A stretch of 36,948 nt of DNA from a virus. Positions 1 to 36,948 of the stretch are shown here, piece by piece; the stretch's first letter is position 1; every line of letters starts with the position of its first letter. Position numbers and translations under genes: made by a program. The stretch spans positions 1 to 36,948 of the IMG/VR virus record IMGVR_UViG_3300043410_000605, one strand, 5' to 3'. The notes below the pieces were generated by a model. It was not told where the DNA came from. It made no database searches and was given only the letters and a program-made list of their open reading frames with translations.

Positions 1-71
1 ACATCATTACCTCTACTCTTCAAATATTCCATCATCATCTTGGTTAAATCAGCCGCTGTTAGGTATGCCAT
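1..71 (-). CDS. VRR-NUC nuclease, N-terminal part only (duplicate end of contig)
   Basis: Reads leftward from ATG at 71 (MAYLTAADLTKMMMEYLK...) and runs off the window after about 23 codons. It is the same gene that is complete at 36545-36904, seen twice because of the terminal repeat. It is not a second gene and not a pseudogene. Confidence 0.9.
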   Translation of the reverse strand, partial: MAYLTAADLTKMMMEYLKSRGND

Positions 72-115
72 AATTTCAAAGTTACTATATATTTTAATAT
101 ATTATACTAAGCCCA
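1..115. repeat. Terminal direct repeat, left copy
   Basis: These 115 bases are identical to 36834-36948. The repeat begins inside a nuclease gene and cuts it, which is expected when an assembler writes the same bases at both ends of a circular contig. The alternative, a true physical terminal repeat, is less likely because phage termini rarely split a gene this way. The map can be read as a circle of about 36,833 bp. Confidence 0.95.
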
Positions 116-478
116 TCTGATTAGTTCGGTTGTTGGCATCTTAACATAACTCACTCCATCCTTTTTTTTAATGTCACCAACCTTATAATATCTCCTAGCT
201 TTAATCCTTAAAAACTCTGCTCTGATAAACACAATCCTATCTCTAAGGTCCAAGTTAAAAGCAAAGAACTCTACTTTGGCATCTGCAATCCCTGATGGCA
301 TTCCATCTCTTTCATACTCTAACAAAAAATAACCCTTTCGCAAAGCATCTGTATTATGAATAATTAATACTTTGGTATTTTTAGCAAATAGCCTTAACAC
401 CTGATAATAACCATCATTTGCTTTAGCTTGTTCTATTTCAAACTTAGTCTTTTTTCTATCTGTATAAAACTTACCCAT
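107..478 (-). CDS. Conserved-type hypothetical protein after dnaB
   Basis: A 123-residue protein of unknown function, last gene of this part of the early operon before the circle junction. I start it at the ATG at 478 (MGKFYTDRKK); an in-frame upstream start at 487 would be TTG and is less likely. The ATG overlaps the dnaB stop by 8 bases, so translation is probably coupled. The protein is rich in charged residues (FELEYERDG-like and RIKARRYYKVGDIKKKDG stretches), with no membrane segment and no motif I recognise. Its position suggests a role in DNA metabolism, but this is only inference from context. Confidence 0.75.
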   Translation of the reverse strand: MGKFYTDRKKTKFEIEQAKANDGYYQVLRLFAKNTKVLIIHNTDALRKGYFLLEYERDGMPSGIADAKVEFFAFNLDLRDRIVFIRAEFLRIKARRYYKVGDIKKKDGVSYVKMPTTELIRWA

Positions 479-1805
479 GATTCTCAAAAGTTACCGTTTC
501 ACCTATAAACCTAAGCGGTATGTTTTTAGTTTGTCCATGTCTATTCTTCTCTACCTTACAAATGACTAGATTCTCACAGCTATATTCTGTGCCACCTATA
601 TTTACAGGTTCAGTCATTTCGTAGTAAGATGGTCTCATAAGCATGATAACAATATCGGCATCTTGTTCTAAGCTACCAGACTCTCTAAGGTCAGATAACT
701 GAGGCATCTTGTCTGCTCTTTCTTCTACCCTTCTCGAAAGTTGCGATAAGGCGATAATAGGTACCTCTAACTCTTTAGCTAACGCTTTTAGGCTACGAGA
801 TATTGTGCTTACCTCTTGCTCTCTGTTTTGGTTTTGTTTGCCGTTAGCCGTCATGAGCTGTAAATAATCGATAAAAATGACTTTTATGCCATATTTCTGC
901 TTCATAACGGTAGCTTTAGCCCTAAGTTGTTGGATGCTAATACCGCCTGTATCGTCTATATAGATGGGTGATTGTAATATCTTGTCATCAGCCTTCATAA
1001 CTACTCCTTTTTCGTAATCATTCATATTATTCGTTCTAAGGCGTTTTAAGGGCACTTGAGACACGATTGACTCCATCCTCTCAATTAACTGTTCGGAGCT
1101 CATTTCGAGGCTAAAAATGGCCGTAGAAACGTTATTTAGGATTGCTAAGTGATATATACTTGAAAGCATCATGGCTGTCTTACCTGCACCTGGCCTTGCA
1201 GCCACTATAATCATGTCTGGTTTGCACCAACCTGCTATGGTATGATTCAGTTCGCTAAATCCAGTATTAAACCCTAATAACTCACCTTTTTGAGCCATGT
1301 CTCTTTTTTCTATGATGGCTAAAACTATCTGCTCAATAGTCTTTTCGTTAATATCCCCAAACTCTTGAATCTTTATTAGTTCACTATTTAGTGAACTTAT
1401 TAAATCAACTGATTCATTATCAACGTCTAAGAAACCATTTACTTGTTGCTTTAGTAGTAAATAGGCTTTACGCTTCTTAAACATCTCAACTACCATCTCA
1501 ATGTGCGTATTAAGGTGGTTAGTTCGTACAATGGCATCAGTAAGCTTAGATAGGTAATAAGCACCACCGACCTCTTGCAGTGACTTATCGTTCTGCATCT
1601 TTTGAGCAACCGTAGTGATGTCTATAGCTGTATTGCTATTATACATCTCTTGTAGTGTTTTAAAGATTTTTTGGTGTTTAAGGTCGTAAAATACCTCAGG
1701 TGTTAGCATACCAATCACCAATGGTATTACATTCTTATCTATTAATAATGAGCCAAGTATATTTTGCTCAAGTTCTATGTTTTTAGGTAGGATGACAGCT
1801 TCCAT
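471..1805 (-). CDS. dnaB: Replicative DNA helicase, DnaB family
   Basis: A 444-residue hexameric replicative helicase that unwinds DNA ahead of the fork using ATP. The N-terminal DnaB domain (about 5-105) contains the usual NILGSLLID and VGGAYYLSKL stretches. The RecA-like domain has Walker A ARPGAGKT (203-210), Walker B FIDYLQL (311-317) and the C-terminal signature SDLRESGSLEQDADI (371-385). Length and motif order match bacterial DnaB, so it is likely active. Its start overlaps the stop of the winged-helix gene upstream by one base (TAATG), which suggests paired production of helicase and a loader or organiser. No primase domain is present. Confidence 0.97.
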   Translation of the reverse strand: MEAVILPKNIELEQNILGSLLIDKNVIPLVIGMLTPEVFYDLKHQKIFKTLQEMYNSNTAIDITTVAQKMQNDKSLQEVGGAYYLSKLTDAIVRTNHLNTHIEMVVEMFKKRKAYLLLKQQVNGFLDVDNESVDLISSLNSELIKIQEFGDINEKTIEQIVLAIIEKRDMAQKGELLGFNTGFSELNHTIAGWCKPDMIIVAARPGAGKTAMMLSSIYHLAILNNVSTAIFSLEMSSEQLIERMESIVSQVPLKRLRTNNMNDYEKGVVMKADDKILQSPIYIDDTGGISIQQLRAKATVMKQKYGIKVIFIDYLQLMTANGKQNQNREQEVSTISRSLKALAKELEVPIIALSQLSRRVEERADKMPQLSDLRESGSLEQDADIVIMLMRPSYYEMTEPVNIGGTEYSCENLVICKVEKNRHGQTKNIPLRFIGETVTFENHG

Positions 1806-2419
1806 TATTTAAGGGTTATTTTAGGTTTTTCGTTAGTTATTGGTTGGAAGTTTTTAGAGTTCTTAACCCATGTAGCTATTCTTCGGTTTACATCAAAAAA
1901 CTTTTGAGCTTGGAATCTCATTTTACCTTTATCATCTTGTTCGGTCCAGTAATCAATAAAGTTTTGATATTCATTTCCAAGTTTATCTTTTACTTCATTA
2001 ACACGATTAACAAAGGCATCTCTACCATTATATATCTTATTAACTTTGTTATTATATTCTTTGTTATTATGTGCCAGTTTTTCGGCTGGGGGGTGGGTTA
2101 GATTTTCGGCTGGGGTAGTAGTATTTTCTGGCTGAGGTATTTCAATGTTAATAATCAACGACCTAAACTCTACTTCACCATTTTGTTTTAGCTTAACAAT
2201 TCTACCTAACAAACCTATTTCTTCAAGTTTTTTTAGATGGTCTTTTATAGTAGATTCTGAACAATCTAAACACTCACCTAGATACCGATTAGAAGCAAAA
2301 CAATAACCTCTCTCATTAGATAAATTAGAAATTAAAGCAATTAACAACTTTTGTTTGTCAGTTAGTTCTTTACTAAGTAAAACTTTCGCAGGTAATACTG
2401 CATACCAATTATGATTCAT
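1805..2419 (-). CDS. Winged-helix replication initiation / helicase-loading protein
   Basis: A 204-residue protein with a winged helix-turn-helix near residues 20-75 (TDKQKLLIALISNLSNERG, then SNRYLGECLDCSESTIKDHL). This is the form seen in phage replisome organisers. A polar linker rich in P, T, N and K (95-125) leads to a C-terminal helical part (FIDYWTEQDDKGKMRFQAQK...TWVKNSKNF) that resembles DnaT/DnaD-type tails. It probably binds the phage origin and recruits DnaB, the next gene. This role is inferred from fold, gene order and the one-base overlap with dnaB. The unusual hairpin pair at 2431-2508 lies directly before its start codon and may control it. Confidence 0.8.
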   Translation of the reverse strand: MNHNWYAVLPAKVLLSKELTDKQKLLIALISNLSNERGYCFASNRYLGECLDCSESTIKDHLKKLEEIGLLGRIVKLKQNGEVEFRSLIINIEIPQPENTTTPAENLTHPPAEKLAHNNKEYNNKVNKIYNGRDAFVNRVNEVKDKLGNEYQNFIDYWTEQDDKGKMRFQAQKFFDVNRRIATWVKNSKNFQPITNEKPKITLK

Positions 2420-2423
2420 AAAT

Positions 2424-2508
2424 AAAAAATGCCCTCAGATTTGCTGGTAGGACGAGTACCAACGCCTCTTTGGGCTAAAAAATTCTAAATGTCATCTCGT
2501 CCATGACA
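2424..2508 (-). promoter_or_regulatory. Two hairpins with complementary 7-base loops before the replication genes
   Basis: On the minus strand, hairpin 1 (2508-2490) has a 6-bp stem TGTCAT/ATGACA and loop GGACGAG. After a U-rich linker, hairpin 2 (2475-2431) has outer stem GCCC/GGGC, a short AGA/TCT stem and inner stem GTTGGTA/TACCAGC (one G-U) closing loop CTCGTCC. The loops are exact reverse complements, so a kissing interaction could form. Hairpin 2 is followed after one base by U6 (2429-2424), like an intrinsic terminator, and then by the ATG at 2419. It may be a conditional terminator or a translation switch. I know of no named RNA class that matches. Confidence 0.65.
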
Positions 2509-2516
2509 CTACAAAG

Positions 2517-2744
2517 TTAAGATTCTTTTTTAATCCTAAAAGCCACCACTCTATCCTTCGTTCCATCGTTAATCAAGAACTTCTTACGAGCTAATGGGTT
2601 TAAGCTATCTCTCAAGGCTTGAGCATTGATTTTAAACTTCCTAGCAGCCTTAGAAATTGAGTCAAAATACACCTCTTCTTTCGTATCTATATACACCATT
2701 CTTACAGGTATATTATTCTCCAATCCTTTTATCTCTTTTGCCAT
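2517..2744 (-). CDS. Small DNA-binding protein resembling a NUMOD-type module
   Basis: A 75-residue protein. The central part VYIDTKEEVYFDSISKAARKFKINAQALRDSL has the pattern of NUMOD1-like DNA-binding modules: a short strand with a bulky residue, then S-I/V-x-x-A-A-x-x-F, then a helix-turn-helix-like segment. Such modules are usually attached to homing endonucleases, and a GIY-YIG enzyme with a similar tail lies about 0.8 kb upstream (3515-3940). Here the module stands alone. It could be a degraded endonuclease remnant or a small regulator. It overlaps the end of the 40-residue membrane ORF before it by 16 bases. Confidence 0.7.
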   Translation of the reverse strand: MAKEIKGLENNIPVRMVYIDTKEEVYFDSISKAARKFKINAQALRDSLNPLARKKFLINDGTKDRVVAFRIKKES

Positions 2745-2851
2745 CTTAATTTTAGTCGTTTTAATTCAAAGTAAAAATTAGCAGTTACAAATAGCACACA
2801 CGCTAAAGGAACGCTGATAAAGAAAAATTTAAGAAATTCTAATACTTTCAT
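2729..2851 (-). CDS. Small single-span membrane protein (40 aa)
   Basis: A short ORF beginning MKVLEFLKFFFISVPLACVL. Residues about 6-24 form one hydrophobic membrane helix, followed by a basic tail (ELKRLKLRWQKR), so the C terminus is expected in the cytoplasm. The start sits in one of three near-identical gene-junction sequences (2849-2871), which supports real translation. Function unknown. Confidence 0.55.
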   Translation of the reverse strand: MKVLEFLKFFFISVPLACVLFVTANFYFELKRLKLRWQKR

Positions 2852-2854
2852 AGG

Positions 2855-3034
2855 TTATTTGTTTTTAATTATTTCATTAACCCATTCTACACCTTCTCTA
2901 CCATCAAATGAATTATGAACTACTAATATTTCTGAATCTGGTTCAATTATTATATTTGGTTCACATTCACAAGTGTTACCTGTATCTGAAGTGTCATGTT
3001 CTTTAATATCGTCTAATGGATAAACGTGTATCAT
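2855..3034 (-). CDS. Small acidic hypothetical protein (59 aa)
   Basis: Reads MIHVYPLDDIKEHDTSDTGN and ends with SFDGREGVEWVNEIIKNK. It has a Cys pair (TCECEP, residues 21-26) and a conserved-looking HNSFDGREG segment. I recall similar small proteins from other Bacteroidota phages but no assigned function. The ATG overlaps the TGA of the upstream gene (ATGA), and the leader before it is one of the three junction repeats. It is too short for common ORF length cut-offs but has normal codon use. Confidence 0.7.
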   Translation of the reverse strand: MIHVYPLDDIKEHDTSDTGNTCECEPNIIIEPDSEILVVHNSFDGREGVEWVNEIIKNK

Positions 3035-3294
3035 AGGTTATTTGTTTTGGTTAAGTATTTTCTTATCATTTTAAATATTAAATCTCTATCTTCAATCAAA
3101 CGAGGCTCTGCACCAAGTGTAATGCCATACCAACCTATATTAAATCCGTGATTAGCATTAACAAAATCTTCTTTTTTAACTCTATTGCCATTGACAGAAT
3201 CTAAATATATCCAAGGAACATTACCAACAAGTTGTAATTCTATACCTATTTTTTTCATTCTTTTAATAAATATATTTATTTCATTGTCTTTCAT
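3031..3294 (-). CDS. Hypothetical protein (87 aa)
   Basis: An 87-residue protein, MKDNEINIFIKRMKKIGIEL followed by VGNVPWIYLDSVNGNRV and NHGFNIGWYG. The pattern of short strands around VPWIYLD and an NHGF loop looks like a small alpha/beta protein found in early regions of Bacteroidota phages. The C terminus (LIFKMIRKYL) is helical. No catalytic motif recognised. It overlaps the next gene by 4 bases (ATGA) and is preceded by a junction repeat, so it belongs to a tightly packed cassette. Confidence 0.75.
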   Translation of the reverse strand: MKDNEINIFIKRMKKIGIELQLVGNVPWIYLDSVNGNRVKKEDFVNANHGFNIGWYGITLGAEPRLIEDRDLIFKMIRKYLTKTNNL

Positions 3295-3297
3295 ATG

Positions 3298-3522
3298 TTA
3301 TTTGTTTTGGTTATAATTCATATTGTAATATAAATCTCCGCTTGTTAGCTTTTTATTTACTTCCATAGCTTCATCCATATCACAAGCCTCATATCCATTT
3401 TCATAAGCATCTATTATCTGCTCTTTTTCTTTTTCAAGGTATTTTTCCCAATGAATCGTTACCCCCATAGTTTTAAGATGTTCAACATTTTCCATTAATT
3501 CTTGCATTGCACTTTTACTCAT
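3298..3522 (-). CDS. Hypothetical protein (74 aa)
   Basis: A mainly helical, charged protein: MSKSAMQELMENVEHLKTMG, then IHWEKYLEKEKEQIIDAYENGY. The acidic tail ends in NMNYNQNK, where the last codons fall in a gene-junction repeat. The start overlaps the stop of the GIY-YIG gene by 8 bases. No known domain is visible and the function is unknown. Confidence 0.7.
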   Translation of the reverse strand: MSKSAMQELMENVEHLKTMGVTIHWEKYLEKEKEQIIDAYENGYEACDMDEAMEVNKKLTSGDLYYNMNYNQNK

Positions 3523-3940
3523 AATATTTAAATTTTAGTTTTTTAAATGTTTTGTGTTGTAAATGTCCTTTTAAATGTTTTGTTAAGTTTCCAGACTTTG
3601 CATTAAAATACCTTTCGCATTCTCTTACACTATTAAATATCATACCATTATCAATACATTGTATTTTCTTTTGTTTATAACTACTTGGCTTATCTTTTAA
3701 GCATTTATCTGATTGTATTTTCCTCCAATTATTACCATATATGTAACCTAAATAAGCATTTGTTATTTGATATTCTTCTTCAAATCTTAATGCTTCTTCT
3801 TTAGATTCAAATTCAGCAATAACCTTTGCATTAGTTATATCCCTATTGGATATATTTTTATGCTCCCATAATCTTTTACTTAAATCTCTTTTTGTTACAC
3901 CACAATACTTTTCGTTTGGTAATACATATACTTTATACAT
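3515..3940 (-). CDS. GIY-YIG family endonuclease with C-terminal DNA-binding module
   Basis: A 141-residue protein. The GIY-YIG core is at residues 3-60: YKVYVL (variant of the GIY strand), YCGVT (YIG strand), the Arg in KRLWEHK (R23) and the metal-binding Glu in FEEEY (about 55). The C-terminal part (92-140; KIQCIDNGMIFNSVRECERYF...NLTKHLKGH) looks like a NUMOD/IENR-type DNA-binding module. This layout fits a free-standing homing endonuclease, a selfish gene that cuts competing genomes. Two very short coupled ORFs and a -7 promoter box lie just upstream. I see no intron or intein in the window. Confidence 0.85.
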   Translation of the reverse strand: MYKVYVLPNEKYCGVTKRDLSKRLWEHKNISNRDITNAKVIAEFESKEEALRFEEEYQITNAYLGYIYGNNWRKIQSDKCLKDKPSSYKQKKIQCIDNGMIFNSVRECERYFNAKSGNLTKHLKGHLQHKTFKKLKFKYYE

Positions 3941-3943
3941 AGT

Positions 3944-4068
3944 TTATATTTTTACAAATATACTAAATATTCCGACCTGCATTGCTGTTTTCATAATTTA
4001 AAGTTTAAGCCCCCTAGTTTAGACATAACTAACACCCCTGTTTTGTAAATGATTAAATTTTGGGGGCT
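3944..4068 (-). promoter_or_regulatory. Leader with long-range stem and two tiny coupled ORFs before the GIY-YIG gene
   Basis: AGCCCCC/GGGGGCT (4068-4062 with 4014-4008) can form a 7-bp stem across a 47-base loop. Within this leader, an 11-codon ORF (4026-3991, MSKLGGLNFKL) ends in ATGA, overlapping a 16-codon ORF (3994-3944, MKTAMQVGIFSIFVKI) that ends three bases before the GIY-YIG ATG. One arm of the stem lies inside the first ORF, so a translating ribosome would open it. This is compatible with leader-peptide control but is unproven. Confidence 0.4.
3955..3962 (-). promoter_or_regulatory. Bacteroidota -7 box TATATTTG
   Basis: TATATTTG on the minus strand fits TAnnTTTG and is followed by TAAAAATATAAACT and then the GIY-YIG ATG at 3940. 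The same extended block (TAnnTTTGTAAAAATA) is found before several late genes. No TTTG at the -33 position is seen, so strength is uncertain. Confidence 0.45.
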
Positions 4069-4074
4069 ATGAGT

Positions 4075-4539
4075 TTATTTCTTCAAAGAAATTTTAAATG
4101 TTGTTGTAGAATATTTAGGTGCAGGATAAATCATCTCACCAGTCTCAGGGTCTACTAATGGCTCTTTAATAGCCTTAAGTAAGGCTTCTCTTTCTTTAAG
4201 CTTGTACTTTACAGCCTCAACTTCTTGGTTAAGCTTCTGCCATGTGTAATCACCATCATAAGCATACTTAACACCTGATTCCATCTTAGATAATTCAGCT
4301 CCTAAGACGTCTGCTTTACCTTGAGGATACTTATCAAGCTCAGTAATTACATCTTCTTTTAATTCGGCTCTAATGCCATCTAAAAGCTGTTGTAAAGCTT
4401 CTGACTTAACTAGCATCTCTAAAGGTGATTCACCAGATTCTCTGAAGTGAGCAACAATAGTTTGCTTTAATAATTCAATATTAAATTTGTTCGGTTCTAT
4501 AGAACTTAATTCTATTTTTGGTAATAATTCTAAACTCAT
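4075..4539 (-). CDS. Hypothetical coiled-coil protein next to recombination gene
   Basis: A 154-residue, strongly helical protein. Residues about 45-120 are charged and heptad-like (ELKEDVITELDKYPQGKADV, then KLNQEVEAVKYKLKEREALL), followed by a beta-rich tail with EPLVDPETGEMIYPAPKYST. Similar proteins often sit beside single-strand annealing or exonuclease genes in phages. It could be a recombination accessory or a nuclease inhibitor, in the way Gam-like proteins act, but no specific motif proves this. It lies 4 bases downstream of the annealing-protein gene, so the two are surely co-translated. Confidence 0.75.
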   Translation of the reverse strand: MSLELLPKIELSSIEPNKFNIELLKQTIVAHFRESGESPLEMLVKSEALQQLLDGIRAELKEDVITELDKYPQGKADVLGAELSKMESGVKYAYDGDYTWQKLNQEVEAVKYKLKEREALLKAIKEPLVDPETGEMIYPAPKYSTTTFKISLKK

Positions 4540-4543
4540 AGGT

Positions 4544-5215
4544 TTATTTTTTAGTTAGGTTATCTTTTTTAGCTTTTAATACAGTCATTAATGTTTCATT
4601 ACTATCAAATAACTGCTTGTGTGTAAAATACAAATCAGTTAATTGTTTGATTTTGGTACATTTTGCAATTTCAAACATCAATTTATCCTTATCAACCTCC
4701 TCTTCTTCAACAATCTCAGCTACCACCTCTACTACTGGCTTAGCGGGTTTTTTAGGCTCTTCTACAGCAAAGTCCATCTCCTCTGCAGGTGTTGCTTCAA
4801 AACCAGCAGCCTTCATTAACCACGCCAAGAGATTACGATATGCCTTACCGATTGCTCTAGTTTGTGCCATAGATAAGATAGCATACTCGTCAAAGTACCT
4901 TTTAGTTTTTTCGGCATTGGAACATAGGGCAATACCAGTAGCAACAACATTGCCAGTATTAATATTACGGACTTCACAAGTAGCCATGTATTTAATAGTA
5001 GTCTCATTTGATAAGTCTTGAGTATTAGTAATAATTGGCATCAATCCTAGAGAAGCACCAGCAAATTGCCATCCTTCTACGTTTACGAATTGCTTACCTT
5101 GAATGTTTGAGCTCAAACCTTTTTCCTTAATTAGTTTACTAAGCTCATTAGAAAGTTGTAACATTGAGTCTTTATTGATTAACTCATAGCTAGGATTAGT
5201 TTTTTGTAATTCCAT
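4544..5215 (-). CDS. Probable single-strand DNA annealing / recombination protein (ERF-like)
   Basis: A 223-residue protein. The first 145 residues hold the recognisable part: VNVEGWQFAGASLGLMPII, YMATCEVRNINTGNVV, SNAEKTKRYFDEYAILSMAQ and TRAIGKAYRNLLAWLMKAAG. The SMAQTRAIGKA(Y/F)R helix is typical of the ERF/Rad52-like annealing proteins of phages. An acidic, proline-rich linker (145-180) leads to a small helical tail. It probably pairs homologous single strands during phage recombination and replication. The family assignment rests on motif memory, not on a search. Confidence 0.75.
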   Translation of the reverse strand: MELQKTNPSYELINKDSMLQLSNELSKLIKEKGLSSNIQGKQFVNVEGWQFAGASLGLMPIITNTQDLSNETTIKYMATCEVRNINTGNVVATGIALCSNAEKTKRYFDEYAILSMAQTRAIGKAYRNLLAWLMKAAGFEATPAEEMDFAVEEPKKPAKPVVEVVAEIVEEEEVDKDKLMFEIAKCTKIKQLTDLYFTHKQLFDSNETLMTVLKAKKDNLTKK

Positions 5216-5390
5216 TGTTAATTGTGTTTTGTGTAAAGAAATAAGCTTCTCTTGTTGGGTATTGTTCCCAAACCTTAATCAATGATTGAATAAGCTCAAA
5301 TGAAGCTTGTGAGTAGTTAATCTCATGCAAAATTTTTGCTACAAGAAGTTTTTTGTCATTGTCTGACCATGTGTGGAAATTAGAAAGCAT
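5196..5390 (-). CDS. Hypothetical protein (64 aa)
   Basis: A small helical protein starting MLSNFHTWSDNDKKLLVAKI. It has two amphipathic helices and a short polar tail, with no recognisable motif. It overlaps the annealing-protein gene start by 20 bases and the end of the DnaA-like gene by 11 bases, a packing that supports it as a real gene in this operon. Its role may be linked to recombination or replication initiation, but only by position. Confidence 0.65.
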   Translation of the reverse strand: MLSNFHTWSDNDKKLLVAKILHEINYSQASFELIQSLIKVWEQYPTREAYFFTQNTINNGITKN

Positions 5391-5763
5391 AAAGTGATTT
5401 TTTGATTTTTGGTTTTGTTTTATATAATTTCATTAAGAAAATAATCTCATCGAATTTTTCCTTGTAGGTCTCATTCTGCTCATAATCGTTTCTGTGCATT
5501 TTTAGTCCATGTAATACTGTACTATGGTCTCTGTTAAAATAGTGGCCTATAGATACAGATGTCATTCCTAATTGATGTAACATGATAAAGTAGCACATAT
5601 TACGAGCCTGAACATAAACTCTATTACGGTCTGGTCTTGTTAACTTATGTGGGTTGATGTTTAGTTCATTCGCCACGAAGTCAACTATAGACCTCTTATC
5701 GGTAGCTTTTACGGTTGGTAAGCCTGGCACCACATAATAAGATAACTTATCCTTCATAGTCAT
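5380..5763 (-). CDS. Stand-alone DnaA domain IV-like DNA-binding protein
   Basis: A 127-residue protein carrying the DnaA C-terminal signature: RNMCYFIMLHQLGMTSVSIG (54-73) followed by HYFNRDHSTVLHGL (74-87). In DnaA this helix-turn-helix domain reads the DnaA box; the RDHSTV core is intact. The AAA+ ATPase part of DnaA is absent, so this is not a shortened host dnaA by simple deletion but a family known from phages. It may mark the phage origin, recruit or block host DnaA, or regulate early transcription. The start could be codon 1 or the ATG at codon 3 (5757). Confidence 0.85.
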   Translation of the reverse strand: MTMKDKLSYYVVPGLPTVKATDKRSIVDFVANELNINPHKLTRPDRNRVYVQARNMCYFIMLHQLGMTSVSIGHYFNRDHSTVLHGLKMHRNDYEQNETYKEKFDEIIFLMKLYKTKPKIKKSLYAF

Positions 5764-5944
5764 AAATTTGGTCTCTCAATGTCTTTAACTTCGCTTCGTA
5801 GTATGTTTCAATAATATCTATAATAAATTGGTCTGCTCTCGCTAGTCCTGAGTTTATTCTATACGGAGTTAGCCCAGTCTTCTCACAGATTTTCTTTAAA
5901 TCTCCGTATTGTAATAGTTGTTTGTAATCCTTAATCTCAATCAT
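5747..5944 (-). CDS. Hypothetical helical protein (65 aa)
   Basis: Sequence begins MIEIKDYKQLLQYGDLKKIC. Residues about 15-45 (LKKICEKTGLTPYRINSGLA) have the spacing of a helix-turn-helix, so it could be a small DNA-binding protein. It overlaps the DnaA-like gene by 17 bases. Identity beyond this is unknown. Confidence 0.65.
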   Translation of the reverse strand: MIEIKDYKQLLQYGDLKKICEKTGLTPYRINSGLARADQFIIDIIETYYEAKLKTLRDQIYDYEG

Positions 5945-6177
5945 TGTAATGTTTGTTTGTAATGTTTATAATGTCTGTCAATCGCTCTCATGCATCCCTC
6001 GATACTTCCATAAAAATGTGTCCTCCAATAATAAAACTTGTTTAGGGGTTTTTTGGAGTTCCAGCTAATCAGCATCTTTCTGTAGGTGTACTGCTTCTGC
6101 ATTGTACCCCCTGGCCCAATGGAGGTGTAATATTCTTTGAGGCCTTTTTGTCTTAATGATGGGTTAATAAATTCCAT
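5941..6177 (-). CDS. Hypothetical basic protein (78 aa)
   Basis: Starts MEFINPSLRQKGLKEYYTSI and is rich in aromatic and basic residues (KQYTYRKMLISWNSKKPLNK, FYYWRTHFYGS). Such a composition suggests nucleic-acid contact, but no domain is recognised. Its stop overlaps the next start by 4 bases, and it follows the 66-residue gene by only 2 bases. Confidence 0.65.
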   Translation of the reverse strand: MEFINPSLRQKGLKEYYTSIGPGGTMQKQYTYRKMLISWNSKKPLNKFYYWRTHFYGSIEGCMRAIDRHYKHYKQTLQ

Positions 6178-6179
6178 GT

Positions 6180-6380
6180 TTATTCGGTTGGTGAGTAAAT
6201 AGTTTCAATAGTTTCATATTTTTCTAATTGTTCTTTGTTTGTTGCTTTGATGAATAATTCATAGGCTTTGTCTTTGTCTCTATTAAAAGTCTGGCTTAAA
6301 AAATAGCCATCTTCTCTAGTGAAGTAAAACTCTTCGCCTGTTACTAAATCAGTTTTGCATACAAATTCATACTTTTTCAT
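6180..6380 (-). CDS. Hypothetical protein (66 aa)
   Basis: Begins MKKYEFVCKTDLVTGEEFYF and continues TREDGYFLSQTFNRDKDKAY. The N-terminal strands and turn (TDLVTGEEFYFTREDG) suggest a small beta-hairpin protein; the rest is helical and acidic. No function can be assigned. It has an A-rich leader (ACCCCAAAAACCTTAATT) typical of starts in this genome. Confidence 0.65.
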   Translation of the reverse strand: MKKYEFVCKTDLVTGEEFYFTREDGYFLSQTFNRDKDKAYELFIKATNKEQLEKYETIETIYSPTE

Positions 6381-6397
6381 AATTAAGGTTTTTGGGG

Positions 6398-6595
6398 TTA
6401 TTTGTTAAGTTTTTGGTGACGTTGGAAATAAGACTGCGTTCCAGATTTTTGGATAGCATTTATAGATTGTTCATATTCGACAGGATGAATGCAGGTTTTT
6501 GTTATGTAGTTATAGTACATATCTTGACCCTGCTTAATGAGTCGGCCACTAATTGCACAATGGCAATCAAATTTGGCGGTGATTAATTCAAACAT
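6398..6595 (-). CDS. Small putative zinc-binding protein (65 aa)
   Basis: The protein has a CxC...CxH arrangement: C11 and C13 in FDCHCAISG, then C35 and H37 in TKTCIHP. Between them is a GRLIKQGQDMYYNYITK beta-hairpin. This fits a treble-clef or zinc-ribbon-like metal site. The function is unknown; small zinc proteins in phage early regions often bind host proteins or nucleic acids. The leader AACCAAAAAACCAAAAATCT before the ATG contains the recurrent repeat described at 6596-6738. Confidence 0.65.
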   Translation of the reverse strand: MFELITAKFDCHCAISGRLIKQGQDMYYNYITKTCIHPVEYEQSINAIQKSGTQSYFQRHQKLNK

Positions 6596-6738
6596 AGATT
6601 TTTGGTTTTTTGGTTAGTGTTTTGTAAAATTAAGGAGTTTTTGTGATTATTTAAGATTTTTAAGGGGTTTTTTGTTAAGGAAATCATAAAAGATTTTTGG
6701 GTTTTTTGACAGGGTTTTTGGGCACACCAGATTTTTGG
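6596..6738. repeat. Four copies of agatttttgg in a gene-poor stretch
   Basis: agatttttgg occurs at 6596-6605, 6691-6700 and 6729-6738, with a weaker copy (agatttttaagg) at 6654-6665. Spacings are 58, 37 and 38. On the coding strand they read CCAAAAATCT. Part of the region could be read as a 31-codon ORF (6647-6742), but that peptide is just translated repeat (SKNL, PKIF, KNLK). The stretch 6596-6877 otherwise holds no convincing gene. Confidence 0.55.
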
Positions 6739-6744
6739 ACATAC

Positions 6745-6789
6745 TTAGACTGCTTTGCATACTATTACAGCATACATAGACAAGTCTAA
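6745..6789. other. Inverted repeat able to form a small stem-loop
   Basis: TTAGACT (6745-6751) is the exact reverse complement of AGTCTAA (6783-6789). A shorter TAGAC/GTCTA pair and a direct repeat GCATAC lie inside. It sits in the untranslated stretch between 6596 and 6877. It is too short for a tRNA and has no T-run, so it may be an operator or an RNA structure in the leader. Confidence 0.4.
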
Positions 6790-6877
6790 ATATTAGCCAT
6801 TTAGAGGCCCAAATTTGCCTTATCTTTTGCAGTTAGTATAAAAATACCAACCTAAAAAATAAAGCCTTTATTTAGTC

Positions 6878-7075
6878 TTATTTTGCTAAATATTCAATTA
6901 ACATTAATTTGCTCATTATTGCAATTCTTATTTTTGAGTCGGTAGCCTTTGCAATATTTTCGCAATCTTCCGTACTTAATTCACCTTTGTAAAGGTTAAA
7001 AATTGTACTAATTAGGCTTTTTCTTGACATTTTTGGCAATCTATTGCGTGTCATGTTGATTTGCTTTTGTGTCAT
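6878..7075 (-). CDS. Hypothetical basic helical protein (65 aa)
   Basis: Starts MTQKQINMTRNRLPKMSRKS. The first 20 residues are basic, and the rest is helical with an acidic middle (GELSTEDCENIAKA). There is no recognised domain. It lies just downstream of a weak terminator-like hairpin, so it may be expressed by read-through or from its own promoter. Confidence 0.6.
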   Translation of the reverse strand: MTQKQINMTRNRLPKMSRKSLISTIFNLYKGELSTEDCENIAKATDSKIRIAIMSKLMLIEYLAK

Positions 7076-7091
7076 TGTTTAATTTATTGGT

Positions 7092-7117
7092 TAATATAAA
7101 ACCCCTAAAAAGGGGTT
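7092..7117 (-). terminator. Hairpin terminator, probably weak
   Basis: AACCCC/GGGGTT forms a 6-bp stem with a 6-base loop (7100-7117). On the minus strand it is followed by TTTATATT, a short and interrupted U-tract. It lies 24 bases after the stop of the gene at 7141-7350. A second small hairpin, GGCT/AGCC (7125-7137), sits between. It may reduce early transcription rather than stop it. Confidence 0.5.
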
Positions 7118-7140
7118 CTATTTCGGCTATTCAAGCCTCA

Positions 7141-7350
7141 TCAGTTAACCTTTATTAATGTTACAGGCTCTTGCATATTGTACAATAAATCAAAATATTT
7201 ATCGTAAAGTTCATTAAAAACCTCCTGTGCTTGTTCTGTGTAATTTGTTTCCTCTTCGCTTTCTTCGTATATCAAACCTTGAAAAAAAGAGTTAAGCTCA
7301 TTTTCGGCTAGTTCACTAGCTACCTCAATAATGTTAATTTTAATAGTCAT
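7141..7350 (-). CDS. Hypothetical acidic protein (69 aa)
   Basis: Begins MTIKINIIEVASELAENELN and has a strongly acidic middle (YEESEEETNYTEQAQEVFNE). Small acidic early phage proteins may act as inhibitors or DNA mimics, but nothing specific shows that here. It is followed by a terminator-like hairpin, which may mark the end of an early subtranscript with the 278-residue gene. Confidence 0.65.
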   Translation of the reverse strand: MTIKINIIEVASELAENELNSFFQGLIYEESEEETNYTEQAQEVFNELYDKYFDLLYNMQEPVTLIKVN

Positions 7351-7368
7351 TTTAGTATGTTTTATATG

Positions 7369-8205
7369 TTAAAATAATTGAGACCCAAAACGTAATAAAT
7401 AAGGCTTTGTAAAAGTGTGACAGCCTATTTTTATTTCTTGCCCTACTTTGTCTACTGAAAAATTTAATATTTTGTCACCAACGTGCAAAGAGTCGCTTTT
7501 GATGCTTAAATATAGACGCTTTGCTAATTCCATTGGAATTTGTACGGCTTGAGTAGTCTCAATTCTGTTATCTTTAACTCTTAAAAAGTCATATTTGTAA
7601 TATGTATAAATTCTGTCTGTTTCTTCGTTTATCCACTTTTTAAATTGTTCTTTGAATTTTATCTTTTGTTCCTTAATTCTTCTTTTTTCCTCTTGTTTCT
7701 CAAATTCAATCTGTTTTTCATATAGCTTTAAATACTCTTGTTTATTGCTAATATTAAAAACATCCTGTAAATTTTGAGGAATATCAATACCGAAAAACTC
7801 TGAATATTGCTCCGCTTGTCTTTTATTATATCCAATTTCGGCAAGGTATTTTTCTGGCTTTCTAGCGTTAATTAGATTTTTTGCTATATTTTCGGAACTA
7901 TTCAACCATGCTTTAAAATTCTCTTCGTGTGTTCCTTTCGGGTTATTGCAATATATTTTTTTGTATTGGTTTGTAGCTGCTCTTACTATACTAATATGCT
8001 TACCTGTAGTATTGGAATAACCACGAGTAGTAAATAAAAGCACCTCTTCGCCTTGTTCGTTGGTAGTGAATTTACAAATAGGGAAATGATGGCCGTAACT
8101 ATAAATAGTTGAACCCTCAAAGAACATCGAACCAGAACGGCCGCTATTTTGTAGTCGGTTAGCGTATGTGTGTGCTAAATCTGAATTGTTAAATACGTTT
8201 CTCAT
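7369..8205 (-). CDS. Large early hypothetical protein (278 aa)
   Basis: The N-terminal 100 residues contain NSGRSGSMFFEGSTIYSYG, then HFPICKF, LLFTTRGYSNTTGKH and a YKKIYCNNP segment. This combination recurs in early proteins of phages and plasmids of Bacteroidota, where its function is unknown. The middle (about 155-200) is a long, charged helix or coiled coil (EKQIEFEKQEEKRRIKEQKI). The C-terminal 80 residues are mixed. It is the first large gene of the leftward unit, so it is expected to be made very early and may act in host take-over. That role is inference. Confidence 0.75.
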   Translation of the reverse strand: MRNVFNNSDLAHTYANRLQNSGRSGSMFFEGSTIYSYGHHFPICKFTTNEQGEEVLLFTTRGYSNTTGKHISIVRAATNQYKKIYCNNPKGTHEENFKAWLNSSENIAKNLINARKPEKYLAEIGYNKRQAEQYSEFFGIDIPQNLQDVFNISNKQEYLKLYEKQIEFEKQEEKRRIKEQKIKFKEQFKKWINEETDRIYTYYKYDFLRVKDNRIETTQAVQIPMELAKRLYLSIKSDSLHVGDKILNFSVDKVGQEIKIGCHTFTKPYLLRFGSQLF

Positions 8206-8210
8206 AATGT

Positions 8211-8318
8211 TTATTTTTTAGTGTTTTTGTAGTTATAAATAAAAGCGGTAAAAATTACCATAATCAGAACGATGCCTAAATAAAAGGGGGCACTTTCCTG
8301 TAAAGCTGATTGATGCAT
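8211..8318 (-). CDS. Small single-span membrane protein (35 aa)
   Basis: Reads MHQSALQESAPFYLGIVLIM and continues VIFTAFIYNYKNTKK. Residues about 12-28 form one membrane helix with a basic C-terminal tail that should face the cytoplasm. It starts 2 bases after the previous small membrane ORF ends. The pair are the first two ORFs after the early promoter. Function unknown. Confidence 0.55.
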   Translation of the reverse strand: MHQSALQESAPFYLGIVLIMVIFTAFIYNYKNTKK

Positions 8319-8320
8319 GA

Positions 8321-8425
8321 TTACTTAGATTTAATAAGGTTAATGAATAATAAAACGACATTGTAGGTAAAAGCTACCAATAAAGTAGCTCCGAATAGTT
8401 GAATGATGTTAGATAATGTTTGCAT
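8321..8425 (-). CDS. Small single-span membrane protein (34 aa), first early ORF
   Basis: Reads MQTLSNIIQLFGATLLVAFT and continues YNVVLLFINLIKSK. Almost the entire protein is hydrophobic, with one helix at about 8-31. The ATG is about 16 bases after the predicted start of the early transcript, so it should be among the first phage proteins made. It may protect the envelope or exclude other phages; this is speculative. Confidence 0.55.
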   Translation of the reverse strand: MQTLSNIIQLFGATLLVAFTYNVVLLFINLIKSK

Positions 8426-8447
8426 GTTTTAAGGTTTTAATGAGACA

Positions 8448-8478
8448 TAAAGATATAAAACAATATCAAACAAACAAA
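8448..8478 (-). promoter_or_regulatory. Early leftward promoter PE
   Basis: On the minus strand TTTG (8478-8475) is followed by exactly 19 bases and then TATCTTTA (8455-8448), which matches the Bacteroidota -7 box TAnnTTTG at all but the last position. Transcription would begin near 8441-8444, shortly before the first early ORF. This is the best leftward promoter in the control region. Confidence 0.7.
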
Positions 8479-8521
8479 AGAAATATAAAGAAATATTTAT
8501 AATAAATTGTTAAAATAGATT

Positions 8522-8704
8522 AATGTTGTAACATTGGTCTAATAATGTGGTATATATTATCTACTATATTATACATTAGATAATGAATAATACATTATAT
8601 AATATATATACAATATAGAATGTACTTATTAAATCACTGTATATATAGGGTACATTATAATACAATTGTTATATTAATAGGACCAATTGTTATGTGGCGC
8701 ACAT
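8522..8704. promoter_or_regulatory. AT-rich control region with operator-like dyads and repeats
   Basis: The region between the divergent units holds no gene from 8426 to 9017. It contains the dyad AATGTT-GT-AACATT (8522-8535); TACATTA(G/T)ATAAT at 8572-8584 and 8591-8603, with a relative TACATTATAAT at 8651; the repeat CAATTGTTAT at 8663-8672 and 8684-8693, exactly 21 bases (two helix turns) apart; and the dyad ATGTG-GCG-CACAT (8692-8704). These are likely binding sites for a phage or host regulator. The low melting temperature would also suit an origin of replication. Confidence 0.55.
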
Positions 8705-8736
8705 CGAAGGGGTATAAATCATTTAGTTTAATTTGT

Positions 8737-8744
8737 TAGCTTTG
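8737..8744 (+). promoter_or_regulatory. Candidate late rightward promoter, -7 box TAGCTTTG
   Basis: TAGCTTTG is a full match to TAnnTTTG and points toward the late genes. I see no TTTG 19 bases upstream, so it may need an activator, which would fit a late promoter next to the operator-like repeats. The transcript would start near 8748-8751 and begin with a G-rich stretch. Confidence 0.5.
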
Positions 8745-8753
8745 CTCATGATA

Positions 8754-8898
8754 GGGGAGGGGACAGGAGGCTTCTGGTAGGTGAGAGAAAGCTTATTTAA
8801 CATAATATTTATTATTGGTTGATTAGGTGACAGGATAGTGACCCCCTACCATGTTTTTTAGCGTCAAAGTTTTGGGGAGTGCCTTGTGCCCCCTAAAA
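8754..8898 (+). promoter_or_regulatory. G-rich, structured late 5' leader
   Basis: The predicted late mRNA starts with GGGGAGGGGACAGGAGG (8754-8770). TGGTAGG (8775-8781) can pair perfectly with CCTACCA (8845-8851). A second hairpin uses GGGG (8874-8877) and CCCC (8890-8893). The G-blocks could instead pair with either C-block or form a quadruplex, so alternative folds are possible. The rest of the leader to 9017 shows no ORF of useful length. Confidence 0.4.
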
Positions 8899-9017
8899 TT
8901 CTGATTTAAAATATTGGCTTCACATTTTTTGAGATTGTAATTTTTTAATTTTTCCTATGACCCATTAAAATAAAATGTAATATGTACAAATGTAAACCCA
9001 AACCAAAAAAGTAATCT

Positions 9018-9545
9018 ATGAATGCACAATTCAAAGACATAACCAAACAAGCTTTTATCATAGCCTATAAGGAGAACTTTGGCAATATCACTATTGCGTG
9101 TGAATCAGCTGGGGTATCTAGGAGCACTTACAACAAGTGGGCTAAAGAAGACGAAGAGTTCAGAACTACCTTAGCGGAAATTGAGCCAGAAGAAATCATG
9201 TTAGACTTTGGTGAACACAAGCTAATGGAGAGAATTGCCAAAGGAGACACCTTAGCTACCATGTTCTTGCTAAAGACAAAAGGTAAGCGTAGAGGATATG
9301 TAGAAAGACAAGAAGTAGCTCACGAAGGAGATGTGGTGAAACAGATTACCGTTAATGTCCTTAGACCTGAAGAATTAGAGAACGTTACTACTAAACAGCT
9401 AGATGGTGATGAAAACTTGCAACTAGAAGATAGTGGCATGACTGTACCTGCTTCAATGGCGGATAGGATTGATGAAATTCCATTATACGACCACGATAAA
9501 GGGGAATTATTGGACCTAAATGAGCAAGAAGAGTATGAAGAGTAG
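9018..9545 (+). CDS. terS: Terminase small subunit
   Basis: A 175-residue protein. Residues about 12-50 (KQAFIIAYKENFGNITIACE, then SAGVSRSTYNKWAKEDEEF) form a helix-turn-helix of the kind found in small terminases, which bind the packaging site on phage DNA. The middle region (50-100; KLMERIAKGDTLATMFLLKT) is helical and likely makes the ring oligomer. The acidic tail (...LLDLNEQEEYEE) may contact the large subunit. It directly precedes terL, separated by a 158-base stretch with RNA-like structure. The leader ACCCAAACCAAAAAAGTAAT is typical for this genome. Confidence 0.85.
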   Translation: MNAQFKDITKQAFIIAYKENFGNITIACESAGVSRSTYNKWAKEDEEFRTTLAEIEPEEIMLDFGEHKLMERIAKGDTLATMFLLKTKGKRRGYVERQEVAHEGDVVKQITVNVLRPEELENVTTKQLDGDENLQLEDSGMTVPASMADRIDEIPLYDHDKGELLDLNEQEEYEE

Positions 9546-9703
9546 AGTGAAACGAATTAGGAGCATAGCGACTAATTGTCTAAAATCAATTCTTTGCCTA
9601 TTTTAAGGCGATTTAAGACACTTTAATGATAAAATAGTATCATAACATCAAATGAGAAGTAAAATGGCTGTAATCAGCTTAAAATAACCAAAAAACAAAA
9701 TGA
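9546..9703 (+). other. Structured spacer between terminase genes
   Basis: GTCTAAAATC (9578-9587) pairs with GATTTAAGAC (9610-9619) at 9 of 10 positions and encloses a hairpin GCCT/AGGC (9596-9609) after an 8-base bulge. AATTAG/CTAATT (9554-9576 region) is another inverted repeat upstream. There is no T-run after it, so it is not a simple terminator. It could be an RNA processing site or part of the packaging-site region. No real gene is seen here (only an 11-codon ORF). Confidence 0.4.
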
Positions 9704-10840
9704 ATGGAAGTAACTACCAACAAAGTGTTCCAAATTTTGCAAGAGAGTCCAAAAAAAATCTCAGTTATGCAAGGAGGAACAAGAAGTGGCAAGACATACA
9801 ATATCTTGACATGGTTTATCGTAAAACTGTTACAAGAAAGGGGAAAGACGTTGACTATCTGCCGTTCCTCGCTGCCGTCTATCAAGGGTTCTGTAATGAG
9901 AGACTTCATAGAGATACTTTCGAAATATGGGCTTTACTCAGAAGACAAACACAACAAATCAGAAAATTTATACTTTCTAAGCGGAAACACCGTAGAGTTC
10001 GTATCTACTGACCAACCGCAAAAGATTAGAGGTCGAAAGCGTAATTACTTGTTTATTAACGAGGCCAACGAGGTAAACTACGAATCTTGGATGCAGTTAG
10101 CCCTTCGTACAACCGAAAAGATAGTTATTGACTATAACCCCTCAGATTACTACTCCTGGATTTACGATAAGGTGATTCCTCGTGAGGATGCCGACTTTAC
10201 CATCACTACCTACAAAGACAACCCCTTTTTGGAAAAGTCTATTGTCGAGGAGATTGAAAGGTTAAAAGAAGCTGACCACGAATACTGGAGAGTCTACGGT
10301 TTGGGTGAACGTGCTATAAGTGAAGCCACCATCTACAGCCATTGGAGACGTAGACGAAACTTCCCTGAAGGTGGGGAGATATTCTACGGATTGGACTTCG
10401 GTTATAACAACCAAACCGCTTTGGTTAGATGTAAAATGCATGATGGCGATATTTATGTGGAGCAAATGATTTACGAAACAAAGTTATCTACTGCCCTCCT
10501 AATAGAAAAATTAAAATCTTTTGGCTTGTCTCGTAGAGATGAGATATTCGCAGATGCCGCAGAACCTAAGACCATTGCTGAGGTAAACAAATCAGGATTT
10601 AATCTTAAACCAGCCGTTAAGGATGTGTTTGCTGGAATCAACAAGGTTAAGTCTTTCCCACTTTTTATCAAATCAGAATCTTTGGATTTGTTAGATGAGA
10701 TTAAGAACTACAAATGGAAGACAGACCACGATGGCAACATCATGGATGAACCTGTGAAGTTTAGAGACCACTTAATGGATGCAATGCGATATGCTATATA
10801 CACAAAATTTGCGAAACCGAAGCGTGGTTGGATTGTTTAG
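9704..10840 (+). CDS. terL: Terminase large subunit
   Basis: A 378-residue packaging motor and nuclease. The ATPase domain has Walker A QGGTRSGKT (23-31) and a Walker B-type strand LFINEAN (116-122) with the catalytic Glu. The RNase H-like nuclease domain has the expected acidic residues in YGLDFGYNN (D231), IFADAAEP (D284) and RDHLMDAMRYA (D355, D359). It pumps DNA into the prohead and cuts it. The ATG at 9704 is preferred over 9700, which is out of frame. Length is slightly short but complete for PBSX/T4-like terminases of this phage group. Confidence 0.95.
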   Translation: MEVTTNKVFQILQESPKKISVMQGGTRSGKTYNILTWFIVKLLQERGKTLTICRSSLPSIKGSVMRDFIEILSKYGLYSEDKHNKSENLYFLSGNTVEFVSTDQPQKIRGRKRNYLFINEANEVNYESWMQLALRTTEKIVIDYNPSDYYSWIYDKVIPREDADFTITTYKDNPFLEKSIVEEIERLKEADHEYWRVYGLGERAISEATIYSHWRRRRNFPEGGEIFYGLDFGYNNQTALVRCKMHDGDIYVEQMIYETKLSTALLIEKLKSFGLSRRDEIFADAAEPKTIAEVNKSGFNLKPAVKDVFAGINKVKSFPLFIKSESLDLLDEIKNYKWKTDHDGNIMDEPVKFRDHLMDAMRYAIYTKFAKPKRGWIV

Positions 10841-10861
10841 GACAAAAAATTGTTACTTTTG
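10833..10861 (+). promoter_or_regulatory. Promoter before the portal gene
   Basis: TTG (10833-10835), 18 bases, then TACTTTTG (10854-10861), a full TAnnTTTG box, followed by TAAAAATATC. The transcript would begin about 10 bases before the portal start. This is the best of the internal late promoters because it has both elements. Confidence 0.6.
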
Positions 10862-10876
10862 TAAAAATATCTTATA

Positions 10877-12280
10877 GTGAAATTAAAGGACATTATAAAT
10901 GGGATTAACCCTTTCCAAGTGAAAGCTACTCCCAAGATGAACTCTACTAATAACCCATTACCAAACTTTGGGGGTATCATTGGTGGTAGAGCCATCTACC
11001 CTAGTCTTGGGTATAAAAAATATGTAGACGATTATACTGCTAACTCTGAAGTATACGCTGTAGTAAAAAGAATTGCTAAAACAGTGTCTACTGTTCCATT
11101 TTACGTTTACAAGGTTAAGAACAGAAAAGACCTACAGAGATATAAGTCAATGGTAGAAAACGCAGGTAGCACTGCAGACATTGCTAAAGCAGAGATAGTA
11201 AGAATCAAAGCGGTTGATGAGATTGCTGATTCTCCTTTAAATAAATTATTAGAACAACCAAACGAATACCAATCTTTTTCTGAACTATTAGAAAACGTTA
11301 TTGGCTATAAGTTGATTACAGGAAACTCCTACCTATGGGCGAACAGAGTAGGTAACAACAGAGTTTCTGAATTAGTTTGTCTCCCATCCCAATACATCGC
11401 AATTATCAGCGATGGTACATTATATGGGGTTGAAGGCTACAGATTCACTTTAGTTGGATGGGATAAGATTGCAAAAGAAGATGTGATTCATCTAAAGTAC
11501 TTCAACCCTTATTTTAACACTAATGCTCAACAGCTTTATGGCTTAAGTCCTTTACAAGCTGCCTACAGAACTATACAGCGTTCTAACGATGCTAAAGACA
11601 CCTCTGTAGCAATGTTACAGAATCAGGGTCCTCGTGGTATCTTGTATGCAGACGAAGGAAGTGACTTCGGACCAGAACAAGCTGGTAAGATGAAAGAAGA
11701 TTTCTACCAACAATACGGAACAAAGTTGGGTGGTATCAGCAACAATGCTGGAAACATTATTGTCGCTGGTGCTAAACTTGGTTGGGTTGACATGGGTCTT
11801 AGCCCAGTTGACTTGAATATCTTGGAGTCTGAGAAAATCACACTTCGTGAGTTATGTAACGTTTATGGAGTTAACTCTGCGTTATTTAACGACCCAGACA
11901 ACAAGACTTACAACAACATGAAGGAAGCTAAAAAGGAAATGTTAACGCAAGTTATTCTTCCTGAGTTAGTAATGCTTCGTGACGCTTTAAATAGATTCTT
12001 TGCAAACGAAATGGGAAGAGATTACTATATCGATTTTGATATTACCGTATTCCCAGAGTTACAAGAGGACATGAAAGAATTGTCTTCTATCCTTTCTCAG
12101 TCTTGGTGGATTACACCTAACGAAAAGAGACAAGCTATGCGTTACGACCCAGTAAACGACCAAACAATGGATGAGATTTACATTCCTGCTGGTTATTTAC
12201 CTATAGCGGAAGTAACGATGCTTCAAGACCCTAGAAATGCTCAACAACAAGGAGATTATAATATTCCACCAGTAAAATAA
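10877..12280 (+). CDS. Portal protein (HK97 type)
   Basis: A 467-residue protein that forms the dodecameric ring through which DNA enters and leaves the head. Typical stretches are VYAVVKRIAKTVSTVPFYVY (56-75), the LLEQPNEYQSFSELLENVIG region, GNSYLWANR, and SPLQAAYRTIQRSNDA followed by a NQGPRGILY segment. The start codon is GTG at 10877 (MKLKDIINGINPF); there is no better ATG upstream, and the next internal Met would remove the usual N-terminal NPF segment. It follows terL by 36 bases and has its own promoter. Confidence 0.93.
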   Translation: MKLKDIINGINPFQVKATPKMNSTNNPLPNFGGIIGGRAIYPSLGYKKYVDDYTANSEVYAVVKRIAKTVSTVPFYVYKVKNRKDLQRYKSMVENAGSTADIAKAEIVRIKAVDEIADSPLNKLLEQPNEYQSFSELLENVIGYKLITGNSYLWANRVGNNRVSELVCLPSQYIAIISDGTLYGVEGYRFTLVGWDKIAKEDVIHLKYFNPYFNTNAQQLYGLSPLQAAYRTIQRSNDAKDTSVAMLQNQGPRGILYADEGSDFGPEQAGKMKEDFYQQYGTKLGGISNNAGNIIVAGAKLGWVDMGLSPVDLNILESEKITLRELCNVYGVNSALFNDPDNKTYNNMKEAKKEMLTQVILPELVMLRDALNRFFANEMGRDYYIDFDITVFPELQEDMKELSSILSQSWWITPNEKRQAMRYDPVNDQTMDEIYIPAGYLPIAEVTMLQDPRNAQQQGDYNIPPVK

Positions 12281-12285
12281 AAATC

Positions 12286-12651
12286 ATGGCAACATTTGTA
12301 GAATTTATATCACAGTTACATACCGCTAAACAACAAGCAATCGTATGGCATCACCAAACAGATGACTACGCTTGTCATAAGGCGTTAGACAATTTCTATT
12401 CTGAGATTGTTGGTTTAGTAGATGGCTTAGTAGAATCTACTAGCGGTGTATACGGAAGACCTCAAGGTTATTCTGTGCAAACTTTAAAAGACTATGTAGA
12501 CTGCGACATCATTATTTTGTATTTCCAAGATTTATACAGTTACATCCAAACTCAAAGAGCAGGTGTATACCAAGAGACTTGGATTCAAAATCAAATTGAC
12601 GAAATTGCTGCTTTAGTAGCTGAAACTATTTACCTTTTAACTTTAGACTAA
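12286..12651 (+). CDS. Ferritin-like helical hypothetical protein (DUF5856-like)
   Basis: A 121-residue, four-helix protein. The segment HTAKQQAIVWHHQTDDYACH, followed by KALDNFYSEIVGLVDGLVES, resembles the Dps/ferritin-like small proteins placed after the portal in many Bacteroidota phages. The histidines (H12, H22, H23, H30) could bind metal, but the full di-iron set is not clear. A structural role or a head-associated protective role are both possible. Confidence 0.7.
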   Translation: MATFVEFISQLHTAKQQAIVWHHQTDDYACHKALDNFYSEIVGLVDGLVESTSGVYGRPQGYSVQTLKDYVDCDIIILYFQDLYSYIQTQRAGVYQETWIQNQIDEIAALVAETIYLLTLD

Positions 12652-13055
12652 TGGAATTTAAATCATTTGATGCTTTAGAAATTGCAATTAAGAATTTGCA
12701 AGTTAAGAAAACAGATATGGTTAATCACGCTGCTATAGGACAAGCAAACGATTTAATTGAATCTGGAAACGTAATTACTCCTACAGCTTGGAACCATCCA
12801 ACTACAGACGAAGAGAATGCATATATCGATGCTAATGGTATTGAGGCATATGCTATGTGGAATTTAGGAATCAACTCTGAAGCTGACCCTAAATCTAAAG
12901 ACCATTACCACTACATCTATACTTCTGACTTTAAGAATGTAGATAGAGCAGGTTTGATTGCTATTAGACAAAGAAGTGCTCAACAAGGATTAGATTCAAT
13001 ATTTGTAGAGGCTGGTAAAATGTTAGACGCAATTGATAATCCTTCAGCTGATTAA
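12651..13055 (+). CDS. Hypothetical protein in head module (134 aa)
   Basis: Begins MEFKSFDALEIAIKNLQVKK. A central part, SGNVITPTAWNHPTTDEENA followed by YIDANGIEAYAMWNLGINSE, has no domain I can name. The position between portal and head morphogenesis genes and one-base overlaps on both sides (TAATG) mark it as part of the head module, perhaps a minor virion or assembly protein. Confidence 0.75.
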   Translation: MEFKSFDALEIAIKNLQVKKTDMVNHAAIGQANDLIESGNVITPTAWNHPTTDEENAYIDANGIEAYAMWNLGINSEADPKSKDHYHYIYTSDFKNVDRAGLIAIRQRSAQQGLDSIFVEAGKMLDAIDNPSAD

Positions 13056-13882
13056 TGCCAAAAATCCTTTATCCATCTCAGCAGTTTGCTTTGCAACAAA
13101 AGATTGCAAGGAAATCAATCACTGAATTTAGGCCAAAGATTAAGGCTGCACTTCAGAAAGATTTTGATAAAGCTGCACAGCTGGTAAAAGAATTAGGAAC
13201 GACTCAAGTAGCCAACTATCAAAAGTCGTTTTTTGATGGTACGAATATTAATAATATTTTACGAACTTTGTATGAAGGTGTTGGCGGTAGAACCGCTATG
13301 GAATACCAGAAGATATTTGACAAGTATAAAAAAGAAGATTCCCTAGACTTCGACATTAGCTCCATCATAAAAGATTGGGCTTTGTTTATGCTCGGTTATT
13401 GGACAACTTATGGCGGACCTAAAATGTACGGCATAGAAAACACTACCGACATGGAGATTGCTAGAATATTATCAGAAGCCATTAGATATGGCCAAGAACA
13501 TAACCTAAGCACCTCAGAAGTTGACGCAATGGCTATAAAGCTATTAAGAGAAGGAAAAATAAACAATGCAAGGAGTTTATTGATTGCAAGAACTGAATCT
13601 CATCAAGCACTTTCGACAGGAGCTATGGGAGCAGCACAAAAAGTTAATATACCTTTGCAAAAGCAATGGATTCATGGAGACTATGTAAATCAACCTCGTA
13701 AGTGGCATTTGCAATTAGACAACCAAACGAATCCAGATACTGGCGGAGTTAGATTAGATGTGAATCAGCCATTCATGGTTAATACACCTAACTACGGAGT
13801 AATAGAAATGCAATATACGCATGACGCATCAGGCGGAGCAATAAATAACTGCAACTGTAGATGCTGCACAGTGTATATCTAA
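13055..13882 (+). CDS. Phage head morphogenesis protein (Mu gpF / SPP1 gp7 family)
   Basis: A 275-residue minor head protein. The family's C-terminal region is clear: ARTESHQALSTGAMGAAQ (178-195), KQWIHGDYVNQPRKWH, and the cysteine-rich end INNCNCRCCTVYI (263-275). The N-terminal half is helical. Proteins of this family attach near the portal and help head assembly or DNA ejection. The cysteine cluster near the end (C266, C268, C270, C271) may bind metal. Confidence 0.88.
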   Translation: MPKILYPSQQFALQQKIARKSITEFRPKIKAALQKDFDKAAQLVKELGTTQVANYQKSFFDGTNINNILRTLYEGVGGRTAMEYQKIFDKYKKEDSLDFDISSIIKDWALFMLGYWTTYGGPKMYGIENTTDMEIARILSEAIRYGQEHNLSTSEVDAMAIKLLREGKINNARSLLIARTESHQALSTGAMGAAQKVNIPLQKQWIHGDYVNQPRKWHLQLDNQTNPDTGGVRLDVNQPFMVNTPNYGVIEMQYTHDASGGAINNCNCRCCTVYI

Positions 13883-13891
13883 AAAATAAAT

Positions 13892-14623
13892 ATGAGTAAC
13901 TTTTATAACACTAAATCGGTAAGTGGAACTCCAGTTGATATGGAGGATAGCAGTAGAACAATCACTGTCTATTATTCTGCTTTTGGTAACGTTGATAGCG
14001 ATGGAGATGTAATTACTCCAGGTGCTTTCACAAAGACATTAAAAGAAAATGGTCCTCAAGGTAAAAACAGAGTATGGCACTTAATGAACCATTCTACTGA
14101 CAAGCCTGTAGCAAAACCATTCTCTTTAGTAGAAGACGGTTACGGCCTTAAAGGTCAAGTAAAGCTTCCTAACACAACTTTAGGTAATGACCTATATGAG
14201 TTGTATAAGGATGGTCATATTACAGAGCATAGCATTGGATTCCAAACGACTAAGAGTCAATCTAAGTCTGGGTACAATGAAATCACAGAAATTAAATTGT
14301 TTGAAGGTTCCTCAGTTTTATGGGGAGCTAATCCTAATACGCCAACAGTAAATGTTAAATCTGAAATGAAGTCAGAAGTTATTGACAACATCGCTAAAAC
14401 GATTAAGTCTTTAAGAGATGGTAAGTTCACAGATGCAACATTTGAGTTGTTAGAATTAAGATTAAAGCAATTACAACAATTCTTATCTGAGTTAGATAAC
14501 GCAGAGACAATTCACGAAGAATCACAACCGCTTGAAAAAGCATTGGAAGATGTCGAGAATCCGTCTGTTAAGGCTGAGATGGAATTGGTAAACTATTTAC
14601 AATCATTCAAAATTTTCAACTAA
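13892..14623 (+). CDS. Prohead protease (HK97 family)
   Basis: A 243-residue serine protease that trims capsid and scaffold during maturation. The fold begins with YYSAFGNVDSDGDVITPGAF (28-47). Likely catalytic residues are H67 in HLMNHSTDKPV and S114 in EHSIGFQTT; a third polar residue lies near LFEGSSVLWGANP (136-148). The C-terminal part (about 155-243) is helical and charged and may act as internal scaffold. It overlaps the capsid gene by one base. Confidence 0.93.
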   Translation: MSNFYNTKSVSGTPVDMEDSSRTITVYYSAFGNVDSDGDVITPGAFTKTLKENGPQGKNRVWHLMNHSTDKPVAKPFSLVEDGYGLKGQVKLPNTTLGNDLYELYKDGHITEHSIGFQTTKSQSKSGYNEITEIKLFEGSSVLWGANPNTPTVNVKSEMKSEVIDNIAKTIKSLRDGKFTDATFELLELRLKQLQQFLSELDNAETIHEESQPLEKALEDVENPSVKAEMELVNYLQSFKIFN

Positions 14624-15765
14624 TGAACTTAGAAGAAGTAAAAGGTGCTTTTGAAGGCGTTAAAGCTGAAGTTAAAGAAGCATTTGATTCTGCAAAAGCA
14701 GAAAGCAACAACGCAATCGAATCAGTAAAATCTGAGATTGCAGTATTAAAAGACGAATTGGATAAATTCCAAGCAAAAAGTAATTCAAAAATGAACAATC
14801 AAGAAGTAAAATCTTTCAACAGTGCATTAGCAGTTGAAATCGAAAAGAATGCTGATTCTATCGGCAAGTTTGCTCGTGGCGAACAAAAAAGTACAAGATT
14901 TGATTTAGACACTAAGTCTACAGTTATGACTGAGACTTCAAACTTAACTGGTTCTATTCCTCGTGAATATGCTCAGCAAGTTTACGCTTACCCATCAAGA
15001 AAGGTACACGTTAGAAGTTTATTACCAATCGGTAGCATCTCTCAAGGTTTATTCACTTTCCCTAAGGAAACTGCAGAAGCTGGAACAGTTGGTGTTCAAA
15101 CTGAAGGTAGTGCAAAATCTTTCGTAGATATGAGCATTACAATGCAAGATGCTCCTGCTCGTTACATCGCAGGTTACTTGCAAATCTCTCGTCAAATGTT
15201 AGAAGACATCCCAGCTATGACTTCTTTCTTACAAGCTCGTTTGTTAGAAAGATATTTAATCGCTGAAGATGCTCAATTATTAAACGGAGATGGTACTGGT
15301 GTTAACTTAACAGGTTTGACTGTTGCTGCTTCTGCTGCTACAGGTTCTTCTACTGTTGACGTTGAGCAATTAGTAGACGCTGTTGCACAAGTTGCAAATG
15401 CTAATTACAATGCAACTGGTATCTTAGTTAACCCATTAGACTGGGCTTCTATCTTAAAAACTAAGACTGCATCTGGTCCTTACTCTGTACCTGGTTCTAT
15501 CGTAATCGATAACAACGGTCAAATCAATATCGCTGGTATCCCAGTATTCCAATCTACTGCAATTGCTCAAGACAAGTTCTTAGTAGGTGACTGGAACATG
15601 GGTGCTCAAATCATGCAGCACACTGGTATTGGTGTTCAATTCTCTGAGTTCGATAGCGACAACTTCCAAAAGAACTTGGTAACTGTTCGTGTTGAGGCAA
15701 GAATTGCATTCCCAATCTACTACGGTGGTGCGTTTGTATACGGTGACTTCGGTAACGTAGCTTAA
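14623..15765 (+). CDS. Major capsid protein (HK97 fold)
   Basis: A 380-residue protein. Residues 1-60 are a coiled coil rich in A, K and E (VKGAFEGVKAEVKEAFDSAK), which looks like a scaffolding delta domain likely removed by the protease upstream. The HK97-like shell part starts near 95 with the SNLTGSIPREYAQQVYAYPS region and includes RYIAGYLQISRQMLEDIPAM and ILVNPLDWASILKTK. It ends in a beta-rich domain (RVEARIAFPIYYGGAFVYGD). Codon use is strongly biased to a few codons, as expected for the most abundant virion protein. A strong terminator follows. Confidence 0.95.
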   Translation: MNLEEVKGAFEGVKAEVKEAFDSAKAESNNAIESVKSEIAVLKDELDKFQAKSNSKMNNQEVKSFNSALAVEIEKNADSIGKFARGEQKSTRFDLDTKSTVMTETSNLTGSIPREYAQQVYAYPSRKVHVRSLLPIGSISQGLFTFPKETAEAGTVGVQTEGSAKSFVDMSITMQDAPARYIAGYLQISRQMLEDIPAMTSFLQARLLERYLIAEDAQLLNGDGTGVNLTGLTVAASAATGSSTVDVEQLVDAVAQVANANYNATGILVNPLDWASILKTKTASGPYSVPGSIVIDNNGQINIAGIPVFQSTAIAQDKFLVGDWNMGAQIMQHTGIGVQFSEFDSDNFQKNLVTVRVEARIAFPIYYGGAFVYGDFGNVA

Positions 15766-15789
15766 TCCTAGATTAAGTATCAAATATAA

Positions 15790-15816
15790 GGGGTAGTCAA
15801 AAGCTACCCCTTTTTT
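15790..15816 (+). terminator. Intrinsic terminator after the capsid gene
   Basis: A perfect 7-bp stem GGGGTAG/CTACCCC with a 7-base loop, followed directly by T6. It probably lowers transcription into the tail genes, which have their own promoter box 3 bases later (15819). Confidence 0.92.
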
Positions 15817-15818
15817 AG

Positions 15819-15826
15819 TATTTTTG
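15819..15826 (+). promoter_or_regulatory. Promoter -7 box TATTTTTG
   Basis: TATTTTTG followed by TAAAAATAATTAGG and the ATG at 15841. It restarts transcription immediately after the capsid terminator. No clear -33 TTTG is present because the terminator hairpin occupies that region. Confidence 0.5.
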
Positions 15827-15840
15827 TAAAAATAATTAGG

Positions 15841-16389
15841 ATGCAAATTATAAGAGACGTAGCTATTATCTCTGACTCTATAACAGAGGTAGTTACCTTA
15901 GCAGAGGCTAAAAATTATCTAAGAGTAGACTTCAATGATGACGATGTTTTGATACAAGGTATTATTGATTCTGCTATTAAGAGACTAGAGCAATATGGTT
16001 CATTTTCTATGACTGAAAGAACTTACCAAACTGTTGCTTATGTAGACAACATCATAGAATTGCCTTATACGCCTATTAACTATATCTCAAGAGTTGAATA
16101 TTTCAATGGTAAAGAGTGGATTACATTGTCTCCTAACGGTGATTATGTGGTTTATGGCACTAACTACAAAAAAGTTAGAATCTTAACTTACCCACGTTCA
16201 GATTACAGATTTACTTATACAGCAGGTTTTACTTGCCTTCCTCATATCATCAAACAAGCCACTTTAAAGCTTATTGCTGACCTTTATGACTACAGACAGT
16301 CTGAGAGTCCATCTACTCATGTAAGTGAGAATATGATGACCGCATACGAGATGATTGAGCCTTATAAACGCACAACTATATTCTTATAA
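15841..16389 (+). CDS. Head-tail connector protein (gp6/gp15-like)
   Basis: A 182-residue protein. The segment VVTLAEAKNYLRVDFNDDDV, followed by LIQGIIDSAIKRLEQYG (18-55), is the characteristic helical start of phage head-tail connectors that sit under the portal. The ending YTAGFTCLPHIIKQATLKLI and LIADLYDYRQSE matches the common C-terminal helices. It probably forms the first ring below the portal. It overlaps the next gene by one base. Confidence 0.88.
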   Translation: MQIIRDVAIISDSITEVVTLAEAKNYLRVDFNDDDVLIQGIIDSAIKRLEQYGSFSMTERTYQTVAYVDNIIELPYTPINYISRVEYFNGKEWITLSPNGDYVVYGTNYKKVRILTYPRSDYRFTYTAGFTCLPHIIKQATLKLIADLYDYRQSESPSTHVSENMMTAYEMIEPYKRTTIFL

Positions 16390-16709
16390 TGATAAGTCAA
16401 TTAAGACATAGAATTACCTTCAAGAGCCAAGAAAGCACCCCAGACGGAGCAGGTGGTCGTGTAACTACTTTAGTAGACTATTATACTTGTTGGGCTCAAA
16501 TTGAAAACAGAGGAAACAATAAAACAAACATTCTTAGCAAGGACTCCATTGACGATAGCACAGTTTTTAGAATAAGATGGGCTCAATCATTAGTTATTGA
16601 CAATCAATTAGTTATAGTATTTAATAATCAGAAATACTTGATTAATTCTGTGATTAACGAGAATGACGATTATAAATTTTATTTAATAGGTTGTTCAACA
16701 ATTAGCTAA
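16389..16709 (+). CDS. Head closure / head-tail adaptor protein (SPP1 gp16-like)
   Basis: A 106-residue beta-barrel protein. LRHRITFKSQESTPDGAGG (5-23) with a following CWAQIENR strand and a VFRIRWAQSLVIDNQLVIVF stretch is the usual pattern of phage head-tail adaptors. It closes the head after DNA packaging and links to the tail terminator. The order connector, adaptor, gp10-like, terminator is standard. Confidence 0.88.
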   Translation: MISQLRHRITFKSQESTPDGAGGRVTTLVDYYTCWAQIENRGNNKTNILSKDSIDDSTVFRIRWAQSLVIDNQLVIVFNNQKYLINSVINENDDYKFYLIGCSTIS

Positions 16710-17182
16710 TGGAAGATTTTGAATTAAAAGTAAGCGGATTAGACGCCCTTATTCAAAAATTTGAAAATGCTCCAGCTAAAGCCGAAAAGCACTTTAGCGG
16801 TGTATTATCCAAGTATTTGGCATTAATGAAAAGAGATGCAAAAGCAAATGCTCCTGTAGACACAAAGGCCTTAAGAGATAGTATTAGAGCATATAGAGTA
16901 GGTAAAATTTCAGGTATGTTTACAGCTGGGAATCCTGATATGATTAACGCAAAAGGCAGAAGGGTTATTTATGCTGGTTATCAAGAATTTGGGGTTGGCG
17001 GAGGATTTCATATTCCAGGTTTCCACACAATAAGCAGAAGTGCTGTTTTTAACTATGCTTATTTATTCAAAAACAAGCACACTCCCAAAAAGAGTTATAT
17101 ACCATATCGTTCGTATATGTTTACTTCTTTGGATAACAACTATGAGAAGATGCTAAACGAAATGGCGGCTTTTAAGATTTAA
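16709..17182 (+). CDS. HK97 gp10-like tail completion protein
   Basis: A 157-residue protein starting MEDFELKVSGLDALIQKFEN. The motif KRDAKANAPVDTKALRDSIR (about 45-64) is typical of gp10-like neck proteins, where A-P-V-D-T-G/K-x-L-R-x-S-I is conserved. The glycine-rich FGVGGGFHIPGF loop is less common. It acts during joining of tail to head. A -7 box lies shortly after its stop. Confidence 0.88.
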   Translation: MEDFELKVSGLDALIQKFENAPAKAEKHFSGVLSKYLALMKRDAKANAPVDTKALRDSIRAYRVGKISGMFTAGNPDMINAKGRRVIYAGYQEFGVGGGFHIPGFHTISRSAVFNYAYLFKNKHTPKKSYIPYRSYMFTSLDNNYEKMLNEMAAFKI

Positions 17183-17198
17183 TATAAATATATTTCAC

Positions 17199-17206
17199 TA
17201 AATTTG
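17199..17206 (+). promoter_or_regulatory. Promoter -7 box TAAATTTG close to a start codon
   Basis: TAAATTTG fits TAnnTTTG and ends only 5 bases before the ATG at 17212. With the usual spacing the transcript would start at or just before the start codon, giving a leaderless or nearly leaderless mRNA. No -33 TTTG is seen. Confidence 0.4.
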
Positions 17207-17211
17207 TGTAA

Positions 17212-17637
17212 ATGAAAGACTGCGGATTAGCTATAAGAAAGGCTTATTTTGATAAGCTAAATGAGGAGTCTTATTCTTTGGATGTTTATGATACCATAGC
17301 TCCAGACAATGTAGAACCTCCATTTCTTATTATCAGTAGTCAAACATCTGCTGAGAATAGTGACAAAACAAGTTTTAACTTCGATGTTACCATTCAATTT
17401 GATATAATATACAAGACTTCAAAGTCAGGTGAAGTTGGTCAAAAAACGGTTGATAATTTGACTAATGAACTTTTAGGAATCATAGGTGTTTATCCTATAG
17501 ACTATCCTAACGCTGGTCCTGATTTTAATATTGTAACAAGGAAGGTTGGCTCAAATCAAGCTATATTTGATTATGTTGACCAGACTTTTATATTTAGAAG
17601 GGTGTTAACATTTGAACATTTCGTAAATCAATTATAA
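17212..17637 (+). CDS. Tail terminator-like protein
   Basis: A 141-residue protein located between the gp10-like protein and the tail tube, the standard place for the tail terminator. Sequence features agree: a helical start (DCGLAIRKAYFDKLNEESYS), an APDNVEPPFLIISSQT segment and beta strands such as FDVTIQFDIIYKTS. It probably caps the finished tail tube and docks it to the head. The family was chosen by position and pattern. Confidence 0.8.
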   Translation: MKDCGLAIRKAYFDKLNEESYSLDVYDTIAPDNVEPPFLIISSQTSAENSDKTSFNFDVTIQFDIIYKTSKSGEVGQKTVDNLTNELLGIIGVYPIDYPNAGPDFNIVTRKVGSNQAIFDYVDQTFIFRRVLTFEHFVNQL

Positions 17638-17657
17638 AAAAGATAAAATAAAATAAA

Positions 17658-18095
17658 ATGGCAACAACAGGCGTATTTAACGGAACCTCATTAGTTGTAA
17701 TGGTTGGAACTGAAGTTGTAGCACACGCTACTTCTTGCTCTTTAAGCTTTTCAGTAGACTTACCAGAAACTACAGATAAACAAAGTGGTGGATGGACAGA
17801 ACATCTAGCAGGTGCTAAGTCTTGGACTTTAACAACTGATGGTTTAGCTACAGTTGACCCAGCTGCTACAGCTTCTTATTACACTACAGGTGAGTTAATG
17901 AGTGCTATTGCAAATAGAACAGCTGTTACTGTTTGGTTTACTACAGTTTCTGGAACAACTAAAGTAACAGGAGACTTGTCTTGGACTGGTTCTGCGTTTA
18001 TTGAAAGTATGGATATTACTGCTGACATGGAGTCTCCAGTTACTTATTCTGCTTCATTTACAGGAACAGGTGCTTTGACTCAAGCTACTAACTAA
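17658..18095 (+). CDS. Major tail tube protein (TP901-1-like)
   Basis: A 145-residue beta-rich protein, MATTGVFNGTSLVVMVGTEV. The ATSCSLSFSVDLPETTDKQSG region, then the SWTLTTDGLA and MDITADMESPVTYSASFTG stretches, matches the TP901-1-type tube family. It stacks in hexameric rings to build the long tail. A homologous, longer copy is encoded at 22438-23145. Abundant use of act, gct and aca codons suits a highly expressed virion protein. Confidence 0.92.
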   Translation: MATTGVFNGTSLVVMVGTEVVAHATSCSLSFSVDLPETTDKQSGGWTEHLAGAKSWTLTTDGLATVDPAATASYYTTGELMSAIANRTAVTVWFTTVSGTTKVTGDLSWTGSAFIESMDITADMESPVTYSASFTGTGALTQATN

Positions 18096-18116
18096 TAACC
18101 AAAAAATAACCAAAAC

Positions 18117-18485
18117 ATGAGAGGACACTATGAATTAACTCTTTCCGATGGAAAGAAAATACCGATGCGTTTCTGCACATGGAGTCTTAAAAGATTCTGT
18201 CAGTTACAAGGCATTGGACCAGCAGAAATAGGGGAAGCTTTAAGTGGTTCAGATACACTTGATGCAATCACTAATCTGTTAAGAGCAGCTGCAGAATATC
18301 CTTTATACAAAGAGGGTATTACGCCAAACTTTACAGATTTAGACGTTTGCGACTGGATTGATGATATTGGTGGAATGTCAAGTGTTAAATTCAATCAAAT
18401 GATATCTGTGCTAAATGATAGCATGAATAGTGGATTAGAACAGCAAAATACAAAGTCTAAAAAAGACGGAGTAAAAAAAAATTAG
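18117..18485 (+). CDS. Tail assembly chaperone, short form (gpG-like)
   Basis: A 122-residue helical protein placed between tube and tape measure, as in lambda gpG. It contains KIPMRFCTWSLKRFCQLQGI and a TLDAITNLLRAAAEYPLYKE stretch. The end of the frame (KSKKDGVKKN) runs into a nine-A tract where ribosomes can slip by -1 and go on to make the longer GT form. The short and long forms together coat the tape measure during tail assembly. The leader AACCAAAAAATAACCAAAAC before the ATG is typical here. Confidence 0.9.
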   Translation: MRGHYELTLSDGKKIPMRFCTWSLKRFCQLQGIGPAEIGEALSGSDTLDAITNLLRAAAEYPLYKEGITPNFTDLDVCDWIDDIGGMSSVKFNQMISVLNDSMNSGLEQQNTKSKKDGVKKN

Positions 18486-18538
18486 AGTGGATTGATATTG
18501 AAAGATATACAATGGGGGAGTGCCAAGTGCTTCCCCAT
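18473..18538 (+). promoter_or_regulatory. Programmed -1 frameshift site with downstream hairpin
   Basis: A9 at 18473-18481 contains the slippery heptamer A AAA AAA in the gpG frame (AAA codons at 18474 and 18477). A -1 shift avoids the TAG at 18483 and enters the frame of the next ORF (KLEWIDIERYTM...). Downstream, ATGGGGGAGTGC (18512-18523) and GTGCTTCCCCAT (18527-18538) form a 12-bp stem with three G-U pairs and a 3-base loop. The hairpin begins 33 bases after the slip site, farther than in most bacterial cases. Confidence 0.85.
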
Positions 18539-18799
18539 TTGTTTTGGGATATGACGATGGCTGAACTTGATTTTGTGTGGTATGGATATAGGCATAAAGA
18601 AGAGCAAGAATGGGCTAAAGTTAGGTGGCAAACAACAATTATAGTTAATTTAGTTACACCAAAAAATAAAAAAGTAAAGCCAAAGGACCTTCTTGAGCTT
18701 GATTGCGATAATCGTAACTTTGTGAAGCAAAAGATAATGAATCAAGACGAATTAGACAAGGTCTTAGAAAAATATAAAAATGCTAAACCAATCGTATAA
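18512..18799 (+). CDS. Tail assembly chaperone, T part of GT frameshift product
   Basis: This frame is probably made as the C-terminal part of a fusion of about 227 residues, entered by a -1 shift at 18473-18479. It is open upstream of its first ATG back to the slip site (LEWIDIERYTMGECQVLP). The segment HLFWDMTMAELDFVWYGYRH followed by KEEQEW is typical of T domains in gpGT-type proteins. The ATG at 18512 is buried in the base of a stable hairpin, which argues against independent starts. Its stop overlaps the tape measure ATG by one base. Confidence 0.88.
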   Translation: MGECQVLPHLFWDMTMAELDFVWYGYRHKEEQEWAKVRWQTTIIVNLVTPKNKKVKPKDLLELDCDNRNFVKQKIMNQDELDKVLEKYKNAKPIV

Positions 18800-20475
18800 T
18801 GGCTGAAGAACAAATAAAAATTAAGATATCGGCTGACGCCGAACAGTTTAAAGTAGTTTCTGCGGCTGTAAAAAAGTCATTAGCTGATATTGGCAAAGAA
18901 GCTGATATAACTGCTGGTAAAATTAAAAGTGCAGGAAATGCGGTTAAATCAGCAAATCAACAATGGACAAGCTTGGCTTTAGTTATTCAGGATTTGCCTT
19001 ATGGATTTAGAGGTATTCAGAACAACTTACCTGCTTTAGCAAGTGGTATTGCGGATATTGCTGGTCCTGCTTATGTGGCATTTTCAGCATTAGTAGCAGC
19101 TGTTACCGCTTATGATATGGGTATATTTAGTGCTAAAGAAAAGACAGACGATTTTAATAAAACTTTAGCAGAAACAAATAGTGAAATTAAGGGAGCTGTC
19201 AATTACATGAACTCAGACATTGCTTCTTTGAATAGCTTATTAACTATAACTAATAACCTAAATTACACTGAAAGAGAAAGAAAACAAGCCTTAAATGACA
19301 TAAAAGATATAATTGGTAAAGTAAATAAGGTTGAGGCAGATAAAATAAAGTTAGGAGGTGATGCTTATTGGGCGGTTCTTAAATATACAGAAGCTTTAAA
19401 ACAACAACAATTGGTTGAAGTTACTGGCAAAAGGATTGCCGAATTGCAAATAGGCATAATGGAAAAAAGGGATAAACTTGATATAGCTAGAAGAAAAGAA
19501 CAAAGAGGTGGACCAAGTCAATGGTTACAAGCATTTTTAGGTTACCCAGATATTCAAACAGCACAAGAGGATGTGATAAGTGCTGAGTCTTTATTAAGAA
19601 GATTAGAAGGTATGAACCAAAGTGCCTTAGTCGCTTTGGGTAAAAATAAATTCTTAAGTCCTCCTAAACAAACTCCTGTTGACAATAGTATGTATCAGAA
19701 TTTAAAATCTGAAACAGGATTATGGTTAGCTGAGTATAAAAAAAGACAAGAGTTTGCAAAGAAAAACGCTAAGGTAATTGCACAAACAAAACCTCAAGAT
19801 AAAGCAAAAACAGAAGATAAAAGATTAAGCGATTTAAAGCAATTTGGTGAATATGTTATGTCTGGTGATTTTGGCAAATCATTACAAGGTGCAACATCAT
19901 CTTTTTACGAATCTTTAGACCCAGCTAAAATAGAAGCTGAAAATGCAGCTTTAGTTACAAATAATAATTTAATTAAACAACAAGCTGATGCTTATTTGCA
20001 AATGGCTGATACCATTTCAAGTTATGTAACAAATGCTTTTAATGGCTTGTGGTCAGCAATGGAGCAAGGGCAAAATATAGGGGAAGCTTTAGGGCAAATG
20101 TTTATGGATTTAGTAAAACAAATTGCAGCAGCTGCATTTAAGGCTTTAATATTCTCTATTGTTCTTTCATTATTGCCAGGAACAGGAGCTTTAGGTACTG
20201 CCGCTGCAGCATCTAAAAAAGCTTCAGGTGGTTTTGGAGGATTATTTAAATACTTTATGGGATTTGCTGATGGCGGTATAGTTTCTGGGCCAACAATGGG
20301 ATTAATTGGAGAATATCCAGGTGCTAAATCCAATCCTGAAGTTGTTGCTCCATTAGATAAACTAAAAGATTTAATGGCAGGTAATGATGGAGGTTCATTT
20401 GTATTAAGAGGACAAGATTTAGTTTTGGCAATAAATAGAAGTGAAACATCATTAAAACTTAGAAGGGGAGTATAA
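18799..20475 (+). CDS. Tail tape measure protein
   Basis: A 558-residue protein that sets tail length and is ejected with the DNA. It starts with a helical, A/K-rich region (EEQIKIKISADAEQFKVVSA), has one hydrophobic patch near 65-105 (PALASGIADIAGPAYVAFSA) and another near 440-465 (AAAAFKALIFSIVLSLLPGT). It ends with the glycine-rich tail common to tape measures (GGIVSGPTMGLIGEYPGAKS, then NPEVVAPLDKL). It is short for the family, so a tail of under about 100 nm is expected by the usual length rule. Confidence 0.9.
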   Translation: MAEEQIKIKISADAEQFKVVSAAVKKSLADIGKEADITAGKIKSAGNAVKSANQQWTSLALVIQDLPYGFRGIQNNLPALASGIADIAGPAYVAFSALVAAVTAYDMGIFSAKEKTDDFNKTLAETNSEIKGAVNYMNSDIASLNSLLTITNNLNYTERERKQALNDIKDIIGKVNKVEADKIKLGGDAYWAVLKYTEALKQQQLVEVTGKRIAELQIGIMEKRDKLDIARRKEQRGGPSQWLQAFLGYPDIQTAQEDVISAESLLRRLEGMNQSALVALGKNKFLSPPKQTPVDNSMYQNLKSETGLWLAEYKKRQEFAKKNAKVIAQTKPQDKAKTEDKRLSDLKQFGEYVMSGDFGKSLQGATSSFYESLDPAKIEAENAALVTNNNLIKQQADAYLQMADTISSYVTNAFNGLWSAMEQGQNIGEALGQMFMDLVKQIAAAAFKALIFSIVLSLLPGTGALGTAAAASKKASGGFGGLFKYFMGFADGGIVSGPTMGLIGEYPGAKSNPEVVAPLDKLKDLMAGNDGGSFVLRGQDLVLAINRSETSLKLRRGV

Positions 20476-22430
20476 TGGCATACGCAAATAAATACAAAAT
20501 TACATACGCTACAAAAGCAGACAAAAAGGTATATCTTTATTTGCTTGAAGATGGCTATAGCGGAACTGTATATGAATATATGGGTGTAGATATTTCTTTG
20601 GAATATTTACCACAATCAGATGACCCATTTGAACCATTACTAACAAGTCAATTAAACGTTTCAATTGATATTACTGAATATTATAATGGAACATCTTGGG
20701 TTTCTGATTTAAGCGTAATGCCAAATTTCGTTACATTAGACGATAGAAAATACTTTGCAAAACTTTATATTGACACCGACTTAGAATGGACAGGATGGGC
20801 TATTAGTGACAATGTACAAGTCTCATTTTCTACTGGTAGAAAAATGTTGTATTTTAACTGCGTAGATGGTTTAGGTATGTTAGAAAATATTAATTTACCT
20901 ATAGCTGATACGGTAAATACTAACACATCTAATACAGCTTTGTATTATTTAAGAACTTCTTTAAATAGTGCAAACTTACCAACAACTCCAAATATTATAA
21001 CAAGTTGTAATTTTTATGGAACTGGTATGACAGATAGAGGCACAAGTGCGACAGCAGACCCATTTGCTCAAGCTTATTTGCCTTATAGGACATTTTTAAA
21101 TACCGATGGAACTTATTTATCATGTTTAGATGTTATAAAGAATATAGCAAAATCGTTTGGTTGTAGAGTATTTATGTCTGGAGGCAAATGGTGGATAGTA
21201 TCAATTAATACTTTTTCTAATACTACTATTAATTTTACAGAATATACATACTCGGGTTCGGTTGTTACTACTCCTGCTACTTTAAATAGACTTAGCACAA
21301 TACAATCTTATAATGGTAATACAAGCGGTGTATACTTTATAGATAATAGTCAAATAAAATTGTTAAAAAAAGGATTTGCTAAAATATTTTATAATAAAGA
21401 TGTTAAAACTGCAAACAATTATCTTACAAATGGCAATTTAAGACCTTTACAATCTGGCTCTACTTTGCAACCGCAAAATTGGAACGTTAGCTGGACAGGT
21501 TTAGGAAGTGCTTCGTATGTTAGCAATGCAAATGAAAATACAGCTGTAATAAGTTTAAATAGAGGCACTAGTGCAAGTGCCACATTACAGACAATGCCTG
21601 TCAGTGGAGGCAACCCAGCTGCAGGTCCATATATTGGAGCTTCAAGTAAACTAAAACTTAGTTGGACTTATTTTGGACAATCTTTAACAGGTTATAGGGG
21701 TAACGTTTATTTAAGCGTTAGTGCTGGTTCATCGTATTATGTTTGGGATGGCACAAAGTGGAGTTCAACTACAGGCGATTATTATTCTATTCCTGCATAT
21801 ACAGGTACATCAGGAAGCCAGATAAACTCTTTTAGTTTTGAAACAGATGTAGTTCCAATTGCAGGACAAATAGCTTTTGCTATTTCTGTAGAAACAGGAA
21901 CTTGTGAGTTCATTCAAGTAGGCGATTTTAAATTAGAAGTAATTCCTCTTTTAAATAAAGTAAATTATACAATTTACCAAAATAGCACAAGTCAATATGC
22001 CAAAGAAATTGAAATACCTTATGGTGTTTATTCTGCTTCTGCTACATATCCTGTAGAATTAGGAGTGTTTCAAAATAGCTCAGGTGCAGCATTTGGCACA
22101 TGGTATCAATATGGCAAATCTGGTACTTATGCGAGTTTGATAGAGTTATTAATGCAGCAATACATGAACGTACTTGGCGATAATATCATAAATTTAGACT
22201 GCACAATATCAAGTTTTAATACAGCAAATGGATATGTTAATGCTTCTAAAATGTTAAAAGCAACTGATACTGACCCATCTCAAATTAATGTTTCATCTAA
22301 TTCATATATGTTAGGGAACTCTACCATTAATTATGTAAATAATAATATATCTTCGACATTATTAAAAATATCAGATACAACTAAAACAGCTACTAATAAA
22401 TACGAATTATTCTATAATACTTTAATATAA
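20475..22430 (+). CDS. Tail tip / hub protein
   Basis: A 651-residue, mostly beta protein right after the tape measure, where distal tail and hub proteins lie. The N-terminal half (KYKITYATKADKKVYLYLLE; FDRYFAKLYIDTDLEWTGWA-like strands) looks like the hub proteins of Bacteroidota siphophages. The C-terminal half contains long beta-rich repeats (SSYYVWDGTKWSSTTGDYYS) that may bind carbohydrate. Exact family not confirmed, but a structural role at the tail tip is well supported by order and length. Confidence 0.8.
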   Translation: MAYANKYKITYATKADKKVYLYLLEDGYSGTVYEYMGVDISLEYLPQSDDPFEPLLTSQLNVSIDITEYYNGTSWVSDLSVMPNFVTLDDRKYFAKLYIDTDLEWTGWAISDNVQVSFSTGRKMLYFNCVDGLGMLENINLPIADTVNTNTSNTALYYLRTSLNSANLPTTPNIITSCNFYGTGMTDRGTSATADPFAQAYLPYRTFLNTDGTYLSCLDVIKNIAKSFGCRVFMSGGKWWIVSINTFSNTTINFTEYTYSGSVVTTPATLNRLSTIQSYNGNTSGVYFIDNSQIKLLKKGFAKIFYNKDVKTANNYLTNGNLRPLQSGSTLQPQNWNVSWTGLGSASYVSNANENTAVISLNRGTSASATLQTMPVSGGNPAAGPYIGASSKLKLSWTYFGQSLTGYRGNVYLSVSAGSSYYVWDGTKWSSTTGDYYSIPAYTGTSGSQINSFSFETDVVPIAGQIAFAISVETGTCEFIQVGDFKLEVIPLLNKVNYTIYQNSTSQYAKEIEIPYGVYSASATYPVELGVFQNSSGAAFGTWYQYGKSGTYASLIELLMQQYMNVLGDNIINLDCTISSFNTANGYVNASKMLKATDTDPSQINVSSNSYMLGNSTINYVNNNISSTLLKISDTTKTATNKYELFYNTLI

Positions 22431-22437
22431 TTTTAAA

Positions 22438-23145
22438 ATGGCATCTAAAATAAACGGAACTAACATTGTACTATATTATTTCAACACAGCCACAAGTACA
22501 GCTGTTCCTTTTGGTGCTGCTACAAATTGTTCTTTTGATGCAAATGTGGAACAAGTAGAGGTAACAAGTCAAACTTCGGCATGGTTTAAAGAATATAAAA
22601 ACGATGTAACAACATGGTCCGTTAATTGTGATGGATTTGTAACATTAAGCAATAACTATAATTATGCTTATTTATTGCAATTGGTATTAAACAGAACTCC
22701 GATTACAATTAAATTTTCTATAGACAATGATAATGGGAATGGTAGTGGATTACTAGGATATACAATACTTACTGGACAAGCTAATATTACTTCTTTATCT
22801 TTAAATGGACCTGTTGAAAATACTTCTTCATATAGTGTTACCTTACAAGGAACTGGCGGTTACTCTATAGATGGCGTATCTGTTGAAACATCTGGTATTG
22901 CCATAGGTTCTCAGGTAGTTAAAATGTTTGATTATACTGCTACAGGAGGAGAAACAACTGTTACATTTAGCGGTGCAATTGGATTTAACTGCTTTAGTGT
23001 AAGTAGAGGTGGCGTAGAGGTGCATGATATTTTAACTTCAGGAACACCAACTGGGGATGACGTTAAGTTTAACACAGTAACTGGTATTTTAACTTTTGGA
23101 ACAGCATTAGGTGCTGGAGAGCACGTTAGAGCATTATTTAAATAA
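22438..23145 (+). CDS. Second tail-tube-like protein with C-terminal extension
   Basis: A 235-residue protein. Residues 1-145 align by eye with the major tail tube protein at 17658: N-G-T near the start, AATNCSFDANVEQVEVTSQT (compare ATSCSLSFSVDLPETTDKQS), W-F-K-E-Y, TWSVNCDGFVTL (compare SWTLTTDGLATV) and SSYSVTLQGTG (compare VTYSASFTGTG). The extra 90 residues (MFDYTATGGETTVTFSGAIG...ALGAGEHVRALFK) form a beta domain. It may form a terminal ring of the tube or decorate the tail tip. Confidence 0.82.
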   Translation: MASKINGTNIVLYYFNTATSTAVPFGAATNCSFDANVEQVEVTSQTSAWFKEYKNDVTTWSVNCDGFVTLSNNYNYAYLLQLVLNRTPITIKFSIDNDNGNGSGLLGYTILTGQANITSLSLNGPVENTSSYSVTLQGTGGYSIDGVSVETSGIAIGSQVVKMFDYTATGGETTVTFSGAIGFNCFSVSRGGVEVHDILTSGTPTGDDVKFNTVTGILTFGTALGAGEHVRALFK

Positions 23146-23147
23146 TT

Positions 23148-24371
23148 ATGAGTCAATTACAGATAGTAAATTCAGCTAAGTTTTCTACCCTTGCAGGTTC
23201 AGGCAATGTTATAGCAGGAGGTGATACCAATGGTACTTTAACTAAAATTACTATTGGCTCAAACCTAACGCTATCTGGTGGCGTTTTATCTGCTAGTGGT
23301 GGTACATCATTAACCTTAACAACAACAGGCACTAGTGGGGCTGCAACGTACATTGGTGGGGTATTGAACATTCCAATATACTCATCAGGTTCAGGAGCAG
23401 TTTCTAGCGTCTTTGGCCGTACTGGAGCTGTTGTAGCTACAAGTGGTGATTACAATACTGATTTGGTTACAGAAGGCTCTGTTAATCTTTATTATACAAA
23501 CGCTAGAGCAAGGGTTGCTTTTAGTGCTAACGCAGGTTCAGCATTGACCTATAATAGTGCTAATGGTAGATTTACCCTTAACGCTGCAGATGGTACAGTT
23601 CCTGGTTATGTAACCGTTACTGACTACACAAGATGGGATAATAAGCAGAATGGTTTAGGCACAGGTACTACTTCTCAATTCTTAAGAGGTGACTTGACTT
23701 GGCAACCTATTCCTTTCCCAAGTATCTCTATGGAGCAACTTTCTGACTTTACTCAGGTAGGGTCTTTGACTAATGGTCAAATGATTAAATATCAAGGAGG
23801 CTCTTGGCAAAATTTTACACCTAGCTTTGTAACTGCAACATATTTTAGTGCTACATCTCCTTTATCCTATAACTCAGGAACTGGGGTATTTAGCATTGCT
23901 CAGGCAAGTTCAGGTGCAAGTGGTTATTTAAGTTCTACTGATTGGAATACATTTAATGGAAAAGCATACATAAACGGAACTGGGTTTGTTAAAGCTTCAG
24001 GAACTTATGTATTTTACGATAATACTTCATACTTATCAGAAGCAGGTGCAGCAGCCCAATATTTGCCTTTAACAGGCGGAACTTTGTCTGGTAACCTAAC
24101 TGCTCCATCTTTCTACGAATCGTCCGATATTCGCTTTAAAAACGTCTTAGAATCGAATCCTGTAATAGACTTACCTATTGATGTGATTAAGTTCAACAGA
24201 AAAGACAATGCTCAGATTAGATATGGCTATTCCGCACAACAAATCAAGGCTATTATGCCTGAGTTGGTTATAGGTGAGAATGAGTTGGTGGTTAACTATT
24301 CTGACGTTCATACCTTAAAGATTGCTGCTTTAGAAAGAAGAATCGCTGAACTAGAAGCTAAACTAAAATAA
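23148..24371 (+). CDS. Tail fibre with C-terminal S74 intramolecular chaperone
   Basis: A 407-residue fibre. Modules include SVFGRTGAVVATSGDY, NLYYTNARARVAF and SGYLSSTDWNTFNGKA, all of which recur in the 1713-residue fibre. Residues from about 325 form an S74 chaperone: SSDIRFKNVL holds the Ser and Lys (S-D-x-x-x-K) used for self-cleavage in this family, then GYSAQQIKAIMPELV, then a coiled-coil end (IAALERRIAELEAKLK). The chaperone helps trimer folding and is then released. It is probably part of host recognition. Confidence 0.87.
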   Translation: MSQLQIVNSAKFSTLAGSGNVIAGGDTNGTLTKITIGSNLTLSGGVLSASGGTSLTLTTTGTSGAATYIGGVLNIPIYSSGSGAVSSVFGRTGAVVATSGDYNTDLVTEGSVNLYYTNARARVAFSANAGSALTYNSANGRFTLNAADGTVPGYVTVTDYTRWDNKQNGLGTGTTSQFLRGDLTWQPIPFPSISMEQLSDFTQVGSLTNGQMIKYQGGSWQNFTPSFVTATYFSATSPLSYNSGTGVFSIAQASSGASGYLSSTDWNTFNGKAYINGTGFVKASGTYVFYDNTSYLSEAGAAAQYLPLTGGTLSGNLTAPSFYESSDIRFKNVLESNPVIDLPIDVIKFNRKDNAQIRYGYSAQQIKAIMPELVIGENELVVNYSDVHTLKIAALERRIAELEAKLK

Positions 24372-24372
24372 C

Positions 24373-24921
24373 ATGGCTGTAGGTACTAACTATCTGACAA
24401 CTTTTGCTCAAGTGACTGCTAAGGGATTGACTTTAAGGTCGGTTTACCCTTATGCTAGTAATAAGATTGTTACTAAGCAAAACCTAATAGATTACTACTT
24501 TGTAGATACATCTTATTTGTCAGGTTACGCATCTAACCAATGTGTGATGTACCAAGATATTCAAGCCCTTCCACAATACACTGTAAGCTTCTTTGGAAGA
24601 AAGTCTACCAATCCTGGTACTTTCTACGCTTACTATTCTATAGATAGCCCTACAATGGCTACACCAGTATTATTAAACCCAGCTATTACTAGAACTGGGG
24701 TTACCCTAGACACTGTTTCAGGTATCTTCTCAGGAGAAACTATTACAGTTGCTGTGTCTGACGTAAACGGACCTAATAATAGCGGTATTAAGCCAACCAC
24801 TGCTCAAGTCGGTAGCTACCCTGCTTTTGCTACAGCTTGTACTGGATATGTGACGTTTACCATTACTTCTAACGTTAGTATTTACATATCAGGTACTACT
24901 GATTACATAGGGTGGTGTTAA
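24373..24921 (+). CDS. Hypothetical tail/fibre-associated protein (182 aa)
   Basis: Starts MAVGTNYLTTFAQVTAKGLT and is rich in T, S, Y and V with several beta strands (YTVSFFGRKSTNPGTFYAYY). No known domain seen. Lying between two fibre genes and using the same codons, it is likely a virion protein of the tail tip or receptor-binding complex. Confidence 0.7.
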   Translation: MAVGTNYLTTFAQVTAKGLTLRSVYPYASNKIVTKQNLIDYYFVDTSYLSGYASNQCVMYQDIQALPQYTVSFFGRKSTNPGTFYAYYSIDSPTMATPVLLNPAITRTGVTLDTVSGIFSGETITVAVSDVNGPNNSGIKPTTAQVGSYPAFATACTGYVTFTITSNVSIYISGTTDYIGWC

Positions 24922-24933
24922 GCAATAATTGGT

Positions 24934-24941
24934 TATTTTTG
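24934..24941 (+). promoter_or_regulatory. Promoter -7 box TATTTTTG
   Basis: TATTTTTG followed by TAGAAATTATACATA and the ATG at 24957. It matches the extended block seen before other late genes. No convincing -33 element is seen. Confidence 0.45.
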
Positions 24942-24956
24942 TAGAAATTATACATA

Positions 24957-25328
24957 ATGGCTTGTGCAAATACTAATGCTGACTTCAGACCAGCTAATTA
25001 CAACATCCAAATATGGAGAAATGACACATGGAGTCAGGTTTTCCAATTGACTGCCAATGAGGTTCCTATAGACCTTTCAGGTTCATATATTGAGATTCAG
25101 GTTAGAGAATATCCTGATTCTTCTTCTGCTAAGTTAACCTTAGATAACGAGACTAATGGAGGTATTATTATAGGCGGTTTGGATAATAACCAAATCTACA
25201 TCAATAAGGCGGTAGATGTGAACGCTGGTACTTATGTTTACGACATGGTAGTACAATTCCCAAATGGTAACGAAAAGACTTACATCTGGGGTAATTTTAT
25301 TGTTTACGAAGATATAACCAAGATATAA
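24957..25328 (+). CDS. Baseplate/fibre adaptor protein, Ig-like (BppU N-terminal-like)
   Basis: A 123-residue beta protein with NIQIWRNDTWSQVFQLTANE, PIDLSGSYIEIQVREYPDSS and GTYVYDMVVQFPNGNEKTYI. The strand pattern and the GTYVYD(M/L)...G...Y-I-W-G ending resemble N-terminal domains of upper baseplate proteins, which plug fibres into the tail. It ends 1 base into the start of the large fibre gene, so it may serve as the adaptor for that fibre. The function is inferred from pattern and place. Confidence 0.7.
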   Translation: MACANTNADFRPANYNIQIWRNDTWSQVFQLTANEVPIDLSGSYIEIQVREYPDSSSAKLTLDNETNGGIIIGGLDNNQIYINKAVDVNAGTYVYDMVVQFPNGNEKTYIWGNFIVYEDITKI

Positions 25329-28300
25329 TGAGCACACAAATAACTGTAGTTAATGATATAGTAGAAGTAAATGTAACCGAAGAAGTAATTGTGATTGAAG
25401 CTCCGTCAGGGGCTTATCCTTTACCTACAGGTGTATTCTCTGTATTCGGAAGAACTGGAAACGTAGTATCTCAAGATGGAGACTATAACTTAACTGAGTT
25501 AGGTGATGTAACCATTACAAACCCATCTACTGGACAAGTATTAAGATTTAATGGTACTACATGGGAGAACTCAACCGAGTCTTATGTAGGTACTGTAACG
25601 TCTGTAGCAATGACAACTCCTACAGGATTAACTGTGACTGGTTCACCAATCACTACTGCAGGAACATTGGCTGTAGGTTTACAATCAGGATATTCAATCC
25701 CAACAGATGCTAACCAAGCTAATTGGACATCTGCTTATAACGATAAGATTAATAGTGCTACTGTAACAGGAACTTCAACTAGAACACTTACATTAAACCA
25801 ACAAGACGGTGGAACTGTAACTGCTAGTTGGACTGACTCAGATGCTACCAATTTAATAACTGAGGTTTATAACCAAACTGGTGCTACTTTAACAAAAGGA
25901 ACTATTGTTTACATTAATGGTTCGCATGGTAACTTACCAGCTGTCGCAAAAGCCTTAGCTACTTCAGATGCTACATCAGCTCAAACATATGGAGTTGTTA
26001 GAGATGATATAACCAATATGAACAATGGTTATGTTATTGTTATTGGCAATTTGGAAAACATGGACACTCAGGCATACGCTGATGGAACTCAGTTATACTT
26101 AAGTGGTACAACAGCAGGTACTTGGACATCTACTAAGCCTCATGCACCAATTCATTTAGTGTATGTAGGTATTGTGGTTCGTTCTCATCCAACTCAGGGT
26201 GTAGTAGAGATTAAGATTCAAAATGGATATGAGTTAGACGAATTACACGATGTTTTAATTACTACTCCTACAAACGGAAACATATTACAATACGATGGTT
26301 CAACTTCATTATGGAAGAACGTAGCAGGAACCACAACTAACATAGCTGAAGGAACTAACCTATATTATACTGATGCTCGTTCAAGAGCAGCATTTAGTGA
26401 AACAGTAACTGGTTTAGATTACAATTCTTCAACTGGTATCTTAAGCACTACAACAGGCTATGGCATCCCTACAACAGCTAAACAAACTAACTGGGATAAT
26501 GCTTATAACGATACTATCGTTTCTGCTGCTGTTACTGGTACTACTACAAAAACTTTAACATTAACTCAGCAAGATGCTGGTACAATTACTGCATCATGGT
26601 CAGACTTACAACCTGTTACTTCTGTATTCGGTAGAACAGGGGCTGTAGTAGCTACATCAGGAGATTACACAACAACTCAAGTAACGGAAGGAACTAACTT
26701 GTATTTTACGAATGCAAGAGCAAGAGCAGCTATTTCATTAACTGTTTCAGGTAACAGTGGCTCATCTACTTATAGTTCAACTACAGGTATCTTAAACGTA
26801 CCTACTTATACTTTATCTGGATTAGGCGGTGAACCTGCAATCACAGCAGGAACAACTGCTCAATATTGGAGAGGTGATAAGTCTTGGCAAACTTTAAATA
26901 CTACAGCTGTAGTAGAAGGCACAAACCTTTACTATACTCAAGCAAGATTTGATACAGCTTTCTCTAATAAGACTACAACAAACTTAACAGAGGGAACTAA
27001 CTTATATTACACTCAGACTAGATTTGATTCAGCTTTCGCAGCTAAATCTACAACTGATTTAGCAGAAGGTTCAAACTTGTACTTTACAACTGCTAGAGCA
27101 CAAGGTGCAATAAGTGGCACAAGCCCTATTAGCGTAACAAGTGGAGTAGTATCAATCTCTCAAGCTAACTCAACAACAAATGGTTACCTTTCTTCAACAG
27201 ATTGGAATACCTTTAACAATAAACAAGCTGCAGGTAATTACATCACAGCTTTAACTGGTGAAGTAACCGCAAGTGGACCAGGTTCTGCTTCTGCTACTTT
27301 ATCTAATAGTGCGGTAATCGGTAAGGTTCTTACAGGATTAAACATCACTGGTGGAACGATTGCTGCTACTGATAGCATCTTAGATGCCTTTGGTAAGGTT
27401 CAAAATCAAATCAATGGTTTGATTGGTGGAACTATCTATAAAGGAACATGGAATGCTTCTACAAACACTCCTACATTAACATCAAGTGTTGGTACAAAAG
27501 GATGGTACTATATCGTATCAGTTCCTGGTACAACAAATTTGAACGGAATTACAGATTGGCAATTAGGTGACTGGGCGATTTACGATGGAACTGCATGGCA
27601 GAAAGTAGACAATACTGACGCTGTTGTTTCTGTAAATGGATATACAGGAGCTGTTAGCTTAACCACTTCTGATATTAGCGAAGGAACTAATCAATATTTC
27701 ACTACAACAAGAGCAAGAGCATCTGTAAGTGCAGGAACTGGCATTAGCTACAATAGCACAACTGGTGTTATCACTAACTCTGCTCCTGACCAAACTGTTA
27801 CTTTAACAGGTGGTACAGCAATCTCTACAAGTGGAACTTATCCTAGCTTTACAATAACAAATACTGCACCTGACCAAGTGGTTAGCTTAACTGGAGCTGG
27901 TACTACTTCAATTAGTGGCACATATCCTAGTTTCACAATCACTAGCAATGACCAATATCAAGGAACTGTTACTTCGGTAGCTGCTTCTGTACCTACTGGC
28001 TTTGCAATCACAGGTTCTCCTATAACTAATACAGGTACATTAGCTATCAGTTACGCTGCAGGTTATGCTCTTCCTACTACTGCTTCACAAGCAAACTGGG
28101 ATGCTGCTTATGCTGCTAGAATTACAACAGCTAATGCTCCTTTAAGTATAGCATCTAATGCAATATCTATTTCTCAAGCTAATGGCACTACTGATGGATA
28201 TTTAAGCTCAACTGATTGGACTACGTTTAACGCTAAGCAATCAGCTTTAACTTTCGGTAACTTAACAAGTACAGATATCACTGTAACAGGTGGCACTGGC

Positions 28301-30469
28301 TCTGTAATAGGTTCTGGTTCTACTTTAACATTAGCTACAGTTAACTCAAACGTAGGAAGCTTTGGTTCTTCTACAGCGATTCCAGTAGTTACTGTAAATG
28401 GTAAAGGTTTGGTTACTGCAGTATCTACTGTAGCCGTATCTATTCCATCAGGCTCTTTAAGCTTTGTGGGTGATGTTACAGGTTCAGGTAGTACAGGTTC
28501 TAATACAACTTTAACTCTTGCAACTGTAAACACTAACGTAGGTACTTATGGTAACTCTACAACTGTACCAACAGTAACTGTAAACGGAAAGGGATTGGTA
28601 ACTGCGGTTTCTCAAACTGCTATCCCAACTGCAAGTGGCACAACAACTGGTTTATTATCTTCTACAGATTGGACCACGTTTAATAATAAGCAAGGAGCAA
28701 TCACTTTAACTACAACTGGTTCAAGTGGTGCATCTACATTTAGTGCTGGTACATTAAACATTCCTAATTACACTTTAAGTGGTTTAGGTGGTGTACCAAC
28801 AACAAGAACTTTAAGCATCAATGGTACTACATACGATTTAAGTGCTGATAGAAGCTGGACAATTACACCGAATGTAAACGCTACAAACACTCAAGACTTT
28901 ACTGCAACTGCTGGTCAAACAGCATTCACTGTTACTGGTGGTTATACAGTAGGTCAATTAGCGGTTTATTACAATGGTTCTAAATTAGCTGCTGCTGAAT
29001 ATACTGCAACAAATGGTACATCATTTACTTTAGCAACTGCTTGTCAAGCTAATGACATAGTTCAAGCGGTTGTAGCGGTAACTGGTGGAGGTATCGGTGG
29101 TAGTGGTACTACTAACTACCATGCTAAGTGGACTGCAAGTGGCGTATTAGGTAATGGCATTATTTATGATGATGGAACAAATATTGGTATTGGATTTACT
29201 GGTGCTGCAAGTAAATTATCTATAAATGGTGCAACAAACCAAGCATCACTTTTAACATATACTCCATCAACGGCAAGACAAGGATTTTTTAATACTTATT
29301 ATTCAAATGCAGAGGGTTTATTCCCTCAATATTTAGATATTGTTTCTTATGGTCAACCAGATGGAACTAATGGAGGCGGTATTATTAGATTTTTAACTAA
29401 TCCAGTTACTAATGCAAGTGCAGCAGTAGAAAGAATGAGAATTTCTTCTACTGGTCAAGTAAGTATAGGCACAACAAGTGCAGTAGGTGCATTAACTATT
29501 AAAGAATTAGGTTTAAGTGGTGCTCCAATTGTACGATATATAGGAAATGCTGGTAATGGAGAATTTATGCGTACATCTTGGTTTTCAAGCACTGGTAGCG
29601 AATTGGCATTTCTTAATGTTGATGGCACAAGTGCAATGAATTTCGGTACGAATTCAAGTACTCCATTATTACTTTATACTGCTGGAACAGAAAGAATAAA
29701 TATTGCATCCGATGGTGTAACAAGATTTAAGTTTGCATCTGATAGAGGTATAAGAATGAAAGGTGCTCAATCTTCTTATTCCGAAATTGCTGGATATCAA
29801 GTATTCACAGAAAATATTAGAGAATTAAGATTAACTGGCAGTACATTACAATTCTATTCTGGTGATGGTAGTAATTCAACTGGTGCAGAAAGAGCAAGAA
29901 TAACAGAAGGAGGGAATCTTCTTTTTAATAATACAACAAATAGTTCAGCTTTTGCTGTTCAAATTACTGGGTTAAGTTCTTCATCTGGAGGTCAATTATT
30001 TTTAAATAATCGTTCTGGCGGTAGTTATTCCGAAATTGGATTCTACGATAACTTCACTTATAAGGCTCAAATTTATTGGCAAGCGTCTAATTCAAATTGG
30101 TATTTAATGAATGGAACAGGTGGAGTTTATATGTCAACTAATGCAACATCTTGGACTTCAAATTCTGATGAAAGATTAAAAGATATATCTGGGAATATTG
30201 AAAATGCTATTGACAAATTAATGACATTACGAGCAATTAATTTTAGTTGGAAATCAGATGTTGACAAAAAAGAAAATTTAGGGTTAATTGCACAAGATGT
30301 TGAAAAAGTATTTCCTCAGGTTATAGATAAAAGTACCTTAGGCAAATCAGAAGATCAAACTGAATATTTAGGTGTTAGATACCAAGAATTAGTACCAGTA
30401 TTAATCAAAGCAATACAAGAACAACAAACTCAAATTGAAGAATTAAAACAATTAGTAGCCACAAAATAA
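25328..30469 (+). CDS. Very long tail fibre with repeats and S74 chaperone domain
   Basis: A 1713-residue fibre, the largest gene. It has two SVFGRTGxVV modules, six variants of NLYYT-x-AR-x-x-x-AF, and three copies of GYLSSTDW(N/T)TFNxKQ, the last reading GLLSS. The repeats suggest a long shaft built of trimeric beta modules. From about residue 1270 composition changes (AGTERINIASDGVTRFKFAS). An S74 chaperone begins near 1611 with SNSDERLKDI (Ser and Lys of the self-cleavage site present), GLIAQDVEKVFPQVI and a coiled-coil end. It is probably the main receptor-binding fibre, cut at SD after folding. Confidence 0.88.
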   Translation: MSTQITVVNDIVEVNVTEEVIVIEAPSGAYPLPTGVFSVFGRTGNVVSQDGDYNLTELGDVTITNPSTGQVLRFNGTTWENSTESYVGTVTSVAMTTPTGLTVTGSPITTAGTLAVGLQSGYSIPTDANQANWTSAYNDKINSATVTGTSTRTLTLNQQDGGTVTASWTDSDATNLITEVYNQTGATLTKGTIVYINGSHGNLPAVAKALATSDATSAQTYGVVRDDITNMNNGYVIVIGNLENMDTQAYADGTQLYLSGTTAGTWTSTKPHAPIHLVYVGIVVRSHPTQGVVEIKIQNGYELDELHDVLITTPTNGNILQYDGSTSLWKNVAGTTTNIAEGTNLYYTDARSRAAFSETVTGLDYNSSTGILSTTTGYGIPTTAKQTNWDNAYNDTIVSAAVTGTTTKTLTLTQQDAGTITASWSDLQPVTSVFGRTGAVVATSGDYTTTQVTEGTNLYFTNARARAAISLTVSGNSGSSTYSSTTGILNVPTYTLSGLGGEPAITAGTTAQYWRGDKSWQTLNTTAVVEGTNLYYTQARFDTAFSNKTTTNLTEGTNLYYTQTRFDSAFAAKSTTDLAEGSNLYFTTARAQGAISGTSPISVTSGVVSISQANSTTNGYLSSTDWNTFNNKQAAGNYITALTGEVTASGPGSASATLSNSAVIGKVLTGLNITGGTIAATDSILDAFGKVQNQINGLIGGTIYKGTWNASTNTPTLTSSVGTKGWYYIVSVPGTTNLNGITDWQLGDWAIYDGTAWQKVDNTDAVVSVNGYTGAVSLTTSDISEGTNQYFTTTRARASVSAGTGISYNSTTGVITNSAPDQTVTLTGGTAISTSGTYPSFTITNTAPDQVVSLTGAGTTSISGTYPSFTITSNDQYQGTVTSVAASVPTGFAITGSPITNTGTLAISYAAGYALPTTASQANWDAAYAARITTANAPLSIASNAISISQANGTTDGYLSSTDWTTFNAKQSALTFGNLTSTDITVTGGTGSVIGSGSTLTLATVNSNVGSFGSSTAIPVVTVNGKGLVTAVSTVAVSIPSGSLSFVGDVTGSGSTGSNTTLTLATVNTNVGTYGNSTTVPTVTVNGKGLVTAVSQTAIPTASGTTTGLLSSTDWTTFNNKQGAITLTTTGSSGASTFSAGTLNIPNYTLSGLGGVPTTRTLSINGTTYDLSADRSWTITPNVNATNTQDFTATAGQTAFTVTGGYTVGQLAVYYNGSKLAAAEYTATNGTSFTLATACQANDIVQAVVAVTGGGIGGSGTTNYHAKWTASGVLGNGIIYDDGTNIGIGFTGAASKLSINGATNQASLLTYTPSTARQGFFNTYYSNAEGLFPQYLDIVSYGQPDGTNGGGIIRFLTNPVTNASAAVERMRISSTGQVSIGTTSAVGALTIKELGLSGAPIVRYIGNAGNGEFMRTSWFSSTGSELAFLNVDGTSAMNFGTNSSTPLLLYTAGTERINIASDGVTRFKFASDRGIRMKGAQSSYSEIAGYQVFTENIRELRLTGSTLQFYSGDGSNSTGAERARITEGGNLLFNNTTNSSAFAVQITGLSSSSGGQLFLNNRSGGSYSEIGFYDNFTYKAQIYWQASNSNWYLMNGTGGVYMSTNATSWTSNSDERLKDISGNIENAIDKLMTLRAINFSWKSDVDKKENLGLIAQDVEKVFPQVIDKSTLGKSEDQTEYLGVRYQELVPVLIKAIQEQQTQIEELKQLVATK

Positions 30470-30480
30470 AATAAAGAATT

Positions 30481-31575
30481 ATGGGATTGACGCAAAAATT
30501 AGGTACAATACCTTTAGCAATATTTACAGACTCATCTAATAACATAGGTATAGGTGGTACACCTTCTGGTAGCTATAAATTTGAAGTTACTGGTAGTGGT
30601 AGATTTACTGGTAATATTTATGGTAATGGTTTATTATATTTAAAAAATGGTGCTGGTGCATCTGGTGGTATACAACAAGCTTATGGTGCATCAACTGATA
30701 GTAGAACTTGGTGGATTTCAAATGATGTAAATCAATATGGAGATTTTGCTATACAATCATCAACTACTCAAACTGGTACTACATTTGCTACAAGATTAGC
30801 AATTTTAAATAATGGTAATGTAGGAATTGGTACAAGTAGTCCTGGGTATAGATTGCACTCTGTTGGTGCTGGAAGTGGAAGCGGATGGTCTGTTTTATTA
30901 GAAAATAATAATAAAATTTCTGTTTATGCTGCTCATGCAGATGGTTATGGTATGGCTTTAGACTCTGCGGCTAATGGTTCAGAATATGTCTTTAAAGCAG
31001 CTGGAGGCGATGGTACAAACAAAGGAACAAATGAATGGTTCAAAGTATTTGCCAATGGAGAGACAAGAATAGCTGGTATAAGCGGAAGTTCACAAACTAA
31101 CTTTTCAATTTATGATGGAGGTAGTAGAAGGGTTTTTTGTATACCATCTCAATATTATGGATACATATTTGCGGTAAGCGTTGCGTCAAATGGAGGCAAA
31201 GCTATTTCAATAGGAAATGCTGGTGGTTCATCTGAGGTTGGTTCTATTGTAGCAAATGCAAGTTCAACTACTTATAATACAAGTTCTGACTATCGTTTAA
31301 AAGAAGATTTAAAAGATTTTGAAGGATTAGATATTTTATCTAAAATAAAGTTTTACGATTTTAAATGGAAATCAGAAGATGCAAGAAGTACTGGAGTAAT
31401 TGCACATGAATTACAAGAAATTGTACCTTATGCAGTTAATGGAGAAAAGGATGCTATTGGCAAAGATGATAACCCATCTTATCAAGGAGTAGATTATTCT
31501 AAATTGGTAGCAATAATGGGTAAAGCAATCCAAGAACTTTCTGCTAAAGTATCAGCATTAGAGAATAAATCATAA
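30481..31575 (+). CDS. Third tail fibre with S74 chaperone domain
   Basis: A 364-residue protein with a glycine- and serine-rich beta shaft (FEVTGSGRFTGNIYGNGLLY; NNGNVGIGTSSPGYRLHSVG). From about 268, an S74 domain reads SSDYRLKEDL, GVIAHELQEIVPYAV and IQELSAKVSALENK. Codon use is more AT-rich than in the upstream fibre shaft and like the distal part of the 1713-residue fibre, so both may have arrived together. It may be an alternative receptor-binding protein. Confidence 0.85.
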   Translation: MGLTQKLGTIPLAIFTDSSNNIGIGGTPSGSYKFEVTGSGRFTGNIYGNGLLYLKNGAGASGGIQQAYGASTDSRTWWISNDVNQYGDFAIQSSTTQTGTTFATRLAILNNGNVGIGTSSPGYRLHSVGAGSGSGWSVLLENNNKISVYAAHADGYGMALDSAANGSEYVFKAAGGDGTNKGTNEWFKVFANGETRIAGISGSSQTNFSIYDGGSRRVFCIPSQYYGYIFAVSVASNGGKAISIGNAGGSSEVGSIVANASSTTYNTSSDYRLKEDLKDFEGLDILSKIKFYDFKWKSEDARSTGVIAHELQEIVPYAVNGEKDAIGKDDNPSYQGVDYSKLVAIMGKAIQELSAKVSALENKS

Positions 31576-31580
31576 ATTTG
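31573..31580 (+). promoter_or_regulatory. Promoter -7 box TAAATTTG before the lysis region
   Basis: TAAATTTG followed by TAAAAAATATATAACC and the ATG at 31597. The box overlaps the stop of the third fibre. It would drive the membrane and lysis genes separately from the fibres. There is no terminator between them. Confidence 0.5.
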
Positions 31581-31596
31581 TAAAAAATATATAACC

Positions 31597-31737
31597 ATGA
31601 CATTAAGCAACGAACAATTACAACAATTAGAGGCGATACTCCTTGAGACGCCTTTTAAGTACGCACAGCCAATCTTAAACATCTTACAGAAAGCTGCTCA
31701 AGAACAAGCTCCTGTAGAAGCTAAAGAAGGTGAATAA
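31597..31737 (+). CDS. Small helical protein (46 aa)
   Basis: Reads MTLSNEQLQQLEAILLETPF and continues KYAQPILNILQKAAQEQAP before an acidic tail. Two amphipathic helices, no membrane segment. It starts 16 bases after a promoter box and its stop overlaps the next ATG by one base (TAATG). Similar short proteins occur beside lysis genes in other phages of this phylum, but the function is unknown. Confidence 0.6.
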   Translation: MTLSNEQLQQLEAILLETPFKYAQPILNILQKAAQEQAPVEAKEGE

Positions 31738-32339
31738 TGTTACGCATTAAGGACATTTTATTGGTAGCCATAGTATTAGTCGTATTATGGCTACTTTTTT
31801 TCAGGGATGCTACCTATATAGGTAAAGCTGACTTTAGCGATATGCGTAACTATCGCAAACTGGTAGAAGTACATGATACGGTTTACCAACAGAAAACTTT
31901 TACTAAGTATAAACAAGGAAAAGATATACAATCATATATCATTTTAACCGATACTGAGAAGATAGAAATACATGATACAATAGAGGTCTTATCCGATTAT
32001 ATGCGTAAATTTGCGTACAATGACACTATTTACCAAGATAGTAATAACTTTGTGATTACAGACACTATAAGCCAAAATAAGATACTTTCTAGGTCTTTTA
32101 AGGCTAATTTGACTGAAAAAACCATCATTACCAAGCAACTTTATGTAGAGAAATCTAAGAATACCCTTTATTGGGGATTTAGAGGCGATTTTAGACCATC
32201 TAATGGCTTACAAGTAGTAAGTCCTTCCTTGATGCTAAATGCCAAAAATAAGGCTCTAATTGGTCTTAGTTTAGATTTATATAAAAACTACGGTATTGGC
32301 TACTCAGGTAGCTTGTACTTCAAAATTGGTAAAAAATAA
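31737..32339 (+). CDS. Membrane-anchored periplasmic-type protein (DUF6808-like)
   Basis: A 200-residue protein with one N-terminal membrane helix (about 7-22; LLVAIVLVVLWLLFF) and a polar remainder expected outside the cytoplasm. It has recurring DT-containing strands: VHDTVYQQ, IHDTIEVL, YNDTIYQD and ITDTISQN. The end GYSGSLYFKIGKK looks like outer-membrane-type beta strands. Proteins of this plan are common near lysis genes of Bacteroidota phages. It could help disrupt or connect the envelope layers. DUF6808 is only my best recollection. Confidence 0.7.
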   Translation: MLRIKDILLVAIVLVVLWLLFFRDATYIGKADFSDMRNYRKLVEVHDTVYQQKTFTKYKQGKDIQSYIILTDTEKIEIHDTIEVLSDYMRKFAYNDTIYQDSNNFVITDTISQNKILSRSFKANLTEKTIITKQLYVEKSKNTLYWGFRGDFRPSNGLQVVSPSLMLNAKNKALIGLSLDLYKNYGIGYSGSLYFKIGKK

Positions 32340-32342
32340 AAG

Positions 32343-32648
32343 ATGGCTCCAAAAAAAGGCTTAAATGTGAGTGCTAATCCTCTTCCGATTAGCTTTAAAG
32401 ACTTCGCTAAAAATCCCATTGTGGGAACCCTATTCCTAGTTATTGTAGGAATCTCTGCATTATATGTAGATATTAGGAGTAATTTCAATAGCAGAATTGA
32501 CAATCAAGAACAGCGTATCAATAACCTTGAGTTTAAGGATAGCCTAAAGACTCAAGCCCTAATAGAGTGTAAAACAGCCCTTTCGTCTACTACTACTAAG
32601 CTAGAGACTTTAGATGCTATGGGGGCAATTAAAAAATCAGTCAAATAA
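32343..32648 (+). CDS. Inner-membrane protein with coiled coil, i-spanin-like
   Basis: A 101-residue protein. A basic cytoplasmic start (MAPKKGL) is followed by a membrane helix (about 26-42; IVGTLFLVIVGISALYV) and a coiled-coil periplasmic part (SNFNSRIDNQEQRINNLEFK). This is the topology of inner-membrane spanins (Rz-like) and also of some small membrane proteins in tail ejection. It overlaps the next gene by one base. The role is inferred from topology and place. Confidence 0.65.
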   Translation: MAPKKGLNVSANPLPISFKDFAKNPIVGTLFLVIVGISALYVDIRSNFNSRIDNQEQRINNLEFKDSLKTQALIECKTALSSTTTKLETLDAMGAIKKSVK

Positions 32649-32980
32649 TGAAAGCGACCTTCTTAATTTTCTTATTATCTGGTGTTTTAGTAGTAGGTCA
32701 CAAGGTAACCAACAAGCCAGAGTTATCCCCTAAAGAGGACAAAGAGTTTCAGCAGTTGATGAATGAGTTTCATCAAACCTTATCCAAGAATAAGGAAGTG
32801 CAAGTAAAAGCTGATAAAGCAAAGGAAGCTATAGTAACGCAAACCGTTAGTAAGGTTGCTGAAATTAAGCAAGAAGTTAAAGCCCTAAAAACAGAATTAA
32901 ATGAAGTTAAGATTAAGCTTGATAGTGTTAGTGTTGACACTGGCACCAACTTTAACATTCTCGCAATACCCAAAAACTAA
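32648..32980 (+). CDS. Membrane-anchored coiled-coil protein, possible spanin component
   Basis: A 110-residue protein with an N-terminal hydrophobic segment (about 4-18; TFLIFLLSGVLVVGH) that may be an anchor or uncleaved signal. A long coiled coil follows (LMNEFHQTLSKNKEVQVKAD; KVAEIKQEVKALKTELNEVK). Its last 27 codons overlap, in another frame, the start of the next gene, which encodes that protein's signal peptide. Such out-of-frame overlap is a hallmark of Rz/Rz1 spanin pairs. Confidence 0.65.
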   Translation: MKATFLIFLLSGVLVVGHKVTNKPELSPKEDKEFQQLMNEFHQTLSKNKEVQVKADKAKEAIVTQTVSKVAEIKQEVKALKTELNEVKIKLDSVSVDTGTNFNILAIPKN

Positions 32981-33284
32981 AAAGATAGGTCAAGACTCTG
33001 TGGTGATTATTACCATAGGTCAAGCAGATACCATCAATAATCTTTATAGGTCATATCATGACTCTATAAATAATTTACAATCTAAAATTAAAAAGAATGA
33101 CTCTTTACTCAGCGTTAGAACTATTGAAAAGGATAGCGTCTATAATTGGAAATATAAATACTCACTTAACAAATCTTTATACGAAGATTGGGAAGAAAAT
33201 CAACGCAAAATAGACAAGATACACGCAGCAAGTAAATTAATGCTGATGTTTATTATCATTTTACAATTTAGTCAATTACATTAA
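32901..33284 (+). CDS. Exported protein with C-terminal membrane helix, spanin-like
   Basis: A 127-residue protein. MKLRLSLIVLVLTLAPTLTF followed by SQ is a clear signal peptide (signal peptidase I-like, no lipobox cysteine). A polar, coiled-coil middle (LYRSYHDSINNLQSKIKKND) leads to a C-terminal hydrophobic helix (about 111-124; KLMLMFIIILQF). Unimolecular spanins have a lipid-anchored N terminus and a C-terminal helix; this protein has the helix but not the lipid site. It overlaps the upstream gene by 80 bases out of frame. A spanin role is plausible, not proven. Confidence 0.65.
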   Translation: MKLRLSLIVLVLTLAPTLTFSQYPKTKKIGQDSVVIITIGQADTINNLYRSYHDSINNLQSKIKKNDSLLSVRTIEKDSVYNWKYKYSLNKSLYEDWEENQRKIDKIHAASKLMLMFIIILQFSQLH

Positions 33285-33285
33285 T

Positions 33286-33510
33286 ATGAAACAATTTTTT
33301 CAAGAAGATAATGGTAGGTTTAGTATGAAGCGTTTATGTGGTTTATTGTGCACTATATCACTTTGCCTTACTATGTATCATAATAGCTTTAGTGACGAAC
33401 ATATTGCCCCTAGCCCAGTTCTAGTAGAATCAGTAGCTTTGTTAGCGTTTGGCTGTTTAAGTTTAACAGCAGCAGAGAAAATATTTAAAAAAGATAATAA
33501 TGAAGCTTAG
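33286..33510 (+). CDS. Holin-like small membrane protein
   Basis: A 74-residue protein with two membrane helices (about 17-31, CGLLCTISLCLTMYH, and 46-63, LVESVALLAFGCLSL) joined by a short polar loop and ending in a charged tail (KIFKKDNNEA). This is the size and topology of class II holins, which make the pores that release the endolysin. The gene for an M15 endolysin follows with an 11-base overlap, as expected for a holin-endolysin pair. Confidence 0.72.
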   Translation: MKQFFQEDNGRFSMKRLCGLLCTISLCLTMYHNSFSDEHIAPSPVLVESVALLAFGCLSLTAAEKIFKKDNNEA

Positions 33511-33961
33511 TGCACACTTTGATTTAGCTGAGTTTACAAGAAGTGAATCTGCTAAAAGACATGGAGTATCAAATGAGCCAACTCCTGAACATCAAGATAA
33601 TCTTAAAGTGCTTTGTGAGAAAGTGCTTGAGCCTGTAAGAATCTTTAATGGTGGACCATTGAATATATCATCTGGATATAGAAGTAAGAACTTGAACCAC
33701 TTTATTGGAGGTTCTTTAAGTTCACAACATTGTGAAGGTAAGGCTGCTGACATCGATATGGATGGCATGAGTGGTAAATCTAACACTGAAATCTTTAACT
33801 ACATTAAAGACCATTTAGAGTTTGACCAATTGATATGGGAGTTCGGTGACAACAATAAACCTGACTGGGTTCACGTTTCTTATAATGCAGGAAAGAATAG
33901 AAAACAAATTCTGAAAGCAATCAAAACAAACGGAAGAACAGCATACGCACCATACAAATAA
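33500..33961 (+). CDS. Endolysin, M15 family L,D-/D,D-peptidase
   Basis: A 153-residue zinc peptidase that cuts peptide cross-links or stems in the cell wall. Motifs: ISSGYRS (56-62), SSQHCEGKAADID (74-86) with zinc ligands H77 and D84, and WVHVSY (123-128) with H125 as third ligand. There is no signal peptide, in agreement with release through the holin. Full-length for this family (M15_3-like), with intact ligands, so likely active. Confidence 0.92.
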   Translation: MKLSAHFDLAEFTRSESAKRHGVSNEPTPEHQDNLKVLCEKVLEPVRIFNGGPLNISSGYRSKNLNHFIGGSLSSQHCEGKAADIDMDGMSGKSNTEIFNYIKDHLEFDQLIWEFGDNNKPDWVHVSYNAGKNRKQILKAIKTNGRTAYAPYK

Positions 33962-33985
33962 CCAACCTAACCAAAACCAACACCA

Positions 33986-34693
33986 ATGAGCAAGAAAAAC
34001 GTAGGCATCATAGGGGATACTCATTTCCCCTTTTGTCATTCTCAGTATTTACAATTCTGCTACGAAGTTTTTAACAAGTTCCAATGTTCGGAGATTATCC
34101 ATATTGGAGACGAGGTAGACAACCATGCCATTAGCTACCATGAGACTAATCCTAATGGCCACTCAGCATCTAAGGAGTCTGAAGAGGCTCAGAAACAACT
34201 TAATATCTGGTACAAGAGATTTCCTAATGTTAAGGTCTGTATAGGTAATCATTCTGCCTTACATAAAAGAAAGGCCCAAACGACTGGATTGCCGAATCGA
34301 TTTATTAAATCCTATGAAGATGCTTGGGATGCACCAAAAGGCTGGAAATGGGCCTTAGAATGGGAAATAGATGGTGTTTTGTATACTCATGGTACAGGTA
34401 GCTCAGGACAAGCTGGTGCCATCAATAGAGCAAGAGACGCAAGACAATCTACTGTTATAGGTCACATCCATAGCTTTGGAGGTGTGTTATATAGCAGCTC
34501 AGATAAAGACATGATATTCGGCATGAATGTGGGCTGTGGAATTGATATAAACGCCTATGCAATGGAGTATTCTAAACCTTTCCCCAAAAGACCCACATTA
34601 GGATGCGGAGTGGTACTTGATGGTGGTAGAATCGCTATATTTGTTCCGATGCCTTTAGGAAGTAAAATAATAAGGCTTCCGAAGTCAAAATAA
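33986..34693 (+). CDS. Calcineurin-like metallophosphoesterase
   Basis: A 235-residue enzyme with all the two-metal motifs in order: GDTH (10-13), GDEVD (41-45), GNHS (87-90), THGTG (134-138) and GHIH (159-162). Substrate unknown; relatives cleave phosphodiesters in nucleotides or nucleic acid ends. Its place after lysis genes is unusual for a virion function and suggests a late nucleotide or RNA-processing role. The leader AACCTAACCAAAACCAACAC precedes the ATG, and a strong terminator follows. Confidence 0.9.
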   Translation: MSKKNVGIIGDTHFPFCHSQYLQFCYEVFNKFQCSEIIHIGDEVDNHAISYHETNPNGHSASKESEEAQKQLNIWYKRFPNVKVCIGNHSALHKRKAQTTGLPNRFIKSYEDAWDAPKGWKWALEWEIDGVLYTHGTGSSGQAGAINRARDARQSTVIGHIHSFGGVLYSSSDKDMIFGMNVGCGIDINAYAMEYSKPFPKRPTLGCGVVLDGGRIAIFVPMPLGSKIIRLPKSK

Positions 34694-34712
34694 GGCAGTA
34701 GTTCTAAAAACT

Positions 34713-34756
34713 AAAGTGTGTATTTAATTGATAATCAATTGAGTATGCACTTTTTT
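34713..34756 (+). terminator. Strong intrinsic terminator after the phosphoesterase
   Basis: An 18-bp stem running from AAAGTG (34713) to CACTTT (34753), with four G-U pairs and a small loop near ATAAT, ending in T6 (34751-34756). It ends the main late transcript. Confidence 0.9.
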
Positions 34757-34776
34757 ATCTCTAAATATTAAAAACG

Positions 34777-34784
34777 TAAATTTG
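34777..34784 (+). promoter_or_regulatory. Promoter -7 box TAAATTTG next to ATG
   Basis: TAAATTTG ends one base before the ATG at 34786. With usual spacing, transcription would begin at or inside the start codon, so a leaderless mRNA is predicted. It restarts transcription after the terminator at 34713-34756. Confidence 0.45.
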
Positions 34785-34785
34785 T

Positions 34786-34902
34786 ATGAGTTCCGCAGAA
34801 GAGGCTAAGTTAGTAGAAATCTTAATGAAGCAAAAGCTTGAGTTAGAATCTAAACTAGAATTAATCAAAAAACAACTGAGGACACTAATACAAAAGCGAT
34901 GA
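34786..34902 (+). CDS. Short coiled-coil protein (38 aa)
   Basis: Reads MSSAEEAKLVEILMKQKLEL and continues ESKLELIKKQLRTLIQKR, a single charged helix with heptad pattern. A promoter box directly before it and the next gene 3 bases after it support real expression. It could dimerise or bind the neighbouring 88-residue protein. Function unknown. Confidence 0.6.
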   Translation: MSSAEEAKLVEILMKQKLELESKLELIKKQLRTLIQKR

Positions 34903-34905
34903 GTT

Positions 34906-35172
34906 ATGTTAATGCACATTATCAGTTTAACGGAAGATGATAGCTACGAATATGGAGACATGGTAGAGCAGTCAGATGCCTATATAAACATCCACATGGT
35001 AGAAAGTGTGCTTAATGATGACGAAAACGAAGACAGATGCTTTGTGTATATGCAATCTGAAGACTACTTTTATGTAAACGAATCTGCTGATGCGTTTATT
35101 GCTAGGTATCAAGCTATATTATACGGCTCTGTATTAACTAAATTTTACGATAGAACGAACAAAAGTTCTTAA
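34906..35172 (+). CDS. Hypothetical acidic protein (88 aa)
   Basis: An acidic protein starting MLMHIISLTEDDSYEYGDMV, rich in D, E and Y. The start may be the ATG at 34906 or the third codon (34912). No domain seen. It is the last coding gene of the rightward unit and lies with the 38-residue gene between two strong terminators, so the pair forms its own small transcript. Confidence 0.7.
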   Translation: MLMHIISLTEDDSYEYGDMVEQSDAYINIHMVESVLNDDENEDRCFVYMQSEDYFYVNESADAFIARYQAILYGSVLTKFYDRTNKSS

Positions 35173-35214
35173 AGATGCTTCTCTCATAAGCTGGTGTTTT
35201 GGTTTTTTGGTTAG

Positions 35215-35243
35215 AATCCCCCTTAAAAAAGGGGATTTTTTTT
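35215..35243 (+). terminator. Intrinsic terminator of the last rightward genes
   Basis: AATCCCC/GGGGATT (35215-35221 with 35231-35237) followed by a run of T (35236-35243). It ends the two-gene unit at 34786-35172. Its T-run ends in TTTG, which doubles as the -33 element of the next promoter. Confidence 0.88.
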
Positions 35244-35271
35244 GTTATATCAATTAAGGTTATTAGATTTG
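35241..35271 (+). promoter_or_regulatory. Consensus Bacteroidota promoter before a predicted small RNA
   Basis: TTTG (35241-35244), exactly 19 bases, then TAGATTTG (35264-35271): a full match to both promoter elements. It points right, where no gene lies before the terminator at 35311-35335. Confidence 0.7.
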
Positions 35272-35275
35272 CTTA

Positions 35276-35335
35276 TTGTTTTTTTCGACATACGCATAAT
35301 TTAAGGTACGACCTCCGTTTCTACGGAGGTTTTTT
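35276..35335 (+). ncRNA. Predicted small RNA of about 60 nt
   Basis: Bounded by the consensus promoter at 35241-35271 and the strong terminator at 35311-35335. The unpaired part before the terminator reads CGACATACGCATAATTTAAG and could bind a target mRNA. There is no ATG and no ORF. The exact 5' end is estimated from promoter spacing. It lies between the convergent early and late units. Confidence 0.5.
35311..35335 (+). terminator. Strong terminator ending the small RNA
   Basis: A perfect 8-bp stem ACCTCCGT/ACGGAGGT with a TTCT loop (35311-35330), followed by T5 (35331-35335). It is the last rightward stop before the leftward genes. Confidence 0.92.
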
Positions 35336-35342
35336 AATGCAC

Positions 35343-35367
35343 AAAAAAAGGTAGTATTACTACTACC
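35343..35367 (-). terminator. Terminator of the leftward unit
   Basis: On the minus strand GGTAGTA/TACTACC (35367-35350, loop of 4) is followed by T7 (35349-35343). It ends the leftward genes that begin far upstream at 8425 on the circle and faces the rightward terminators. Confidence 0.88.
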
Positions 35368-35397
35368 CTTCTCACTTTAATTATAACAAAACACAAA

Positions 35398-35580
35398 CTA
35401 TCTTTTTGTATATTGGTCGTAACCAAATGTTGCTATAGCTACTAAGCACAAGAAATATAATCCTCTAATTGCTATGTGCCATGCTAATGGATTCCAAATA
35501 TTCTGTATAAATGCAAATGGCAAATAAAGAATAGTCAAAACTAATAACAAATTTGTTAATGTAGAAATTAAATTTTTCAT
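35398..35580 (-). CDS. Small two-span membrane protein (60 aa)
   Basis: Reads MKNLISTLTNLLLVLTILYL, then PFAFIQNIWNPLAW and a second hydrophobic helix LYFLCLVAIATFGY, with a basic end. Two membrane helices at about 8-27 and 38-54. It overlaps the previous stop by one base (TAATG), so it is the last gene of the leftward unit. Its size suits a holin or antiholin-like or exclusion protein, but there is no direct evidence. Confidence 0.6.
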   Translation of the reverse strand: MKNLISTLTNLLLVLTILYLPFAFIQNIWNPLAWHIAIRGLYFLCLVAIATFGYDQYTKR

Positions 35581-35828
35581 TAGAATGGTAATTTTTCTTT
35601 CTTACCGTCAGCAACCCATGTGTCCATCTCTACATAGAAATTAGTTTCACCAGGTCCTGCAGTCTTCTTGTTTTTAATTAATAGGTTAGCCCATCCTTTG
35701 TTGTTCTTTGCGAACTCATTAATCTTCTCTAAGTCATCTGGACCTAAAGATACTTTCTTAAATTCACCGTAAGCGGTCTTCATACTGAAACATCTACCTA
35801 AGTAAATTTTGTCTGATTTGTTTGCCAT
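35580..35828 (-). CDS. Hypothetical protein, possibly ssDNA-binding-like
   Basis: An 82-residue protein starting MANKSDKIYLGRCFSMKTAY. It contains SLGPDDLEKINEFAKNNKG, then strands WANLLIKNKK and NFYVEMDTWV. The strand-rich ends around a helix and the last residues EKLPF, like the Pro-Phe tip of bacterial SSB proteins, make an OB-fold ssDNA-binding protein a reasonable guess. The tip lacks the usual acidic run, so this is weak. No other SSB candidate is seen in the genome. Confidence 0.65.
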   Translation of the reverse strand: MANKSDKIYLGRCFSMKTAYGEFKKVSLGPDDLEKINEFAKNNKGWANLLIKNKKTAGPGETNFYVEMDTWVADGKKEKLPF

Positions 35829-35846
35829 GTTTTTATTTTTTGATTG

Positions 35847-36053
35847 TTAAATACTCTTTTTGAAATTTTGTTTCAATTTGGTTAGGTACAAGCTTAAATC
35901 TAATGCTTCCTCTATAGCGTGGTCTAACCATTGTTCCGTTGATAAGTCATCTCTATCCAAAGTCGTGCCATATTTATTTAAACCTAAATTGGCTCTATCC
36001 TTGTAACGATTAATAACCTCTGTTACAACGCTGTCATAATTTTCATTATCCAT
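35847..36053 (-). CDS. MazG-like helical protein
   Basis: A 68-residue protein. YGTTLDRDDLSTEQWLDHAI followed by EEALDLSLYLTKL has the E-E-x-x-D arrangement of the all-alpha NTP pyrophosphatase (MazG-like) group. Phage members of this group degrade unusual nucleotides or alarmones. It is shorter than catalytic MazG domains, so activity is uncertain. It overlaps the upstream gene by 8 bases. Confidence 0.7.
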   Translation of the reverse strand: MDNENYDSVVTEVINRYKDRANLGLNKYGTTLDRDDLSTEQWLDHAIEEALDLSLYLTKLKQNFKKSI

Positions 36054-36270
36054 TCTTTCTGTATTCGTTAACTAATTGTTTTATAAAAGGTCTATACTTT
36101 AAATCTATAGCATAGTCTTTTAATATCTCTTCAAAAGTAGCAATAGTTTCTTCTGAAACAAACTCTTTTTGCTCTTTAGTTACTTTAGGACTAAGTTTTT
36201 TAGGTCCTGGTTTTGGCAAATTTTCAGCATTAATAACTAATTCCTTGTTTTCTAATTCTATATTTTCCAT
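36046..36270 (-). CDS. Hypothetical acidic protein (74 aa)
   Basis: Starts MENIELENKELVINAENLPK with a proline- and lysine-rich piece (PKPGPKKLSPKVT), then an acidic, helical C-terminal half (EETIATFEEILKDYAIDLKY). No domain recognised. It lies one base after the zinc-ribbon gene and overlaps the MazG-like gene by 8 bases, in one compact early operon. Confidence 0.65.
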   Translation of the reverse strand: MENIELENKELVINAENLPKPGPKKLSPKVTKEQKEFVSEETIATFEEILKDYAIDLKYRPFIKQLVNEYRKNG

Positions 36271-36271
36271 A

Positions 36272-36466
36272 TTATCTATTTTTAGTAGGTGTTCTTATTG
36301 ATATAATTTGTCCAGTTTTTTTTGTATTTAACTGGACATTAGTTAATTCTTTGCCACATTTAAAGCAGCTAACCTTATGTTCTGCTAACTGAGACTCCCA
36401 AACATAATCTTCGGTTAATCTTCCGCAGTTGCAGCTATATGTTCTTTTACCGTAGGTATCTTTCAT
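36272..36466 (-). CDS. Small zinc-ribbon protein (64 aa)
   Basis: Cysteines at C12 and C14 (SCNCG) and C34 and C37 (SCFKCGKEL) form two knuckles about 20 residues apart, the plan of zinc-ribbon proteins of the FmdB type. It likely binds zinc and possibly nucleic acid. The C-terminal tail is polar and basic (ISIRTPTKNR). Its ATG overlaps the stop of the 41-residue basic gene by one base. Confidence 0.72.
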   Translation of the reverse strand: MKDTYGKRTYSCNCGRLTEDYVWESQLAEHKVSCFKCGKELTNVQLNTKKTGQIISIRTPTKNR

Positions 36467-36591
36467 TATCTTCCTTGCCTGTTGTATTTTTTAACTGGTT
36501 TGTCTTTAGGTCCTTTACGTTTCTTTGCTTTACCTTCTCTTCTCTTACCGAAGTTCACCTTCTGTGAATTTGTAGTCTTTGCTTTCGCCAT
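36466..36591 (-). CDS. Small, very basic protein (41 aa)
   Basis: Starts MAKAKTTNSQKVNFGKRREG and continues KAKKRKGPKDKPVKKYNRQGR. About 40 percent of the residues are Lys or Arg, and it should bind nucleic acid. Small basic proteins with a similar YNRQGR or YRGQGR end occur in Bacteroidota phages. It starts inside the end of the VRR-NUC gene (47-base out-of-frame overlap) and stops at the start of the zinc-ribbon gene. Confidence 0.62.
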   Translation of the reverse strand: MAKAKTTNSQKVNFGKRREGKAKKRKGPKDKPVKKYNRQGR

Positions 36592-36904
36592 CTTGATTAA
36601 ATATTTTAACAATTATAGTTTCGTCTCTTAGTTGTTGGCATAACATTGCAATCCCTCCACACATTCCTAGATTCGTTAAAAACTCCATTTGCTCTACAGA
36701 TGGTCTATCACCTATAGCCTTAACCTCGCATCCTATAAACTGACCATACTTTTTAGAATAGCCAATAATATCAGGAACTCCTTTTCTACCAATGAAGCTT
36801 CTGCCTTTAACAGCTAAGTTATTATTACGCCAAACATCATTACCTCTACTCTTCAAATATTCCATCATCATCTTGGTTAAATCAGCCGCTGTTAGGTATG
36901 CCAT
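36545..36904 (-). CDS. VRR-NUC domain nuclease
   Basis: A 119-residue protein of the PD-(D/E)xK superfamily. GVPDIIG (42-48, D45) and CEVKAIG (59-65, E60 and K62) with a later Q72 are the active-site residues of VRR-NUC nucleases, which in phages act as single-domain structure-specific enzymes such as Holliday junction resolvases. The gene spans the contig join (start at 36904, equal to 71). A -7 box TAACTTTG lies 5 bases before the ATG. Confidence 0.92.
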   Translation of the reverse strand: MAYLTAADLTKMMMEYLKSRGNDVWRNNNLAVKGRSFIGRKGVPDIIGYSKKYGQFIGCEVKAIGDRPSVEQMEFLTNLGMCGGIAMLCQQLRDETIIVKIFNQDGESKDYKFTEGELR

Positions 36905-36948
36905 AATTTCAAAGTTACTATATATTTTAATATATTATACTAAGCCCA
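36834..36948. repeat. Terminal direct repeat, right copy
   Basis: Identical to bases 1-115; see there. It indicates a circular map. Confidence 0.95.
36910..36917 (-). promoter_or_regulatory. Promoter -7 box TAACTTTG before the VRR-NUC gene
   Basis: TAACTTTG on the minus strand (also seen at 77-84) fits TAnnTTTG and ends 5 bases before the ATG. It could give the second half of the early operon its own near-leaderless transcript. No -33 element is seen. Confidence 0.4.

Follow-up and report, generated by a model that had tools for sequence, protein, structure and literature searches.

Many Flavobacteria phages are predicted, from comparison of their genomes, to open their replication-initiator message with a conserved kissing-hairpin RNA element, a 5' leader in which the loops of two successive hairpins pair with each other. 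The existence of the two-hairpin structure with its loop pairing is near-certain from the covariation among relatives, and the predicted kissing helix usually consists of seven Watson-Crick pairs. The element is compact, shows exceptionally clear loop-loop covariation and is found on several dissimilar initiators. It probably limits the amount of initiator that is made, and on balance we favor, with moderate confidence, a 5' attenuator in which the kissing loop contacts a terminator hairpin and would thereby set initiator expression by transcription attenuation. To our knowledge, the control of replication-initiator dose in lytic phages is largely unknown outside a few models. If attenuation by a kissing loop in cis is true, the element would add a natural design of RNA switch, and its loop pairs could be used directly in RNA engineering.

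Organization of the leader in the window

The window, that is, the whole stretch of DNA that was analysed, is an IMG/VR record of 36,948 bases. Its ends form an exact 115-base direct repeat (1-115 and 36834-36948), which suggests that the contig is probably a circular genome in full length. Cellulophaga phages have the portal proteins most similar to the one encoded here. The features of the leader and of the genes around it are given in Table 1.

The leader of the window folds with a minimum free energy (MFE) of -28.9 kcal/mol (z = -3.2), a stability reached by none of 200 shuffled sequences, and both loop 7-mers are unique to the leader within the 37-kb window. Four bases separate the end of the TAACTTTG box from the predicted start of hairpin 1. 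An earlier, sequence-only reading of this DNA had described two minus-strand hairpins with a U-rich linker, loops GGACGAG and CTCGTCC, and a U6 run at 2424-2508; we find the same sequence and fold, and these coordinates are correct to within one base, but the gap between U6 and ATG, given there as five bases, is four. In the family to which the window belongs, the base stem of hairpin 2 has just 4-5 bp and is followed by internal loops, which makes it weaker than the other, plain terminators of the phage. The nearby GIY-YIG-like gene has a short plain leader, in contrast to the kissing leader of the initiator.

Table 1. Position of the leader, its predicted parts and the neighboring genes in the window.
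Feature	Position	Strand	Description
GIY-YIG-like gene	3515-3940	-	weak NUMOD1-like tail; own TAGTATATTTG promoter
Upstream gene, small, NUMOD1-like	2744-2517	-	adjoins the leader
Whole leader	2519-2420	-	between the NUMOD1-like gene and the HTH_36 initiator
Leader, 5' half		-	TAACTTTG-TAGT-GTCAT[GGACGAG]ATGAC-ATTTAGAATTTTTTA; loop 1 in brackets
Leader, 3' half		-	GCCC-AA-AGA-GGC-GTTGGTA[CTCGTCC]TACCAGC-AAA-TCT-GA-GGGC-A-TTTTTT-ATTT-ATG; loop 2 in brackets
Bacteroidota -7 promoter box	2512-2519	-	TAACTTTG; its TAA also ends the reading frame of the upstream gene
Predicted transcription start	2507	-	+1 = G, first nucleotide of stem 1; from the position of the box
Hairpin 1, 5'-terminal	2491-2507	-	stem GTCAT/ATGAC; from sequence, fold and covarying stem
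Loop 1, GGACGAG	2496-2502	-	partner of loop 2; from covariation in relatives
Linker, U-rich, ATTTAGAATTTTTTA	2476-2490	-	about 15 nt; from sequence
Hairpin 2, terminator-like	2431-2475	-	base stem GCCC/GGGC, inner helix AGA/UCU, upper stem GUUGGUA/UACCAGC
Loop 2, CUCGUCC (DNA CTCGTCC)	2450-2456	-	apical in hairpin 2, partner of loop 1; from covariation
U-tract, A U6 AUUU	2420-2430	-	between hairpin 2 and ATG; U6 at 2424-2429, ATG at 2419
HTH_36 replication initiator, 204 aa	1805-2419	-	Pfam PF13730, E = 1.4e-11
DnaB-type replicative helicase	471-1805	-	next in the operon after the initiator; Pfam PF03796, PF00772

Covariation of the two loops

Relatives were fetched through the initiator and the helicase, and through DNA patterns that covered the linker plus the 5' portion of hairpin 2 and left the loops out; the covariance models R1 and R2 include the hairpins and leave out the kiss pairing. 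Together the models gave 258 matches in viral contigs, comprising 116 distinct elements. Despite the blindness of the models to loop pairing, the loops are exactly complementary in 116 of the 116 distinct elements, none of which has a G-U pair in the kiss. Seventeen different loop pairs occur, 16 of 7 nt and one of 6 nt within an 8-nt second loop. In the alignment, 100% of the cells of the kissing helix are paired and both sides have changed in six of its seven pairs, counts that do not represent independent events since the sequences are related. With the kiss included, each of the five helices has support: 96.1% of cells are paired, whereas shuffles reach 73%. None of 500 shuffles attained the covariation score of the whole structure. 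RNAalifold recovers both hairpins unaided from an alignment of 12 sequences.

Joining the 16 seven-base loop types in a minimum spanning tree takes 20 compensated changes, which is a lower bound. Direct evidence that the two loops change together comes from two pairs of near-identical elements: L187 and L209 are set apart by a single outside base and a single compensated position within the loops, L326 and L333 by one outside base and three compensated loop positions. The sequence-only reading had named compensatory changes between the loops as the support to look for and a loss of complementarity in relatives as the outcome that would refute it; the former are found among the 116 distinct relatives with their 17 loop pairs, and the latter in no relative that retains the element. 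It had also failed to match the element to a named riboswitch or antitermination class. No Rfam 15 family scores above its gathering threshold, a relaxed search giving one sub-threshold match (19.4 bits against 58).

A sequence-blind descriptor (complementary loops, GC-rich hairpin base, U-tract and ATG), run over both strands of 5.97 Mb of fetched loci, returned 299 matches, which comprise 296 known elements, the same element in L172, a new variant in L061, and L186, the one apparent false match, which seems to be due to chance. Blastn searches of named phages with the element sequences of the window and of L040, and with five concatenated element sequences, found no element. The DnaB query found no relative in bacterial genomes, and no copy was found in a host genome or prophage. 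The only pattern match in the bacterial-genome search, in a Bathyarchaeota MAG, is unsupported by the covariance model, and a match in a Spirosoma plasmid (32 matching bases) is just a plain terminator. Three matches to the hairpin-2 DNA pattern lie on one very large viral contig of 364,702 bases (L295, L320); the covariance model did not confirm them.

Genes behind the leader and sequence-unrelated versions

An open reading frame of at least 60 codons begins directly after the U-tract in 257 of the 258 matches. The downstream genes usually encode dissimilar initiators (HTH_36, Lin1244_N and others lacking a Pfam match) and sometimes HNH, GIY-YIG/T5orf172 or PDDEXK-like endonucleases, with two methyltransferase-like genes in addition, such that homing endonucleases and methyltransferases share one leader with the initiators. 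Loose BLAST clustering unites 233 of the 257 downstream ORFs, probably through common C-terminal parts. An endonuclease/methyltransferase-type gene lies between element and initiator in L033, L056, and L068, as if mobile genes were repeatedly occupying the expression slot of the leader. Including these three, an endonuclease or methyltransferase gene stands directly behind the leader in L033, L056, L068, L071, L211, and L335. The loop pair GTACCAG/CTGGTAC was seen with HNH-type endonuclease genes only (L074:616-708, L108:3701-3794, L172:2855-2946, and L291:9711-9804), and the leader at L366:1957-2049 precedes a gene whose 382-aa product combines an ABC-ATPase-like part with a GNAT acetyltransferase domain.

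R2 matches 31 of 50 whole records. In many of the R2-negative records the initiator starts with MSQFYTT and lies a few bases after the upstream gene, with neither promoter nor leader. As the leader is present or absent among relatives and stands before varied genes, it is a portable, optional unit that does not belong to any single protein. An element that precedes dissimilar initiators, endonucleases and methyltransferases alike is unlikely to depend on an initiator-specific partner, and autoregulation by the initiator was ruled out as a general rule because one element type precedes such dissimilar genes.

The same layout also occurs before initiators in leaders of unrelated sequence. In the uncultured phages L061, L409, L412, and L413, the loops are GTAGTG with CACTAC (L061, invisible to the model, in which the latter lies in a loop on an 8-bp upper stem of the terminator), TAGCAG/CTGCTA (L409), ATGCAG/CTGCAT (L412), and TAGCCGA/TCGGCTA (L413, compensated relative to L409). 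L409, L412, L413, and L420 were reached through distant initiator relatives. Polaribacter phage P12002L (L420) carries the loops GTCGTAG/CTACGAC and a U9 tract, and the presence of this related form in cultured Polaribacter phages makes the element experimentally testable. Tenacibaculum phage Gundel_1 and Cellulophaga phage phi46:3, the latter with an HNH endonuclease gene behind the leader, follow the same principle: in both, a stretch of the 5' leader is complementary over 9 nt to the loop of the terminator, which was recognized by eye, the loops being larger than the script caught. As the individual shuffle p-values of these unrelated versions range from 0.05 to 0.00015 on hand-chosen segments, they count as supporting evidence only. 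Stem and U-tract form a typical terminator in L413, L420, and L453; such stronger terminators at the same place strengthen the earlier description of the second hairpin as terminator-like. No convincing kissing leader was found in Riemerella phages RAP44 and CRP6 (the latter with a 6-base match and no U-tract) or in Cellulophaga phage phi39:1. In a Shine-Dalgarno phage (L418:1345-1465), the leader of the initiator contains a U7 terminator, and the loop of this terminator, CTTGCAC, finds a match in GTGCAAG upstream; hairpin 1 is missing from its MFE fold, and a kiss is possible. With regard to what is expected of a riboswitch, bases of the linker and internal loops are partly conserved, the stems, loops and internal loops vary, and versions unrelated in sequence exist.

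Proposed function and comparison with known systems

The portable 5' leader starts with its promoter, followed by hairpin 1 at the 5' terminus, the linker, the terminator-like hairpin 2 and its U-tract, and lastly ATG; to judge by this layout a promoter, a hairpin, and a U-tract precede the start codon in one predicted transcript, as in an attenuator. In Flavobacteria, the TAnnTTTG box spans -12 to -5 (PMC9723704, PMC6847099). Of the 107 distinct elements that have a box, 95 show a distance of 2-4 nt from its end to the longest stem-1 pairing, and the predicted +1 is G or A in 91 of the 102 elements with a strict box. The linker, counted after the longest stem-1 pairing, measures 11-15 nt in 109 of 116 elements. 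Among the 116 parsed elements, 114 have 5-7 T within the first 7 nt after the GC-rich stem of hairpin 2, and ATG mostly follows this hairpin by 9-13 nt.

We envisage that RNA polymerase would make hairpin 1 at once and hairpin 2 afterwards. Whether the GC-rich base of hairpin 2 closes over the U-tract would determine if a leader RNA of approximately 85 nt is released or transcription continues into the initiator gene; the kiss would set the probability of either outcome, and the result would be a low, buffered dose of initiator. A closed hairpin 2, its base 12-15 nt upstream of ATG, should also hinder ribosomes. What the comparison establishes is the structure, the pairing of the loops and the order of parts from promoter to start codon; termination at the U-tract, a kiss that favors or opposes it, and any trigger are inferred. 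By rough lengths in the window, the linker (about 90 Å) compares with a stack of 87 Å, and kiss and base stem may coexist; as both may be compatible with the length of the linker, geometry cannot give the direction of the effect of the kiss. Linker and arm length correlate negatively (-0.53), which does not support a linker fitted to the stack.

The start codon context bears on both transcriptional and translational readings. Among distinct elements, 93% place a T at -3 of the gene they lead, whereas the other genes of the window favor A at -12 (87%), -11 (79%), and -3 (67%). In F. johnsoniae, adenine at -3 favors initiation (PMC6847099), and the U-rich context of the element should thus be a poor one; that it is kept points to another constraint, most simply the U-tract of a terminator. 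Alternatively, transcription might pass the element, and the kiss might lock or open hairpin 2, which in turn would govern ribosome access to the ATG 11 nt further on. This translational switch, which we consider unlikely but not far-fetched, agrees with the U in place of A at -3 and with the position of the hairpin 2 base at -12 to -15, where structure tunes initiation in F. johnsoniae. Against it stands the U-tract, which persists directly after the GC-rich stem in almost every copy and becomes a typical terminator in L413, L420, and L453; an element acting on translation alone would have no need of it.

We give little credence to a function as a 5' stabilizer of the mRNA, in which the predicted +1 would be base-paired at the foot of hairpin 1 and the kiss would form a compact, nuclease-resistant 5' end. 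In 97 of 109 elements the predicted +1 indeed coincides with the first base of stem 1, 4-6 nt ahead of loop 1, but in about 12 members the box is farther upstream and +1 falls 11-25 nt before loop 1, and the U-tract and the fixed distance to ATG would be left unexplained.

Similarly speculative is a replication circuit confined to the sense strand, with no antisense gene, in which the leader carries both partners of the lock and terminated leaders signal copy number in trans; that such a design could let phages diversify the lock sequence freely, 17 pairs being seen, is an idea just as doubtful. As a sensor of copy number, terminated leaders would kiss nascent leaders in trans through loop 1 and loop 2, shutting off the initiator, for which we see only a slim chance. 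Every leader bears both complementary loops, RNA-RNA contacts are used by plasmid rep leaders, and there is mostly one element per genome, with different loop pairs within each of the four genomes that have two. Yet these differences are not significant given the type frequencies, and the kiss in cis should beat pairing in trans.

It is highly improbable that the element acts as DNA, as an integron attC-like recombination site or a folded single-strand origin. It is located where genes are swapped or inserted, and attC sites occur in P12002L (PMC9892861), but the attC end boxes RYYYAAC and GTTRRRY are found together in 0 of 116 elements, the layout from promoter to ATG is fixed, and copies also precede genes away from rep. 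Also against a role as DNA, sense-strand G-U outnumbers A-C in A2 (17 to 3) and A6 (50 to 21), though not in A4 and A5, probably because the middle helix does not form in that subtype. The probability that the two loops are complementary by chance is practically negligible: a loose descriptor of two hairpins with complementary loops finds approximately 0.5 chance matches per 37 kb, and the single sighting in the window, which the sequence-only reading had held unlikely to be fortuitous, was suggestive and not conclusive by itself, but covariation in the relatives refutes chance.

In the open-access literature, a scope outside which many subscription papers fall, no description of the element was found, and it is apparently undescribed so far. 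Loop-loop contacts are known from several plasmids. ColE1 RNAI and RNAII pair through fully complementary 7-nt loops, as in the phage leader, but between RNAs from opposite strands, whereas the phage loops would pair in cis on the same strand. The repZ/repA leaders of IncI, IncB, and IncL/M plasmids form an intramolecular loop-loop pseudoknot that acts on translation, through coupling to a leader peptide and an antisense RNA. They would resemble the phage element in that two stem-loops of a rep leader pair within one molecule, and differ from it in the leader peptide, none having been identified in the phage leader. Attenuation in pT181 and pIP501 also involves loop-loop contact. The attenuators of pT181 repC and pIP501 repR share with the phage element an initiator gene, a terminator-like stem-loop and U-tract before the start codon, and control by RNA pairing (PMC5703833). 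Their partner is an antisense RNA acting in trans, with a pre-emptor, whereas the partner loop of the phage leader lies in cis; no antisense TAnnTTTG box was seen over the element in the window, one antisense match lying inside the rep gene (+ strand, 2041) as one of many in coding DNA. In the same group of bacteria, the Flavo-1 RNA motif of Flavobacteriaceae is also a 5' region with structure (PMC9723704), but the phage element matches no Rfam family at gathering threshold. Plasmids provide precedents for a terminator-like stem-loop with poly-T immediately upstream of rep, and the nearest functional kind is the plasmid rep attenuator (PMC5703833), from which the phage leader differs by carrying both partner loops in cis.
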